The position numbers were made by a program, and so were the translations under genes. The notes under the pieces are model-generated. The model was not told the DNA's origin. It made no database searches and worked only from the letters and a program-made list of their open reading frames with translations. Source: an uncultured Clostridia bacterium (GTDB lineage Bacteria > Bacillota > Clostridia > Christensenellales > CAG-314). From it: 47,401 bases of DNA. How positions within the stretch are numbered: the first letter of the stretch is position 1; each line of letters begins with the position of its first letter. Of the stretch, positions 1 through 47,401 are shown in pieces. The DNA is taken from contig CANPXV010000011.1 of NCBI GenBank assembly GCA_947586855.1, forward strand, positions 1 to 47,401, given 5' to 3'.

Positions 1-1416
1 TACGCCATGAGCAAAAAGAAGGCGCAGATGATGAAGGACCTCGGCGAGCTGTTTGTGCACGGCGGCACCTGGACCAACGGCGAAACGGTGCCGGGCTGCG
101 TCAAAAACGGCATACCCGAGGACGTTGCGTTGGAAATTTACAAGCAGCTGGACGACTTTTCGCAATATGCCTTCAACAAATCTCACGCCACCTGCTACGC
201 CTATGTCACCTACCAGACGGCCTGGCTCAAAAACTACTACCCTGTCGAGTTTATCTGTGCGCTGCTCAACAACCGCATAAGCGACATTTCTCAAATCAAA
301 AAGTACATGGCCTATGCCAAGTCGCAGGGCATTGCAGTGCTCCCGCCGGACATCAACCGCAGCCGAGACGAGTTCCGTGTGGAAAACGGCGCCATTCGCT
401 TTGGTCTCGGGGGCATACGCAACATCGGCGTGGGCATTGTCAGGCAGATAGTGGAAGAGCGCGAGCGCGGCGGCGACTTTGCGGATATGTCCGATATGTT
501 TGACCGTTGCTTCTCCTTCATCAACAAGCGCATGATCGAAAACTTTATCAAGGGCGGCGCATTCGACTGTTTTGGCCGCACCCGTGCCGATATGTTGCAG
601 TACTACAACGACGAACTCAATGAGGTGGCCGAGAACGTCAAGACCCGTGCCACAGGTCAGTTGTCTATTTTCGATCTGCTGCCCGACATCCGCCCCAACA
701 CCCGTCCATCGCACACCCAGATAAAGGAATTCAGCAAAGAGGTGCTGTACAACTACGAAAACGAAGTGCTTGGCGTCTACATGACGGGCAGTCCGCTGGA
801 CGACTACGACGATATGGCCAAGATGTATCGCTTCGATTTCGACACGTCCGAGACCATGGCCTATGTGCCCGAGGGCAGCGAGGACGGCGAGCCTGTGCGC
901 CCCAAGGTAAGCAAGCGCAGCGTCACCACGGGCGGCGTGTTGCGCAACATCAGGGTCACTGTAGGCAGGGATAACCAACGTCTGGCCTTTGGCGTGTTGG
1001 AGGACAAGTTCGACTCCATCGAGGTGGGGCTGTACGGCGCCTCCTACGAAAAATACAAAACGCTGTTTGCCGAGGATGCGTTTGTGGTGGTCAAGGGCAA
1101 CCTCGGCGAGGGACGAGACGGCTACAAGATAACTATCCGGGAGCTTATCGACCCACGCTCCGACCAGACCAAGCGAGATGTCGCCGCCGAGCAGCCCCGC
1201 AACATCACCCTCTGGCTGCGTATGGACGAGCGCAACGAGGAAAAATACGCCCGTGCGCTGGACGCTATGCAGCAGTACGAGGGCGATATCCCCGTCAAGT
1301 TCCGTATCGAGGGGCAAAGCTACGCCATGGAAACGCACGTCCGCAAATGTCAGGGCATCATCTACGAGCTGTCGGATATTCTGGGCGAAAAGAACGTGAT
1401 GTTTTTTGAAAAATAA
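1..1416 (+). CDS. dnaE: DNA polymerase III alpha subunit (DnaE), C-terminal part, 5' partial
   Basis: The frame is open from the first base, so this is the 3' part of a longer gene; the ATG at 7 is internal. Visible are the end of the polymerase/fingers region (FNKSHATCYAYVTYQTAWLK, about residues 56-75), the helix-hairpin-helix region (FGLGGIRNIG) and the C-terminal OB-fold (VTTGGVLRNIRVTVG to VVVKGNL), in the order expected for bacterial DnaE. It is the replicative polymerase catalytic subunit. The two ends of the OB-fold and a terminal domain are intact and the stop is TAA. A strong hairpin terminator follows. Only about 470 of the expected 1100-1200 residues are in the window. Confidence 0.96.
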   Translation, partial: YAMSKKKAQMMKDLGELFVHGGTWTNGETVPGCVKNGIPEDVALEIYKQLDDFSQYAFNKSHATCYAYVTYQTAWLKNYYPVEFICALLNNRISDISQIKKYMAYAKSQGIAVLPPDINRSRDEFRVENGAIRFGLGGIRNIGVGIVRQIVEERERGGDFADMSDMFDRCFSFINKRMIENFIKGGAFDCFGRTRADMLQYYNDELNEVAENVKTRATGQLSIFDLLPDIRPNTRPSHTQIKEFSKEVLYNYENEVLGVYMTGSPLDDYDDMAKMYRFDFDTSETMAYVPEGSEDGEPVRPKVSKRSVTTGGVLRNIRVTVGRDNQRLAFGVLEDKFDSIEVGLYGASYEKYKTLFAEDAFVVVKGNLGEGRDGYKITIRELIDPRSDQTKRDVAAEQPRNITLWLRMDERNEEKYARALDAMQQYEGDIPVKFRIEGQSYAMETHVRKCQGIIYELSDILGEKNVMFFEK

Positions 1417-1434
1417 TCGCATATTTGCTTTTGC

Positions 1435-1468
1435 AAGGGCTTTCCGTTGTAGCGGAAAGCCCTTTTTT
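1435..1468 (+). terminator. Intrinsic terminator after dnaE
   Basis: A 12-bp perfect stem, AAGGGCTTTCCG (1435-1446) with CGGAAAGCCCTT (1453-1464), has a 6-nt loop and runs into a T tract. It lies 18 nt after the dnaE stop. Confidence 0.9.
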
Positions 1469-1561
1469 GTGCTTTTTGCCCCTTTGCGGGATTTTCTTGT
1501 ATTGAAGGCGCAATTTTTTTCCAAATTGTCGCAAAGATTTGCCGCCGCAGTGCAATTTTGC

Positions 1562-1590
1562 TTGACAAACGGGCGATAATATTGTACATT
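1562..1590 (+). promoter_or_regulatory. Promoter of the MarR-protease pair
   Basis: TTGACA (1562-1567), 17-nt spacer, TACATT (1585-1590). The predicted start of transcription is next to the palindrome at 1599-1612. Confidence 0.7.
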
Positions 1591-1598
1591 TATGAATA

Positions 1599-1612
1599 GT
1601 CCCGTTTGGGAC
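1599..1612. promoter_or_regulatory. Palindrome, candidate MarR operator
   Basis: GTCCC-GTTT-GGGAC is a perfect 5-bp inverted repeat at the expected transcription start, between the -10 box and the MarR start codon. MarR proteins commonly autoregulate from such sites; the assignment here is inference. Confidence 0.4.
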
Positions 1613-1632
1613 AATATTTATCGAGGCGCAAA

Positions 1633-2091
1633 ATGCAAAGAGACGAATTGTTGGATTACATTCACAATATATTTTTGGTAAAGCAGCGTGTAGATGAAGA
1701 GGTCGCCGCCCAAACCGACCTCAGCCCGTTGGAAGTGCACATGATAAACTTTGTCAAAATGCACTCCGACGACCCCACGGCGGCAGGGATGGAGCGCAAG
1801 CACCGTATCAAAAAGAACACCATATCGGTGCATGTGGAAAATCTTGTGCAGGGCGGCTATCTTGTGCGGCAAAACCGAGAGGGCGACCGCCGCAAGGTGA
1901 TCCTGACTCTGACGGACAAGGGAGAGGAGATTGCCCGTCGCACCTACGAGCGCAGTCAGCAGGTGGGGCGCATGCTCAGCCGCAACCTCACCGAGCAGGA
2001 GCTGCAATCTATGATAAAGTGTTTTCGCATAGTAAGCGACAACGCATTGGAGCTGCTCAACAAACCATTGGGCAGCAAGGAGGAACTATGA
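1633..2091 (+). CDS. MarR family transcriptional regulator
   Basis: A 152-residue winged-helix protein of normal MarR length. Visible are the N-terminal dimerisation helix, the recognition region (HRIKKNTISVHVENLVQGGY) and the wing (REGDRRKVILTLTDKGEE), whose D-R-R-K-V-x-L-T-x-x-G pattern is the family signature. I chose ATG 1633 over an upstream in-frame TTG at 1606 because GAGG (1623-1626) sits 6 nt before it, and the TTG lies inside the candidate operator. It overlaps the next gene by ATGA, so the two are co-transcribed. It probably controls this operon and perhaps the ABC exporter downstream; the ligand is unknown. Confidence 0.92.
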   Translation: MQRDELLDYIHNIFLVKQRVDEEVAAQTDLSPLEVHMINFVKMHSDDPTAAGMERKHRIKKNTISVHVENLVQGGYLVRQNREGDRRKVILTLTDKGEEIARRTYERSQQVGRMLSRNLTEQELQSMIKCFRIVSDNALELLNKPLGSKEEL

Positions 2092-3311
2092 ACAAACGTT
2101 TAGCGATTGCAATATGTGCGTTTGCGGCGCTGTTATGTTGTATATTTGCAGGTTGCACACCGATAGCTCGGCAGGTCAGCGACTACACTGCAACAATCTA
2201 CGAGGCGCAGCCCGCATCCGCAACGGAAAGCGCCATCGAGACGCTTGCCCGCATACGTCCCACAGTGGTGGACGTCACCAGCTACGCCGAGCAGGGCACA
2301 GCGGCAGGCAGCGGAGTTATCATATCCCACGCCACCGTTGGTGACACCGAGCGCTACTTTGTTGTCACCAACCACCATGTGATCGAGGGCGGCGAAAGCT
2401 ACTCGGTAGATGTGCTAAATATCGCCGACGACGGTTCCGAATCCACCTCTCACTACGATGCGCAGCTTGTGGGCAGCTCTATGAAGCGGGATATCGCCGT
2501 TTTGGCGCTGAGTGCCGACAAGGGCACGCAGCTGACTGTGGCGCAGTTTATCAAGGATAGCGACGCCGTCAAGGTGGGCACCGAGGTGCTGGCGATAGGC
2601 AATCCTTTGGGCATTTTGGGCGGCACTGTCACGCACGGTATCGTATCCGCCACCAAGCGGCAGGTTTCGGTGGAGGAAATCGGCACAATGACCCTCATGC
2701 AGACTGACGCTTCCATCAACGGTGGCAACTCGGGCGGCGGCCTATTCAACACAGATGGGCTGCTTGTGGGGATAATCAACTCCGGCTACGACACCTACAA
2801 CGGGCAGTCGGTAGAGGGACTCAATTTCGCCATCCCCGCCAACGACGCCAAGTATGCGGCGTCCTCCATCATCGATACCTATCAGGAGACGGAGGGCAAC
2901 GTAAGCAAATTCGGCTATGTGCAGGGCGACACCAATCTGGCCGTCACATTTTCTTCCGCCACGCTGTATGCAACCAGCTCTTTGGCCTCCCGCAACAACT
3001 ATCTGGTGGCCGCGGCCTCTGCGGGCAGTCCCTTCCGCAGCGAGTGGGGCGCCAGCACCAAAGTGATAGTGTCCATTGCCGTCAACGGTCAAAAGGTCAA
3101 CCTCACCGAGAAGGGCAGCAGCTCCTACACGGTCATCGACGTTGCAAACAGAGCCTTTACCGATGTGCAGGCGGGCGATCAAGTGACCGTGGAGTACAAG
3201 GACGTGATGTCCGCAGGCGCCTCGATATTGGGCTTTGGCCGCAACTACGTGGGCACGCAGGTCAAAACGGTAACTGTCACGGCCGAGCAATATGTGTATC
3301 AACCGTCCTGA
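2088..3311 (+). CDS. Trypsin-like serine protease lipoprotein (HtrA/DegP-like)
   Basis: The 407-residue protein starts with a lipoprotein signal peptide and lipobox FAGC (Cys23), so it should be anchored outside the membrane. The catalytic triad is visible: His97 in TNHHVI, Asp135 in KRDIAVL, Ser215 in GGNSGGGLF, in the HtrA order. The C-terminal about 120 residues (from about 285) do not show a clear PDZ carboxylate-binding loop; they look beta-rich and could be a divergent PDZ-like or other domain. Start: ATG 2088 with AAGGAGG (2077-2083), overlapping the MarR stop. It may act in envelope protein quality control, coupled to MarR regulation. Confidence 0.88.
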   Translation: MNKRLAIAICAFAALLCCIFAGCTPIARQVSDYTATIYEAQPASATESAIETLARIRPTVVDVTSYAEQGTAAGSGVIISHATVGDTERYFVVTNHHVIEGGESYSVDVLNIADDGSESTSHYDAQLVGSSMKRDIAVLALSADKGTQLTVAQFIKDSDAVKVGTEVLAIGNPLGILGGTVTHGIVSATKRQVSVEEIGTMTLMQTDASINGGNSGGGLFNTDGLLVGIINSGYDTYNGQSVEGLNFAIPANDAKYAASSIIDTYQETEGNVSKFGYVQGDTNLAVTFSSATLYATSSLASRNNYLVAAASAGSPFRSEWGASTKVIVSIAVNGQKVNLTEKGSSSYTVIDVANRAFTDVQAGDQVTVEYKDVMSAGASILGFGRNYVGTQVKTVTVTAEQYVYQPS

Positions 3312-3333
3312 CAAATGGGCAGTGCAAATCGGT

Positions 3334-3362
3334 TTACACTTTGCACAATGTTGTATATAATA
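3334..3362 (+). promoter_or_regulatory. Promoter of the ABC exporter pair
   Basis: TTTACA (3334-3339), 17-nt spacer, TATAAT (3357-3362). The leader that follows carries a small GC hairpin (GGCTGC...GCAGCC, about 3391-3412) before the ribosome site. Confidence 0.8.
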
Positions 3363-3425
3363 GATTGATAAATATATAGTAAAAAATTGGGGCTGCGCCG
3401 CAGGGTGCAGCCAAAGGGGATAAAC

Positions 3426-5276
3426 TTGATAAGAAAATTGCTAAAAGGAGCCAAAGGCTACGAGCTCCAATCGATATTGACCGTGCTGCTGGTGCTGTGC
3501 GAAACAGCGCTGGAAGTGGTTCTGCCGATATTTATGTCCAACATACTCAACACCATGCAGCTGTATGCTGTGTCGGGCAACGAGCTGACCTCGGACATGA
3601 TGTACTACGATTTTATCGGCGGCAGCGGCGTGCAGACGGTTCTCAAAGGCACGGTGATATTCGGCGACAAAAACCTGTTGCTCAACACGGTGTACACCTA
3701 CGGCATACTCATGATCATTTCAGCACTGTTTTCGCTCACATTCGGCGGATTGGCGGGTTGGTTGTGTGCCGTTGCGGGCGCAGGATTTTCCAAAAACATG
3801 CGCAACAAGCTGTTCAACAAGATACAAGGTTTCAGCTTTGCCAATGTGGACAAATTCAGCACCGCAAGCCTTGTCACCCGTTCCACAACGGATATCAACA
3901 ATGCGCAAAACAGCTTTATGATGATTATCCGCACCGTCATCAGGGCGCCCGCCATGCTCATTTTCAGCACGGTGATGGCCTTTATGACCGAGCCGAAGAT
4001 GGCCTGGATATTCCTCGGGGCGATACCCGCCTTGGGCGTGGTGATGTTTTTGATTTCCACCAGGGTGCACCCCTTGTTCAAGTCCATGCTCAAAAAGTAC
4101 GACAAGATGAACGCCGACGTGCAGGAGGATCTGATGGCGATAAGGGTCGTCAAGGCCTTTGTGAGGGAGGACTACGAGGAGCAAAAGTACCGCCAATCCA
4201 CCGAGCAGGTGCGCCAAGCCCACCTCAAAGCGGAAAAACTCATGATACTGATGAACCCGCTCACCAGCCTGATAATGTACAGCACCATCATAGGTTTGCT
4301 CATTATCGGCGGCACGGATATAGCTGTCGGCACAATGCAGGGCGGCACGCTTACCGCAATGATGAACTACTGCACGCAGATACTCAGCAGCGTGATGATG
4401 ATATGCTTTATCGCTGTGCAATTGGTGCTTAGCCGTGCCAGCATCGACCGTATCTACGAGGTGTTGGAGACGGATTCCACCATCAAGGACGGTCCCCGCA
4501 CCGACAAAACCGTCGATAGCGGCAGCGTCGACTTTGTAGATGTGGATTTCAGCTATTCCGACAACGCCGACAACCTCACCTTGGAGCACATCAATCTGCA
4601 CATCGATTCCGGCCAGAGCGTGGGCATCATCGGCGGCACGGGCGACGGCAAAAGCAGCCTTGTGCAGCTCATTCCCCGTTTCTACGACGTGCTGGGCGGC
4701 CACGTGCTTGTGGACGGCACCGACGTCAGGGAGTACTCGCTGTTCAACTTGCGAGAGGGCGTATCCATGGTGCTGCAAAAGAACGTGCTGTTCAGCGGGA
4801 CGATACGCCAAAACCTGCTGTGGGGCAACAAGGACGCCACTCAGGAGGAGATTGAGGCGGCGTGCAAGGCGGCCTGCGCACACGACTTTATCATGTCCTT
4901 CCCCGATGGGTACGAAACCGACCTCGGGCAGGGCGGGGTGAACGTCTCAGGCGGGCAAAAGCAACGTCTGTGCATTGCCCGTGCGCTGCTCAAAAAGCCC
5001 AAAATTATGATACTTGACGACTCCACAAGCGCAGTGGACACCGCCACCGACGCACAGATCCGTCGGGGCCTCAAACAGCTTAGCGCCGACATGACCACGA
5101 TCATCATTGCCCAGCGCATTTCCTCTGTGGAAAATTGCGACAAAATAGTGGTGCTGGACGACGGCAAAATCAACGCCGTTGGCACCCATGCCGAGTTGCT
5201 CAAAAACAACTCTATCTATCAGGAGGTGTACCGTTCGCAACAGAAGGGTACAGTAGAACAAGGGGGTGATAACTGA
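3426..5276 (+). CDS. ABC exporter half-transporter, degenerate-site subunit
   Basis: A 616-residue type IV (ABCB-like) half-transporter: six membrane helices over about residues 15-310, then a nucleotide-binding domain from about 370. Walker A is GGTGDGKSS, with Asp where Ser/Ala is usual. The signature is VSGGQKQR. Walker B ends ILDDSTSAVD, so the catalytic Glu is Asp, as in the degenerate subunit of heterodimeric exporters. Start chosen: TTG 3426, 6 nt after AAAGGGG. The in-frame TTG at 3387 lies inside the leader hairpin and adds an atypical N-terminus. It pairs with the next gene (TGATG overlap). Substrate unknown; multidrug or peptide export is plausible. Confidence 0.93.
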   Translation: MIRKLLKGAKGYELQSILTVLLVLCETALEVVLPIFMSNILNTMQLYAVSGNELTSDMMYYDFIGGSGVQTVLKGTVIFGDKNLLLNTVYTYGILMIISALFSLTFGGLAGWLCAVAGAGFSKNMRNKLFNKIQGFSFANVDKFSTASLVTRSTTDINNAQNSFMMIIRTVIRAPAMLIFSTVMAFMTEPKMAWIFLGAIPALGVVMFLISTRVHPLFKSMLKKYDKMNADVQEDLMAIRVVKAFVREDYEEQKYRQSTEQVRQAHLKAEKLMILMNPLTSLIMYSTIIGLLIIGGTDIAVGTMQGGTLTAMMNYCTQILSSVMMICFIAVQLVLSRASIDRIYEVLETDSTIKDGPRTDKTVDSGSVDFVDVDFSYSDNADNLTLEHINLHIDSGQSVGIIGGTGDGKSSLVQLIPRFYDVLGGHVLVDGTDVREYSLFNLREGVSMVLQKNVLFSGTIRQNLLWGNKDATQEEIEAACKAACAHDFIMSFPDGYETDLGQGGVNVSGGQKQRLCIARALLKKPKIMILDDSTSAVDTATDAQIRRGLKQLSADMTTIIIAQRISSVENCDKIVVLDDGKINAVGTHAELLKNNSIYQEVYRSQQKGTVEQGGDN

Positions 5277-7222
5277 TGCCTCCCCGCACAAAGTATATGG
5301 GCGCACAGCGTCCGCACAACCTCAAAGGAACGCTTTTTCGGCTGCTTGGCTACCTCAAACCCTACAAAGGGCGCATGGTAGTGGTGTTTTTGTGCGTGAT
5401 AGTGCAAAGTCTGGCCAACGTTTTGGCTACGTCACTGCTCAAACCGCTGCTAAACGGCCTTGCCGCCGGCAAAGATGCGGTTGTCTCGCTTACCGGATTT
5501 GCCTTTTTGGATAAATATGCGCTCACGGGCGTGTTAGAGGACAAAATGGTGTTCCTCGGCGGCGTGGTTGGTCTGATGGCGGCGATATATGTGCTGGCAT
5601 TGGGCACCAACTACCTGCTCAACCGATTGCTCGTTGCCGTATCCACCTCCACCATCAAAAAGCTGCGCGACGACCTCTTCACGCATATGCAAACGTTGCC
5701 CGTCAGAGTGTTTGACAACACCACCCACGGCGAGCTGATGAGCCGCTACACCAACGACATCGACATGATGAACGAGTTTATCGCCCGTGCCCTGCCGCAA
5801 TTTGTAAGCAGCGCCGCCACGATAATAGGCGTTTTCGTAATCATGTTTGTGATGGATTGGCAGCTGGCATTGGTGATGGTGGGCATGCTGATCGTCATGG
5901 GCATTCTCGTCAAGTTTATCGGCGGCCGTTCCAAGCGCAACTTTGTGGCGCAGCAAGCCGCAGTGGGCAAGCTAAACGGCTACGTTGAGGAAATGACCGA
6001 GGGGCAAAAGGTGGTAAAGGCCTTCAACCACGAGGAGATCGCCGCTGCCGAGTTCGACGTCATCAACAGTCATTGGGCAACCGTTTCGGCACGGGCCAAC
6101 AGCTATGCCAACATCATGGGCCCGATAATGAACAACCTGTCCCACTTCTTTTACGCAGGCATTGCCATTTTCGGTGCGCTGATTGCCACCCAATCGGATA
6201 ACCCCCTCAACTATGTGGGCACAATTGCGGCATTTTTGCTGTATATCCGCAACATCACCATGCCGATACAGCAGATCTCGCAGCAAATCAACTTGCTGTT
6301 TATGGCTGTGGCGGGCGGCGAGCGTGTGTTTGCGCTTATGGATACCCCGCCCGAGGTGGACGACGGCTATGTCACCCTTGTCAACGCCGTGATAGCCCCC
6401 GACGGCACCATTACCGAAAGCGCCTCTCGCACGGGCCATTGGGCGTGGAAGCATCCGCACTCCGACGGCACCGTCACCTACACCGAGCTGAAAGGCGACG
6501 TGGTGTTTGAGGACGTCACGTTTGGCTACGAGGAGAACAAAACTGTGCTGCACGACGTGTCGCTGTACGCTCACCCCGGCCAAAAGATAGCCTTTGTGGG
6601 CAGCACGGGCGCAGGCAAAACCACGATAACCAACCTCATCAACCGCTTCTACGACGTGCCCGACGGCAAGATCCGCTACGACGGCATCAACATCAACAAG
6701 ATCAAAAAGGCCGACTTGCGCCGTTCGCTTGCAATGGTGTTGCAGGATACCCACCTGTTTACGGGCACCGTCATGGACAACATCCGCTACGGCCGTCTGG
6801 ACGCCACCGACGAGGAGTGTATCGCCGCCGCCAAATCGGCCAATGCGCACCAATTTATCAAGCACTTGCCCGATGGCTACCAGACCATGCTGACCCGTGA
6901 CGGCGAAAACCTGTCCCAAGGGCAGCGCCAACTTCTTGCCATTGCCCGTGCCGCCGTGGCCGATCCGCCTGTGCTCATTCTCGACGAGGCCACCAGCAGC
7001 ATCGACACCCGCACCGAGTGGCTGATAGAAAAGGGTATGGACGCCCTGATGGACGGCCGCACGACCTTTGTGATAGCCCACAGATTGTCCACCGTACGCA
7101 ACAGCGACGCCATCATGGTGTTGGAACACGGCGTCATCATCGAGCGGGGCAACCACGACGACCTGATAGCGCAGCGTGGCAAGTACTACCAACTGTACAC
7201 AGGCATGTTCGAACTGTCCTGA
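5276..7222 (+). CDS. ABC exporter half-transporter, canonical-site subunit
   Basis: A 648-residue partner of the preceding gene, starting on an ATG that overlaps its stop. The membrane domain covers about residues 20-330. The nucleotide-binding domain begins near 400: Walker A GSTGAGKTT, signature LSQGQRQL, Walker B ILDEATSSID with the catalytic Glu. Between membrane domain and NBD is an insertion of about 35 residues (roughly 365-400, DGTITESASRTGHWAWKHP), as seen in many TM288/LmrD-like subunits. One canonical and one degenerate ATP site is the known asymmetric design of heterodimeric exporters. Confidence 0.94.
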   Translation: MPPRTKYMGAQRPHNLKGTLFRLLGYLKPYKGRMVVVFLCVIVQSLANVLATSLLKPLLNGLAAGKDAVVSLTGFAFLDKYALTGVLEDKMVFLGGVVGLMAAIYVLALGTNYLLNRLLVAVSTSTIKKLRDDLFTHMQTLPVRVFDNTTHGELMSRYTNDIDMMNEFIARALPQFVSSAATIIGVFVIMFVMDWQLALVMVGMLIVMGILVKFIGGRSKRNFVAQQAAVGKLNGYVEEMTEGQKVVKAFNHEEIAAAEFDVINSHWATVSARANSYANIMGPIMNNLSHFFYAGIAIFGALIATQSDNPLNYVGTIAAFLLYIRNITMPIQQISQQINLLFMAVAGGERVFALMDTPPEVDDGYVTLVNAVIAPDGTITESASRTGHWAWKHPHSDGTVTYTELKGDVVFEDVTFGYEENKTVLHDVSLYAHPGQKIAFVGSTGAGKTTITNLINRFYDVPDGKIRYDGININKIKKADLRRSLAMVLQDTHLFTGTVMDNIRYGRLDATDEECIAAAKSANAHQFIKHLPDGYQTMLTRDGENLSQGQRQLLAIARAAVADPPVLILDEATSSIDTRTEWLIEKGMDALMDGRTTFVIAHRLSTVRNSDAIMVLEHGVIIERGNHDDLIAQRGKYYQLYTGMFELS

Positions 7223-7271
7223 TTGATTGCAATTGCGACCCGTTTGGCAAAATTGCCACCCCATTTCGTCA

Positions 7272-7307
7272 AAAACGGCTTGAAACAAAGATGTTTCAAG
7301 CCGTTTT
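7272..7307. terminator. Bidirectional terminator between convergent genes
   Basis: A 16-bp perfect stem, AAAACGGCTTGAAACA (7272-7287) with its complement (7292-7307), loop AAGA, flanked by A and T runs on both sides. It ends the ABC pair on the plus strand and can also serve the minus-strand acyltransferase. Confidence 0.85.
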
Positions 7308-7436
7308 GTATTATTGAAAAATTAGGTTTTTGTAAAAAGTTGCGGTGCGATAGCCGCTAAAAAAATCAAATCAGATGGTCCGACCTTGGATATGCGCTCG
7401 TCTTGCTGTCCTCACACAGTGATGTCGGCGTGGCGT

Positions 7437-8150
7437 TCACTCCTTGATGTGTTCCTCAAACAGGCTGTTCACTTGGTCGCAAAACTCTTGCGCAATCTGT
7501 TGGCGGTTCAACCCCCGCTGTTCGTAGTCGGTGTAGAAGCTCGGGAAGCCTATCACAATCTTTTTGTATTCGGGGTGGTAGTACACGGGGTAGATAGGTA
7601 TATCCTCGCCGTTTTTTCTTCGATAAAATTTTGCCAGCTCCACAAACCCGGCAAAAAAACTCGAAAGGTGCTCGTTGTAGCCCTCGTTGCTGTCCTCGGG
7701 GAAGATGATTATCCCCAGGTCGCTATCCAGCACACGCATACTTTTGCGCAGCGTAGCGATAAAGCGTTGGTCGTTGTAGCTGGCGATAACACGCAGCCCC
7801 TTGTAGAAGAATGGCGCAAATCCCGCCTCAAAAAATGCCAAAACAGTGGCAACAAACTTGTTTTTGTGCCGTTTTTGCACAAAGTAGACGTCTTTCAGGT
7901 AGCGATAGCGTTGTTTCCAGCTGCCAAGCATGGGCCAGGCGCCCCATTGTGCAAACTTTGCGGGTAGATACAAATTGTACATCACCGGGCCAAACATCGC
8001 CGCATGGTTGGCAACATAGATTGCCTTGTCGGGCAGCTCTCCCGACAAGCTCACGATCTGCGGCTTTTTGAAAAACAGTTTCAGCACTTTGGCCACGCCG
8101 CCCCACACGGGTTGTTTTTTGGGTATTTCGTTTTTGATATGTTTGCTCAT
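7437..8150 (-). CDS. Lysophospholipid acyltransferase-like protein (PlsC family)
   Basis: 237 residues, the length of a compact 1-acyl-glycerol-3-phosphate acyltransferase. The region YVANHAAMFGPVMY fits motif I (NHx4D) in place and spacing, but the Asp is missing: H is followed by AAMFG. A later IIIFPEDSNEG matches the FPEG motif and IYPVYYH matches the last motif. It probably acts on phospholipid or glycolipid acylation at the membrane, but without the Asp the chemistry is uncertain. It has its own promoter at 8233-8261; no strong ribosome site is visible before ATG 8150. Family call is fairly safe, activity is not. Confidence 0.75.
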   Translation of the reverse strand: MSKHIKNEIPKKQPVWGGVAKVLKLFFKKPQIVSLSGELPDKAIYVANHAAMFGPVMYNLYLPAKFAQWGAWPMLGSWKQRYRYLKDVYFVQKRHKNKFVATVLAFFEAGFAPFFYKGLRVIASYNDQRFIATLRKSMRVLDSDLGIIIFPEDSNEGYNEHLSSFFAGFVELAKFYRRKNGEDIPIYPVYYHPEYKKIVIGFPSFYTDYEQRGLNRQQIAQEFCDQVNSLFEEHIKE

Positions 8151-8232
8151 CGTTGATATTGTGGGATAGCGGCACGCAATTTTTATCGTCGCAGTGCAAT
8201 GTCGGCGGCTTGCCGCTCCGTTTGTTAAGTAT

Positions 8233-8261
8233 ATTATAGCACCAAAAAGCCGTTTGGTAAA
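8233..8261 (-). promoter_or_regulatory. Promoter of the acyltransferase
   Basis: Read on the minus strand: TTTACC (8261-8256), 17-nt spacer, TATAAT (8238-8233). Confidence 0.65.
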
Positions 8262-8300
8262 TGTTTATGGCAACGTAGATTACAAAATCGACACAAACTG

Positions 8301-8329
8301 TTTACCTTTTGCAAGTTTTACGCTAAAAT
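8301..8329 (+). promoter_or_regulatory. Promoter of the first two-component system
   Basis: TTTACC (8301-8306), 17-nt spacer, TAAAAT (8324-8329), 23 nt before the response-regulator start. It is divergent from the acyltransferase promoter. Confidence 0.65.
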
Positions 8330-8352
8330 ATATACAAGAAGGTGCACAAGCT

Positions 8353-9030
8353 ATGTTTGATATTCTTGTAGTAGAAGACGACAAAAACACTCGCAAGCTG
8401 CTGTCCACGGTTATCGGCGGTGCAGGCTACAACGTGCTGCTCGCCCAAAACGGAGAGCAGGCCCTGGACGTGTTGGAGCACAATCACGTCGATTTGATGG
8501 TGCTGGACGTCATGATGCCCAAAATGGACGGCTTCACCCTGACGGAAACGCTGCGGGGCGGCGGCAGCCAGATGCCCATATTGATACTATCCGCCAAGCA
8601 AAACGTGGTGGATATCAAGCGGGGCTTTTTGGTGGGCATCGACGACTACCTCACCAAACCTTTCGATTTCGACGTGCTGCTGCTGCGTATCAAGGCGCTG
8701 CTCAGGCGCAGCAAGATCGTCACGGAAAACAAACTTACGGTGGGCGGCACCACGCTGGACTACAACTCCTACCTCGTCACCACACCCGACAGTGAGGAGC
8801 AGCTGCCCCAAAAGGAGTTTTTGTTGCTGTTCAAGCTGCTAAGCTATCCCAATGTGGTGTTTACCCGTCTGCAACTTATGGACGAAATCTGGGGTATGGA
8901 TGCCGAAAGCGACGAGCACACTGTCAACGTGCACATCAACAGACTGCGCACCCGTTTTGCCGATAACAAGGATTTTGAGATTGTTACCGTCAGAGGGTTG
9001 GGCTACAAGGCGGTGCGACATGACGAATAG
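8353..9030 (+). CDS. OmpR/PhoB-type response regulator
   Basis: 225 residues. The receiver domain (1-120) shows VVEDD near residue 7, the phospho-acceptor Asp in DLMVLDVMMPKMDGF, and the Lys of LTKPFDF. The C-terminal winged helix (about 130-225) ends VRGLGYKA, the OmpR-family signature. ATG 8353 is preceded by AAGGTG and starts exactly at the usual receiver N-terminus; the longer upstream frame has no ribosome site. It overlaps the kinase gene by 11 nt. Confidence 0.93.
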   Translation: MFDILVVEDDKNTRKLLSTVIGGAGYNVLLAQNGEQALDVLEHNHVDLMVLDVMMPKMDGFTLTETLRGGGSQMPILILSAKQNVVDIKRGFLVGIDDYLTKPFDFDVLLLRIKALLRRSKIVTENKLTVGGTTLDYNSYLVTTPDSEEQLPQKEFLLLFKLLSYPNVVFTRLQLMDEIWGMDAESDEHTVNVHINRLRTRFADNKDFEIVTVRGLGYKAVRHDE

Positions 9031-10084
9031 ATGGAAAACTCGCTTGCCCAAGCCTGTGCGCAAGCGCAACATATTCAATCATATCACCTTGATCGTGGTG
9101 CTTTGCCTGTTTGTGCTGATGATCGTCACCACGGTGCTGACGTTGGCCCTCACCTCCATCATCGCCCGCTATTGGGCGCTGGATGCGGATAACATCTGGC
9201 TGTTCGGCACGGTGGTGCTGGCGATAAGTATCGTGTTGGGCACGGCGTTGTCCTTTGCCTATTCGGCCATCATTGTGCGTGCCAGCCGCCCCTATCTGGA
9301 CGCCCTGCAAAAGGTGGCGGAGGGCGATTTCTCCGTCAGGATAAAGGATAGCCCCTTTTTTGCCAACTTCAACCTGGCCAAAAACTTCAACTACATGACA
9401 AGTCAGCTGCAAAGCGTCGAAACTTTGCGCGAAAACTTTGTTTCCGACTTCTCGCACGAGTTCAAGACGCCGATAAGCTCCATTTCCGGCTTTGCCAAGC
9501 TGCTCAAAAATCCCAACCTCACCGAGGAACAGCGCAACGAATATCTCGACGTCATCATAGACGAATCCAAGCGACTGGTGGATTTGTCCGAAAGCGTGCT
9601 TATGCTCAACAGGCTGGACTCTACCGACGAGATAGAGACCGAGCAGTACTTCATCGACGAGCAACTGCGCCAATGCGTGCTGATGTTTGAGCAGCAGTGC
9701 GAGCAAAAGGGGCTGGAACTCAACCTCGAATTGGACACCGTCTCCGTCAAGAGCAACTACAAGTTGCTCAGTCAGGTGTTTGTCAATCTCATCGGCAACG
9801 CCGTCAAGTTTACCGACAGCGGCAGCATAAATATCTCCTGCAAGTCGGCAGGGGTCAATGTGGTGGTGGAGATTGCCGATACGGGCTGCGGCATGGACGA
9901 GGAAACAAAAAGCAACATTTTCAACAAGTTTTTTCAGGGGGATACCTCTCATACCACCAACGGCAACGGCTTGGGGTTAAGCATAGTCAAAAAAATCGTC
10001 GAGCTGTTGGGCGGGCAGATCTTTGTGGAGAGCAAACCGGGGCATGGCAGCAAATTTACCGTCCAGCTGCTGAAAGGGGTGTGA
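9020..10084 (+). CDS. Sensor histidine kinase with short extracytoplasmic loop
   Basis: 354 residues. Two membrane helices (about 21-48 and 58-86) are separated by only about ten residues (RYWALDADNIW), the layout of intramembrane-sensing kinases. A HAMP linker follows (SRPYLDALQKVAEGDFSVRI), then HisKA with the H-box FSHEFKTPISSI and a HATPase domain with N-box NLIGNAVKFTD, G1 DTGCGMD and G2 GNGLGLSIV. It partners the overlapping response regulator. Kinases of this layout often sense membrane stress or an associated transporter; here the signal is not known. Confidence 0.92.
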   Translation: MTNRWKTRLPKPVRKRNIFNHITLIVVLCLFVLMIVTTVLTLALTSIIARYWALDADNIWLFGTVVLAISIVLGTALSFAYSAIIVRASRPYLDALQKVAEGDFSVRIKDSPFFANFNLAKNFNYMTSQLQSVETLRENFVSDFSHEFKTPISSISGFAKLLKNPNLTEEQRNEYLDVIIDESKRLVDLSESVLMLNRLDSTDEIETEQYFIDEQLRQCVLMFEQQCEQKGLELNLELDTVSVKSNYKLLSQVFVNLIGNAVKFTDSGSINISCKSAGVNVVVEIADTGCGMDEETKSNIFNKFFQGDTSHTTNGNGLGLSIVKKIVELLGGQIFVESKPGHGSKFTVQLLKGV

Positions 10085-10085
10085 C

Positions 10086-11429
10086 GTGCTCAGACCCAAC
10101 GACATCGTACACTACACCGCACAGGGCTACTCCAACAGCGAGACGGTCGGCTCCGTGGGGGACTACACCCTATTTGTGCCCCAACTGATTGTGGGCGAAC
10201 AGGCACAAGTGCGCATAGATCACGTCAAGCGCAACGTCGCCTACGGCACGCCCGTGCAGCTCACCAAGCCCTCCGACAAGCGTGTGCAGCCGCTGTGCAA
10301 ACATTTCGGACAATGTGGCGGATGCACCCTTGCGCATATGTCCTACGACGAGCAATTGTTGTTCAAGCGCAACAAAGTGGCGCAAAATCTCGCAAAATTG
10401 GGCGGTATCGATATCGATTTGCCCAACTGCGAGCCATCTCCGCAGCAGTGGGGCTATCGCAACAAGCTAAGCCTGCCCGTCAGGGGCACGGTGGGCAATG
10501 TGGAGGTGGGCATGTTCCGCCGCAACAGCCATATTGTGGTGCCTGCGCACGCCTGCCTTCTTTGCGGAGATTGGGCCGCCACGCTGGTGGCGTTGTTTAC
10601 CGACTACTGCAACGAGTGCGGCCTCGCCCCCTACAACGAGGCCGATTTCAGCGGCATTGTGCGCCATCTGGTGGCAAGATATGTGGATGGGCAATTGCTG
10701 GTCACGGTGGTGTCTAACGGCCCTTTCAACGCCGATTTGCGCCCTCTGGCGGACAAATTGCGCCAACATTTTGACAAGTTTGGGCTGTTTGTCAACGTCA
10801 ACACCCTGCGCAACAACGTCATTTTGGGCAAGACCACCAGGCACATTTGCGGCTTGCAGTACATCGAGGGCAAACATCTCGGCGTCACGTTCCGTTTGCG
10901 CCCCAACAGCTTTTTTCAGGTAAACGACGGCGTCAAGGACATCATCTATCGTCAGGTGCAGCAGCTGGCCGACCTTTCGCAAACGCAGCTGCTGGTGGAT
11001 TGTTTCAGCGGTATAGGCGTGCTTACCAACGTGCTGGCCGACATCCGCTACGACACTTTCGCCATCGAGATCGAGCCATCCGCCGTGCAGGACGCCAACG
11101 AAATGGCGCAGCTAAACGGCACGCCCCGCCTCACCAACATATGCGGCGACGTCACCGAGCACCTGCCCAAACTTGTGGCGCAGCACGCCGACAAGCGCAT
11201 GACGGTGGTGCTGGATCCCCCTCGCAAGGGCCTCAACGATACTCTCTGCCGCACCCTCAAAGCGGCCGCACCCCAAACGGTGGTGTATATCAGCTGCGAT
11301 TCGGCCACCCTCGCAAGGGACCTGCACGCTCTGTCCGACGTCTACGACGTCACCTTTTGCCGTGCCTACGACATGTTTCCCCAGACCGATCAGGTGGAGA
11401 CATTGGTACGGTTGACAAGGCGAGCCTGA
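10086..11429 (+). CDS. RNA (uracil-5-)-methyltransferase, RumA/RlmD-type
   Basis: 447 residues. An N-terminal TRAM-like OB fold (1-60) is followed by iron-sulfur cysteines C71, C77 and C80 (CKHFGQCGGC) with a fourth near residue 159 (HACLLC). The SAM domain carries FSGIGVLTNVLA, LDPPRKG and the catalytic-Cys motif YISCDSATLARDL. This is the class that makes m5U in 23S rRNA (or tRNA in some Gram-positives). GTG start at 10086 after AAAGGGG, 1 nt after the kinase stop, so it is probably translated from the same message. The exact target nucleotide cannot be read from sequence. Confidence 0.9.
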   Translation: MLRPNDIVHYTAQGYSNSETVGSVGDYTLFVPQLIVGEQAQVRIDHVKRNVAYGTPVQLTKPSDKRVQPLCKHFGQCGGCTLAHMSYDEQLLFKRNKVAQNLAKLGGIDIDLPNCEPSPQQWGYRNKLSLPVRGTVGNVEVGMFRRNSHIVVPAHACLLCGDWAATLVALFTDYCNECGLAPYNEADFSGIVRHLVARYVDGQLLVTVVSNGPFNADLRPLADKLRQHFDKFGLFVNVNTLRNNVILGKTTRHICGLQYIEGKHLGVTFRLRPNSFFQVNDGVKDIIYRQVQQLADLSQTQLLVDCFSGIGVLTNVLADIRYDTFAIEIEPSAVQDANEMAQLNGTPRLTNICGDVTEHLPKLVAQHADKRMTVVLDPPRKGLNDTLCRTLKAAAPQTVVYISCDSATLARDLHALSDVYDVTFCRAYDMFPQTDQVETLVRLTRRA

Positions 11430-11544
11430 CCCGACTTTTTCGGCGGAGTCGCACTGCGGCGCACTGCTGCAAGGCGGCATAACGGTGAGTTTCCGCAAAA
11501 AAACAATGCAAAAATTTTCCTATCTGTCGCAAGGATTTTTCACA

Positions 11545-12249
11545 ATGGACACATCTCAATTCAGTCGCAGCCAAGGGCTGGTGGGCGATCAGCAAAAACT
11601 TTTTTCGTCGCATGTGGCGGTGTTTGGTTTGGGCGGCGTGGGCAGCTATGCCGTCGAGGCCCTTTGTCGCATGGGCGTGGGGCACCTCACGCTGGTGGAC
11701 GACGACGTCGTGGCGGCAAGCAACCTCAACCGTCAGCTGTATGCGTTGCACTCCACTTTGGGGCAGCCCAAGGTGCAGGTAGCCAAGCGCCGCATTGCCG
11801 ATATCTTTCCCGAGTGCACAGTGGATGCGCTTTTGCTGCGGTTGGACGAAACCACCCTGCCGCAGTTCGACTTTGCCGCCTTCGACTACGTTGTGGACGC
11901 CATCGACACGGTGACAAGCAAAGTTGCGCTCATCACAGGCTGCCTCAACGCAGGCACGCCCGTCATCAGCTGCATGGGCACGGGCAACAAATTGCACCCC
12001 GAGCTGCTGCGTATCGGGGATATTTCTCAAACGAGCGTGTGTCCTTTGGCCCGTACCGTGCGCAAGCTGCTAAAACAGCGTGGGATAACAAGCGGCGTCA
12101 AGGTGGTGTATTCCACCGAGGCCCCTGCCTCCTGCGTAGCCGATAGTTCTCACGGTCGGCACTCTCCGTGCAGCGTGTCCTTTGTGCCCTCTGTTGCGGG
12201 GCTGATGATCGCAGGCGAGGTTATCAGGTCGCTTACGGGTCAAAATTGA
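11545..12249 (+). CDS. tcdA: tRNA threonylcarbamoyladenosine dehydratase (TcdA/CsdL-like, E1-like fold)
   Basis: 234 residues. The ThiF/MoeB-type nucleotide-binding motif is VFGLGGVGSYAVEAL (about residues 26-40), followed by LVDDD and the SNLNRQLYAL arginine motif. The family converts ct6A on tRNAs in an ATP-dependent step. Start: ATG 11545 (MDTSQFSRSQGLVG), which matches the usual N-terminus of Firmicute homologues and has AAGGA upstream; in-frame starts at 11485 and 11506 would add an unusual extension. Alternative within the family: a ThiF/MoeB-like enzyme, but the length and N-terminus favour TcdA. Confidence 0.85.
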   Translation: MDTSQFSRSQGLVGDQQKLFSSHVAVFGLGGVGSYAVEALCRMGVGHLTLVDDDVVAASNLNRQLYALHSTLGQPKVQVAKRRIADIFPECTVDALLLRLDETTLPQFDFAAFDYVVDAIDTVTSKVALITGCLNAGTPVISCMGTGNKLHPELLRIGDISQTSVCPLARTVRKLLKQRGITSGVKVVYSTEAPASCVADSSHGRHSPCSVSFVPSVAGLMIAGEVIRSLTGQN

Positions 12250-12290
12250 CGCTCGCAGCAATTGCGCCACCCGTTTTACACCTGAATTTG

Positions 12291-12328
12291 CAAAAAAAAT
12301 GACGGACTGTTGTCAAAAACAGCCCGTC
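12291..12328 (-). terminator. Terminator of the Ca2+-ATPase gene (bidirectional)
   Basis: Stem GACGG-A-CTGTT (12301-12311) with AACAG-C-CCGTC (12318-12328), one mismatch. On the minus strand it runs into TTTTTTT (complement of 12292-12299). It can also end tcdA on the plus strand. Confidence 0.8.
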
Positions 12329-12349
12329 GTTTGTTATGTTGATATGTTT

Positions 12350-15004
12350 TCAGCGTTGATGGCGGCTGTATCTGCGCACCAGGCCCACAAGCAGCTTTTG
12401 CAGCTCCACAAGGGGTATGATGGCCAGCGCCAGCCCCAGCGCCGCAAAGTACTCGGCGGCGGATATGCTCACAAAGCCGAACGCCGCATTGAGCCCGGGG
12501 ATGTAGATCACGGCGGTGGTCAGCAGCAGGCTAAGCGCCATTGCGCCCCACAGCAGCCAATTTTGATTTTTTATGCGGAAGATACTGCCCGTCATGCTGC
12601 GAGCGTTGTATGCGTGGAAAATTTCCGTCATGCTCATCGCCAAAAAGGCCATCGTCATACCCTGCTCGGACAGGTGCCAATCGGCGCCCTCCATATGCGC
12701 ACCCAAAAAGTACGCCGCCAGCGTTATCGCCGCCACAAACAGCCCGTGCACAAGCACGTTTACGCCCAGACCGCCTGCAAAAATGCCCTCTCGTTTGCTG
12801 CGCGGAGGCCTGCTCATCACGTCCGGCTCGGCCTTTTCGGTGCCAAGCGCCACTGCGGGCAGCGTGTCGGTGATTAGGTTTATCCACAGCAAGTGGGCGG
12901 GCCGCAGCAGCGTAAAGCCGCACAGCGTGGACACAAACACAGCCAGCACCTCTGCCAGATTGCTGGACAGCAAAAACTGTATTGCTTTGCGGATGTTGTC
13001 GTAGATGCGCCTGCCCTCGCCCACCGCCGTCACGATGGTGGCAAAGTTGTCGTCGGTCAGTATCATATCTGCGGTGTTTTTGGTGACGTCCGTGCCCGTG
13101 ATACCCATGCCCACGCCAATGTCGGCGCTCTTGATCGAGGGTGCGTCGTTCACTCCGTCCCCCGTCATGGCGCACACCTTGCCCAGCTTTTTCCAGGCGT
13201 TTACGATGCGCACTTTGTGCTCCGGCTGCACGCGGGCGTACACGCTGAAATCGGCGATTTTCGACTCAAATTCCTCGTCGCTCATGCCGTCCAATGCCGA
13301 GCCGAGCACCGCCTGACTTTTGTCGGTGATGATGCCCAGCTGCAACGCTATCGCCACGGCGGTGTCGATGTGGTCGCCCGTTATCATTATCGGGCGGATA
13401 CCCGCCTGTTTGCAGCGCACAATGGCGTCGGCAACCTCTTCTCGCACGGGGTCGATCATGCCGCACAGCCCCACAAAGGTAAGTTGCGTTTCGATGGCGT
13501 CGGCGCTTGCGTCCTGCGGCAAAGCGTCGTAGGTGCGCACGGCGGCGGCCAGCACTCGCAGAGCCTTGTCGGCCATATGCTTGTTGCTTTGCAGGATTTG
13601 TTGACGCATTTGCTCCGTCATGGGCACGGATTTGCCCTTTTGCCACACAGCGGTGCAGCGGGCCACAACCTCGTCGGGTGCGCCTTTGGTGTACTGCACA
13701 ACGCCATTTTGCGTTTGGTGCAGGGTGCTCATCATCTTGCGCAGACTGTCAAATGGAGCCTCGGCTATGCGAGGGGTCTCCTGTTGCAGCTCCGTCTTGT
13801 CCAGCCCCTGCGACAGTGCAAAGTTGACAAGCGCACACTCGGTCGGCTCGCCCACGGCCTGCCCGTCCGCCACCTGGGCATCACAGCACAGCGCCATAGC
13901 TTTTGCCAACAGGGGCACGTCCTCGCCGAAAGTCTCCACAACGGTCATTTTGTTTTGGGTCAGCGTGCCCGTCTTGTCCGAGCAGATAATTTCCGCACAG
14001 CCCAGCGTTTCCACGGCCGTCATTTTGCGGATAACGGCGTGTTTTTTGCTCATATTGGTAACGCCTATGGACAGCACAATGGTAACCACCGTTGCCAGAC
14101 CCTCGGGTATGGCGGCCACGGCCAGCCCGATTGCCACCAGCAGCGAGTCCACAACCACATCGGCGCTGAACCCTGTGCCCTGCACGTAGCACATCAGCAG
14201 CTTGAACAAAAATATAAACACAGATATGCCGATCACCACGTAGGTCAGCACCTTGGATAGCTGTGCCATCTTGATTTGCAAGGGCGTTTTGTCCTCCTTC
14301 GAGGTGGCCAGCACGTTGGCGATTTTGCCCATTTCGGTGTTCATTGCCGCCGCCACGATCACGGCTTTGGCCCTGCCGTAGGCGATAGAGCTACCCATAA
14401 ACAGCATATTTTTTCTGTCGCCGAGGGGCACATCGCCCTCTATCTTGTCGCTGAATTTGTCCACGGGTACGCTTTCGCCCGTCAATGCCGACTCTTCCGC
14501 TTTCAGCGAGGCGGCCTCCAATATGCGGCAATCGGCAGGCACGCTGTCGCCCGCTTCCAGCAGCACAACGTCGCCCACCACAAGGTCGCAGCTGTCGATA
14601 AAGCACATCTTGCCGTCTCGCAGCACCTTGCACTTGGATTCCGTCATGGATTGCAGCGCCGCAATGGCCTGTTCCGCCTTGCTTTCCTGCACGACGCCCA
14701 GTGTGGCGTTCAGCAGCACAACAACGGTGATTATCACCACGTCGGCAAAGTCGGTAAATTTGGGTTGGGGATTTTCCACAAAGGTCACAATCAGGCTTAC
14801 AACTGCGGCCACCAACAAGATTATTATCATCGGGTCGGCCAGCTGCCGCAAAAATTTGACGATAACGCTTTGCTTTTTGCCCTCGGCCAGCTTGTTTTTG
14901 CCGTTGCGCAGCAGACGTTGCGCCGCCTCTTGCTCCGTCAGGCCTTCTGCGCAGGAGCCGACCTCTGTCAGCACCTCTTGGGCAGTCATTTGATAGTGTT
15001 TCAT
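12350..15004 (-). CDS. P-type Ca2+-transporting ATPase (P2A, PMCA/SERCA-like)
   Basis: 884 residues. Motifs in order: TGES actuator (LTGESVPVD), membrane helix 4 with AAIPEGL, phosphorylation site CSDKTGTLT, MITGDH, the hinge GDGVNDAPS, and helix 6 with NLITDTLP. Glu in PEGL plus Asn and Asp in N-L-I-T-D are the calcium-site residues of SERCA-type pumps, so Ca2+ export is the best reading; Mn2+ is possible. Start ATG 15004 has AGGGAG upstream; the longer frame to 15160 crosses the promoter. The next gene, the thioesterase, is divergent. Confidence 0.93.
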   Translation of the reverse strand: MKHYQMTAQEVLTEVGSCAEGLTEQEAAQRLLRNGKNKLAEGKKQSVIVKFLRQLADPMIIILLVAAVVSLIVTFVENPQPKFTDFADVVIITVVVLLNATLGVVQESKAEQAIAALQSMTESKCKVLRDGKMCFIDSCDLVVGDVVLLEAGDSVPADCRILEAASLKAEESALTGESVPVDKFSDKIEGDVPLGDRKNMLFMGSSIAYGRAKAVIVAAAMNTEMGKIANVLATSKEDKTPLQIKMAQLSKVLTYVVIGISVFIFLFKLLMCYVQGTGFSADVVVDSLLVAIGLAVAAIPEGLATVVTIVLSIGVTNMSKKHAVIRKMTAVETLGCAEIICSDKTGTLTQNKMTVVETFGEDVPLLAKAMALCCDAQVADGQAVGEPTECALVNFALSQGLDKTELQQETPRIAEAPFDSLRKMMSTLHQTQNGVVQYTKGAPDEVVARCTAVWQKGKSVPMTEQMRQQILQSNKHMADKALRVLAAAVRTYDALPQDASADAIETQLTFVGLCGMIDPVREEVADAIVRCKQAGIRPIMITGDHIDTAVAIALQLGIITDKSQAVLGSALDGMSDEEFESKIADFSVYARVQPEHKVRIVNAWKKLGKVCAMTGDGVNDAPSIKSADIGVGMGITGTDVTKNTADMILTDDNFATIVTAVGEGRRIYDNIRKAIQFLLSSNLAEVLAVFVSTLCGFTLLRPAHLLWINLITDTLPAVALGTEKAEPDVMSRPPRSKREGIFAGGLGVNVLVHGLFVAAITLAAYFLGAHMEGADWHLSEQGMTMAFLAMSMTEIFHAYNARSMTGSIFRIKNQNWLLWGAMALSLLLTTAVIYIPGLNAAFGFVSISAAEYFAALGLALAIIPLVELQKLLVGLVRRYSRHQR

Positions 15005-15150
15005 TGATGTCTCCCTGTCGGTCGTTCCGACAAAATATGCACAAAAAATTTCACGCAACCCTGTGCGGGCTGCGTGCAGTGACGTGTATGACAGCTCCGA
15101 AAAATTTCGGACGGACGTTGTGCGCCCTTCCGCAGGGTAGCTTTGGTTGT

Positions 15151-15179
15151 ATGATAACACAACGCAAAATTGTTGTCAA
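15151..15179 (-). promoter_or_regulatory. Promoter of the Ca2+-ATPase
   Basis: Minus strand: TTGACA (15179-15174), 17-nt spacer, TATCAT (15156-15151). The -35 box overlaps that of the plus-strand promoter at 15173-15202. Confidence 0.75.
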
Positions 15180-15202
15180 GGATAAAGTGGCTGTGTTATA
15201 AT
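15173..15202 (+). promoter_or_regulatory. Promoter of the thioesterase
   Basis: TTGTCA (15173-15178), 18-nt spacer, TATAAT (15197-15202). It shares its -35 region with the divergent Ca2+-ATPase promoter. Confidence 0.7.
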
Positions 15203-15257
15203 AAGGCATATCCGCCCCTTTGGCTGTGGGGCGCAAACATATCGGGGAGGTGGCGCA

Positions 15258-15989
15258 ATGCTTCCGAAAAAAACTTTTCTCATCACCGATTGCCCGCTTT
15301 ATGACAGCAATTTCGACACAAGCGGCACCGTTCGTCTGCAACGGATAATGGATTTTATGCAGGACGCCGCCGGCCGACATGCGCAAAAGCTGGGTTTCGG
15401 CTGGGATAACCTCGACTCCACAGGTTGTTTGTGGGTGCTTTCCAAGCTCAAATTGCGTTTCGACCGCCCTGTCACACGGCAGACGGAGGGTTTTACACTG
15501 TGTACCTGGCCGCTGCGCCCGCAACGCTTTTTTGCCGAGCGCTGTTTCGAGGCGTCGGACGCCAACGGCAACAGGCTGTTTTGCGCAACGTCAGTGTGGC
15601 TCATCATCGACCGCAACAGCCGCAAGATCGTCTCTTCCGACCGTCTCAACGACATCTACAACTGCGATTTCGACGACGCCCACAGCGACATTTCTGCTGA
15701 TTTCGAGCGTATCCGCCGCACCGACGACTATGCGCTGTGCTACGAGCGCACCGTGCGCCGCAGCGATCTGGACGTCAACGGCCACGTCAACAACACCGTC
15801 TATGCCAATCTTGCAGTGGACGTGCTGTCGCCAGACGAGCGTGTCAGGGAGGTGCAAATAGTGTACCAAAAGGAGCTGCGCCTTGGCGATACCGTCAGGA
15901 TCTTCTCTCGCCGTGCGGATGACGCCGTGTACGTGGTGGGCGAACGGGACGAAACCTGCTTTTCCGCCCTGCTTACCCTCGACGTTTAG
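15258..15989 (+). CDS. Acyl-ACP thioesterase (FatA/FatB type)
   Basis: 243 residues, a double hot-dog protein. The first half has the YDSNFDTSGTVRLQRIMDFM pattern and WVLSKLKLRF. The second half carries RRSDLDVNGHVNNTVYANL, with the Asn/His catalytic cluster of plant-type and bacterial acyl-ACP thioesterases. It releases free fatty acids from acyl carrier protein in the cytoplasm. ATG 15258 follows GGGGAGG. It stands alone, ended by a hairpin at 16083-16114. Confidence 0.9.
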   Translation: MLPKKTFLITDCPLYDSNFDTSGTVRLQRIMDFMQDAAGRHAQKLGFGWDNLDSTGCLWVLSKLKLRFDRPVTRQTEGFTLCTWPLRPQRFFAERCFEASDANGNRLFCATSVWLIIDRNSRKIVSSDRLNDIYNCDFDDAHSDISADFERIRRTDDYALCYERTVRRSDLDVNGHVNNTVYANLAVDVLSPDERVREVQIVYQKELRLGDTVRIFSRRADDAVYVVGERDETCFSALLTLDV

Positions 15990-16082
15990 CGCCGCCTTTT
16001 GCGGTGGTGCAAGCGGCCGCCCCGCCAAACCGCATCGCCGTCCGTTGTGGAAATATTTCATCACATATATTTCCAACTCAAA

Positions 16083-16114
16083 AAAGAAGTCAACTTGCAA
16101 CGGTTGACTTCTTT
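16083..16114 (+). terminator. Terminator after the thioesterase
   Basis: A 12-bp perfect stem AAAGAAGTCAAC (16083-16094) / GTTGACTTCTTT (16103-16114), with only a weak T tract beyond. Confidence 0.65.
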
Positions 16115-16171
16115 GGTTTCTGTGATGATTGTTGCTGCGTGTGCTGTGAATGGACTACCCCGGCAATGCTC

Positions 16172-16241
16172 GCCCCACCGGCAAAGCGGCAGCTGGTCGG
16201 AAAGCTTTCAACTAAACTCTGCAATCACGGACCTGCGCCGA
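16172..16241. repeat. 70-nt direct repeat, copy 1
   Basis: Begins GCCCCACCGGC, contains TTTCAACTAAAC and ends ACCTGCGCCGA. Copy 2 is at 16298-16367 with the same length, and the core GGTCGGAAAGCTTTCAACT is identical. No coding frame is conserved between them. The 16115-16533 spacer holds these repeats, a GC hairpin (GCCGGGGG 16390-16397 / ACCCCGGC 16406-16413), a terminator and the 73-nt element, but no gene. Confidence 0.8.
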
Positions 16242-16297
16242 AAGTAGTGTCCCCACCAAGGTTGTGTATTATATTGTATAGAAAACCCGTCCTACTT

Positions 16298-16367
16298 GCC
16301 CCACCGGCGAGGTGCGTTTGGTCGGAAAGCTTTCAACTAAACACCTGCAATCACGAACCTGCGCCGA
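16298..16367. repeat. 70-nt direct repeat, copy 2
   Basis: Second copy of the unit at 16172-16241, 126 nt further on. The differences cluster in the segment just after the GCCCCACCGGC start. Confidence 0.8.
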
Positions 16368-16418
16368 GATTGCAGTCCGCCCCGGGGATGCCGGGGGTAT
16401 GGGAGACCCCGGCGAAGT

Positions 16419-16447
16419 ATAAAAAATGAAGGCACGTGCAGTGCCTT
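16419..16447 (-). terminator. Terminator of the second MarR gene
   Basis: Minus strand: AAGGCAC (16447-16441) / GTGCCTT (16435-16429), then CATTTTTTAT. It lies beyond the 73-nt element that follows the stop codon. Confidence 0.7.
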
Positions 16448-16457
16448 CCTTAGTAGC

Positions 16458-16530
16458 CCGGCCAAGGCTGCGCTTGCGCCCCGTAGGGGTCGGTTGCGTC
16501 AGTCAACCGCACAGCCTTGCGTTTGGCCGG
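16458..16530 (-). repeat. 73-nt multi-hairpin dispersed element, copy A
   Basis: Read on the minus strand it starts CCGGCCAAACGC and ends GCCTTGGCCGG, only 3 nt after the MarR stop codon. The outer arms CCGGCCAA/TTGGCCGG pair. Inside are GGTTG...CAACC and CCCC-TAC-GGGG hairpins, so it can fold as a branched structure. Copy B at 47326-47397 differs at only a few positions and has the same orientation relative to its upstream gene. Confidence 0.85.
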
Positions 16531-16533
16531 AGT

Positions 16534-16977
16534 TTATCCAATGTGTAGCGTGTCAAAGCAGTGCACCACGTAAAATATACTGTCGTACAATTTGTCGATT
16601 TCTTCCTGCGACATTTTGCGCAGCACAAAACTCAGCTTGTCGCTCACTTCCGTTTGCAGCGAGGCCAGCAGTTCTCTGCCCTTGGCCGACAGCCTTGCGT
16701 ACACTTTGCGGCGATTGTTGGGGTCGCACACCCTTTCCACCATGTTCAGCTCGGCAAGAGCGTCCACAACCTTGGTCAGCTGTTGGTTGCTCATGCACAG
16801 GTCGGATGCCAACTGGGTCATGGTCAGGTCTTTGCCCTGGTTAAGTATGTGCAGGCAGGTAAGCTGCGTGATGGATATGGGTATATCCCGTATTGACACC
16901 AAATCTCGATACAGCTTGCGTATTTTGGGATAGTGGGCAAATATCAGCTCGCCCAGCTCCGATATGTTTCTATTCAT
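16534..16977 (-). CDS. MarR family transcriptional regulator
   Basis: 147 residues with the winged-helix core (LTMTQLASDLCMSNQQLTKV, then PNNRRKVYARLSAKGRELL with the R-R-K-V wing). Its partner gene is not obvious: the neighbours diverge or are separated by repeats. ATG 16977 has GGAG about 10 nt upstream. The promoter spacer holds two copies of ACATTAAAATA, a possible autoregulatory site. Confidence 0.92.
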   Translation of the reverse strand: MNRNISELGELIFAHYPKIRKLYRDLVSIRDIPISITQLTCLHILNQGKDLTMTQLASDLCMSNQQLTKVVDALAELNMVERVCDPNNRRKVYARLSAKGRELLASLQTEVSDKLSFVLRKMSQEEIDKLYDSIFYVVHCFDTLHIG

Positions 16978-16997
16978 TTGCGATACACTCCAAAACT

Positions 16998-17026
16998 ATT
17001 TTAATGTTATTTTAATGTTTTGTCAA
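16998..17026 (-). promoter_or_regulatory. Promoter of the second MarR gene with tandem operator-like repeat
   Basis: Minus strand: TTGACA (17026-17021), 17-nt spacer, TAAAAT (17003-16998). ACATTAAAAT occurs twice in tandem, once in the spacer and once overlapping the -10 box. Confidence 0.75.
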
Positions 17027-17096
17027 ACGATATTTGGCGCTGCCAGGAGGGATTTTCAAAAGTGAAATATTTTTTTGGATATTTAATGTTAGTCTC

Positions 17097-17125
17097 TTGC
17101 GCAAATCGGCCAATTAGTGTACACT
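17097..17125 (+). promoter_or_regulatory. Promoter of the UPF0200-like gene
   Basis: TTGCGC (17097-17102), 17-nt spacer, TACACT (17120-17125). Confidence 0.45.
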
Positions 17126-17176
17126 AAGTATGATGGAAATTTTGTGGTTATGCCACGCAAAGCCAAGGAGGAAGTT

Positions 17177-17728
17177 ATGAACAAGGCGGTCGCAGTAGTG
17201 GGGATGTGCGGTTCCGGCAAAAGTGTTTTGTGCAGATATTTTACCGATTGCGGTTGGGATAGCGTCTATTTTGGGGGCGTTGCAGTGTCCCGTCTGCGCA
17301 ACGAGGGGCTGCCCGTCAACGAGGCCAACGAACGCCGTGTTCGCGAGCAGTTGCGTGCCGACTTCGGCATGGGCGCCTTTGCAGTGGTGCTCAAAGAGGA
17401 AATCCTGGACAAGCTGTCCCGCAGCAACGTGGTGCTGGACGGCCTGTACAGTTGGAGCGAGTACGTCATTCTCAAAGAGTTGCTGGGCGACAACCTTGTG
17501 GTGCTGGCGGTGGTAACCAACAGCGACATCCGCAAGAGCCGCCTTGCCCACCGAGAGGTGCGTCCCCTTTCGGCGGAAATGGTGGATAGCCGAGATGTTG
17601 CCGAGATAGAAAACCTCGAAAAGGGCGGCCCCATTGCCAAGGCCGACTACTATGTGGTCAACAACGGCACCGAGCAGCAGCTCAAAGCGCAGTTCGACGC
17701 CTTTATGAGTTGGTTGCAGCACAAATAG
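17177..17728 (+). CDS. P-loop kinase, UPF0200/adenylate-kinase-like
   Basis: 183 residues. Walker A GMCGSGKS at residues 9-16. The middle (NERRVREQLRADFGMGAFA), VVLDGLYSWSEYVILKE and the end IAKADYYVVNNGT follow the layout of archaeal UPF0200 proteins. Those are nucleotide-kinase-like P-loop proteins with unproved substrates. A dephospho-CoA-kinase-like role is the alternative. ATG 17177 follows AAGGAGG; the upstream ATG-like frame starts inside the promoter. Single gene, ended by the hairpin at 17779. Confidence 0.75.
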   Translation: MNKAVAVVGMCGSGKSVLCRYFTDCGWDSVYFGGVAVSRLRNEGLPVNEANERRVREQLRADFGMGAFAVVLKEEILDKLSRSNVVLDGLYSWSEYVILKELLGDNLVVLAVVTNSDIRKSRLAHREVRPLSAEMVDSRDVAEIENLEKGGPIAKADYYVVNNGTEQQLKAQFDAFMSWLQHK

Positions 17729-17778
17729 CGTCTTTGCGGCAAACCTACTTGGTTAAAAGTAGCATTTTTTGCACAAAT

Positions 17779-17809
17779 AACAGCCGACCTCTTTGCGAGG
17801 TCGGCTGTT
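17779..17809. terminator. Bidirectional terminator between convergent genes
   Basis: A 13-bp perfect stem AACAGCCGACCTC (17779-17791) / GAGGTCGGCTGTT (17797-17809), loop TTTGC, between two convergent genes. Confidence 0.8.
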
Positions 17810-17820
17810 TGCATTGTTTG

Positions 17821-18333
17821 CTACTCAATATCCCAATCCAAACAATATTTTTCGTCTATCAGCAGATAGGGGACGTTGCACTCTCGGCAGCGGGCAAGGA
17901 AGTAGTTGTTGCACCGTATCAATCTTTCCAATTCCACATCGTCGTCCATGCGCCGCTCGATGTCGTTGGCGTGGGCTTTTACGTCGTCAAAGTGGTTGCG
18001 CAGATATTGCTCGCTCATCACCAGGCACACAAAGCGTATTTGGTCGAGATACCGCCGAGAAAAATACTCTCGGTAGTTCATGGGGATGTAGCAGCCCTCC
18101 ACAATCAGGTTTTGTCCGTTTTCCACCGCCGTTTTCACAATTTCCTTGGTGATATTCCACAGGTAAGGGCGCAGTGCGTCGGTGTCGCATACGTCGATGT
18201 CGGTGTTGCCGCTGCGTATCAGGCCCATCTTCAACAGATCTTGCAAAACGCACGCATAGCCGTATTTTTTTACCAGCCTGTCCGCAAGCAAAGTTTTGCC
18301 CGTGTGGCTTGCCCCGCCGATAAGTACTATCAT
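17821..18333 (-). CDS. Small P-loop (AAA/zeta-like) kinase, function unknown
   Basis: 170 residues with Walker A GGASHTGKT (about 6-14), a predicted second strand LIVEGCYIP, and an Arg-rich lid region (DIERRMDDDVELERLIR). The fold matches small-molecule kinases such as 2-phosphoglycerate or shikimate-like kinases and zeta toxins, but no substrate-defining motif is clear. AGAGGTGA precedes ATG 18333. It lies 48 nt after the MATE gene on the same strand and is probably co-transcribed. Confidence 0.7.
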   Translation of the reverse strand: MIVLIGGASHTGKTLLADRLVKKYGYACVLQDLLKMGLIRSGNTDIDVCDTDALRPYLWNITKEIVKTAVENGQNLIVEGCYIPMNYREYFSRRYLDQIRFVCLVMSEQYLRNHFDDVKAHANDIERRMDDDVELERLIRCNNYFLARCRECNVPYLLIDEKYCLDWDIE

Positions 18334-18381
18334 GTGTCACCTCTGTGTTTTTTTGATTGCGATCTCCCGTCCGTCACTGCG

Positions 18382-19773
18382 TCAGTCGGCACCGACTGTT
18401 TGGTCGGTCTCGTCAGGAGAAAGGTAGAATTTGGCAAATATGGGCAGGCTCACCGCCGCCGTCAAAAAGTCGGATACGGGTTGCGAAATCTGTATGCCCA
18501 CCAGCCCCCACAGTGCGCTTGTCGCAAACAAAATGGGGATAAACAGCAATCCGGAGCGCAGCAACGCCAAAAAGGACGCCATGCCCGATTTTCGTATGCT
18601 TTGCAGGCACATGTTCAGCGGGATAAATATGGGCACAAACAGTTGTCCCAATATGGCGTAGCGCATGGCGGGCGTGGCAAACTCCACCACAAGGGGATCG
18701 CTTTGGAACAGCTCCACAAAAAAGCGCGGTGCAGCCACAATGGGCACTCCCAGCACGGTCACGCAGCCCAGGCTTATCATGACGGTCATCCACAGACCCC
18801 TCTTCACACGGGCGTGTTTGCCCGCCTGATAGTTGAAGGACGCCACGGGTTGCAGGCCTTGGCTGATACCCATGCCCACGCACATCACAAAGTTGCTTAT
18901 CCTGTTGACCACCGTCATGCCGTCTATGGCAACGTCGGCCATCTCGGCGCTCACTTTTGCGCCGTATACTCCCGCAAGTTTGTTCAGCAACCCGCTGCTG
19001 ATGCTGTTGAGGCCCTGACGTATCAACGAGGGCAGCCCGTTGCGGAAAATTTGCAGGTACAGCTTGCCCTTGAAGCTGATATGTCTCACGCTGATTTTGC
19101 TTTGTGCCGTCTTGATGTACATTATCAGCAAAATGGCAAAGCTGATTATCTGCGAAATGGCCGTGGCCATGCCTGCGCCAAAAACTTCCAGCCCGCACAG
19201 GCGTATGAAGATGTAGTCCATGCCCATATTGAGCAGACCGCCGCTAACCAGCCCAAACATTGCAAAAAATGCCTTGCCCTCGTAGCGCAGATTGTTGTTG
19301 AGTATCAGGCTGCAAATCATGAAGGGGCAACTTATCAGCACCCACAATCCGTAGTCTCTTGCGTAGGGCAAGATGGTCTCCGTCGAGCCCAGCAGCCTCA
19401 TCAACGGGTCAAGCAGCAGCAGCCCCAGCCCCGTCAGCAGCAGCCCCACGGCCCCGCCCAAAAAGAATGCGGACGACACGTATGTCGAGGCACGCTTGAT
19501 GTTTTTGTCCGCCAGCTCTTTGGACACATATGTGCCCGAGCCGTGGCCTAACATAAACGCAATGGCCTGTATTATCGATTGCAGCGTAAACAGTATGCCG
19601 ATAGACCCCTGTGCGCTGGGGTTTATGGAGCCCACAAAGTAGGTGTCCGCCATATTGTATATGCTGGTGATGAGCATACTCACGGTGGTGGGGATACCCA
19701 GCCTCACGATCAGCTTGGTCACGGGCGTTTCCGTCATTTTTTTGTAGTATGCGTCGGCCTTGTTCAATTCCAT
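18382..19773 (-). CDS. MATE family efflux transporter
   Basis: 463 residues, twelve predicted helices in two halves. The N-terminus (TKLIVRLGIPTTVSMLITSI) and YNMADTYFVGS are the standard DinF/NorM-type pattern. These exporters use Na+ or H+ to expel cationic drugs or metabolites. No ribosome site precedes ATG 19773, and the promoter at 19780-19808 would start the transcript at or beside that ATG, so the message may be leaderless. A downstream in-frame ATG at residue 13 also lacks a ribosome site. Confidence 0.92.
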   Translation of the reverse strand: MELNKADAYYKKMTETPVTKLIVRLGIPTTVSMLITSIYNMADTYFVGSINPSAQGSIGILFTLQSIIQAIAFMLGHGSGTYVSKELADKNIKRASTYVSSAFFLGGAVGLLLTGLGLLLLDPLMRLLGSTETILPYARDYGLWVLISCPFMICSLILNNNLRYEGKAFFAMFGLVSGGLLNMGMDYIFIRLCGLEVFGAGMATAISQIISFAILLIMYIKTAQSKISVRHISFKGKLYLQIFRNGLPSLIRQGLNSISSGLLNKLAGVYGAKVSAEMADVAIDGMTVVNRISNFVMCVGMGISQGLQPVASFNYQAGKHARVKRGLWMTVMISLGCVTVLGVPIVAAPRFFVELFQSDPLVVEFATPAMRYAILGQLFVPIFIPLNMCLQSIRKSGMASFLALLRSGLLFIPILFATSALWGLVGIQISQPVSDFLTAAVSLPIFAKFYLSPDETDQTVGAD

Positions 19774-19779
19774 AACAAA

Positions 19780-19808
19780 AGTGTACTACTTTGCCGATAT
19801 GTTGTCAA
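19780..19808 (-). promoter_or_regulatory. Promoter of the MATE gene, leaderless arrangement
   Basis: Minus strand: TTGACA (19808-19803), 17-nt spacer, TACACT (19785-19780). Only 6 nt separate the -10 box from the ATG. Confidence 0.75.
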
Positions 19809-19907
19809 CCGATTGGCCCTTTGGCGGCGAGTGAAGCAGCGCAGGCGCAGGCGGCGGGCGTTTGGACAGATGACGGCCGTTTGGCTGTCAATCTTGCGCA
19901 AAAACTC

Positions 19908-19936
19908 TTTTCAACCTCGGCCATATGTGATATAAT
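19908..19936 (+). promoter_or_regulatory. Promoter of dtd-sda
   Basis: TTTTCA (19908-19913), 17-nt spacer, TATAAT (19931-19936). Confidence 0.6.
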
Positions 19937-19962
19937 ACAAAATATAAAGGGAGAATATCACT

Positions 19963-20406
19963 TTGAAAGCGGTAATTCAGCGGGTTGCGCACGCCACACT
20001 TAGCGTGCAGGGCAACATTGTTTCGCAAATAGGCAAAGGTTTGGTGGTGTATTTTTGTGCGGAGCGTGGCGACGGCGACGAGCTGTGCGGCGTTTTCGCC
20101 AACAAACTGTCCAAGTTGAGGATTTTCGAGGACGACAACGGCAAGATGAATCTTTCCGTCATCGACGTGGGCGGCGAGGTGCTGTTTGTGTCGCAGTTTA
20201 CGCTTGCGGCCGACCTTTCGCACGGCAATCGCCCCGGTTTCGCCGCTGCCGAAGAGCCTCAACGTGCCAAGCAGCTGTATCTTGACACGGCGGATATTCT
20301 CGGCGGCTTGGGCGTGCCCACCAAGTTGGGCGTGTTTGGTGCGGATATGACGATAGACCAACAAAACATCGGCCCCGTCACCATCATCTGGGAGAGTGCA
20401 AGATGA
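19963..20406 (+). CDS. dtd: D-aminoacyl-tRNA deacylase
   Basis: 147 residues, normal DTD length. SQFTL (catalytic-pocket motif) and the cross-subunit NIGPVT motif (family N-x-GPVT) are both present. It removes D-amino acids mischarged on tRNA, as a cytoplasmic homodimer. TTG start at 19963, preceded by GGGAGA and matching the usual N-terminus MKAVIQRV. The stop overlaps the next ATG (ATGA). Confidence 0.95.
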   Translation: MKAVIQRVAHATLSVQGNIVSQIGKGLVVYFCAERGDGDELCGVFANKLSKLRIFEDDNGKMNLSVIDVGGEVLFVSQFTLAADLSHGNRPGFAAAEEPQRAKQLYLDTADILGGLGVPTKLGVFGADMTIDQQNIGPVTIIWESAR

Positions 20407-21596
20407 AGAGCCTGCGCAACCTGTACAAGATAGGCGTCGGCCCGTCGTCCAGCCACACAATGGGCCCCGTCAAGGCCTCCGAGCGTTTTTTGGCGGAGCA
20501 TGGCGATTGCGACAGCTACACCGTCACGCTGTTTGGTTCTCTTGCCATGACGGGCAAGGGGCACGGCACGGATGTAGCCATCAAGCGGGTGTTCGGCAAC
20601 AGACCCGTCACAGTGCTGTTCGACAAGCAGACCAAGTGCCTTGTGCACCCCAACACGATGGAGCTGGTGGGCAGCAAGGCGGGCTGCGAGGACGTGCGCA
20701 TGCAGGTGTTCAGCATAGGCGGCGGCGACATCATGGTGGCGGGCGAAAACTTTGTCGAGGGCGCCGATGTCTACGAGCAAAGCACATTTCAGCAGATAAA
20801 AGACTACTGCAAACAGCATGATCTGCGCCTGTACCAATATGCCGTCGGGTGCGAGGGCGAGCAAATTGTCGATTATATGAAGCAAATCTGGGCGGTTATG
20901 CAGCGCTGCGTGGTGGAGGGCTTGTCCCAAGAGGGCGAGCTGCCGGGCGGCTTGGGCGTGCAGAGACGTGCCAAAAAGCTGCTCAACGAGTCCAACGACA
21001 TCACTCGTCACACCCGCAGAGACCGCATAGTTGCAGCCTATGCCTTTGCCGTGGGAGAGCAAAATGCGTCGGGCGGCACCGTGGTAACTGCGCCCACGTG
21101 CGGTTCGTCGGGAGTGTTGCCCGCCGTGTTGGTGTACGCCAAGCAGCAGCAGGACTACACCGACGAGCAGATCTGCCAAGCGCTGCTCACTGCGGGCGTT
21201 GTGGGCAACGTCGTCAAGACCAACGCATCCATTTCCGGTGCGGAGTGCGGCTGTCAGGCCGAGATCGGCACCGCATGCGCAATGGCGGCGGCGGCCTTGG
21301 CCGAGCTGTACGGCATGACCCTCGACGAGATAGAGTACAGCGCCGAGGTAGCGTTGGAGCACCAGCTTGGGCTGACCTGCGACCCTGTCAATGGGCTTGT
21401 GCAGATACCCTGCATCGAGCGCAACGCCGTGGGCGCCATGCGTGCCATCAACGCCGTCAGTCTGGCCACGTTCCTTGCCGACAGCCGAAAAATTTCTTTC
21501 GACACGGTGGTGGCGGTGATGTACGAAACGGGCAAGGACATCTCGGAAAAATATCGCGAGACCGCCGTGGGCGGGCTTGCCAAAATATACAAATAA
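20403..21596 (+). CDS. L-serine ammonia-lyase (serine dehydratase), single chain, iron-sulfur type
   Basis: 397 residues. GVGPSSSHTMGP at the N-terminus belongs to the beta domain. The alpha domain carries TAPTCGSSGVLPA, AECGCQAEIG and TCDPVNGLVQIPC; the cysteines in these are the 4Fe-4S ligands. It converts L-serine to pyruvate and ammonia. Many Clostridia split this into two genes (sdaAB, sdaAA); here it is one chain. It is translationally coupled to dtd by ATGA overlap. Confidence 0.94.
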   Translation: MKSLRNLYKIGVGPSSSHTMGPVKASERFLAEHGDCDSYTVTLFGSLAMTGKGHGTDVAIKRVFGNRPVTVLFDKQTKCLVHPNTMELVGSKAGCEDVRMQVFSIGGGDIMVAGENFVEGADVYEQSTFQQIKDYCKQHDLRLYQYAVGCEGEQIVDYMKQIWAVMQRCVVEGLSQEGELPGGLGVQRRAKKLLNESNDITRHTRRDRIVAAYAFAVGEQNASGGTVVTAPTCGSSGVLPAVLVYAKQQQDYTDEQICQALLTAGVVGNVVKTNASISGAECGCQAEIGTACAMAAAALAELYGMTLDEIEYSAEVALEHQLGLTCDPVNGLVQIPCIERNAVGAMRAINAVSLATFLADSRKISFDTVVAVMYETGKDISEKYRETAVGGLAKIYK

Positions 21597-21676
21597 ACCC
21601 ACCCCGGGTGGGCAAAATCGACCCTATGTGGGCCCAAAAGAGACAAAACGCCGCTTTTGCGGCAAGAGGAGTAGAT

Positions 21677-22348
21677 ATGAAACTTTTGATTGTAGAAGAC
21701 GAAGTCAAGCTGGCGGACGCACTGAAAGAGCTCTTCAAAAAGGGCAACGTGGTAGACGTGGCCTACGACGGCGAGGACGGCTATTTTATGGCCAAGAAAG
21801 GTGACTATGATGTGGTGGTGCTGGACGTGATGCTGCCCAAAATGGACGGCTTCGAGGTGGTCAAGCGCTTGCGGGACAGCAAGATAACGGTGCCCGTGCT
21901 CATGCTCACCGCCAAGGACGACGTAAGCAGCCGAGTGAAGGGATTGGACTGTGGTGCGGACGACTACCTCACCAAGCCCTTTGCCACCGAAGAGCTGCTT
22001 GCCCGTGTGCGTGCGCTCACCCGTCGCCAATCGGAGATGGTGTTTGACGTGCTCACCTTTGCCGATATCAGCCTAAACACTTCCAACTACACGTTGCACT
22101 GCGGCGGCAAATCGGTCAATCTGGGCGCCAAGGAGTACGAGCTGATGCGTTTGTTGCTCAGCAATCCCTCGCAGGTGCTCAGCAAGGACGTCATCATCTC
22201 CAAGGTGTGGGGGCTGGATTGCGACATCACGGAAAACAACGTCGAGGCCTACATGTCCTTCCTGCGCAAAAAGCTGCATTTCATCGGCTCCAAGGTCAAC
22301 ATTTCCACCAAGCGCATGTTGGGCTACTATTTGGAGGAACAGGCTTGA
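21677..22348 (+). CDS. OmpR-type response regulator
   Basis: 223 residues. Receiver: LIVEDE at the N-terminus, phospho-acceptor Asp in DVVVLDVMLPKMDGF, Lys in LTKPFATEELL. The winged helix ends TKRMLGYYLEE. ATG 21677 follows AGAGGAG. Part of a longer open frame that runs in from inside the serine-dehydratase region in another frame; that extension is not coding. It overlaps the kinase by TTGA. Confidence 0.93.
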   Translation: MKLLIVEDEVKLADALKELFKKGNVVDVAYDGEDGYFMAKKGDYDVVVLDVMLPKMDGFEVVKRLRDSKITVPVLMLTAKDDVSSRVKGLDCGADDYLTKPFATEELLARVRALTRRQSEMVFDVLTFADISLNTSNYTLHCGGKSVNLGAKEYELMRLLLSNPSQVLSKDVIISKVWGLDCDITENNVEAYMSFLRKKLHFIGSKVNISTKRMLGYYLEEQA

Positions 22349-23577
22349 TAAAAAAGCTGCGCACCAAGATCATCATTTTCGGCTTTTTCAGCGCAACCCT
22401 CGTGTTTGCGATAGGCCTTGCCACGCTGTTCGGCATCAGCCACGCCCGCCTCAACGACGAGCGTCTTGCGCTGCTCAACAGCGAGTTCGACAAGGAGGAT
22501 TGGCGTCTGGTGGAGCCTTCTTCCATCAGCGGCATGGTGCTGGCAGAGTACGACCCCGTCACATTGCAGCGCAAGTGGATGTTGGTGGGCAACGGCGTCA
22601 AGCAATCGGAGGAGTTTTTGCAGGACGCCCTCGACAAGGTGACGTTGCGTCATTTCGACAGCGGCCTGTTGGGCGTCAAGATAGTGTATTCTCGCCGTGT
22701 GCAGGGCGATGTGTTGCGCATTGCCATGTACGACAGGGATTTCAGCAGCCCGCAAAACAACAAATATCTCATATACACCATTCTGGCGCTTATTGCCGGC
22801 TCGGCGTTGTTTTTTCTTATCAGCTATTTTATGGCAAGGATCGCCCTCAAACCCGTCGAAGTCACCTGGAAGCGTCAACGTCAGTTTGTTGCCGACGCCT
22901 CTCACGAGCTGAAAACGCCCCTTTCCGTCATCAGGGCCAATACCGAGCTGGTGGCCTCGCACGGCGATCAGACGGTGGACAGCCAGATGCAGTGGATCGA
23001 CAACACCCGTTTCGAGGTGGAACGCATGACGGCGCTCGTCAACGATTTGCTGTTCCTCGCCAAAAACGACGAAGGGCTCAAAGAGGAGCTGGACACCGTC
23101 AACCTGTCCGAGTGCGTCGAGTCGGTTGTGCTCTCTCAGGAGGTGCTGCTGTACGAAAAGGGCAAAAGCTTCTGCTACGACATCACCCCCGATATCACCG
23201 TGCTGGGCAACAGCAATCAGCTATGTCAGCTGACCACCATTTTGCTGGATAACGCCAACAAATATTCCAAGGGCAGCGGCAACATTGTGCTTTCCCTTTC
23301 GCTGCCGCAGGGTCTGGTGGTGCGAGAGGCCGAGCTCAGGGTCAGCAACGACTGCGAACCGCTGTCTGCCGAGCAGTTAGAGCACCTTTTTGACCGCTTC
23401 TACACTGTGGATCAATCCCGAGACAGGTCGCACAACGGCAACGGTTTGGGGCTGGCCATCGCCCAGACCATCTGCGAAAACCACGACGGCGCCATCTCGG
23501 CCAGCTATGCCGACGGCCGCATAACGTTTGTCGTCACCATGCCCGTCAACAAAATCATGGGCATCATCGACCAATAA
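22345..23577 (+). CDS. Sensor histidine kinase
   Basis: 410 residues, TTG start overlapping the regulator stop with GGAGG upstream. Membrane helices at about 7-29 and 148-169 flank an extracytoplasmic domain of about 115 residues. HisKA follows almost directly (FVADASHELKTPLSVI), with no clear HAMP, as in CiaH-like kinases. The HATPase has DNANKYSKGSG and GNGLGLAIA. Partner of the preceding regulator; the downstream secreted nuclease is a possible target. Confidence 0.92.
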   Translation: MIKKLRTKIIIFGFFSATLVFAIGLATLFGISHARLNDERLALLNSEFDKEDWRLVEPSSISGMVLAEYDPVTLQRKWMLVGNGVKQSEEFLQDALDKVTLRHFDSGLLGVKIVYSRRVQGDVLRIAMYDRDFSSPQNNKYLIYTILALIAGSALFFLISYFMARIALKPVEVTWKRQRQFVADASHELKTPLSVIRANTELVASHGDQTVDSQMQWIDNTRFEVERMTALVNDLLFLAKNDEGLKEELDTVNLSECVESVVLSQEVLLYEKGKSFCYDITPDITVLGNSNQLCQLTTILLDNANKYSKGSGNIVLSLSLPQGLVVREAELRVSNDCEPLSAEQLEHLFDRFYTVDQSRDRSHNGNGLGLAIAQTICENHDGAISASYADGRITFVVTMPVNKIMGIIDQ

Positions 23578-23636
23578 AAACTTTGCGGGCGTCCCTTTCG
23601 GGCGCTCGTATGTGTGCGTTGCGCAATGTGTTCGGT

Positions 23637-23658
23637 TGCGCATATGCGCATGTATACT
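23637..23658 (+). promoter_or_regulatory. 14-nt palindrome before a -10 box, endonuclease gene
   Basis: TGCGCATATGCGCA (23637-23650) is a perfect palindrome 2 nt upstream of TATACT (23653-23658). A -35 box is weak (TGTTCG at 23629). It could be an operator for an activator or repressor. Confidence 0.4.
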
Positions 23659-23693
23659 AACTTTCAAAAATCATTTGGGAGCAAACACACTCT

Positions 23694-25211
23694 ATGACAA
23701 AACGACAAAGACTGCATCTTTCTCTGGCGCTGATTGCGGTGGCGGCGATAGTGCTGGCGTTGGCGCTGCCCTTTACGGCGCAGCCCGCCCTTGCACAGGA
23801 GACGTCCGCCGTCAACAGCTATCAGGGCGACTACTACGACAACCTCAATACCGATCTGGACGGCGAGGAGTTCCGTGCGCAGCTGGCCAAGCTCATCACG
23901 GATACCCACACAACCTGGACGGTGTACAGGGGTTCTTCGTCCTTGTCGCTGAACAACGTCTGGCCGCTGTCCGACGTGGGCGACGTCCACAACCCCAACG
24001 ACAACACCATGAAGTGGTTCTACACGGGCACCGTTGTCCCGTCCGATAACTTCGGCGGCAATGCCGGACAGACCAACCGAGAGCACGTCTGGGCAAAAAG
24101 CGGCACCTCCACCTTTGGCGCAAGCTGGGCAGAGGCCGGCCCGGGCGCCGACGCTCACCATTTGCGTCCCACCGAAGTAAGGCTCAACGCCGATCGGGGC
24201 GATCTCGGCTTTGGCGAGGTGGCCCAGACCAAGTCCAATATCGTTGCGCAAAACGGCTCCAAAAGCTACGGCTCCACCCCGGACGAGCTGTGCTACAAGG
24301 GCGCAAACCTGTTCTATCCCGCCAAGGGCTACCGAGGCGCCACCGCCCGCATATTGTTCTATATGCAGGTGCGTTGGGGCGACGCCTGCTCGCTGGATTT
24401 CACCGACGGCCCCACCAAAGGCGATGGCAAATTGATAGGCAAAATCTCCGACCTGATGAAGTGGCACCTTCAAGAGCCGCCCACAGAGGAGGAGATCTAC
24501 CGCAACAACATCATCGCTGGCATACAGGGCAACCGCAACCCCTTCATCGACCACCCCGAATATGCCGAAATGATCTACTGCCACAACAACGCAAGTTACA
24601 GCGCAACCTTGCAGCAGACGGTGCTCACCTACGGCAGCTACCTCTACACAGAGGCCGACCGTCCCACTGCGCTCACCCTTTCCGCCGCATCCTTGCAGCT
24701 GCAAGTGGGGCAAAGCTCGGCCAAGATCACCGTCACGCCCACCCCAGCACAAGCGCTTAGCCGTGTGCAGTGGAGCACAAGCGACGCCACCGTAGCTACC
24801 GTTTCCGACGGCGTTGTCACCGCAGTGGCAGCAGGCACGGCAACGATAACGGCCACCAGCGTGGTGGATAACACCGTGACCGCAAGCCTCACCGTGACCG
24901 TTGCCGTCGATACGTCCCCCTTTGTGCAAGCGGTGCAGCAAATCGAACAAAAAACCGCCCTCTACGACAAATATTACGCCATCAACGAGGCCATCGAGGA
25001 GTACAACAAACTTCCGCAGTCGGCGCAGGCGACCGTTGCGCAGCACTATGCCACGCTGCAACAAGCCATCGAGGACTACAACGCACAGGCCGCTCAACTC
25101 AACGCCGATCTGCACACCGCCACGGGCTATGCCGCCGGTTGGACGGCCGCAGCGGCAGCCGCAATGCTGGCAGTGGTGGCAGTTGTGACGGGCAAAGGAA
25201 TATGGAGGTAG
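23694..25211 (+). CDS. Secreted endonuclease I family nuclease with Ig-like domain
   Basis: 505 residues. Signal peptide (1-35, ending QPALAQ). The nuclease domain shows NREHVWAKS, GADAHHLRPTEVRLNADRG and GNRNPFIDHPEY, which are the EndA/NucM His-Me finger motifs. From about 325 there is a bacterial Ig-like (BIG2) domain (VQWSTSDATVATVSDGVVT), then a helical stretch and a C-terminal hydrophobic segment (about 478-500) ending in basic residues. It should be a surface or secreted DNA-degrading enzyme. GGGAG lies about 13 nt before the ATG. Confidence 0.88.
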   Translation: MTKRQRLHLSLALIAVAAIVLALALPFTAQPALAQETSAVNSYQGDYYDNLNTDLDGEEFRAQLAKLITDTHTTWTVYRGSSSLSLNNVWPLSDVGDVHNPNDNTMKWFYTGTVVPSDNFGGNAGQTNREHVWAKSGTSTFGASWAEAGPGADAHHLRPTEVRLNADRGDLGFGEVAQTKSNIVAQNGSKSYGSTPDELCYKGANLFYPAKGYRGATARILFYMQVRWGDACSLDFTDGPTKGDGKLIGKISDLMKWHLQEPPTEEEIYRNNIIAGIQGNRNPFIDHPEYAEMIYCHNNASYSATLQQTVLTYGSYLYTEADRPTALTLSAASLQLQVGQSSAKITVTPTPAQALSRVQWSTSDATVATVSDGVVTAVAAGTATITATSVVDNTVTASLTVTVAVDTSPFVQAVQQIEQKTALYDKYYAINEAIEEYNKLPQSAQATVAQHYATLQQAIEDYNAQAAQLNADLHTATGYAAGWTAAAAAAMLAVVAVVTGKGIWR

Positions 25212-25215
25212 CCGC

Positions 25216-25809
25216 ATGAAAAAGATTTCGGTAATTGTTTTTGCGATATTGATGTGCGCACTGCTGTGCCTTGCGGGTTGCAGCAACACGCTTTCTTATT
25301 CGCAGCTCAACAAGGCTCTCGGCCTGCCGTACAGCAAATTGCAGCTCAACGTCAGCGTCAAAAAGTCCGGCGTAACGCTCAATGGCAGCTACGCCATCGC
25401 CTACAATGGCGATAACGCCACCGTGCAGTACACCTACGACAGGCTCAACACCCTCAGCGTCGACGGCACCAACGCCGATGCGCCCCTTGGCCACGTCACG
25501 GGCACCGTGCAGGTCAACAACGGCGCCGTCACGGGCGATGTGCAGCCAGATCTGGACCTTTCATTCGTCAACTACGAGGGCTTCCGCTTCGACAAGGGCT
25601 TTTTCGCCGAGGTCGAGGCCACCAAAACCACCTTCAAGGCCAAAGTGACCGACCCCAAGGGCTTTTTGAACAACTCCGACTTCGCCTGCTCCGACATGAG
25701 CGTCGAGGCGACCGTCAACGGCAAGGCGCTTTCCAAATTGACGTTTACCTTCACCCTGCCCGACTCCGCCTCGGTCAGCGTAAACTACGCCTTCACATTG
25801 GCACAGTAG
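25216..25809 (+). CDS. Lipoprotein of unknown function
   Basis: 197 residues. Signal peptide with lipobox LAGC at residues 16-19; mature start SNTLSYSQ. The rest looks beta-rich, with no family recognised. It begins 4 nt after the endonuclease stop with GGAGGT before the ATG, so the two belong to one operon. It may assist nuclease or DNA capture at the surface, which is inference from position only. Confidence 0.75.
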   Translation: MKKISVIVFAILMCALLCLAGCSNTLSYSQLNKALGLPYSKLQLNVSVKKSGVTLNGSYAIAYNGDNATVQYTYDRLNTLSVDGTNADAPLGHVTGTVQVNNGAVTGDVQPDLDLSFVNYEGFRFDKGFFAEVEATKTTFKAKVTDPKGFLNNSDFACSDMSVEATVNGKALSKLTFTFTLPDSASVSVNYAFTLAQ

Positions 25810-25824
25810 CGTTTGCAACGCCGC

Positions 25825-25859
25825 AACGTCTCGCAATCCCCTTGCGAGGCGTTTTTTTT
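25825..25859 (+). terminator. Terminator after the lipoprotein gene
   Basis: Stem AACGTCTCGCAA (25825-25836) / TTGCGAGGCGTT (25842-25853) with one mismatch, loop TCCCC, then T8. Confidence 0.9.
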
Positions 25860-25934
25860 GTTGACTAACGCAACTTTTTGCCGAGAAAAATGGTTTGCAA
25901 GGGTAAATTCGCTCACGGTGGCAAAAATTACGTC

Positions 25935-25963
25935 TTGACAAGAGCTTTTTTCTATATTAAAAT
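25935..25963 (+). promoter_or_regulatory. Promoter of cdd
   Basis: TTGACA (25935-25940), 17-nt spacer, TAAAAT (25958-25963). Confidence 0.8.
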
Positions 25964-25999
25964 AATGTAACCTATCCTCTGATAAAAGGAGACAACACA

Positions 26000-26413
26000 A
26001 TGATAGACTACAAATTGCTTGTCAAAGAGGCCTACGAGGCGCAAAAGCAGTCCTACTGCCCCTATTCTCATTGGGCGGTGGGTGCGGCGTTGCTTACCGA
26101 AAGCGGCAAAATCTACCGTGGCTGCAACATCGAAAACAACACCTTCACCCCCACGATATGCGCCGAGCGCACGGCGATATTCAAGGCCGTCAGCGAGGGC
26201 GAGCGCCGCTTTGTTGCCATAGCCATTGTGGGCAACGACGTCAACGCCGAGATAGGCACCGCCGACGTTTGCCCGCCCTGCGGAGTGTGCCGTCAGGTGA
26301 TGGCGGAGTTTTGCCCGATGGATTTTGAAATAGTGTTGGGGCGCAGCTACGACGATTGGGAGGTCTACACCCTCGGCGAGTTGCTGCCCAAGGTCAGTTT
26401 CCCCCTCAAATAG
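26000..26413 (+). CDS. cdd: Cytidine deaminase
   Basis: 137 residues. The zinc-site motif is CAERTA (His/Cys-Ala-Glu) and PCGVCRQV carries the other two cysteines, the three-Cys homotetrameric type. It deaminates cytidine and deoxycytidine in pyrimidine salvage. AAAAGGAG lies 9 nt before the ATG. A hairpin (26429-26460) follows without a T tract. Confidence 0.95.
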   Translation: MIDYKLLVKEAYEAQKQSYCPYSHWAVGAALLTESGKIYRGCNIENNTFTPTICAERTAIFKAVSEGERRFVAIAIVGNDVNAEIGTADVCPPCGVCRQVMAEFCPMDFEIVLGRSYDDWEVYTLGELLPKVSFPLK

Positions 26414-26548
26414 ACTTTTACCCCGCACAGATCTGCCCGTTGTTTGATGCGGGCAGGTCTCGTTGCGCAAAGCAACCGTTTGCACGGGAGTTTTGCGGTA
26501 TTTTTCACTTTTTTATTGCACTTTTTTTGTACAAATGCGCATTTTTGT

Positions 26549-26577
26549 TTGACAACGACGATTGGATATGCTATCAT
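26549..26577 (+). promoter_or_regulatory. Promoter of the rpmG-rplL operon
   Basis: TTGACA (26549-26554), 17-nt spacer, TATCAT (26572-26577). The leader has TTTTGCG-TG-CGCAAAA (26607-26622) followed nearby by a T7 run, which could attenuate. Confidence 0.75.
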
Positions 26578-26606
26578 AATCTTGCACTTCTCAATGGGGT
26601 GTAATT

Positions 26607-26634
26607 TTTTGCGTGCGCAAAATTGCATTTTTTT
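26607..26634 (+). promoter_or_regulatory. Leader hairpin before rpmG, attenuator-like
   Basis: A 7-bp arm pair TTTTGCG (26607-26613) / CGCAAAA (26616-26622), with only a 2-nt centre, then ATTGCATTTTTTT. A hairpin plus T tract in a ribosomal leader suggests attenuation, but the tight loop weakens it. Confidence 0.3.
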
Positions 26635-26656
26635 GCGTCACAAACAGGAGAAAGTT

Positions 26657-26824
26657 ATGGCAGCGAAGAAAGGAAACAGAGTCAAGGTAGTGTTGGCCTG
26701 CACCGAGTGCAAACAGCGCAACTACGACACTTTCAAAAACGGCAAAACCACCACAGACAGACTCGAACGCCACAAGTATTGCAGATTTTGCAAAAAGCAT
26801 ACCCTTCACAGAGAGTCTAAGTAA
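26657..26824 (+). CDS. rpmG: 50S ribosomal protein L33
   Basis: 55 residues, with two Cys-x2-Cys pairs (CTECKQRN and CRFCKKH), the zinc-binding C+ form. ATG 26657 follows CAGGAG. It starts the cluster with secE and nusG. Confidence 0.93.
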
Positions 26825-26836
26825 GGAGAGCAGATC

Positions 26837-27082
26837 ATGGCAACACAACAAAAGGCAAAAAGGCCCAATCTCTTCAAGCGTCTCGGCTCCTTCTTTGTCA
26901 AGAGCTGGTCAGAGTTAAAAAAGGTCACCTGGCCCAACTTCAAGACGGTACTCAAAAATCTGGGTATAGTTTTGTTGGTGGTGCTGGCCTTTTCCGTGGT
27001 AATTTTGCTTGCGGATATGGTTTTTGCAAACCTGTTTATCAGCCTTCCCGGCGGCAATGGCTGGGTATGGCCCTGGAACTAA
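26837..27082 (+). CDS. secE: Preprotein translocase subunit SecE
   Basis: 81 residues. Typical SecE: a basic helix with SWSELKKVTWPNFK followed by one membrane segment (about 42-65). It clamps SecY in the Sec channel. AAGGAGAG precedes the ATG. The order rpmG-secE-nusG is standard in Bacillota. Confidence 0.94.
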   Translation: MATQQKAKRPNLFKRLGSFFVKSWSELKKVTWPNFKTVLKNLGIVLLVVLAFSVVILLADMVFANLFISLPGGNGWVWPWN

Positions 27083-27094
27083 GGGTAGAGGCAA

Positions 27095-27649
27095 ATGGCA
27101 GCAAACGAAGCAAAGTGGTATATACTCCACACCTATTCCGGCTACGAAAGTCTGGTCAAAAAGTCCATCGAGCAGATGGTGGAAAACGGCAACCTCCAAG
27201 ATGTGATATTGGATACCAAGATCCCCACCGAAACGCTCATCGAGGACCGAAACGGCAAATTGAAAGCCTACGAGGCCAAGATAATGCCGGGATATGTGTT
27301 CATCAAGCTGGTCTACTCTTCGCAGCTTTGGTTCATGCTCACCAACACCAGGGGCGTCACGGGTTTTGTGGGTCCCAACGGCAAGGCATGGCCGCTTACC
27401 GATGACGAAGTCAAGCGCCTCCGTCTGGAAGATCCCGTGGTGGATTTCTCCATGGCCGTCGGCGACAGCGTCAACGTGGTGGGCGGGCCCTTCGAGGGGT
27501 TGGTAGGCGTCATCAAGAGCATCGACTCTCCCCACCAAAAGGCGCAAGTGGTGCTCAACATGTTCGGCAGAGAAACTTCTGTCGATATGGACTTTATTCT
27601 GTTGGAAAAAATCTCCAATCCCACAACCACCGTTGTGGACGAGGATTAG
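27095..27649 (+). CDS. nusG: Transcription termination/antitermination protein NusG
   Basis: 184 residues. The NGN domain begins WYILHTYSGYE and the KOW domain is VGDSVNVVGGPFEGLVGVI. It binds RNA polymerase and links it to ribosome or Rho. It lies 12 nt after secE and was co-transcribed with the ribosomal genes. Confidence 0.95.
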   Translation: MAANEAKWYILHTYSGYESLVKKSIEQMVENGNLQDVILDTKIPTETLIEDRNGKLKAYEAKIMPGYVFIKLVYSSQLWFMLTNTRGVTGFVGPNGKAWPLTDDEVKRLRLEDPVVDFSMAVGDSVNVVGGPFEGLVGVIKSIDSPHQKAQVVLNMFGRETSVDMDFILLEKISNPTTTVVDED

Positions 27650-27661
27650 TTTTTCGCTTGC

Positions 27662-27725
27662 ACGGCGACACAGTGCGCATTTGGGAGAGGCGTCAGATTG
27701 ATTGCCTCGCTACACCACGAATAGG
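27662..27725 (+). promoter_or_regulatory. Possible L1-responsive leader before rplK
   Basis: The nusG-rplK gap has GAGGC (27687-27691) / GCCTC pairing around GTCAGATTGATT, with a purine-rich GGGAGAG next to it. L1 repressor sites of rplK-rplA messages mimic its 23S site here. Weak: the conserved details were not checked. Confidence 0.3.
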
Positions 27726-27736
27726 AGGAACTCACA

Positions 27737-28162
27737 ATGGCAAAGAAAGTAACCGCAGTGGTAAAACTGCAACTTCCTGCCGGCAAAGCCACACCGGCAC
27801 CTCCGGTAGGCTCGGCGCTTGGTCCCCACGGTATCAACATACCCGGTTTCACCAAGGATTTCAACGCCAAGACGGCAGACAAGGCGGGTCTCATCATTCC
27901 CGTCATCGTAACTATCTATCAGGATCACAGCTTCACGTTTGTGTTGAAGACGCCGCCCGCACCCGTGCTCATCAAAAAGGCTTGCGGTATCGAAAGCGGC
28001 AGCGCCACACCCAACAAAACCAAGGTAGCCAAGATCACCAACGCTCAAATCGAAGAAATTGCCAAGCTCAAAATGGTTGACCTCAATGCAGCCTCTCTTG
28101 AAGCAGCATGCTCTATGATCAGAGGCACGGCTCGCTCTATGGGCGTGACCGTTGTGGACTAA
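27737..28162 (+). CDS. rplK: 50S ribosomal protein L11
   Basis: 141 residues. [21 protein letters not shown]-type N-terminus and the proline-rich helix region are the L11 signature. AGGAGG precedes the ATG. It forms the GTPase-associated centre with L10/L12. Confidence 0.97.
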
Positions 28163-28173
28163 GGAGGTGCGCT

Positions 28174-28851
28174 ATGGGAAAGAAATATGTTGACGCATTG
28201 AAGCAAATCGACAAAAGCAAGCAATACGATCTGACCGAGGCCATCGACCTTGCGGTAAAAGTTGCCCCCGCCAAGTTTGACGAGACGATGGAACTGCACG
28301 TCAAGCTGGGTGTAGACCCCCGTCACGCAGACCAACAGGTTCGCGGCGTGGTGGTGCTGCCCAACGGCACAGGTAAAACGGTGCGAGTGTTGGTCATCGC
28401 CAAGGGCGCCAAAGCCGACGAAGCCACTGCCGCCGGTGCAGATTTTGTCGGCGCAGAAGAGTATATCGAAAAGATCCAAAAGGAAAATTGGTTCGGCTTC
28501 GACGTGATGATCACAACGCCCGATATGATGGGCCTTGTGGGGCGCATGGGTAGGGTGCTCGGCCCCAAGGGCTTGATGCCCAACCCCAAAAGCGGCACCG
28601 TCACAATGGATGTTGCCAAGGCCATCCACGATGTCAAAGCCGGTAAGGTAGAGTACCGTGTGGACAAGCAGGCTATCTGCCACGTCATCTTCGGCAAAAA
28701 GTCCTTCGGTACCGAAAAACTTGTGGAAAACGCCACAACCGTCATGGACGCCATCATCAAGGCCAAGCCGGCCGCAGCCAAGGGCACCTATCTCAAAAGC
28801 GTTGCCGTGGCCAGCACGATGGGCCCCGGCATCAAGGTAAGCTACAAATAG
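28174..28851 (+). CDS. rplA: 50S ribosomal protein L1
   Basis: 225 residues ([14 protein letters not shown]). The central domain shows [15 protein letters not shown]. The upstream extension to 28108 overlaps rplK and is not used: AAGGAGG lies just before ATG 28174. L1 is the usual translational repressor of rplK-rplA. Confidence 0.97.
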
Positions 28852-29044
28852 GCTTGCCCCCTCAACAACGTAATGCAGCCCCACCGTCCCCAAGACAGCA
28901 AGTAACAGTAAATCTTGCCGAGGTACACAAAGAGGTTTTCACTGTCGAAATTCGACTCCTACCCTTGTACCTTGCGGTGCAAGGGTATTGTATTTCCCCA
29001 AAAAGTCGATATGGGGTAGCAAAAAATTTAACAGGAGGAAAACA
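28852..29044 (+). promoter_or_regulatory. L10 leader region of rplJ-rplL
   Basis: The 193-nt gap before rplJ is the usual place for the L10 leader, which L10 binds to repress itself. A hairpin ACCCTTGTACC (28961-28971) / GGTGCAAGGGT (28976-28986) is visible, with a T-G wobble. I did not confirm the kink-turn. Confidence 0.6.
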
Positions 29045-29560
29045 ATGGATCACGAACGTCATCAAGGGCACCGCAGCGCCTCTCAACAGGCCAAGTATGA
29101 CAAGGTAGACGAGATAAAAAAGATCATAGAGGAAAGTCAGTCTTTCGTCATCATCGACTACAAGGGTCTCACGGTCGCTCAGGATACAGAATTCCGCTCG
29201 GAGTTCCGCAAAAACGGCGTCGTGTACAAGGTGCTGAAAAACACCCTTGTGCGCAAGGCGCTCAACGAGCTTGGTTACACCCAGTTTGACGAAGCTCTCA
29301 ACGGACCCAGCGCATTTGCATTTGGCATGCAGGACGCCGTCGCCCCCGCCAAGGTAGCGGCCGAAAGCGTCAAAAAGTACAACAAAATGCAGGTAAAGTG
29401 CGGTATGTTCGACAAGCAATTTGCCGATGCCGCCACTTGCGAGGCCATGTCCAAGGTCCCCGGCAGAGAAACTTTGCTTGCAATGCTGGTTTCTGTGTTG
29501 TCCGCTCCCATGCGGGGGCTTGCAGTTGCACTCAATGCAGTTGCAGAGCAAAAGGCGTAA
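29045..29560 (+). CDS. rplJ: 50S ribosomal protein L10
   Basis: 171 residues. Core pattern VDEIKKIIEESQSFVIIDYK then YKVLKNTLVRKA. The N-terminus (MDHERHQGHRSASQQAKY) is longer and more His-rich than usual, where most L10 proteins start near the KxxxVxEI helix; the start could instead be internal, but ATG 29045 has the AGGAGG. Confidence 0.96.
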   Translation: MDHERHQGHRSASQQAKYDKVDEIKKIIEESQSFVIIDYKGLTVAQDTEFRSEFRKNGVVYKVLKNTLVRKALNELGYTQFDEALNGPSAFAFGMQDAVAPAKVAAESVKKYNKMQVKCGMFDKQFADAATCEAMSKVPGRETLLAMLVSVLSAPMRGLAVALNAVAEQKA

Positions 29561-29656
29561 CAAGTTGTCTTTTGCAGTCGGCTCGGCCGACAAATCACGG
29601 TTCGCCTTCGCCTGAGCAGGGCACATCAATCAAAAATTTATCAAGGAGAAATCACA

Positions 29657-30031
29657 ATGGATACAAAGAAATTTATCGACGAGATCAGCAGTCTCTCTGT
29701 TTTGGAACTTAACGAACTTGTTCACGCCATCGAAGAAGCCTTTGGTGTGAGCGCAGCCGCTCCCGTGGCTGTTGCAGGTGGCGTTGCAGGCCCCGCAGCC
29801 CCCGCCGCTGAGGAAAAGACCGAGTTCGATGTCGTGTTGAAGGGCATCGGCTCCGCCAACAAGATCGCCGTCATCAAGGTAGTGCGCGAAGTTACCGGTC
29901 TGGGCCTTGTAGAGGCCAAGAACGCCGTAGAGGGCGCTCCCACAACTTTGAAAGAGGCTCAACCCAAGGACGCCGCCGAAGCTCTCGTAAAGCAACTTAC
30001 CGAAATCGGCGCCGAGGCAGAGTTGAAGTAA
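29657..30031 (+). CDS. rplL: 50S ribosomal protein L7/L12
   Basis: 124 residues. N-terminal dimerisation domain, an Ala/Pro-rich hinge ([18 protein letters not shown]) and a C-terminal domain with [11 protein letters not shown] and [24 protein letters not shown] precedes the ATG. This is the last gene of the operon here. Confidence 0.97.
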
Positions 30032-30071
30032 CAGGTTTGTCGTTACCAAACGATCTCAGCAAACAAATTTT

Positions 30072-30118
30072 CACCCCGATTGGCTTCGGTCGCACATGCG
30101 CACCGCCTTTCGGGGTGT
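30072..30118 (+). terminator. Hairpin after rplL
   Basis: Outer arms CACCCCG and CGGGGTG enclose a smaller GC stem (CGGTCGC...GCGCACCG), about 40 nt after the rplL stop. No long T run follows. Confidence 0.5.
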
Positions 30119-30128
30119 TTGCATAAGC

Positions 30129-30182
30129 AAAATTCTTTCGGCCAAACGCCGCCTCGTAGGCGGGGCGAGGCGAGAATTTTTT
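30129..30182 (+). terminator. Second terminator after rplL
   Basis: AAAATTCT (30129-30136) pairs with AGAATTTT (30173-30180) around GCCGCCT-CGT-AGGCGG; T6 ends the element. It closes the ribosomal operon. Confidence 0.7.
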
Positions 30183-30259
30183 CAACCAAAGTAACACGCC
30201 GTCCAGGTCGGACTACTTGCGACAGCCCCATTTTGCGCCGATACGGCCCCACATACGCT

Positions 30260-32893
30260 ATGATAGAACTACAAAACGTCACCAAAATTTACAACCCCAA
30301 TCGAAAAAAGCACACCGTCGCATTGAAGGATGTCAGCTTTGCGCTGCCGGACAAGGGCTTTGTGTTTGTCGTGGGCAAAAGCGGCTGCGGCAAATCCACC
30401 CTGCTCAACATGATGGGCGGTTGCGACAGGATAACCTCGGGCGAGATCGTCGTGGACGGCAACAAATTTTCTCAATTTGGAGAGAGCGATTTCGACAACT
30501 TCCGCAACGACTACGTCGGGTTTATCTTTCAGGACTACTGCCTGTTGGACGGCCTCACGGTGCAGCAAAACGTTGCTTTGGCATTGCAGTTGGGCGGTGT
30601 GGACGACGAACAGCAAGTGCAGCAGGCGCTTTGCAAGGTAGAGATGGAGCAGTATGCCGACCGCTATCCCACCGAACTGTCCGGCGGGCAAAAGCAGCGT
30701 ATCGCCATTGCCCGCACCTTGGTCAAGCAGCCCAAACTGATACTTGCCGACGAGCCGACGGGCAACCTGGACGCCAAAAGCAGCGCCATTGTGTTGCAGC
30801 TGCTCAAAGAAATGTCTCAACAGATGTTGGTGGTGATTGTATCTCACAACGCACAGGACGCCGAACGCTACGCCGACAGGATAATAGAGCTCAGCGACGG
30901 CCGCATCTTGGGCGACTACTCTCGCAATGCGGCAGTGCAGGATATCGTGTTTGCCGACGATGAGATAGTCATTCAGCGGGGCACGGTGTTCACTGACGAA
31001 CAGTTGCAGCAGATAAATGCCGCCCGCACCGCCAAGGATGGCGCCGTTTGCAAAATCAGGCAGGTGGACACCCGCTTTTTGCCCACAACATCAACTATTG
31101 CCCAACCCGAGCAGCGCCGTCTGCAAAACCACAACCTCACGGGCAGCGGCAAACACTTGCTGTTTGCGATGTTTGCAAAAAAGCGTATCATCAGCATGGT
31201 GTTTACCTCTTTGATAGTGGTGTTTATCATTGCCGTCATGGGCGTGTGCCAATTTTTTACGCAGTTTTCCGCCGATGAAGAAATTGCCCGCATAGTGGCG
31301 CAAAGCGAAGAGGACAAAACCTTCATTTTGCAAAAAGGGCACAAGACCAGCGCCATAAACACCACCTTGATAACATCGCCGTTTACCGACGTGACCGATG
31401 CGGATATAGAGGCCTTTCGCAGCACGGGCTACGACGGCGGCATCTATCCGCTGTACAACATTTCGCTGATGACGCACACAAGGGGCAGCAATCTCATTTG
31501 GAGTATAGAAGGTTACTCGATGCCCGGCGACCAGGACAACTATGCCAACTTCTATTGCGGCAGCGGTTTGGGCGTGTTGGTCACCAACGAGCAATTTCTC
31601 ACCAACATCTACGGGAAGGAAGACGGCAAGCTCAAATTGCTGTCCGGCACGCTGGAAACAGCCGGCCCAAAGATCATCTTTACCGACTACCTTGCCGACA
31701 GCATTCTCAGCTACGAACCCACTTACCGAGCAGGAGGAAGCGACCCCTATGCCACCCTCACCAACGGCGCAATGCATTTGGGACATTTTCGTGTGGCGGG
31801 AGTGATCGACACGGGCTACAAGCAACGCTACGCCGACCTCATCGAAAAATTTACAAACGGCACATTTTCCGTCAAAAACGACGCCGACTCCTACGAAAAA
31901 TTGTTGAAGGAACTCAATTCCACCCTCAACATAGGCTACTCTTTCAATCCGGATTTCTATCAGGAGTATGCAAGCGACGAGGAGTGCCCTCGCTCCGTCT
32001 ACTACGGCACTATGGAAATTCGCTGCGGCGAACATGTTGTCACCAACAATTCGTATAGCTATCGCGACGATGCGCTTGCCCCCGACGAAATACTCATCAA
32101 CAGGGCGGTTTATGCAGAACTTATGGGTATCAGCGAAAGCGAAACGGACGAAAGCAAGGCAATCGGCACCAAACTTACGCTTTCCCGATACCGTTTTGTG
32201 CGGGGCGAAAACGACCTGCCCGATTACACTTTGGAAGTGACAATCGCAGGGTTCAGAGAAAATGTCAACGGCGTTGGCGGTTTTGACTGTTCGCCGGAAA
32301 TTTACCGACAGCTCAAAAAGTTTGGCAATGCGCCCTACGCCCTGTATTTTGACAACCTTTCCAAGGCGGTAGAACTGTACGACAAGGGCACCGAACTTGA
32401 CTACGTTGTCAAAAACCCTCTTGTTTCGGCGCTGTACACCGTGTCCAGATCGGCATTGGTGTTTACCGACGTGTTTCAATTTATCGGCATTGTGCTGCTT
32501 GCATTGGCGGCATTGATGTTGGCAGGCTTCGGTGCGGGCAGTATCCGAAAAAATATGTACGAAATCGCCGTGATACGTGCGCTGGGCGGCAAAACAAAAG
32601 ACCTCACCCGTATGTTTTTGCTGCAAATGATTTTTGTAAGCATAGTGGTGTGTGTGCTATCCGTTGGGGCAATGGCGGCAGGCGCCGGCTTGTGCAACTC
32701 TATGCTGGCCGACGGTTTTGTCAAGCTGGCCAACAACGTGTTTATGCGTCAGCTAAACGTCATCACTTTCCATTGGCAAACGGCGCTTATCGACGCAGCC
32801 GCAGTGCTGGTGCTGACGGCCGTTGCGGCTATCGTGCCCTTGCTTGTGATGCGCCGTGCCAAACCTCGCGAAATCATCCGTGCCAAGGAGTAA
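30260..32893 (+). CDS. ABC transporter with ATPase and FtsX permease in one chain (MacB-like)
   Basis: 877 residues. The N-terminal ATPase (1-225) has Walker [10 protein letters not shown], signature LSGGQKQR and Walker [11 protein letters not shown], of the LolD/MacB type. A membrane helix lies at about 310-335, then a large extracytoplasmic domain (about 340-730), then the FtsX module with three helices (about 733-757, 790-815, 843-865) ending in the cytoplasmic [11 protein letters not shown]. Such fusions usually export peptides, lipoproteins or antibiotics. No ribosome site is obvious before ATG 30260, so the start is less certain. It sits where rpoB would be expected. Confidence 0.9.
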
Positions 32894-33048
32894 CTTATCG
32901 CCCTCCTCCCGCCGCCTTGGCCGGGCTTCATCACAACTCTCGCTTGGCGCTACCATACGTGCAAGCACGAACGGCGCCCACGCCGCTCGGTTGTTCCTCT
33001 CCCACAAAAGTTTCGCAAGCTCGACTTTTGCGGGTACCCGTGTTGGCT

Positions 33049-33180
33049 ATCCCATTATTGAAACGTGCACAGGCGGCAAGCAACCGGGAGCAATAGAAAA
33101 AGAGTTCGCCTTGTGCGGACTCCTTTCTGTTGCGCTTGCACCTGTGCCTTCGACATTCGTCGAAACGTATAGGCGCCGCC
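33049..33180. repeat. 132-nt direct repeat, copy 1
   Basis: Nearly identical to 33412-33543 (about four differences in 132). It begins ATCCCATTAT and ends GTATAGGCGCCGCC. It folds: AGAAAAAGAGTTCGC...GCGGACTCCTTTCT and TTCGAC-ATTC-GTCGAA hairpins. A short frame runs through both copies but has no ribosome site, so the conservation is of DNA or RNA, not protein. The gap 32894-33663 holds these repeats, two strong hairpins and no convincing gene. Confidence 0.9.
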
Positions 33181-33250
33181 TTTGGGGATAGTAACTCTTA
33201 TATCGGAAATTTTCCGATTGGCTGAAACATCAAGGGGATTCGTCTCGGCA

Positions 33251-33336
33251 CATTCGGCGTTAAGTCAATCTGTGCAGTGCACAGTTGGTAGCCGAATGCC
33301 CAAGGGTGTGCTCCCGCTTCCTACATGAGCACACCC
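33251..33336. ncRNA. Candidate structured RNA between the 132-nt repeats
   Basis: Two stable hairpins in a row. The first has CATTCGGC (33251-33258) / GCCGAATG (33291-33298), with inner CTGTGCA / TGCACAG (33270-33276, 33278-33284). The second has GGGTGTGCTC (33304-33313) / GAGCACACCC (33327-33336), 10 bp perfect with a 13-nt loop. No family is recognised. It may be a structured DNA element instead; strand is not determined. Confidence 0.35.
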
Positions 33337-33411
33337 GCAGGGATAGAAAGCAACAAATAATCATTTGCAATTATGCGGTAAATGAGGAGAACACGGGCTA
33401 CATATTTCGCC

Positions 33412-33543
33412 ATCCCATTATCGAAACGTGCACAGGCGGCAAGCAATCAGGAGCAATAGAAAAAGAGTTCGCCTTGTGCGGACTCCTTTCTGTTGCGCTT
33501 GCACCTGTGCCTTCGACATTCGTCGAAACGTATAGGCGCCGCC
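33412..33543. repeat. 132-nt direct repeat, copy 2
   Basis: Second copy of 33049-33180, same orientation, 363 nt further on. It ends about 85 nt before the first phage-type promoter. Confidence 0.9.
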
Positions 33544-33628
33544 GCCTTGTGTCAATGACGAACAAAAAGGAGCGTCTTTTTAAGCCTAAAAGGGTGCAGG
33601 CGTCCACGGGGAGTTGAACTTGAATATG

Positions 33629-33657
33629 TTGATTTTTGACGAGGTTTTTGATATAAT
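33629..33657 (+). promoter_or_regulatory. Promoter at the left edge of the phage remnant
   Basis: TTGATT (33629-33634), 17-nt spacer, TATAAT (33652-33657), just before the truncated tail gene. It may be the host sequence at the deletion joint. Confidence 0.55.
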
Positions 33658-33663
33658 AAATAA

Positions 33664-34716
33664 AAGGTTATCGGTATTGAAACCAACGGGGTAGTCAAAT
33701 ACCAACCGCTCGGCACATTCTATTCGGACGAATGGCAGATAAACCAAGACTCGCAATGGGTAAAGTGTAGTGCGGTGGACAGGCTGATGCGACTGCAGAA
33801 AAAGACCTATGTCGGCTTTCCGCTGACAGAGAATGCATCGCTATACGATATAGCTGCCGACATTCTTTTAAATATCGGCGAAACGGCAGATACTTTCGTT
33901 ATTTCAAACGACTTAAAGTCTGTAATCGTGCCGATGGCATTTCTGCCGAAAGGCACGGCTTGGGACGCATTGCAGGAAATCGCCAATGCGGGACTATGCA
34001 AAGTGTTTGTAGACCGAGAAGATAAAATCAATGTCCGCTCTGAGAAAAAGCCGAAGACAACAACGGCGATAAGGATAGATAAAAGCAATATGTTTTCGTA
34101 CTCATCGAGTGTTTCTTTGACCGAGTTTGCGAACCGTATTTCTGTGGAATACTGTGACGTATCATTGTCGAACGATACGGTCGAAGCGGTATCGGTCGAA
34201 CTTAATATAGAGCCGAACGCATCGCTTGAACTGACGCTCGATTATAATACCGAAGTTGCGTACCCTGCAATGGAAACGGATAACTTAAATGTGCTATTGA
34301 CCGACTTCCAAGGCGGTGTTAATGCTTGCTCGGTCGTTGCGAAGAACAAGACAGCTGAAAAACAAAAGGCGGTGCTGATGGTCACGGGCAAGGCAATCGA
34401 GATAACGACAAAGACTTTGACCAAACAGGACGATGAAAGCGTGCGTAACAACGGAATAACCGAGTATTCTCACCCGTCAAGCGATCTTGTACAAAGCCAC
34501 GATCAAGCGGAATACATTGCGAATTTCTTACTCGAAAAGATGCATGCGGGAGAGGGTGTTGTAACTACGACTTGGCGAGGCAACCCGAAACTCAATCTCG
34601 GCGAGAAGTATGTGTCGGTGGATAGGTTCGGAGACAGTCAAGAACTTGTATGCGAGTATAACAAGTTTACGTTTGACGGCGGATTGAAACAAGAGACGCG
34701 CGGAAGAACGACATAA
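33664..34716 (+). pseudogene. Phage tail/baseplate protein, 5'-truncated
   Basis: A continuous reading frame runs from 33664 (after TAA at 33661) through the GTG at 33775 to 34716, with protein-like sequence from its first codons (VIGIETNGVVKYQPLG). No start codon with ribosome site is present, so the 5' part is missing. The protein resembles long tail-tip or baseplate proteins of Clostridial siphophages; about 350 residues remain. The base use is AT-richer than the core genes. It marks the left edge of a prophage remnant. Confidence 0.7.
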
Positions 34717-34727
34717 GGAGGGTATGA

Positions 34728-34907
34728 ATGGCAAACTGGAAAGAGCCAAAGAGCGATTACAAAGCGGAAGACCAAGTAACGCCGGATATCTTCAATACTC
34801 TTGCGGAAAACGAAAAACACTTGAAAGAGATTTCTTGCAAGGTAGAAAAGAAAACAAAAAGCGGAACTACGACAACGATTTCCTCTATCGTTTTCGTAGA
34901 GCAATAG
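34728..34907 (+). CDS. Small phage tail-region protein
   Basis: 59 residues (MANWKEPKSDYKAEDQVTPD...), acidic-basic and mostly helical. An overlapping frame from ATG 34724 is the alternative, but this one keeps phage-like content and GGAGGGT precedes it. Function unknown; it lies between tail genes in Clostridial prophages. Confidence 0.65.
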   Translation: MANWKEPKSDYKAEDQVTPDIFNTLAENEKHLKEISCKVEKKTKSGTTTTISSIVFVEQ

Positions 34908-34908
34908 G

Positions 34909-35199
34909 ATGCTGAAAGTAGTCAAAGGCGATGTTTTTGAGTTCGGGTTATCGTTTGGGAACGTTGCTACAGAACTCATAGAAAAGGTGGTGTTCGCATG
35001 CAAAGAACTTGGAATCGAAGAAGAGGCGGATAGAGAAGAGGATGAATTCCGCATTCGAATACCGGGTGAAGTGACAAAGGACTTCAAAACAGGTTTTTTG
35101 AAATACGACATCATCGCCACCTTAATAGACGAGCAAGAGGTAACGCTCGTGCATCGTCAAAAAATAGAAGTATTGGAGAGGGTGGAAAATGGCGGATAA
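34909..35199 (+). CDS. Phage hypothetical protein
   Basis: 96 residues (MLKVVKGDVFEFGLSFGN...), beginning directly after the previous stop and overlapping the next gene by 11 nt. The alternating strand-like sequence (IRIPGEVTKDF) suggests a small beta fold. No function can be named. Confidence 0.7.
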   Translation: MLKVVKGDVFEFGLSFGNVATELIEKVVFACKELGIEEEADREEDEFRIRIPGEVTKDFKTGFLKYDIIATLIDEQEVTLVHRQKIEVLERVENGG

Positions 35200-35542
35200 A
35201 AACTACTATAGTAATCAGGGACAAGTAAACGTCACGCCCGGAATTACCGTAACCTACAACTACAATCGGTTAAAGAACAAGCCGTCCATCAACGGGAAAC
35301 CGCTTGACGGGAAAATGACGGCGAGTGAACTGAACCTATTGTCGAATGATGTGACGGACTATGAGGAAATCAAACTGGGAGTCGATAAACGCGACTCCTT
35401 TATTCTTGTCGTGGGAGAAAACGGCGAGACAAATAAAATAAAACTTGGCGAACTCGTCAAAGGGAAATTACAGGCGGTTGACAAGATAACCGAAGATATC
35501 CCTAACGGCGATTTTGTATTCAAGAAAATGGAGGACAAATAA
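35189..35542 (+). CDS. Phage hypothetical protein, tail module
   Basis: 117 residues (MADKNYYSNQGQVNVTPGIT...). GAGAGGGTGG precedes the ATG. The NNRLKNKPSINGKPL-type segment recalls small tail appendage proteins. It precedes the tail-fibre-like gene. Confidence 0.7.
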   Translation: MADKNYYSNQGQVNVTPGITVTYNYNRLKNKPSINGKPLDGKMTASELNLLSNDVTDYEEIKLGVDKRDSFILVVGENGETNKIKLGELVKGKLQAVDKITEDIPNGDFVFKKMEDK

Positions 35543-35543
35543 C

Positions 35544-36653
35544 ATGGCTCAAACTACAAACAAGTTTCAGATTATTCAGAAAGTCAGCGCAGAAGATACC
35601 GTCTTAATCCATCCCGAAACAGAGGCGGAAGTTGTCAAGTACAGCGGCACGGCGGCGGGTATTTCGGCGGAGAATGTGCAGGGCGCAATCGATGAAGTCT
35701 ACGAGCAGGTCAAAGGTATCACGGGCGGTGGTATCGTAACGGGTATCAAGGGGGATAAAGAAACCGCCTACAGAAAAGGTGCTGTCAACCTTACCCCTGC
35801 AAACATCGGCGCTGAACCGAGCGGAGCGGTGAACACTCACAATACGTCCGGAACGGCGCACTCGGATATTCGCACCGCCGTAACCAACGCACAGAACAAA
35901 GCAAACAGCGCATATGCACTTGCGGAAGGCAGAGCGAAGGCTGTTTCGTTCGATACCGTAGCGGCAATGACAACAGCATTGAAAGCGGCTGCTAAAACCG
36001 ACTACAAAGTGGGCGATAACATCTTTATCAAGGCTTTGGATACTCCCGACTATTGGGTAAGCAAGGTTCTCGATAACAACACGGGTACTTACGGGTACTT
36101 TGAGATCAGTGCTCTCGAATCGCAAAAAGTTGACCTTGCTGCATATCAGACGAAGACGGACAACACGCTTGCGACTACGGCAAAGACTGTAGTCGGTGCT
36201 ATTGGCGAAGTAAAAACGACTGCGGATGCGGCAAAAAGTCAGTCCAATACCAATGTCACCGAGATTGCTAATATCAAGAACGGAATGACTAAGGTCGGCG
36301 CAGCTACGAAAGCAGATAAAGCAACCAGTGCTGATACGGCAACGAGCGCGACTTCGGCAGGCAAGTGGACTGCGGCGAGAACACTCGGTGTAAGCATCAA
36401 TTCGGGTGTCAAGAAAGACGGCTCGACCGCTATCAGTGGATCGGGAAGCCAGAGTGTGGATGGTTCTGCAAATAAGACTGTTTCGGTTACATTGGGGGAT
36501 AGCGGTGTTACAGCAGGAACTTATTCTGCCGTTCAGGTCAATGCTAAAGGTATTGCAGTCGCAGGCGGACAGATGATTGAAATTGGCACGAGCGAACAGA
36601 CCACTCCGAGCGCATCTCTTGCAACGGGCGGACTTTTCTTCAAAGTAGTATAA
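35544..36653 (+). CDS. Phage tail-fibre-like protein
   Basis: 369 residues. The N-terminal part has the tail-attachment pattern VKYSGTAAGISAENVQGAID. The middle is rich in Ala, Thr and Asn coiled-coil-like repeats (ATKADKATSADTATSATSAG). The C-terminus is Ser/Gly/Val-rich beta sequence. Probably a receptor-binding or tail-fibre structural protein. ATG 35544 overlaps nothing but starts 1 nt after the preceding TAA. Confidence 0.7.
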   Translation: MAQTTNKFQIIQKVSAEDTVLIHPETEAEVVKYSGTAAGISAENVQGAIDEVYEQVKGITGGGIVTGIKGDKETAYRKGAVNLTPANIGAEPSGAVNTHNTSGTAHSDIRTAVTNAQNKANSAYALAEGRAKAVSFDTVAAMTTALKAAAKTDYKVGDNIFIKALDTPDYWVSKVLDNNTGTYGYFEISALESQKVDLAAYQTKTDNTLATTAKTVVGAIGEVKTTADAAKSQSNTNVTEIANIKNGMTKVGAATKADKATSADTATSATSAGKWTAARTLGVSINSGVKKDGSTAISGSGSQSVDGSANKTVSVTLGDSGVTAGTYSAVQVNAKGIAVAGGQMIEIGTSEQTTPSASLATGGLFFKVV

Positions 36654-36666
36654 GGGGGTATCGTGA

Positions 36667-36906
36667 ATGGCTTACAGACCGAAAATTAAGAATGCCAACG
36701 GCACTCTTACCGATTTGCCGATAGCAGCGGAAACGGCAGTAAAGGCAGACGATTATAATACATCTACGGGGACGATTAAAACAAAGTTCGCAACTGTTGA
36801 TTCGAAGCTCGGAAAACTGCAAATTGATGGCACATGGTACACAGTGAAAGAAGAAACCAATTATACGGCAACAGGTACTGCCGGGTACATCACTATCATT
36901 AAATAA
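36667..36906 (+). CDS. Small phage structural protein
   Basis: 79 residues (MAYRPKIKNANGTLTDLPIAAETAVK...). It begins like many short tail-fibre partner proteins. Function unknown. Confidence 0.65.
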   Translation: MAYRPKIKNANGTLTDLPIAAETAVKADDYNTSTGTIKTKFATVDSKLGKLQIDGTWYTVKEETNYTATGTAGYITIIK

Positions 36907-36916
36907 GGGGGTATCT

Positions 36917-37771
36917 ATGGGAAGTTATTTTGGGATAAGGGCAATCTATAAGGATACAACGCTTATTTTTGCCAAAGAAATGAAACTAACAATCAGCATA
37001 GGAACCGGGGTCAGTAAGGTCGCATACATTTACACAACAAAAACAGGCGCAACAGGTTCGGGAACAGTAACGTCAACAACGACAATCTCGGCAATATTTG
37101 GGTCGACTTTTACTTTTACACCGACCGCTGCATCTGGTTATTCAATGAACTCATACACATCAAGCCGATTCATTGATTCTGATATGACATTGAGTTTCAC
37201 TGCAAAATCATCGAGTAGTAGTGGCGGCGGTGGTGGCTGTGTATATGCCGACAGTAAGATATTGACATCGCTTAATGGAGACACCAAAGAAGCACGCACT
37301 CTTATTACAGGCAACAAAATCGTGGCATATGACAAAGAGAAAAAATCGTTTGTTCAAACATTGGTGTTGAAGAGGTATATCCTGACCGAACCGACAAATA
37401 TATACATCCTTTCTTTTGGCGATGGTACAGAACTGTCCATTACGCCAAAACACAAAGTTTTGACAAAAGACGGCTTTATATCAGTATGGGACGATAACGG
37501 ACAAGAGCAAATCAGTGTCGGAACAAGGCTAATCGGCAAGGATGGAGAAAAAACAATAGTTGGAGTAAGGCGAGAGGTTACTGCGGACGATACCACTGTG
37601 TATAACTACCGAACCATCAAGGGGGATGCTTTCGTAGCGAACGGGGTTATTGTGGAAAACGAAAGCGAGACCACAGTCGGCAATGTAGTAAATAACCTCT
37701 TTAACAACGAGGGTGGAGTAAGTACGGCATCGCTTGTCGGCGGCGGAGATATTTCAAAACAACATGTATAA
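36917..37771 (+). CDS. Phage structural protein with Hint (intein-like) domain
   Basis: 284 residues. The N-terminal about 105 residues are Thr/Ser/Gly-rich structural sequence ending GGGGG. A Cys (about residue 107) opens a Hint fold: DSKILTSLNGD, then block B-like LSITPKHKVLT (His present), and a block-F-like YRTIKGDAFVANGVIVEN ending Asn-Glu. The intein-type splicing end (His-Asn followed by Cys/Ser/Thr) is not kept. Clostridial phage tail proteins often carry such Hint domains after a Gly run; they may self-cleave or crosslink. The +1 residue Glu argues against full splicing. Confidence 0.75.
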   Translation: MGSYFGIRAIYKDTTLIFAKEMKLTISIGTGVSKVAYIYTTKTGATGSGTVTSTTTISAIFGSTFTFTPTAASGYSMNSYTSSRFIDSDMTLSFTAKSSSSSGGGGGCVYADSKILTSLNGDTKEARTLITGNKIVAYDKEKKSFVQTLVLKRYILTEPTNIYILSFGDGTELSITPKHKVLTKDGFISVWDDNGQEQISVGTRLIGKDGEKTIVGVRREVTADDTTVYNYRTIKGDAFVANGVIVENESETTVGNVVNNLFNNEGGVSTASLVGGGDISKQHV

Positions 37772-38069
37772 TATGATATCGATAATAGTGAGTGTGTGTG
37801 CGAGCATCATCAGCGGAATGGTGCTCTTTTTCTTGCAAAGATTTTTCAAGAAAAAGCAAAAGGTAGATGAAGAGCGAGACAGAGCAAAAGCCAAAGAGAA
37901 CATGCTGATACTAAAAAGTATAGATGCTGTGGGGAAACTGACGTATGCGGATGCGGTAGCCATTCGAGACGGGAAAACCAACGGCGAGATGAAAGAGGCG
38001 ATGAAAGCCTATGCGGAAGTTAAGGATGAACTCTACGAGTATTTGCTCGAACAAAATTCCAAGAAATAA
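37764..38069 (+). CDS. Small membrane protein with charged tail (phage lysis region)
   Basis: 101 residues from ATG 37764 (an in-frame TTG at 37734 or ATG 37773 are alternatives; no strong ribosome site for any). One membrane helix (about 4-25) is followed by a Lys/Glu-rich tail with KKKQKVDEERDRAK and a conserved-looking KLTYADAVAI segment. The position suggests a holin-like or holin-accessory protein. Confidence 0.55.
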   Translation: MYNMISIIVSVCASIISGMVLFFLQRFFKKKQKVDEERDRAKAKENMLILKSIDAVGKLTYADAVAIRDGKTNGEMKEAMKAYAEVKDELYEYLLEQNSKK

Positions 38070-38083
38070 GGAGGGGAAGATAA

Positions 38084-38395
38084 ATGGAACAGTATTTGAA
38101 TTTAATCAGCGTCCCGGCGATTGCTGCGGTCGTGTACTGGACAATCAACGTCATTAAACATGCAGTCGGAGAGAACGAAAAGTTCAAGCGGTGTATTCCG
38201 CTTATTGCAACGGTGTTCGGAATCGTGTGTGGCATTATTTGTTTTTACGCTTTGCCGAGCATCATCCCGGCACCGAATATCGTGGTGGCAATCGTCATCG
38301 GCGGTGCGAGCGGACTGACGGCTACGGGAACGAACCAAATCATCAAGCAACTTGGCAAAAAGGACGATAAAGACGATGGAAAAACTAATAATTGA
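38084..38395 (+). CDS. Phage holin
   Basis: 103 residues. Two to three membrane helices and the GGASGLTATGTNQIIKQL end that occurs in Clostridial prophage holins. GGAGGGGA precedes the ATG. It should pore the membrane for a lysin, but no lysin gene follows. Confidence 0.8.
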   Translation: MEQYLNLISVPAIAAVVYWTINVIKHAVGENEKFKRCIPLIATVFGIVCGIICFYALPSIIPAPNIVVAIVIGGASGLTATGTNQIIKQLGKKDDKDDGKTNN

Positions 38396-38504
38396 AAGCG
38401 TATTAAAAAGCCTTTTGAAAAGGGGGACTAATCACTTCGGCAGAGAAGGAAAGAATTATCAAAAAAGTTTCAGAATAAAGCAGTTTTTGTCTGGACTTTT
38501 ATAA
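38376..38504 (+). CDS. Short ORF at the lysin position, possibly a remnant
   Basis: 42 residues (MEKLIIESVLKSLLKRGT...), overlapping the holin end. It has no recognisable domain. It could be the stub of a deleted lysin or a small phage peptide. Confidence 0.35.
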   Translation: MEKLIIESVLKSLLKRGTNHFGREGKNYQKSFRIKQFLSGLL

Positions 38505-38520
38505 GTGAGCACGGTATTGT

Positions 38521-38557
38521 TTGTCCTGCCCGATAAAAAGGGCGGGACAAATTTTTT
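38521..38557 (+). terminator. Terminator between holin and recombinases
   Basis: An 11-bp stem TTGTCCTGCCC (38521-38531) / GGGCGGGACAA (38540-38550), loop GATAAAAA, then T6. Confidence 0.9.
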
Positions 38558-38615
38558 ATCGCAGTTCAAATCCAGTCGGCAGAGCCGAAAAACGAACGAG
38601 AAAGGAGCGTGAGAA

Positions 38616-40094
38616 ATGAATATTCAAGAGATACCTACAACAAGGAAGGAGAAACCACGGGTATGTGCGTATGTTCGTGTCAGCACCGATAGCGAAGCAC
38701 AAGAAGATAGTTTCGCGTTCCAGTCCAATTATTGGCAGAAACGATTTGCAAGCGACGAGTCCATAGAGTATGTTGGCTTATTCTCCGATGAGGGCATCGG
38801 CGGTGCGTTTATGAAAAAGCGAGATGGACTTAAAAGGATGTTTCAAAAAGTACGAAATGGCGAAATCGACAGAATATACACGAAGTCGGTTTCGAGATTC
38901 GCTCGGAACAAAGTCGAACTAATGGAAGTAGTCAGAGAGTTCCGAGATTTAGGTGTGGAAATCATATTCGAGTCTGAAAACATACATACCCTTGACCCCA
39001 AATGCGGCTTAATCCTTACAGTGATGGCAAGTCTCGCAGAAGAGGAATTACTATCTATGAGCCAAAACCAAAAATGGGCTGCACGGAAACGATTCGCAAA
39101 TGGGAGTGTGGAACTGGCACGAATACTTGGATATGACATGGTCGATGGAAAGTTAGTGATAAACGAGAAAGAAGCGGTCATAGTGCGAAGAATCTTTGAA
39201 CTGTATCTGCAAGGCAACTCGTTTAGAACTATATGCCATATTCTCGAAAACGAAGGGTACACCCCAATGCATGGGGGACGATGGAGCAAATCGACAATAA
39301 CGGGGATGTTACGAAATGAAAAATATTGCGGGGATAGTATTATGCAAAAATCATATAGCGTAATGAAAGTACAAAAATACAACTACGGAGAACTCCCCAA
39401 GTATTATATCCAAGGCGATCACGAACCGATTGTGTCGCGTGAAGACTACCAAAAAGCACAGGAGATAATGATGGCACGTGGCAATAAATATAGACCAAGG
39501 GGGTCACCTACGGCATTATATCCACTATCAGGAAAACTGATATGCGGAGAGTGCGGAACGAGTTTCAAAAGAAAAACTTCGGCACACGGAACTCCATATA
39601 TGTGTATAAAGTGGACATGTCGGAAAAAGGATGTTTATGGGGTAAAGGAATGCGCATCACATGACATCAAAGACGAAGTCGTTACAAGATTGCTGATTGA
39701 AGCCTACAACGAAAGCCTTGACGCGAATAATGATGTGAACGGCGTAACGGAACAAGAAGATGTCTTGCGAAAACTTATTGCCAACGAGCAAGAACTGCGA
39801 CAATTACGAGCCAAAGGTTATATATCCGAAAGCAAATTCCGAGAGGAAACCGATAAAATACTTATAAAGATAAAAGAACAGGAAACTCTCATAAAAAATC
39901 TACAAACGAGAGATATGGTAAAAGGGAAATATAAGAAATCGGATGAGCTGACGGAACAAATGGCGGAGTTCCTTGTAAAGGCAACAGTAAAAGACTGGAC
40001 GATTACATTCGAGTTCCAAAATGGATATAAGGCAACGAAAGAATATACAAACGGGAGGGCAGGAAATGTCAATGGAAAACTGTGCAAACACTAA
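38616..40094 (+). CDS. Large serine recombinase 1
   Basis: 492 residues. The catalytic domain (1-150) has AYVRVSTDSEAQ with the nucleophile Ser, DEGIGGAF and KSVSRFARN. Then the recombinase domain, a zinc ribbon (CGECGTSFKR, CIKWTCRKK) and a coiled-coil end. AAAGGAG lies before the ATG. It acts by phage-type integration or excision. Its 3' end overlaps the second recombinase by 29 nt. Confidence 0.93.
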   Translation: MNIQEIPTTRKEKPRVCAYVRVSTDSEAQEDSFAFQSNYWQKRFASDESIEYVGLFSDEGIGGAFMKKRDGLKRMFQKVRNGEIDRIYTKSVSRFARNKVELMEVVREFRDLGVEIIFESENIHTLDPKCGLILTVMASLAEEELLSMSQNQKWAARKRFANGSVELARILGYDMVDGKLVINEKEAVIVRRIFELYLQGNSFRTICHILENEGYTPMHGGRWSKSTITGMLRNEKYCGDSIMQKSYSVMKVQKYNYGELPKYYIQGDHEPIVSREDYQKAQEIMMARGNKYRPRGSPTALYPLSGKLICGECGTSFKRKTSAHGTPYMCIKWTCRKKDVYGVKECASHDIKDEVVTRLLIEAYNESLDANNDVNGVTEQEDVLRKLIANEQELRQLRAKGYISESKFREETDKILIKIKEQETLIKNLQTRDMVKGKYKKSDELTEQMAEFLVKATVKDWTITFEFQNGYKATKEYTNGRAGNVNGKLCKH

Positions 40095-41700
40095 ACCCAA
40101 AATTACGATTATACCAGCGAAAACAAGAGTCGAACGGCTTGACCCTATGTCGGTAGCTATGGGACAAAAGCCTAAAATACGAGTGGCTGCATATGCACGA
40201 GTGTCGACCGACCACGAAGAACAGGAGAGTAGTTACGAGGCACAGGTAGACCACTTCACCAAACTCATAGCAAGCCATGATGATTGGACGATGGTTGACA
40301 TCTATGCTGACCCCGGTTTGAGCGGTAAAAATACCAAAAGAGTGCAGTTCAAACGAATGATAAAAGACTGCGAAGACGGGAAGATAGACCTAATAATTAC
40401 AAAATCGGTCAGCCGATTCGCAAGAAACACACTCGACTGCGTACAGACGGCAAGAAAACTGAAAGCGGACGGCATCGGAATCATATTCGAGAAGGAAAAC
40501 CTTGACACGCTACAAGAGCGGAGCGAGTTCGTTCTTACGATAATGGCAAGCCTTGCGGAAGAAGAAAGCCGGAGCATATCCAATAATATAAGGTGGAGCG
40601 TCAAGAAAAAATTCCAAGAGGGGAAAGTGATTCTTAACACGAAACACTTCCTTGGATATACGAGAGACAAGAAGGGAACGGTGCTGAAAATCGTGCCAGA
40701 AGAGGCAATAACGGTCAGAAGGATATATGCGGAGTTCCTTGACGGTAAAAGTCTGAAAGAAATCGCTGAAGGACTTGAGCGAGATGGTATAGCATCGCCG
40801 TCAGGCAGAGAAACATGGCATCCTTCCACGGTGAAGTCGATACTGCAAAATGAAAAGTACAAGGGCGATTGCCACCTGCAAAAAACATACCTTCCAGACT
40901 TTCTATCCCCAAGGCGAATTAAAAACGAAGGATTCGCGCAGAGCTGGTATGTGGAAGATAGCCATGCGGCTATCATATCGAAAGAGACATTCGACATGGT
41001 ACAGCAAGAGTTCCAAAACAGGCAGTCGCTACGAAGTACAGGTGAAACGGGATGCGGAAAGTTTTCAGGTAAATATCCGTTCAGCGGAATGATAGTATGC
41101 GGCGAATGCGGGGAAACCTACCGAAGACACCAACAGTACAACAAATATAAGAAGTACTACATATGGGTGTGCAAAAGACACGAAAACAATGGGGCGGAAT
41201 ACTGCAAGAGCCGACCTATCAAAGAAGAAGCCCTTGAGAAAGCGTTTGTAAGGGCATTGAACGAACTTATAGGAGACAAGGAACGAATACTCGAAAAACT
41301 GCAAAGTGCGACCGTGAGCGAAATAACGGACTCCTGTGCGACAGTAATAAATGAAGTGAATGCCGAGATAGAAAAGCTACAAGAGCAGATGATGGAACTG
41401 CTGATGAAAAGGAACAACGGAGAGATTACCGATAAAGAATATGAACAGCAAAGTCAGCAGGTCGGAATGAAAATAGACCAACTGCTTATGAGAAAAGAAG
41501 AGATACTGTCCGAGCAAGGAAAAGTCCAACTCGCATCTTACCGAATCGAAGAAGTGACTAAACTGCTACAGACGGGAAAGATACTTGAAGAGTTCGATCG
41601 AGTGATGTTCAAAAGCCTTGTAAGGAAAATCACTGTGCTGTCCAACAAGGAAATCGAAATCGAGTTCGAGTGCGGGATAACAGTAAGAGAAACTTTATAA
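40066..41700 (+). CDS. Large serine recombinase 2
   Basis: 544 residues. Start ATG 40066, behind GGGAGGGCAGGAA; a longer frame to 40021 is inside recombinase 1. Catalytic motif AAYARVSTDHEEQESS, SGKNTKR and KSVSRFARN; zinc ribbon CGECGETYRR; a coiled-coil C-terminus (about 425-490). The two recombinases differ in sequence, so they probably work as a pair, as in many Clostridial conjugative or phage elements. Confidence 0.93.
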   Translation: MSMENCANTKPKITIIPAKTRVERLDPMSVAMGQKPKIRVAAYARVSTDHEEQESSYEAQVDHFTKLIASHDDWTMVDIYADPGLSGKNTKRVQFKRMIKDCEDGKIDLIITKSVSRFARNTLDCVQTARKLKADGIGIIFEKENLDTLQERSEFVLTIMASLAEEESRSISNNIRWSVKKKFQEGKVILNTKHFLGYTRDKKGTVLKIVPEEAITVRRIYAEFLDGKSLKEIAEGLERDGIASPSGRETWHPSTVKSILQNEKYKGDCHLQKTYLPDFLSPRRIKNEGFAQSWYVEDSHAAIISKETFDMVQQEFQNRQSLRSTGETGCGKFSGKYPFSGMIVCGECGETYRRHQQYNKYKKYYIWVCKRHENNGAEYCKSRPIKEEALEKAFVRALNELIGDKERILEKLQSATVSEITDSCATVINEVNAEIEKLQEQMMELLMKRNNGEITDKEYEQQSQQVGMKIDQLLMRKEEILSEQGKVQLASYRIEEVTKLLQTGKILEEFDRVMFKSLVRKITVLSNKEIEIEFECGITVRETL

Positions 41701-41706
41701 GTAAAC

Positions 41707-41745
41707 GACCGACTGCGTTCATAAGAGTGCGGTCGGTCATTTTTT
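41707..41745 (+). terminator. Terminator after the recombinases
   Basis: Stem GACCGACTGC (41707-41716) / GCGGTCGGTC (41729-41738) with one wobble, then T6. Confidence 0.85.
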
Positions 41746-41924
41746 CGTTGATTAAGACAGAAGAAATCATACGCTCCTTATCGTGCAAAAATCCTTTTTG
41801 TGCAATCGTTAAAGGTTTGAGGTTTTTCAAAGCGAGTGAAGAACAAATCCCTACGGCGATGAGCGAAGAAACGACAAAAAGGGTAAACTACCATAAAAAC
41901 GGCAATTTACCCCTGTTTTACATA

Positions 41925-41974
41925 GAAAAAGACACACGCAGCGGAGTTTTATACGCTCCTTTTGCGTGTGTCTT
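41925..41974 (-). terminator. Terminator of tRNA-Ala
   Basis: Minus strand: AAGACACACGCA (41974-41963) / TGCGTGTGTCTT (41940-41929), 12 bp with an inner GGAG...CTCC hairpin, then T run. It follows the CCA end. Confidence 0.8.
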
Positions 41975-41976
41975 GA

Positions 41977-42052
41977 TGGTGGAGATAAGGGGATTCGAAC
42001 CCCTGGCCTTCGCATTGCGAACGCGACGCTCTACCAACTGAGCCATATCCCC
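41977..42052 (-). tRNA. tRNA-Ala (CGC)
   Basis: 76 nt with encoded CCA. Acceptor GGGGATA / TATCTCC with the G3-U70 pair that marks tRNA-Ala; D stem GCTC/GAGC; anticodon stem TCGCG/TGCGA, loop TTCGCAA giving anticodon CGC; T arm AGGGG-TTCGAAT-CCCCT. Its 3' end faces the recombinase element. Confidence 0.95.
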
Positions 42053-42301
42053 ACAACGGTTCCATTATACAACCACTCGGCAAAAAAAGCAATCAAATTG
42101 AGGCATTTGGCGCACAATATTGCGCAAAGGCGCAGGCGAAGTGGCAGCAGCGGTGCGTTTGGGGCAAATTTGCGGCCAAGTTGGACGATTTTGGGGTCGA
42201 TTTTATCTTTGAGCAAAAGTTTGCAACTAATATGTCAAAAAAACTTTACTTAAAGCGCAATTTGTGATAGAATAATCAAGCAAACAAAAATCACCGGCTA
42301 T

Positions 42302-42393
42302 GGAGAAGTACCCAAGAGGCCGAAGGGGCGCCCCTGCTAAGGGTGTAGTACGTGGTTAGCGTAGCGAGGGTTCAAATCCCTCCTTCTCCGCCA
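42302..42393 (+). tRNA. tRNA-Ser (GCT)
   Basis: 92 nt with a long variable arm and encoded CCA. Acceptor GGAGAAG / CTTCTCC; anticodon loop CTGCTAA gives GCT; T arm GAGGG-TTCAAAT-CCCTC. Confidence 0.97.
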
Positions 42394-42399
42394 AGGCAG

Positions 42400-42440
42400 A
42401 ATAATACGAACCCGACAGGTAATGTTGGGTTCGTATTATT
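42400..42440 (+). terminator. Terminator after tRNA-Ser
   Basis: AATAATACGAACCC (42400-42413) / GGGTTCGTATTATT (42427-42440), extended by GAC/GTT, one wobble. Little T run follows. Confidence 0.65.
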
Positions 42441-42451
42441 GTAAAAAGAAA

Positions 42452-42562
42452 ACCACCAGCAGTGCTGGTGGTGCCAAAGAGCTTTAGCCATGTCCGTTTA
42501 CTAATTCTCCCGTGGTGTATAATTGTAGCGGTTCGCCAACCGCAATAAAATAAACCACCACG
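42452..42562. mobile_element. Possible IS200/IS605-type end or MITE remnant
   Basis: A perfect palindrome ACCACCAGCA-G-TGCTGGTGGT (42452-42472), then about 40 nt, then a longer imperfect hairpin from GTGGTG (about 42513) to CACCAC (about 42562), enclosing GCGGTT-CGCC-AACCGC. Such asymmetrical terminal hairpins are typical of IS200/IS605 ends. No transposase is present. The gap 42394-42788 holds the tRNA terminator, this element and a promoter, but no gene. Confidence 0.4.
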
Positions 42563-42731
42563 AAGGAATCAAGTATTAAACTTGACACAGAAAGTTTAGC
42601 ACAAGGTAAATATCCTTGGGGATAAATTCAATAAATAAGATTTCAAAAATAGCAAGTTTATATTAAGAGCAGGGAGTAACATCTCTGTTCTTTTGTTTTG
42701 TTGAAATAAAGTCTAAATTATAGATTTTTGA

Positions 42732-42760
42732 TTGCATTTGCTTTAAAACTATGCTATAAT
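42732..42760 (+). promoter_or_regulatory. Promoter of the HTH-DUF1016 genes
   Basis: TTGCAT (42732-42737), 17-nt spacer, TATAAT (42755-42760), 28 nt before the start codon. Confidence 0.7.
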
Positions 42761-42788
42761 ATAGCCAATGATAGTTGAGAGGTGTTCT

Positions 42789-42998
42789 ATGGCGGTCAGT
42801 TATAAAAAATTATGGAAATTACTGATTGACAAAGATATGAAGAAAAAGGACCTGCGTCTTGCCACGGGCATGACTACGACTGCGCTTGCAAAACTCGGAA
42901 AGGATGAGCCTGTCAACCTCGAGATTCTTTTGAAGATATGCAAGGTTTTGAAGTGTGATATTTCCGACATTATGGAAATCGTCGAAACCAAGGAGTGA
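42789..42998 (+). CDS. Helix-turn-helix regulator (Cro/CI type)
   Basis: 69 residues. HTH pattern: KKKDLRLATGMTTTALAKLGKDEPVNLEILLKICKVL, with the second half forming the stabilising helix. ATG 42789 follows GAGAGGTG. It lies upstream of the DUF1016 gene and probably regulates it. Confidence 0.85.
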   Translation: MAVSYKKLWKLLIDKDMKKKDLRLATGMTTTALAKLGKDEPVNLEILLKICKVLKCDISDIMEIVETKE

Positions 42999-43005
42999 GG
43001 CGAAT

Positions 43006-43995
43006 ATGGTGCCCGACGATAACTATTCCGAAATTGTAAAAATCATACAGTCCGCACGAGAGCGTGCATTTTATAAGGTGAACGAGGAACTCATCGGAAT
43101 GTATTTCCAGATCGGCAAATATGTTTTCGAAAATTCTCGCAATGCGGCTTACGGCGATGCCTATGTAGAAGGGCTTGCCGAATTCTTTGCTAAAAATTAT
43201 CCCGAACTGAAAGGCTTTACCCGCCGTGGGCTTTATCGTATGCGTCAATTTTACGAACTATACGGCGAGGATGAAAAAGTGTCAGCACTGCTGACACAAT
43301 TGAGTTGGACAAATCATCTTCAAATTATGTCCGCCTGTAAATCTGCTGAGGAACGCTACTTTTATATGGCGTTATGCGCAAAAGAAAAATACAGCACTCG
43401 TGAACTTGAACGCCAAATAGACAGCGCATATTACGAGCGTTATATGCTCTCTCAAAAGCCGACGACTCCCGCCATCACCGAGGCAAAGCGAAGCACGTCA
43501 AATGTGTTTCTTGATACCTACACCCTTGAATTTCTCGACGTTCCCGAAGTTGCCAACGAAAAAGATTTGCAAAAATCAATCGTGCAAAACTTGAAAAATT
43601 TCATTTTGGAGATTGGCAAGGATTTTTCGTTTGTCGGCGAGGAATATCGCTTGCAGGTTGGCGGGCACGACTATTATATTGATCTTCTTTTTTATCACCG
43701 CGGGCTTTCCTGCCTTGTGGCGTTTGAACTTAAGATTGACGAATTTAAGCCGGAGTACGTCGGCAAAATGAATCTATATCTTGAGGCTCTTGACTGCGAT
43801 GTGAAAAAGCCGAATGAAAATCCGAGCGTCGGCGTCATTCTTTGTGCGAAGAAAGACGATGAGGTCGTTGAGTACGCCTTGAGCCGTTCACTTTCGCCAA
43901 CGATGGTTTCGGAGTACAAACTCAAACTTATCGACAAGAATTTGCTCCAAAAGAAGTTGAAAGAATATCTCGAACTTGCGGGGAAAATAGAATAG
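43006..43995 (+). CDS. DUF1016/YhcG-type PDDEXK nuclease
   Basis: 329 residues. N-terminal helical DUF1016 region (about 10-160, with FTRRGLYRMRQFYE and LSWTNHLQIMSA). The C-terminal PDDEXK domain has YIDLLFYHR (Asp) then VAFELKID (E-x-K). The family accompanies type I restriction loci and is thought to act as a defence nuclease or RM modulator. It starts 8 nt after the HTH stop with GGAG-TGAGG. The next gene is an HsdS remnant. Confidence 0.9.
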   Translation: MVPDDNYSEIVKIIQSARERAFYKVNEELIGMYFQIGKYVFENSRNAAYGDAYVEGLAEFFAKNYPELKGFTRRGLYRMRQFYELYGEDEKVSALLTQLSWTNHLQIMSACKSAEERYFYMALCAKEKYSTRELERQIDSAYYERYMLSQKPTTPAITEAKRSTSNVFLDTYTLEFLDVPEVANEKDLQKSIVQNLKNFILEIGKDFSFVGEEYRLQVGGHDYYIDLLFYHRGLSCLVAFELKIDEFKPEYVGKMNLYLEALDCDVKKPNENPSVGVILCAKKDDEVVEYALSRSLSPTMVSEYKLKLIDKNLLQKKLKEYLELAGKIE

Positions 43996-44021
43996 ATGAA
44001 GAACAACATATGCTTAATTAA

Positions 44022-44429
44022 GATATAATCCATTGCGAATGGACTGAAAACACATGGAGGATTTTAATAACGCGAAGCGGCACTATTGGGAAAATTGCCC
44101 TTGTGCCGAAGCATTGGGAGCATTGGATTCCATCCGACCATATTATTCGAGTTGTTCCGTGCAGTAAAAATATCGCAGGCTATCTCAATATTTTTTTGGC
44201 ATCGGAATATGGTTTTAAACTAATTACTCGTTTCACTTACGGGTCGGTTGTTGATGAAATTGACGACAATCACGTGCGTGCAATTCCAATTCCGCTTCTG
44301 AAAAACCATGAGATACAAAAGCAAATCAATGATCTTGCACTTGAAGCCAACCAGAAACGATACGAAGCATATCAACTCGAACAGGAAGCATTGCGTATCA
44401 TGGATGCTGAAGTCATTTATACAAAATGA
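44022..44429 (+). pseudogene. Type I restriction specificity subunit HsdS, C-terminal fragment
   Basis: The frame opens after TAA at 44019. Protein-like sequence continues without start codon: LITRSGTIGKIALVPKHWE, the conserved TRD core, then VRAIPIPLLKNHEIQKQI and a coiled coil. GTG 44103 is internal. About 136 residues of an expected 400 remain, so the N-terminal part is missing. It is a remnant of an RM locus. Confidence 0.85.
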
Positions 44430-44461
44430 TATAATCTTATGTCTGGGAATATAAAGATAGG

Positions 44462-45169
44462 ATGAAAGCAATAAAAAATCTAACATCAAGATTAAACGGG
44501 TTTTATCAATCGTTGGCACAGGTAATCAATCGGGGAGAAGCTATTAGATTAAACAAGTCAACTGCGGATAACGCCTTAACTCTTCTCGGACAACTAAAAG
44601 ACGAGGTACAACCTTATAGTGAGGTTTGTGCACAGATGCTTGAGGACATTTATTCCAACCTGTTTTTCGTAAATCCCGATTGGACGTTGGGCATTAACGC
44701 ATTTCGATTTGGTAAATTAGAAGCGGTTTTGCAATACTTGAATTCTTCTGATTTTGTCTGCGATTTTGCGAAATACATCAAAACGCCTTGGGAAGATATA
44801 AACAACGCAACAAGAAAATTATTGGAAGACTCGGCAAATGCTTCCGATAGATTTTCGTATAATCAAGTCGGAGTTTTAGGTAGGGAAATTTACATATTGC
44901 TTGGAACAAAGGTATATAAACCCGAGATGAACAATCATGGGGACGGTAGTCCTATCGGTACGGCTGACGCAAAAGGAATGCTTGAAAGTTTTATCGAATA
45001 TCGTCTTAAAGGTAAAAGCAACAAAGATATGAGAGAGTATGCAGATAAAGCGGTAAAACTTGCTGAGCCTGTAACCCACGCAAAAACCGAAGATAGGAAA
45101 AGCATGGAAACATTAGTCACAGCTGTAATTGCATTGGTCGCTTTAATAAACACTATTTATAAAAATTGA
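44462..45169 (+). CDS. Unknown protein with C-terminal membrane helix, defence-island context
   Basis: 235 residues, mostly helical, no family recognised. Residues about 212-232 (METLVTAVIALVALINTIYK) form one hydrophobic segment at the very end, a tail anchor. AAAGATAGG precedes the ATG at close spacing; a -10 box TATAAT at 44430 lies upstream. A HEPN-like or abortive-infection role is conceivable but not shown. Confidence 0.55.
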   Translation: MKAIKNLTSRLNGFYQSLAQVINRGEAIRLNKSTADNALTLLGQLKDEVQPYSEVCAQMLEDIYSNLFFVNPDWTLGINAFRFGKLEAVLQYLNSSDFVCDFAKYIKTPWEDINNATRKLLEDSANASDRFSYNQVGVLGREIYILLGTKVYKPEMNNHGDGSPIGTADAKGMLESFIEYRLKGKSNKDMREYADKAVKLAEPVTHAKTEDRKSMETLVTAVIALVALINTIYKN

Positions 45170-45213
45170 ACATAGGAGTATTTTGTCGCCATCTAATTTT
45201 CTTCTCCCCCACC

Positions 45214-45232
45214 CAAGCGGGCTCCCCGCTTG
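45214..45232. repeat. Palindromic hairpin, dispersed-repeat-like
   Basis: CAAGCGGG (45214-45221) / CCCGCTTG (45225-45232) with a CTC centre, flanked by CCCC and GGGG. The 45170-45637 gap has this, the ATGACA-GGTAT-TGTCAT palindrome (about 45363-45380) before an extended -10 (TGGTATAAT), a 12-codon ORF (45404) and a repeat, but no clear gene. Confidence 0.5.
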
Positions 45233-45500
45233 TTGAGGGGCGAAGTTGTGGCACTTGTGACCAACTTCCTTATCCTGCTTAGGCATCCGTTTTTCTGCCC
45301 ACTTTTGTGGCACATTTGGTATGGGGTATGCCCGCTAAAATTTCTTCGGAAAATTTTGTAATGATGACAGGTATTGTCATGTTTGGTGTGGTATAATTGT
45401 CGTATGGATAAGTTAGCATATCATCTGAATAAGAAGAAATAGCCTGCGCCTACGGACGGAAAGTTCCTGTACTATTACCCCGCAGACGAGGAGAGCGCAG

Positions 45501-45546
45501 ATGTGCACCAAACGTACACACCAATCACTTTACGCCTGCGCACGGA
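45501..45546. repeat. 46-nt direct repeat, copy 1
   Basis: Starts near TGTGCACCAAACG and contains ACCAATCACTTTACG, ending GCGCACGG. Copy 2 at 46338-46385 has the same start and end with a few changes. It flanks the next gene and the repeat array. Confidence 0.75.
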
Positions 45547-45586
45547 CGGATATTCTGCGGCGGATGCGCATTGTGCGCCTCGGCTG

Positions 45587-45615
45587 TTGACAAGGCGCAA
45601 AGAAAAGTGTATAAA
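45587..45615 (+). promoter_or_regulatory. Promoter of the gene at 45638
   Basis: TTGACA (45587-45592), 17-nt spacer, TATAAA (45610-45615). Confidence 0.7.
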
Positions 45616-45637
45616 TAGAGGAAGGGGCACAACCAAC

Positions 45638-46003
45638 ATGACCATCGACGAGCTGAACAACATCACCAAGCTAACCAACAAAAGCAAAATCGAGCGGGCG
45701 CTGCGGGCGGCGGGCTACTTCGACGTCACCAAGCACAAGCAGCTGCGCCACCTTAGCCTGATAGAACTTGCCCGAGCCGAGATGGAGGACGGTGCCGAGT
45801 ACCTGACCGCCAACGGAAAGCGGCTGTTCGACGGGCAAATAGCGCCTTGCGTCAACACCGCCGATGGCTACGAATTTGTGATTGTCAACATCTACAAAAC
45901 GCCGAGAGATCCAGACGGCGAGGCAATGCAAATCGACATACTCATCTGGGCTCACAAAAAGCCCTCCCTCACCCCAAAAACAGCACTTGGGGTAGGTTTT
46001 TAG
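45638..46003 (+). CDS. Unknown protein ending at the array
   Basis: 121 residues (MTIDELNNITKLTNKSKIER...). The middle (ANGKRLFDGQIAPCVNTADGYEFVIVNIYK) has no family I recognise. GAGGAAGGGG lies 11 nt before ATG 45638. The last codons run through a terminator-like hairpin (45971-45993), and the stop lies inside the first degenerate array repeat. That suggests the native 3' end has been lost or frame-shifted. A longer in-frame extension back to ATG 45404 is broken by TAG at 45440. Confidence 0.6.
   Translation: MTIDELNNITKLTNKSKIERALRAAGYFDVTKHKQLRHLSLIELARAEMEDGAEYLTANGKRLFDGQIAPCVNTADGYEFVIVNIYKTPRDPDGEAMQIDILIWAHKKPSLTPKTALGVGF
45971..46001 (+). terminator. Terminator-like hairpin at the end of the unknown gene
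   Basis: ACCCCAA (45971-45977) / TTGGGGT (45987-45993) then AGG and T5. It lies inside the annotated reading frame, which is odd. Confidence 0.55.
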
Positions 46004-46334
46004 GGCGGCGTAACCTCAAATATGCCCAAAATCTTATCAATCGGTATCGGCAGCTTGCCAAGGATCGAGAATGGTGCAGTTTCCAACAGGTCCAACACAA
46101 AGGGGCTTACAATAATTTCAAAAGATAGTTGGGAAGAGCTGTAATTTCAAACAGGTCTACAACTGTGCCGCTCTCCGTTTTGTTGATAGACCGTTGGAGA
46201 ATGGTGCACTTTCAAATAGATCTAAAACGTGCGTACACTACGGCATTTTGCAGGTGTTTGAGTGTGGTGTGATCTCAAATAGGTTCATGGCCCAATCGCT
46301 TTGCGCTGGTGTGCAATCAAATATGGTTCATAAG
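45997..46334. CRISPR. Decayed CRISPR array, type II-like repeats
   Basis: Five 36-nt units align without gaps at 45997, 46063, 46128, 46193 and 46256 (steps 66, 65, 65 and 63). Spacers are about 30, 29, 29 and 27 nt. The consensus begins GTTGGAGAATGGTG, holds TTTCAAATAGG and ends TCTAAAAC; the best unit is 46193-46228. A sixth copy (46299-46334) resembles unit five but only 7 nt separate them. Each unit carries several substitutions, and no cas gene is visible in the window. The repeat length, period, GTT...AAC ends and AT-rich 3' half fit type II repeats. Orientation and leader are not resolved. Confidence 0.7.
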
Positions 46335-46337
46335 CGG

Positions 46338-46385
46338 ACGTGCACCAAACGCACACGCACCAATCACTTTACGTAAGCGCACGGC
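46338..46385. repeat. 46-nt direct repeat, copy 2
   Basis: Starts ACGTGCACCAAACG and contains ACCAATCACTTTACG, ending GCGCACGG; see 45501-45546. It begins 4 nt after the last array unit. Confidence 0.75.
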
Positions 46386-46459
46386 CAAAGATCCCCCGTC
46401 CCTGCGCATGGCGTGGCGCCATATATAGCAAAAAGGTCCCGTCTTGTTGCGGCAAAAGG

Positions 46460-46488
46460 TTGATTTTAGGCGCAAAACGTGCTACAAT
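46460..46488 (+). promoter_or_regulatory. Promoter of the HAD phosphatase
   Basis: TTGATT (46460-46465), 17-nt spacer, TACAAT (46483-46488). Confidence 0.7.
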
Positions 46489-46537
46489 GATGGCGCAAAA
46501 GGGCGGCGGACAACTACCACACTTGCAAGGAGGATCT

Positions 46538-47317
46538 ATGGATAAACTGCGTGCCAAAGCGGGCTTTATATGCGATATGGACGGCGTCATCTACCACGGC
46601 AACACGTTGCTAAGCGGCGTCAAGGAGTTTGTCGATTGGTTGTATGCGCACAACAAGCGGTTTTTGTTTCTCACCAACAACAGCCAAAAGTCCCCCAAGG
46701 AGTTGCAGCAAAAGCTGGCCCGCATGGGTCTGGAAGTGCCCGAGCACAACTTTTACACGTCGGCGCTGGCCACGGCAAGTTTTCTCAAAAGCCAGGGCGG
46801 CAAAACGGCCTATGTCATCGGCGACGCCGGCCTGACCAACGCCCTGTACGAGGTGGGCATCATTCTCAACGATATCGACCCCGACTACGTTGTCATCGGC
46901 GAGACGGAAAACTACAATTTCGAGAGCATCAAAAAGGCCACTGCGCTTGTCAACAACGGGGCGTTGCTCATCGGCACCAATTCGGATATCACCAACCCCA
47001 CCGAGCATGGCGAGGTTCCTGCGTGCAAAGCGTTGGTTGCCCCCGTCGAGTACGCCACCGGCAAAAAGGCCTACTTTGTGGGCAAGCCCAACCCCCTGAT
47101 GATGCGTGCCGCCATGGAGCGGTTCCACGCCAAGGGCATACACTCTCCCGATGTGGCCATGATAGGCGACCGCATGGATACGGACATGATCGCCGCCATC
47201 GAGTCGGGCCTGGACCCCGTGCTGGTGCTGTCGGGCGTGTCCACACGGCAAAGCGTCAAGCAGTTTCCCTACCGACCACGCCTCATTCTCAACGGCGTGG
47301 GCGACATTGTGGAATGA
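46538..47317 (+). CDS. HAD-superfamily phosphatase, NagD-like
   Basis: 259 residues. Motif I DMDGVIYHG (nucleophile Asp and acid Asp), motif II FLTNNSQKSP, motif III/IV with VGKPNPLMM and MIGDRMDTDM. This is the NagD/AraL subfamily, with a C2 cap, which dephosphorylates sugar or nucleotide monophosphates. AAGGAGG precedes ATG 46538; a longer frame to 46340 is not used. Confidence 0.92.
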   Translation: MDKLRAKAGFICDMDGVIYHGNTLLSGVKEFVDWLYAHNKRFLFLTNNSQKSPKELQQKLARMGLEVPEHNFYTSALATASFLKSQGGKTAYVIGDAGLTNALYEVGIILNDIDPDYVVIGETENYNFESIKKATALVNNGALLIGTNSDITNPTEHGEVPACKALVAPVEYATGKKAYFVGKPNPLMMRAAMERFHAKGIHSPDVAMIGDRMDTDMIAAIESGLDPVLVLSGVSTRQSVKQFPYRPRLILNGVGDIVE

Positions 47318-47325
47318 TAGTTTAT

Positions 47326-47397
47326 CCGGCCAAACGCAAGGCTGTTCGGTTGACTACGCAACCGACCCCTACGGGGCGCAAGCGCAGCCTTGGCCGG
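47326..47397 (+). repeat. 72-nt multi-hairpin dispersed element, copy B
   Basis: Begins CCGGCCAAACGC and ends GCCTTGGCCGG, 8 nt after the NagD stop. Nearly identical to copy A (16458-16530, minus strand), with a one-base gap in the GGTTG hairpin loop. It reaches within 4 nt of the window's end. Confidence 0.85.
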
Positions 47398-47401
47398 ACT
47401 A

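Follow-up and report, generated by a model that had tools for sequence, protein, structure and literature searches.

Locus and surroundings

The window, that is, the whole stretch of DNA that was analysed (47,401 nucleotides), corresponds to a complete contig. Near its end lies a series of worn 36-nt repeat units, flanked on the left by a small open reading frame (ORF) and on the right by a HAD-type phosphatase-like gene, presumably nagD. The coordinates of the array and of its neighbours are given in Table 1. The ORF (45638-46003) encodes 121 amino acids. Relatives of its product were found in G013 and G020, with 72-74% identity over the first 108-109 residues, and in G004 (64%, with one internal stop), and distant relatives (32%) were found in G001 and G003. 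The N-terminal part of the product gave a weak excisionase match (E = 0.0014). ORF and array are together bracketed by direct repeats of ∼50 bp. Using copy 2 plus the array as query, no further copies of the direct repeat were found in the genome itself.

In the preliminary description, a DUF1016 gene and an HsdS stub near the array were listed as debris of other defence systems. The DUF1016/YhcG gene is not debris, since it is full-length and carries both domains. The HsdS stub is plausible: the fragment at 44103-44429, an ORF of 108 amino acids, has no Pfam match, and a PADLOC search shows it to be similar to portions of specificity subunits (best E = 9.2e-11).

Elsewhere in the window, phage tail-like proteins are encoded at 33775-34716 and 35514-36653. 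The genes of two large serine recombinases come next and overlap each other (38616-40094 and 40021-41700). A tRNA-Ala (41977, minus strand) and a tRNA-Ser (42302, plus strand) lie just beyond the recombinases. The region 33775-41700 is probably the end of a prophage.

Table 1. Repeat units, former spacers and flanking features at the array; mismatches are counted against the 36-nt repeat of the congeners.
Feature	Position	Strand	Remarks
Direct repeat copy 1	45497..45545	+	∼50 bp; 43 of 51 aligned columns identical to copy 2
Decayed repeat unit 1	45997..46032	+	12 of 36 mismatches; leader-side edge of the relic; the stop codon of ORF 45638-46003 falls within it
Former spacer 1	46033..46062	+	30 nt
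Decayed repeat unit 2	46063..46098	+	8 mismatches
Former spacer 2	46099..46127	+	29 nt; 10-nt repeat-like stretch at 46113-46122, chance level
Decayed repeat unit 3	46128..46163	+	8 mismatches
Former spacer 3	46164..46192	+	29 nt; chance-level identity over 18 consecutive nt with a release-factor-like gene of the same genome
Decayed repeat unit 4	46193..46228	+	4 mismatches, best preserved
Former spacer 4	46229..46255	+	27 nt
Decayed repeat unit 5	46256..46291	+	9 mismatches
Sixth repeat copy, poor match	46298..46333	+	16 mismatches (ungapped); 6 nt past unit 5
Direct repeat copy 2	46334..46384	+	Begins exactly at the end of repeat unit 6
HAD-type phosphatase-like gene	46538..47317	+	Downstream neighbour; orthologue also downstream of the array in G018

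Repeat units and spacers

Five gapless 36-nt units and a poorer sixth follow one another with start-to-start distances of 66, 65, 65, 63, and 42 nt. Mismatches were counted against the 36-nt consensus of the array of the congener G019, GTTTGAGAATGGTGTAATTTCAAATAGGTCTAAAAC. The first five units are identical to one another at 18-28 of 36 positions, and their majority equals the living repeat except at 2 of 36 positions, with one tie resolved in favour of the latter.

The level expected by chance was determined from 200 first-order Markov (Markov-1) simulations of the window, in which 36-mers on either strand were compared with the repeat. The best chance match had 12-17 mismatches, and on average 0.015 matches per simulated window were obtained at ≤12 mismatches and none at ≤9. 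The real window holds five matches at ≤12 mismatches and four at ≤9, all on one strand and in phase. Mismatch scan and simulation thereby confirmed the five gapless units with a period of 63-66 nt and spacers of 27-30 nt that had been described from the letters alone. The sixth copy of that description is present at its place past unit 5, with 20 of 36 positions matching (ungapped), and is too weak to stand alone.

Following pairwise alignment of the four full spacers, all scores were negative (−12 to −3); the spacers are thus unrelated, as first described. The window units have the regular period and the unique spacers of ∼30 nt by which a CRISPR array is recognized. Tandem Repeats Finder did not report the array in the window, even at a score of 30, and a general repeat search of the window recovered four of the units, so an array as worn as this one would probably escape a CRISPR finder run at its usual settings.

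Living type II-A loci in congeners

Raw window DNA, without any consensus, was searched against 41 genomes. Matches at E = 0.1 or better were obtained in 17 of these, and matches with E < 0.002 only in G019, G012, and the genome itself. The array of G019 gave 19 matches (best E = 8.9e-15), two further weak matches being located elsewhere in that genome, and the array of G012 gave one strong match (E = 1.7e-7). Matches in the 14 other genomes (E = 0.002-0.1) were short and were set aside as chance level. In the G019 array 42 copies were counted, 41 of them exact in an exact-repeat search, and the consensus equals the reference repeat letter for letter. The same exact repeat occurs three times in the G012 array, followed by a degenerate last copy. 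The repeats of G005 and G018 are one letter off, and so is the single copy of G013, which lies at a contig edge. In a genome-contig collection, the exact repeat was retrieved from two records, both uncultured Clostridia MAGs labelled Lapin; viral contigs gave 0 matches to this exact form.

In G019, the gene order is cas9 (1408 amino acids), cas1, cas2, and csn2, followed by the array. Family matches were obtained for Csn2 (E = 8.2e-39), type II Cas1 (E = 1.6e-86), and Cas2 (E = 4.1e-17). Cas9 and Cas1 are present in all four living loci (G005, G013, G018, and G019); of the other genes, cas2 gave a family match in G019, and csn2 did so in G019 and G018. By the usual definition, the presence of Csn2 marks type II-A, and the NCBIfam model is named accordingly. 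Judged by their sequences, the CRISPR-Cas loci of the congeners are of type II-A. The majority of the window units is near-identical to the repeat of the relatives' cas9-linked arrays, and the best E-value of the raw-DNA search agrees with this. Intact cas9 arrays sharing the repeat, which the preliminary description had looked for in relatives, thus exist in G019, G005, G013, and G018. Its type II reading was borne out and can be narrowed to II-A, because Csn2 is present in the loci of these relatives.

Immediately 5′ of cas9 in the four living loci, a conserved stretch was found that carries an opposite-strand anti-repeat and, by eye, inverted repeats. This stretch is predicted to be the expected tracrRNA. 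A leader of ∼50 nt is conserved in G005, G012, G013, G018, and G019.

Some further features of the living loci were recorded. Within the genus leader (L026, L027, L028, L029, and L031), ∼50 nt 5′ of the first repeat, 13-15 nt are complementary to the repeat. In some genomes this stretch directly follows a TATAAT-like box, and it seems to track the repeat variant of each genome, exactly in some and roughly in others. Energies of the leader-repeat duplex ranged from −12.0 to −16.1 kcal/mol in five of five genomes, values that have no shuffled control. As a candidate, this leader stretch would be a second anti-repeat besides the tracrRNA. In G005 (L027 6097-6196), a degenerate repeat pair with a distance of ∼65 nt is located ∼600 nt 5′ of cas9, separate from the main array. 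It was considered as a self-regulating mini-array and rejected, since no match of its spacer to the rest of the locus exceeds 10 nt. In G018, the living array is worn at its trailer end (L029 4200-5200), with several copies at 3-11 mismatches, truncated copies, and gaps, an early stage of the decay seen in the window.

Orphan and worn arrays in the genus

Among 25 genomes of the genus, four (G005, G013, G018, and G019) combine Cas9 and Cas1 matches with the repeat. Three others (G012, G008, and the genome analysed here) have the repeat and no Cas9 or Cas1 match, at differing stages of decay. G012 retains its leader and a small array in which three perfect repeats are followed by a worn copy; the relic of G008 consists of three scattered worn copies, the best with 3 mismatches. 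Around both relics, tblastn of the fetched stretches gave no cas gene hit at E = 0.01. G022 encodes a shorter Cas9 and has no Cas1 match, and the repeat is absent from the 19 kb fetched around it. G021 gave a weak Cas9-domain hit below the cut-off, and G004 a Cas1 match and no Cas9 match. In the remaining 15 genomes, neither Cas9 nor Cas1 nor a repeat unit was detected by these searches. Two of these 15, G007 and G010, passed E = 0.001 in the genus survey through 25-29 nt that align with spacer or flanking sequence of the query. They were discarded; when their loci were scanned for repeat units, none was found, the most being one hit with 16 mismatches. A lone worn repeat copy with 6 mismatches was noted in G012 (G012:C24:6688-6723; L105 1502-1537), on a contig other than that of the orphan array.

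The relic of G008 is located upstream of metK, on the same strand, like the living array of G019. When the metK loci of the 25 genomes (1.5 kb flanks, one partial) were inspected, the repeat was found only in these two. No other observation speaks as strongly for relics of this sort having decayed where the living locus once stood. Similarly, the G018 array lies upstream of the orthologue of the phosphatase gene and on its strand; two RimK-like genes separate them. Besides the window, 20 neighbourhoods of phosphatase orthologues were scanned (18 from congeners and 2 from other genera, several cut by contig ends), and only G018 has an array there. An isolated hit with 12 mismatches in G050, 8.2 kb from the orthologue, is probably due to chance. 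For neighbourhood rows L064, L068, L073, and L079, another frame was listed over the phosphatase gene, an artefact of always choosing the longest ORF. Because the gene order around the phosphatase gene is poorly conserved, the position common to G018 and the window is suggestive only, and it forms a weaker parallel than the metK pair.

Spacer sources

The four window spacers were compared with 113 spacer intervals of four congener loci, and no convincing match was obtained (shuffle p = 0.42, 0.03, 0.95, and 0.705, the value of 0.03 belonging to spacer 2, one of four tests). Searching the array against 50,697 phage records yielded 12 records at E up to 10 and nothing better than E = 1, and the phage source that had been envisaged for the spacers was thus not found among these records. 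The spacers have probably decayed too.

Spacer 3 matches a gene of the same genome at G000:C1:95500, which from a translated motif we take to be release-factor-like, and part of the match is shared with a gene of G001. With the whole 451-nt query, E-values were 0.026 (own gene) and 0.09 (G001). An unrelated place in G019 scored E = 0.097, so the self-match is at chance level and was rejected as a real source. It could still be proposed that the genus presents a graded fossil record of repeated, independent losses of one type II-A system, with living, orphaned, worn, and nearly erased stages, and that the loss in this genome was driven by autoimmunity through spacer 3 against the release-factor-like gene; we regard this as unlikely by a wide measure.

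CRISPR machinery in the own genome

The genome analysed here comprises 1.47 Mb in 36 contigs and is 93% complete. No matches were obtained in it for Cas9 (profile TIGR01865) or Cas1 (profile PF01867). The tracrRNA region of G005, used as query at E = 0.1, recovered G013, G018, and G019 and gave 0 matches in this genome, so that the tracrRNA anti-repeat looked for after the preliminary description was not found by this search. The leader likewise gave 0 matches at E = 0.1, and the sequence 5′ of unit 1 differs from it. No copy of the repeat within 3 mismatches, a limit exceeded by the window units, was found elsewhere in the genome.

Within the window, remnants of cas genes were sought by tblastn using eight Cas proteins (those of cas9, cas1, cas2, and csn2 from G019 and G018), and none was better than E = 0.07; cas2 and csn2 were sought in the window alone, with none at E < 0.07. 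On the leader side, 46 kb of sequence is known and holds no recognizable cas gene. In an Rfam scan of 42000-47401, two tRNAs exceeded the gathering score and some other matches stayed below threshold, with nothing at the array. The earlier statement that no cas genes lie nearby therefore held.

As the assembly is incomplete, it could have missed a cas operon, and a living system encoded in the absent 7% or on a plasmid might still serve the orphan array in trans. The fragmentation into 36 contigs leaves room for this, and cas genes can act in trans on arrays elsewhere in the genome that share identical repeats, according to the study on Escherichia and Salmonella (PMC2886076). Against it, matches to Cas9, Cas1, tracrRNA, and leader are all lacking in the assembly, and the first five units are 4-12 positions off the living repeat in a random pattern, which would disturb pairing with a tracrRNA. 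Service in trans is therefore considered very improbable. A decayed CRISPR array without cas genes, as claimed in the preliminary description, is supported by the repeat of the congeners and by the failure to find cas9, cas1, tracrRNA, or leader in the own genome.

Wear of the repeats

In the five units, 41 of 180 repeat positions have changed (23%), by 27 transitions and 14 transversions. The substitutions are spread evenly, as expected of neutral changes, and the earlier view of an array accumulating changes stands. The accompanying claim that most of these are C/T transitions did not stand: C/T changes make up 16 of the 41, and the dominant trend is from A/T to G/C (29, versus 7 from G/C to A/T). 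As an A/T-rich repeat (31% GC) sits in a window of 52% GC, drift toward the genome composition would explain this excess. The fourfold sites of the adjoining phosphatase gene differ by 42-68% between this genome and nine congeners. The wear of the array lies below this divergence, which makes the time scale reasonable; on a rough estimate, the array could have fallen out of use within this species' own lineage.

Repeat positions with 0, 1, 2, and 3 substitutions numbered 9, 16, 8, and 3, compared with 9.9, 14.6, 8.6, and 2.5 expected for evenly distributed hits. No segment of the repeat is preserved above chance, and this speaks against the units being kept for an RNA function. As such a function, one could think of a small array that directs a Cas protein against a host gene, or of an anti-CRISPR RNA that mimics the repeat and belongs to a mobile element. 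The enclosure of the array and of the ORF with its weak excisionase match between the direct repeats would fit a regulatory RNA, and so would the degenerate repeat pair upstream of cas9 in G005. However, the changes are even over all 36 positions with no core kept beyond chance, no Cas9 to be guided or inhibited was found in the own genome, the repeat in its exact form is absent from the viral contigs, and the number and spacing of the units are those of an ordinary array, leaving a regulatory RNA with hardly any likelihood. That the units are an ordinary tandem satellite or a chance likeness, as the low identity among the first five and the silence of Tandem Repeats Finder might suggest, can be dismissed, given five observed matches versus a simulated rate of 0.015 per window, unrelated spacers, and a repeat that is that of cas9-linked congener arrays, which by itself refutes this view.

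Probable origin and meaning of the array

The feature is best explained as a neutral remnant of a type II-A CRISPR array (probability roughly 0.93). This explanation is carried by the identity of the repeat with that of living arrays, by the geometry of the units, by the lack of any Cas9, Cas1, tracrRNA, or leader match in the assembly, and by the even spread of the changes. In short, an ancestor would have carried the cas9-cas1-cas2-csn2 locus of the genus with its 36-nt repeat and 30-nt spacers, presumably handed down by vertical descent. The cas operon, tracrRNA, and leader would then have been lost, probably by a leader-side deletion, with five to six repeats and their spacers being left upstream of the phosphatase gene. 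Deletion in place is only inferred, because no piece of a cas gene was recognized in the window. Without Cas proteins adding repeats and without selection, point changes would have built up in each repeat, mostly toward the higher G+C content of the genome, and small deletions would have shortened some spacers. The relic array most likely does nothing now.

CRISPR loss is usually viewed as a matter of presence or absence. Here, several states occur within a single genus: the locus is alive in some genomes, reduced to an orphaned array in one, and worn in two others, and one of the worn arrays and a living array precede the same gene. Comparing wear with synonymous divergence might permit a rough dating of CRISPR losses.

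Comparison with known systems

Sister species keep a living Cas9 system with the shared repeat, and the array in the window is an ordinary fossil. Like the type II-A loci of G019, G005, G013, and G018, it has a 36-nt repeat and a period of 66 nt, the majority of its units differing at 2 positions; unlike the window, these loci possess cas9, cas1, an antisense tracrRNA, a conserved leader, and near-identical repeats. The orphan arrays of G012 and G008 resemble it in belonging to a genome without a Cas9 or Cas1 match and in having few repeats left. G012 differs by keeping the leader and three perfect repeats, whereas the window has no leader left and its copies show heavier wear; compared with the best copy of G008, at 3 mismatches, the window copies are likewise more worn.

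A worn orphan type II-A array is of a kind already described in other bacteria as degraded CRISPR loci (PMC2886076, PMC6882279). For Escherichia and Salmonella, loci are described in which cas genes have been lost and arrays shrink yet outlive them, the array search having used a 60% identity limit (PMC2886076). The loss of cas genes and the survival of the array are common to those loci and the window, whereas the hosts and the subtypes are other ones. In Mollicutes, at least 8 of 21 systems are given as inactivated or degraded (PMC6882279); the window array is like these in being an inactivated, degraded system and unlike them in its host.
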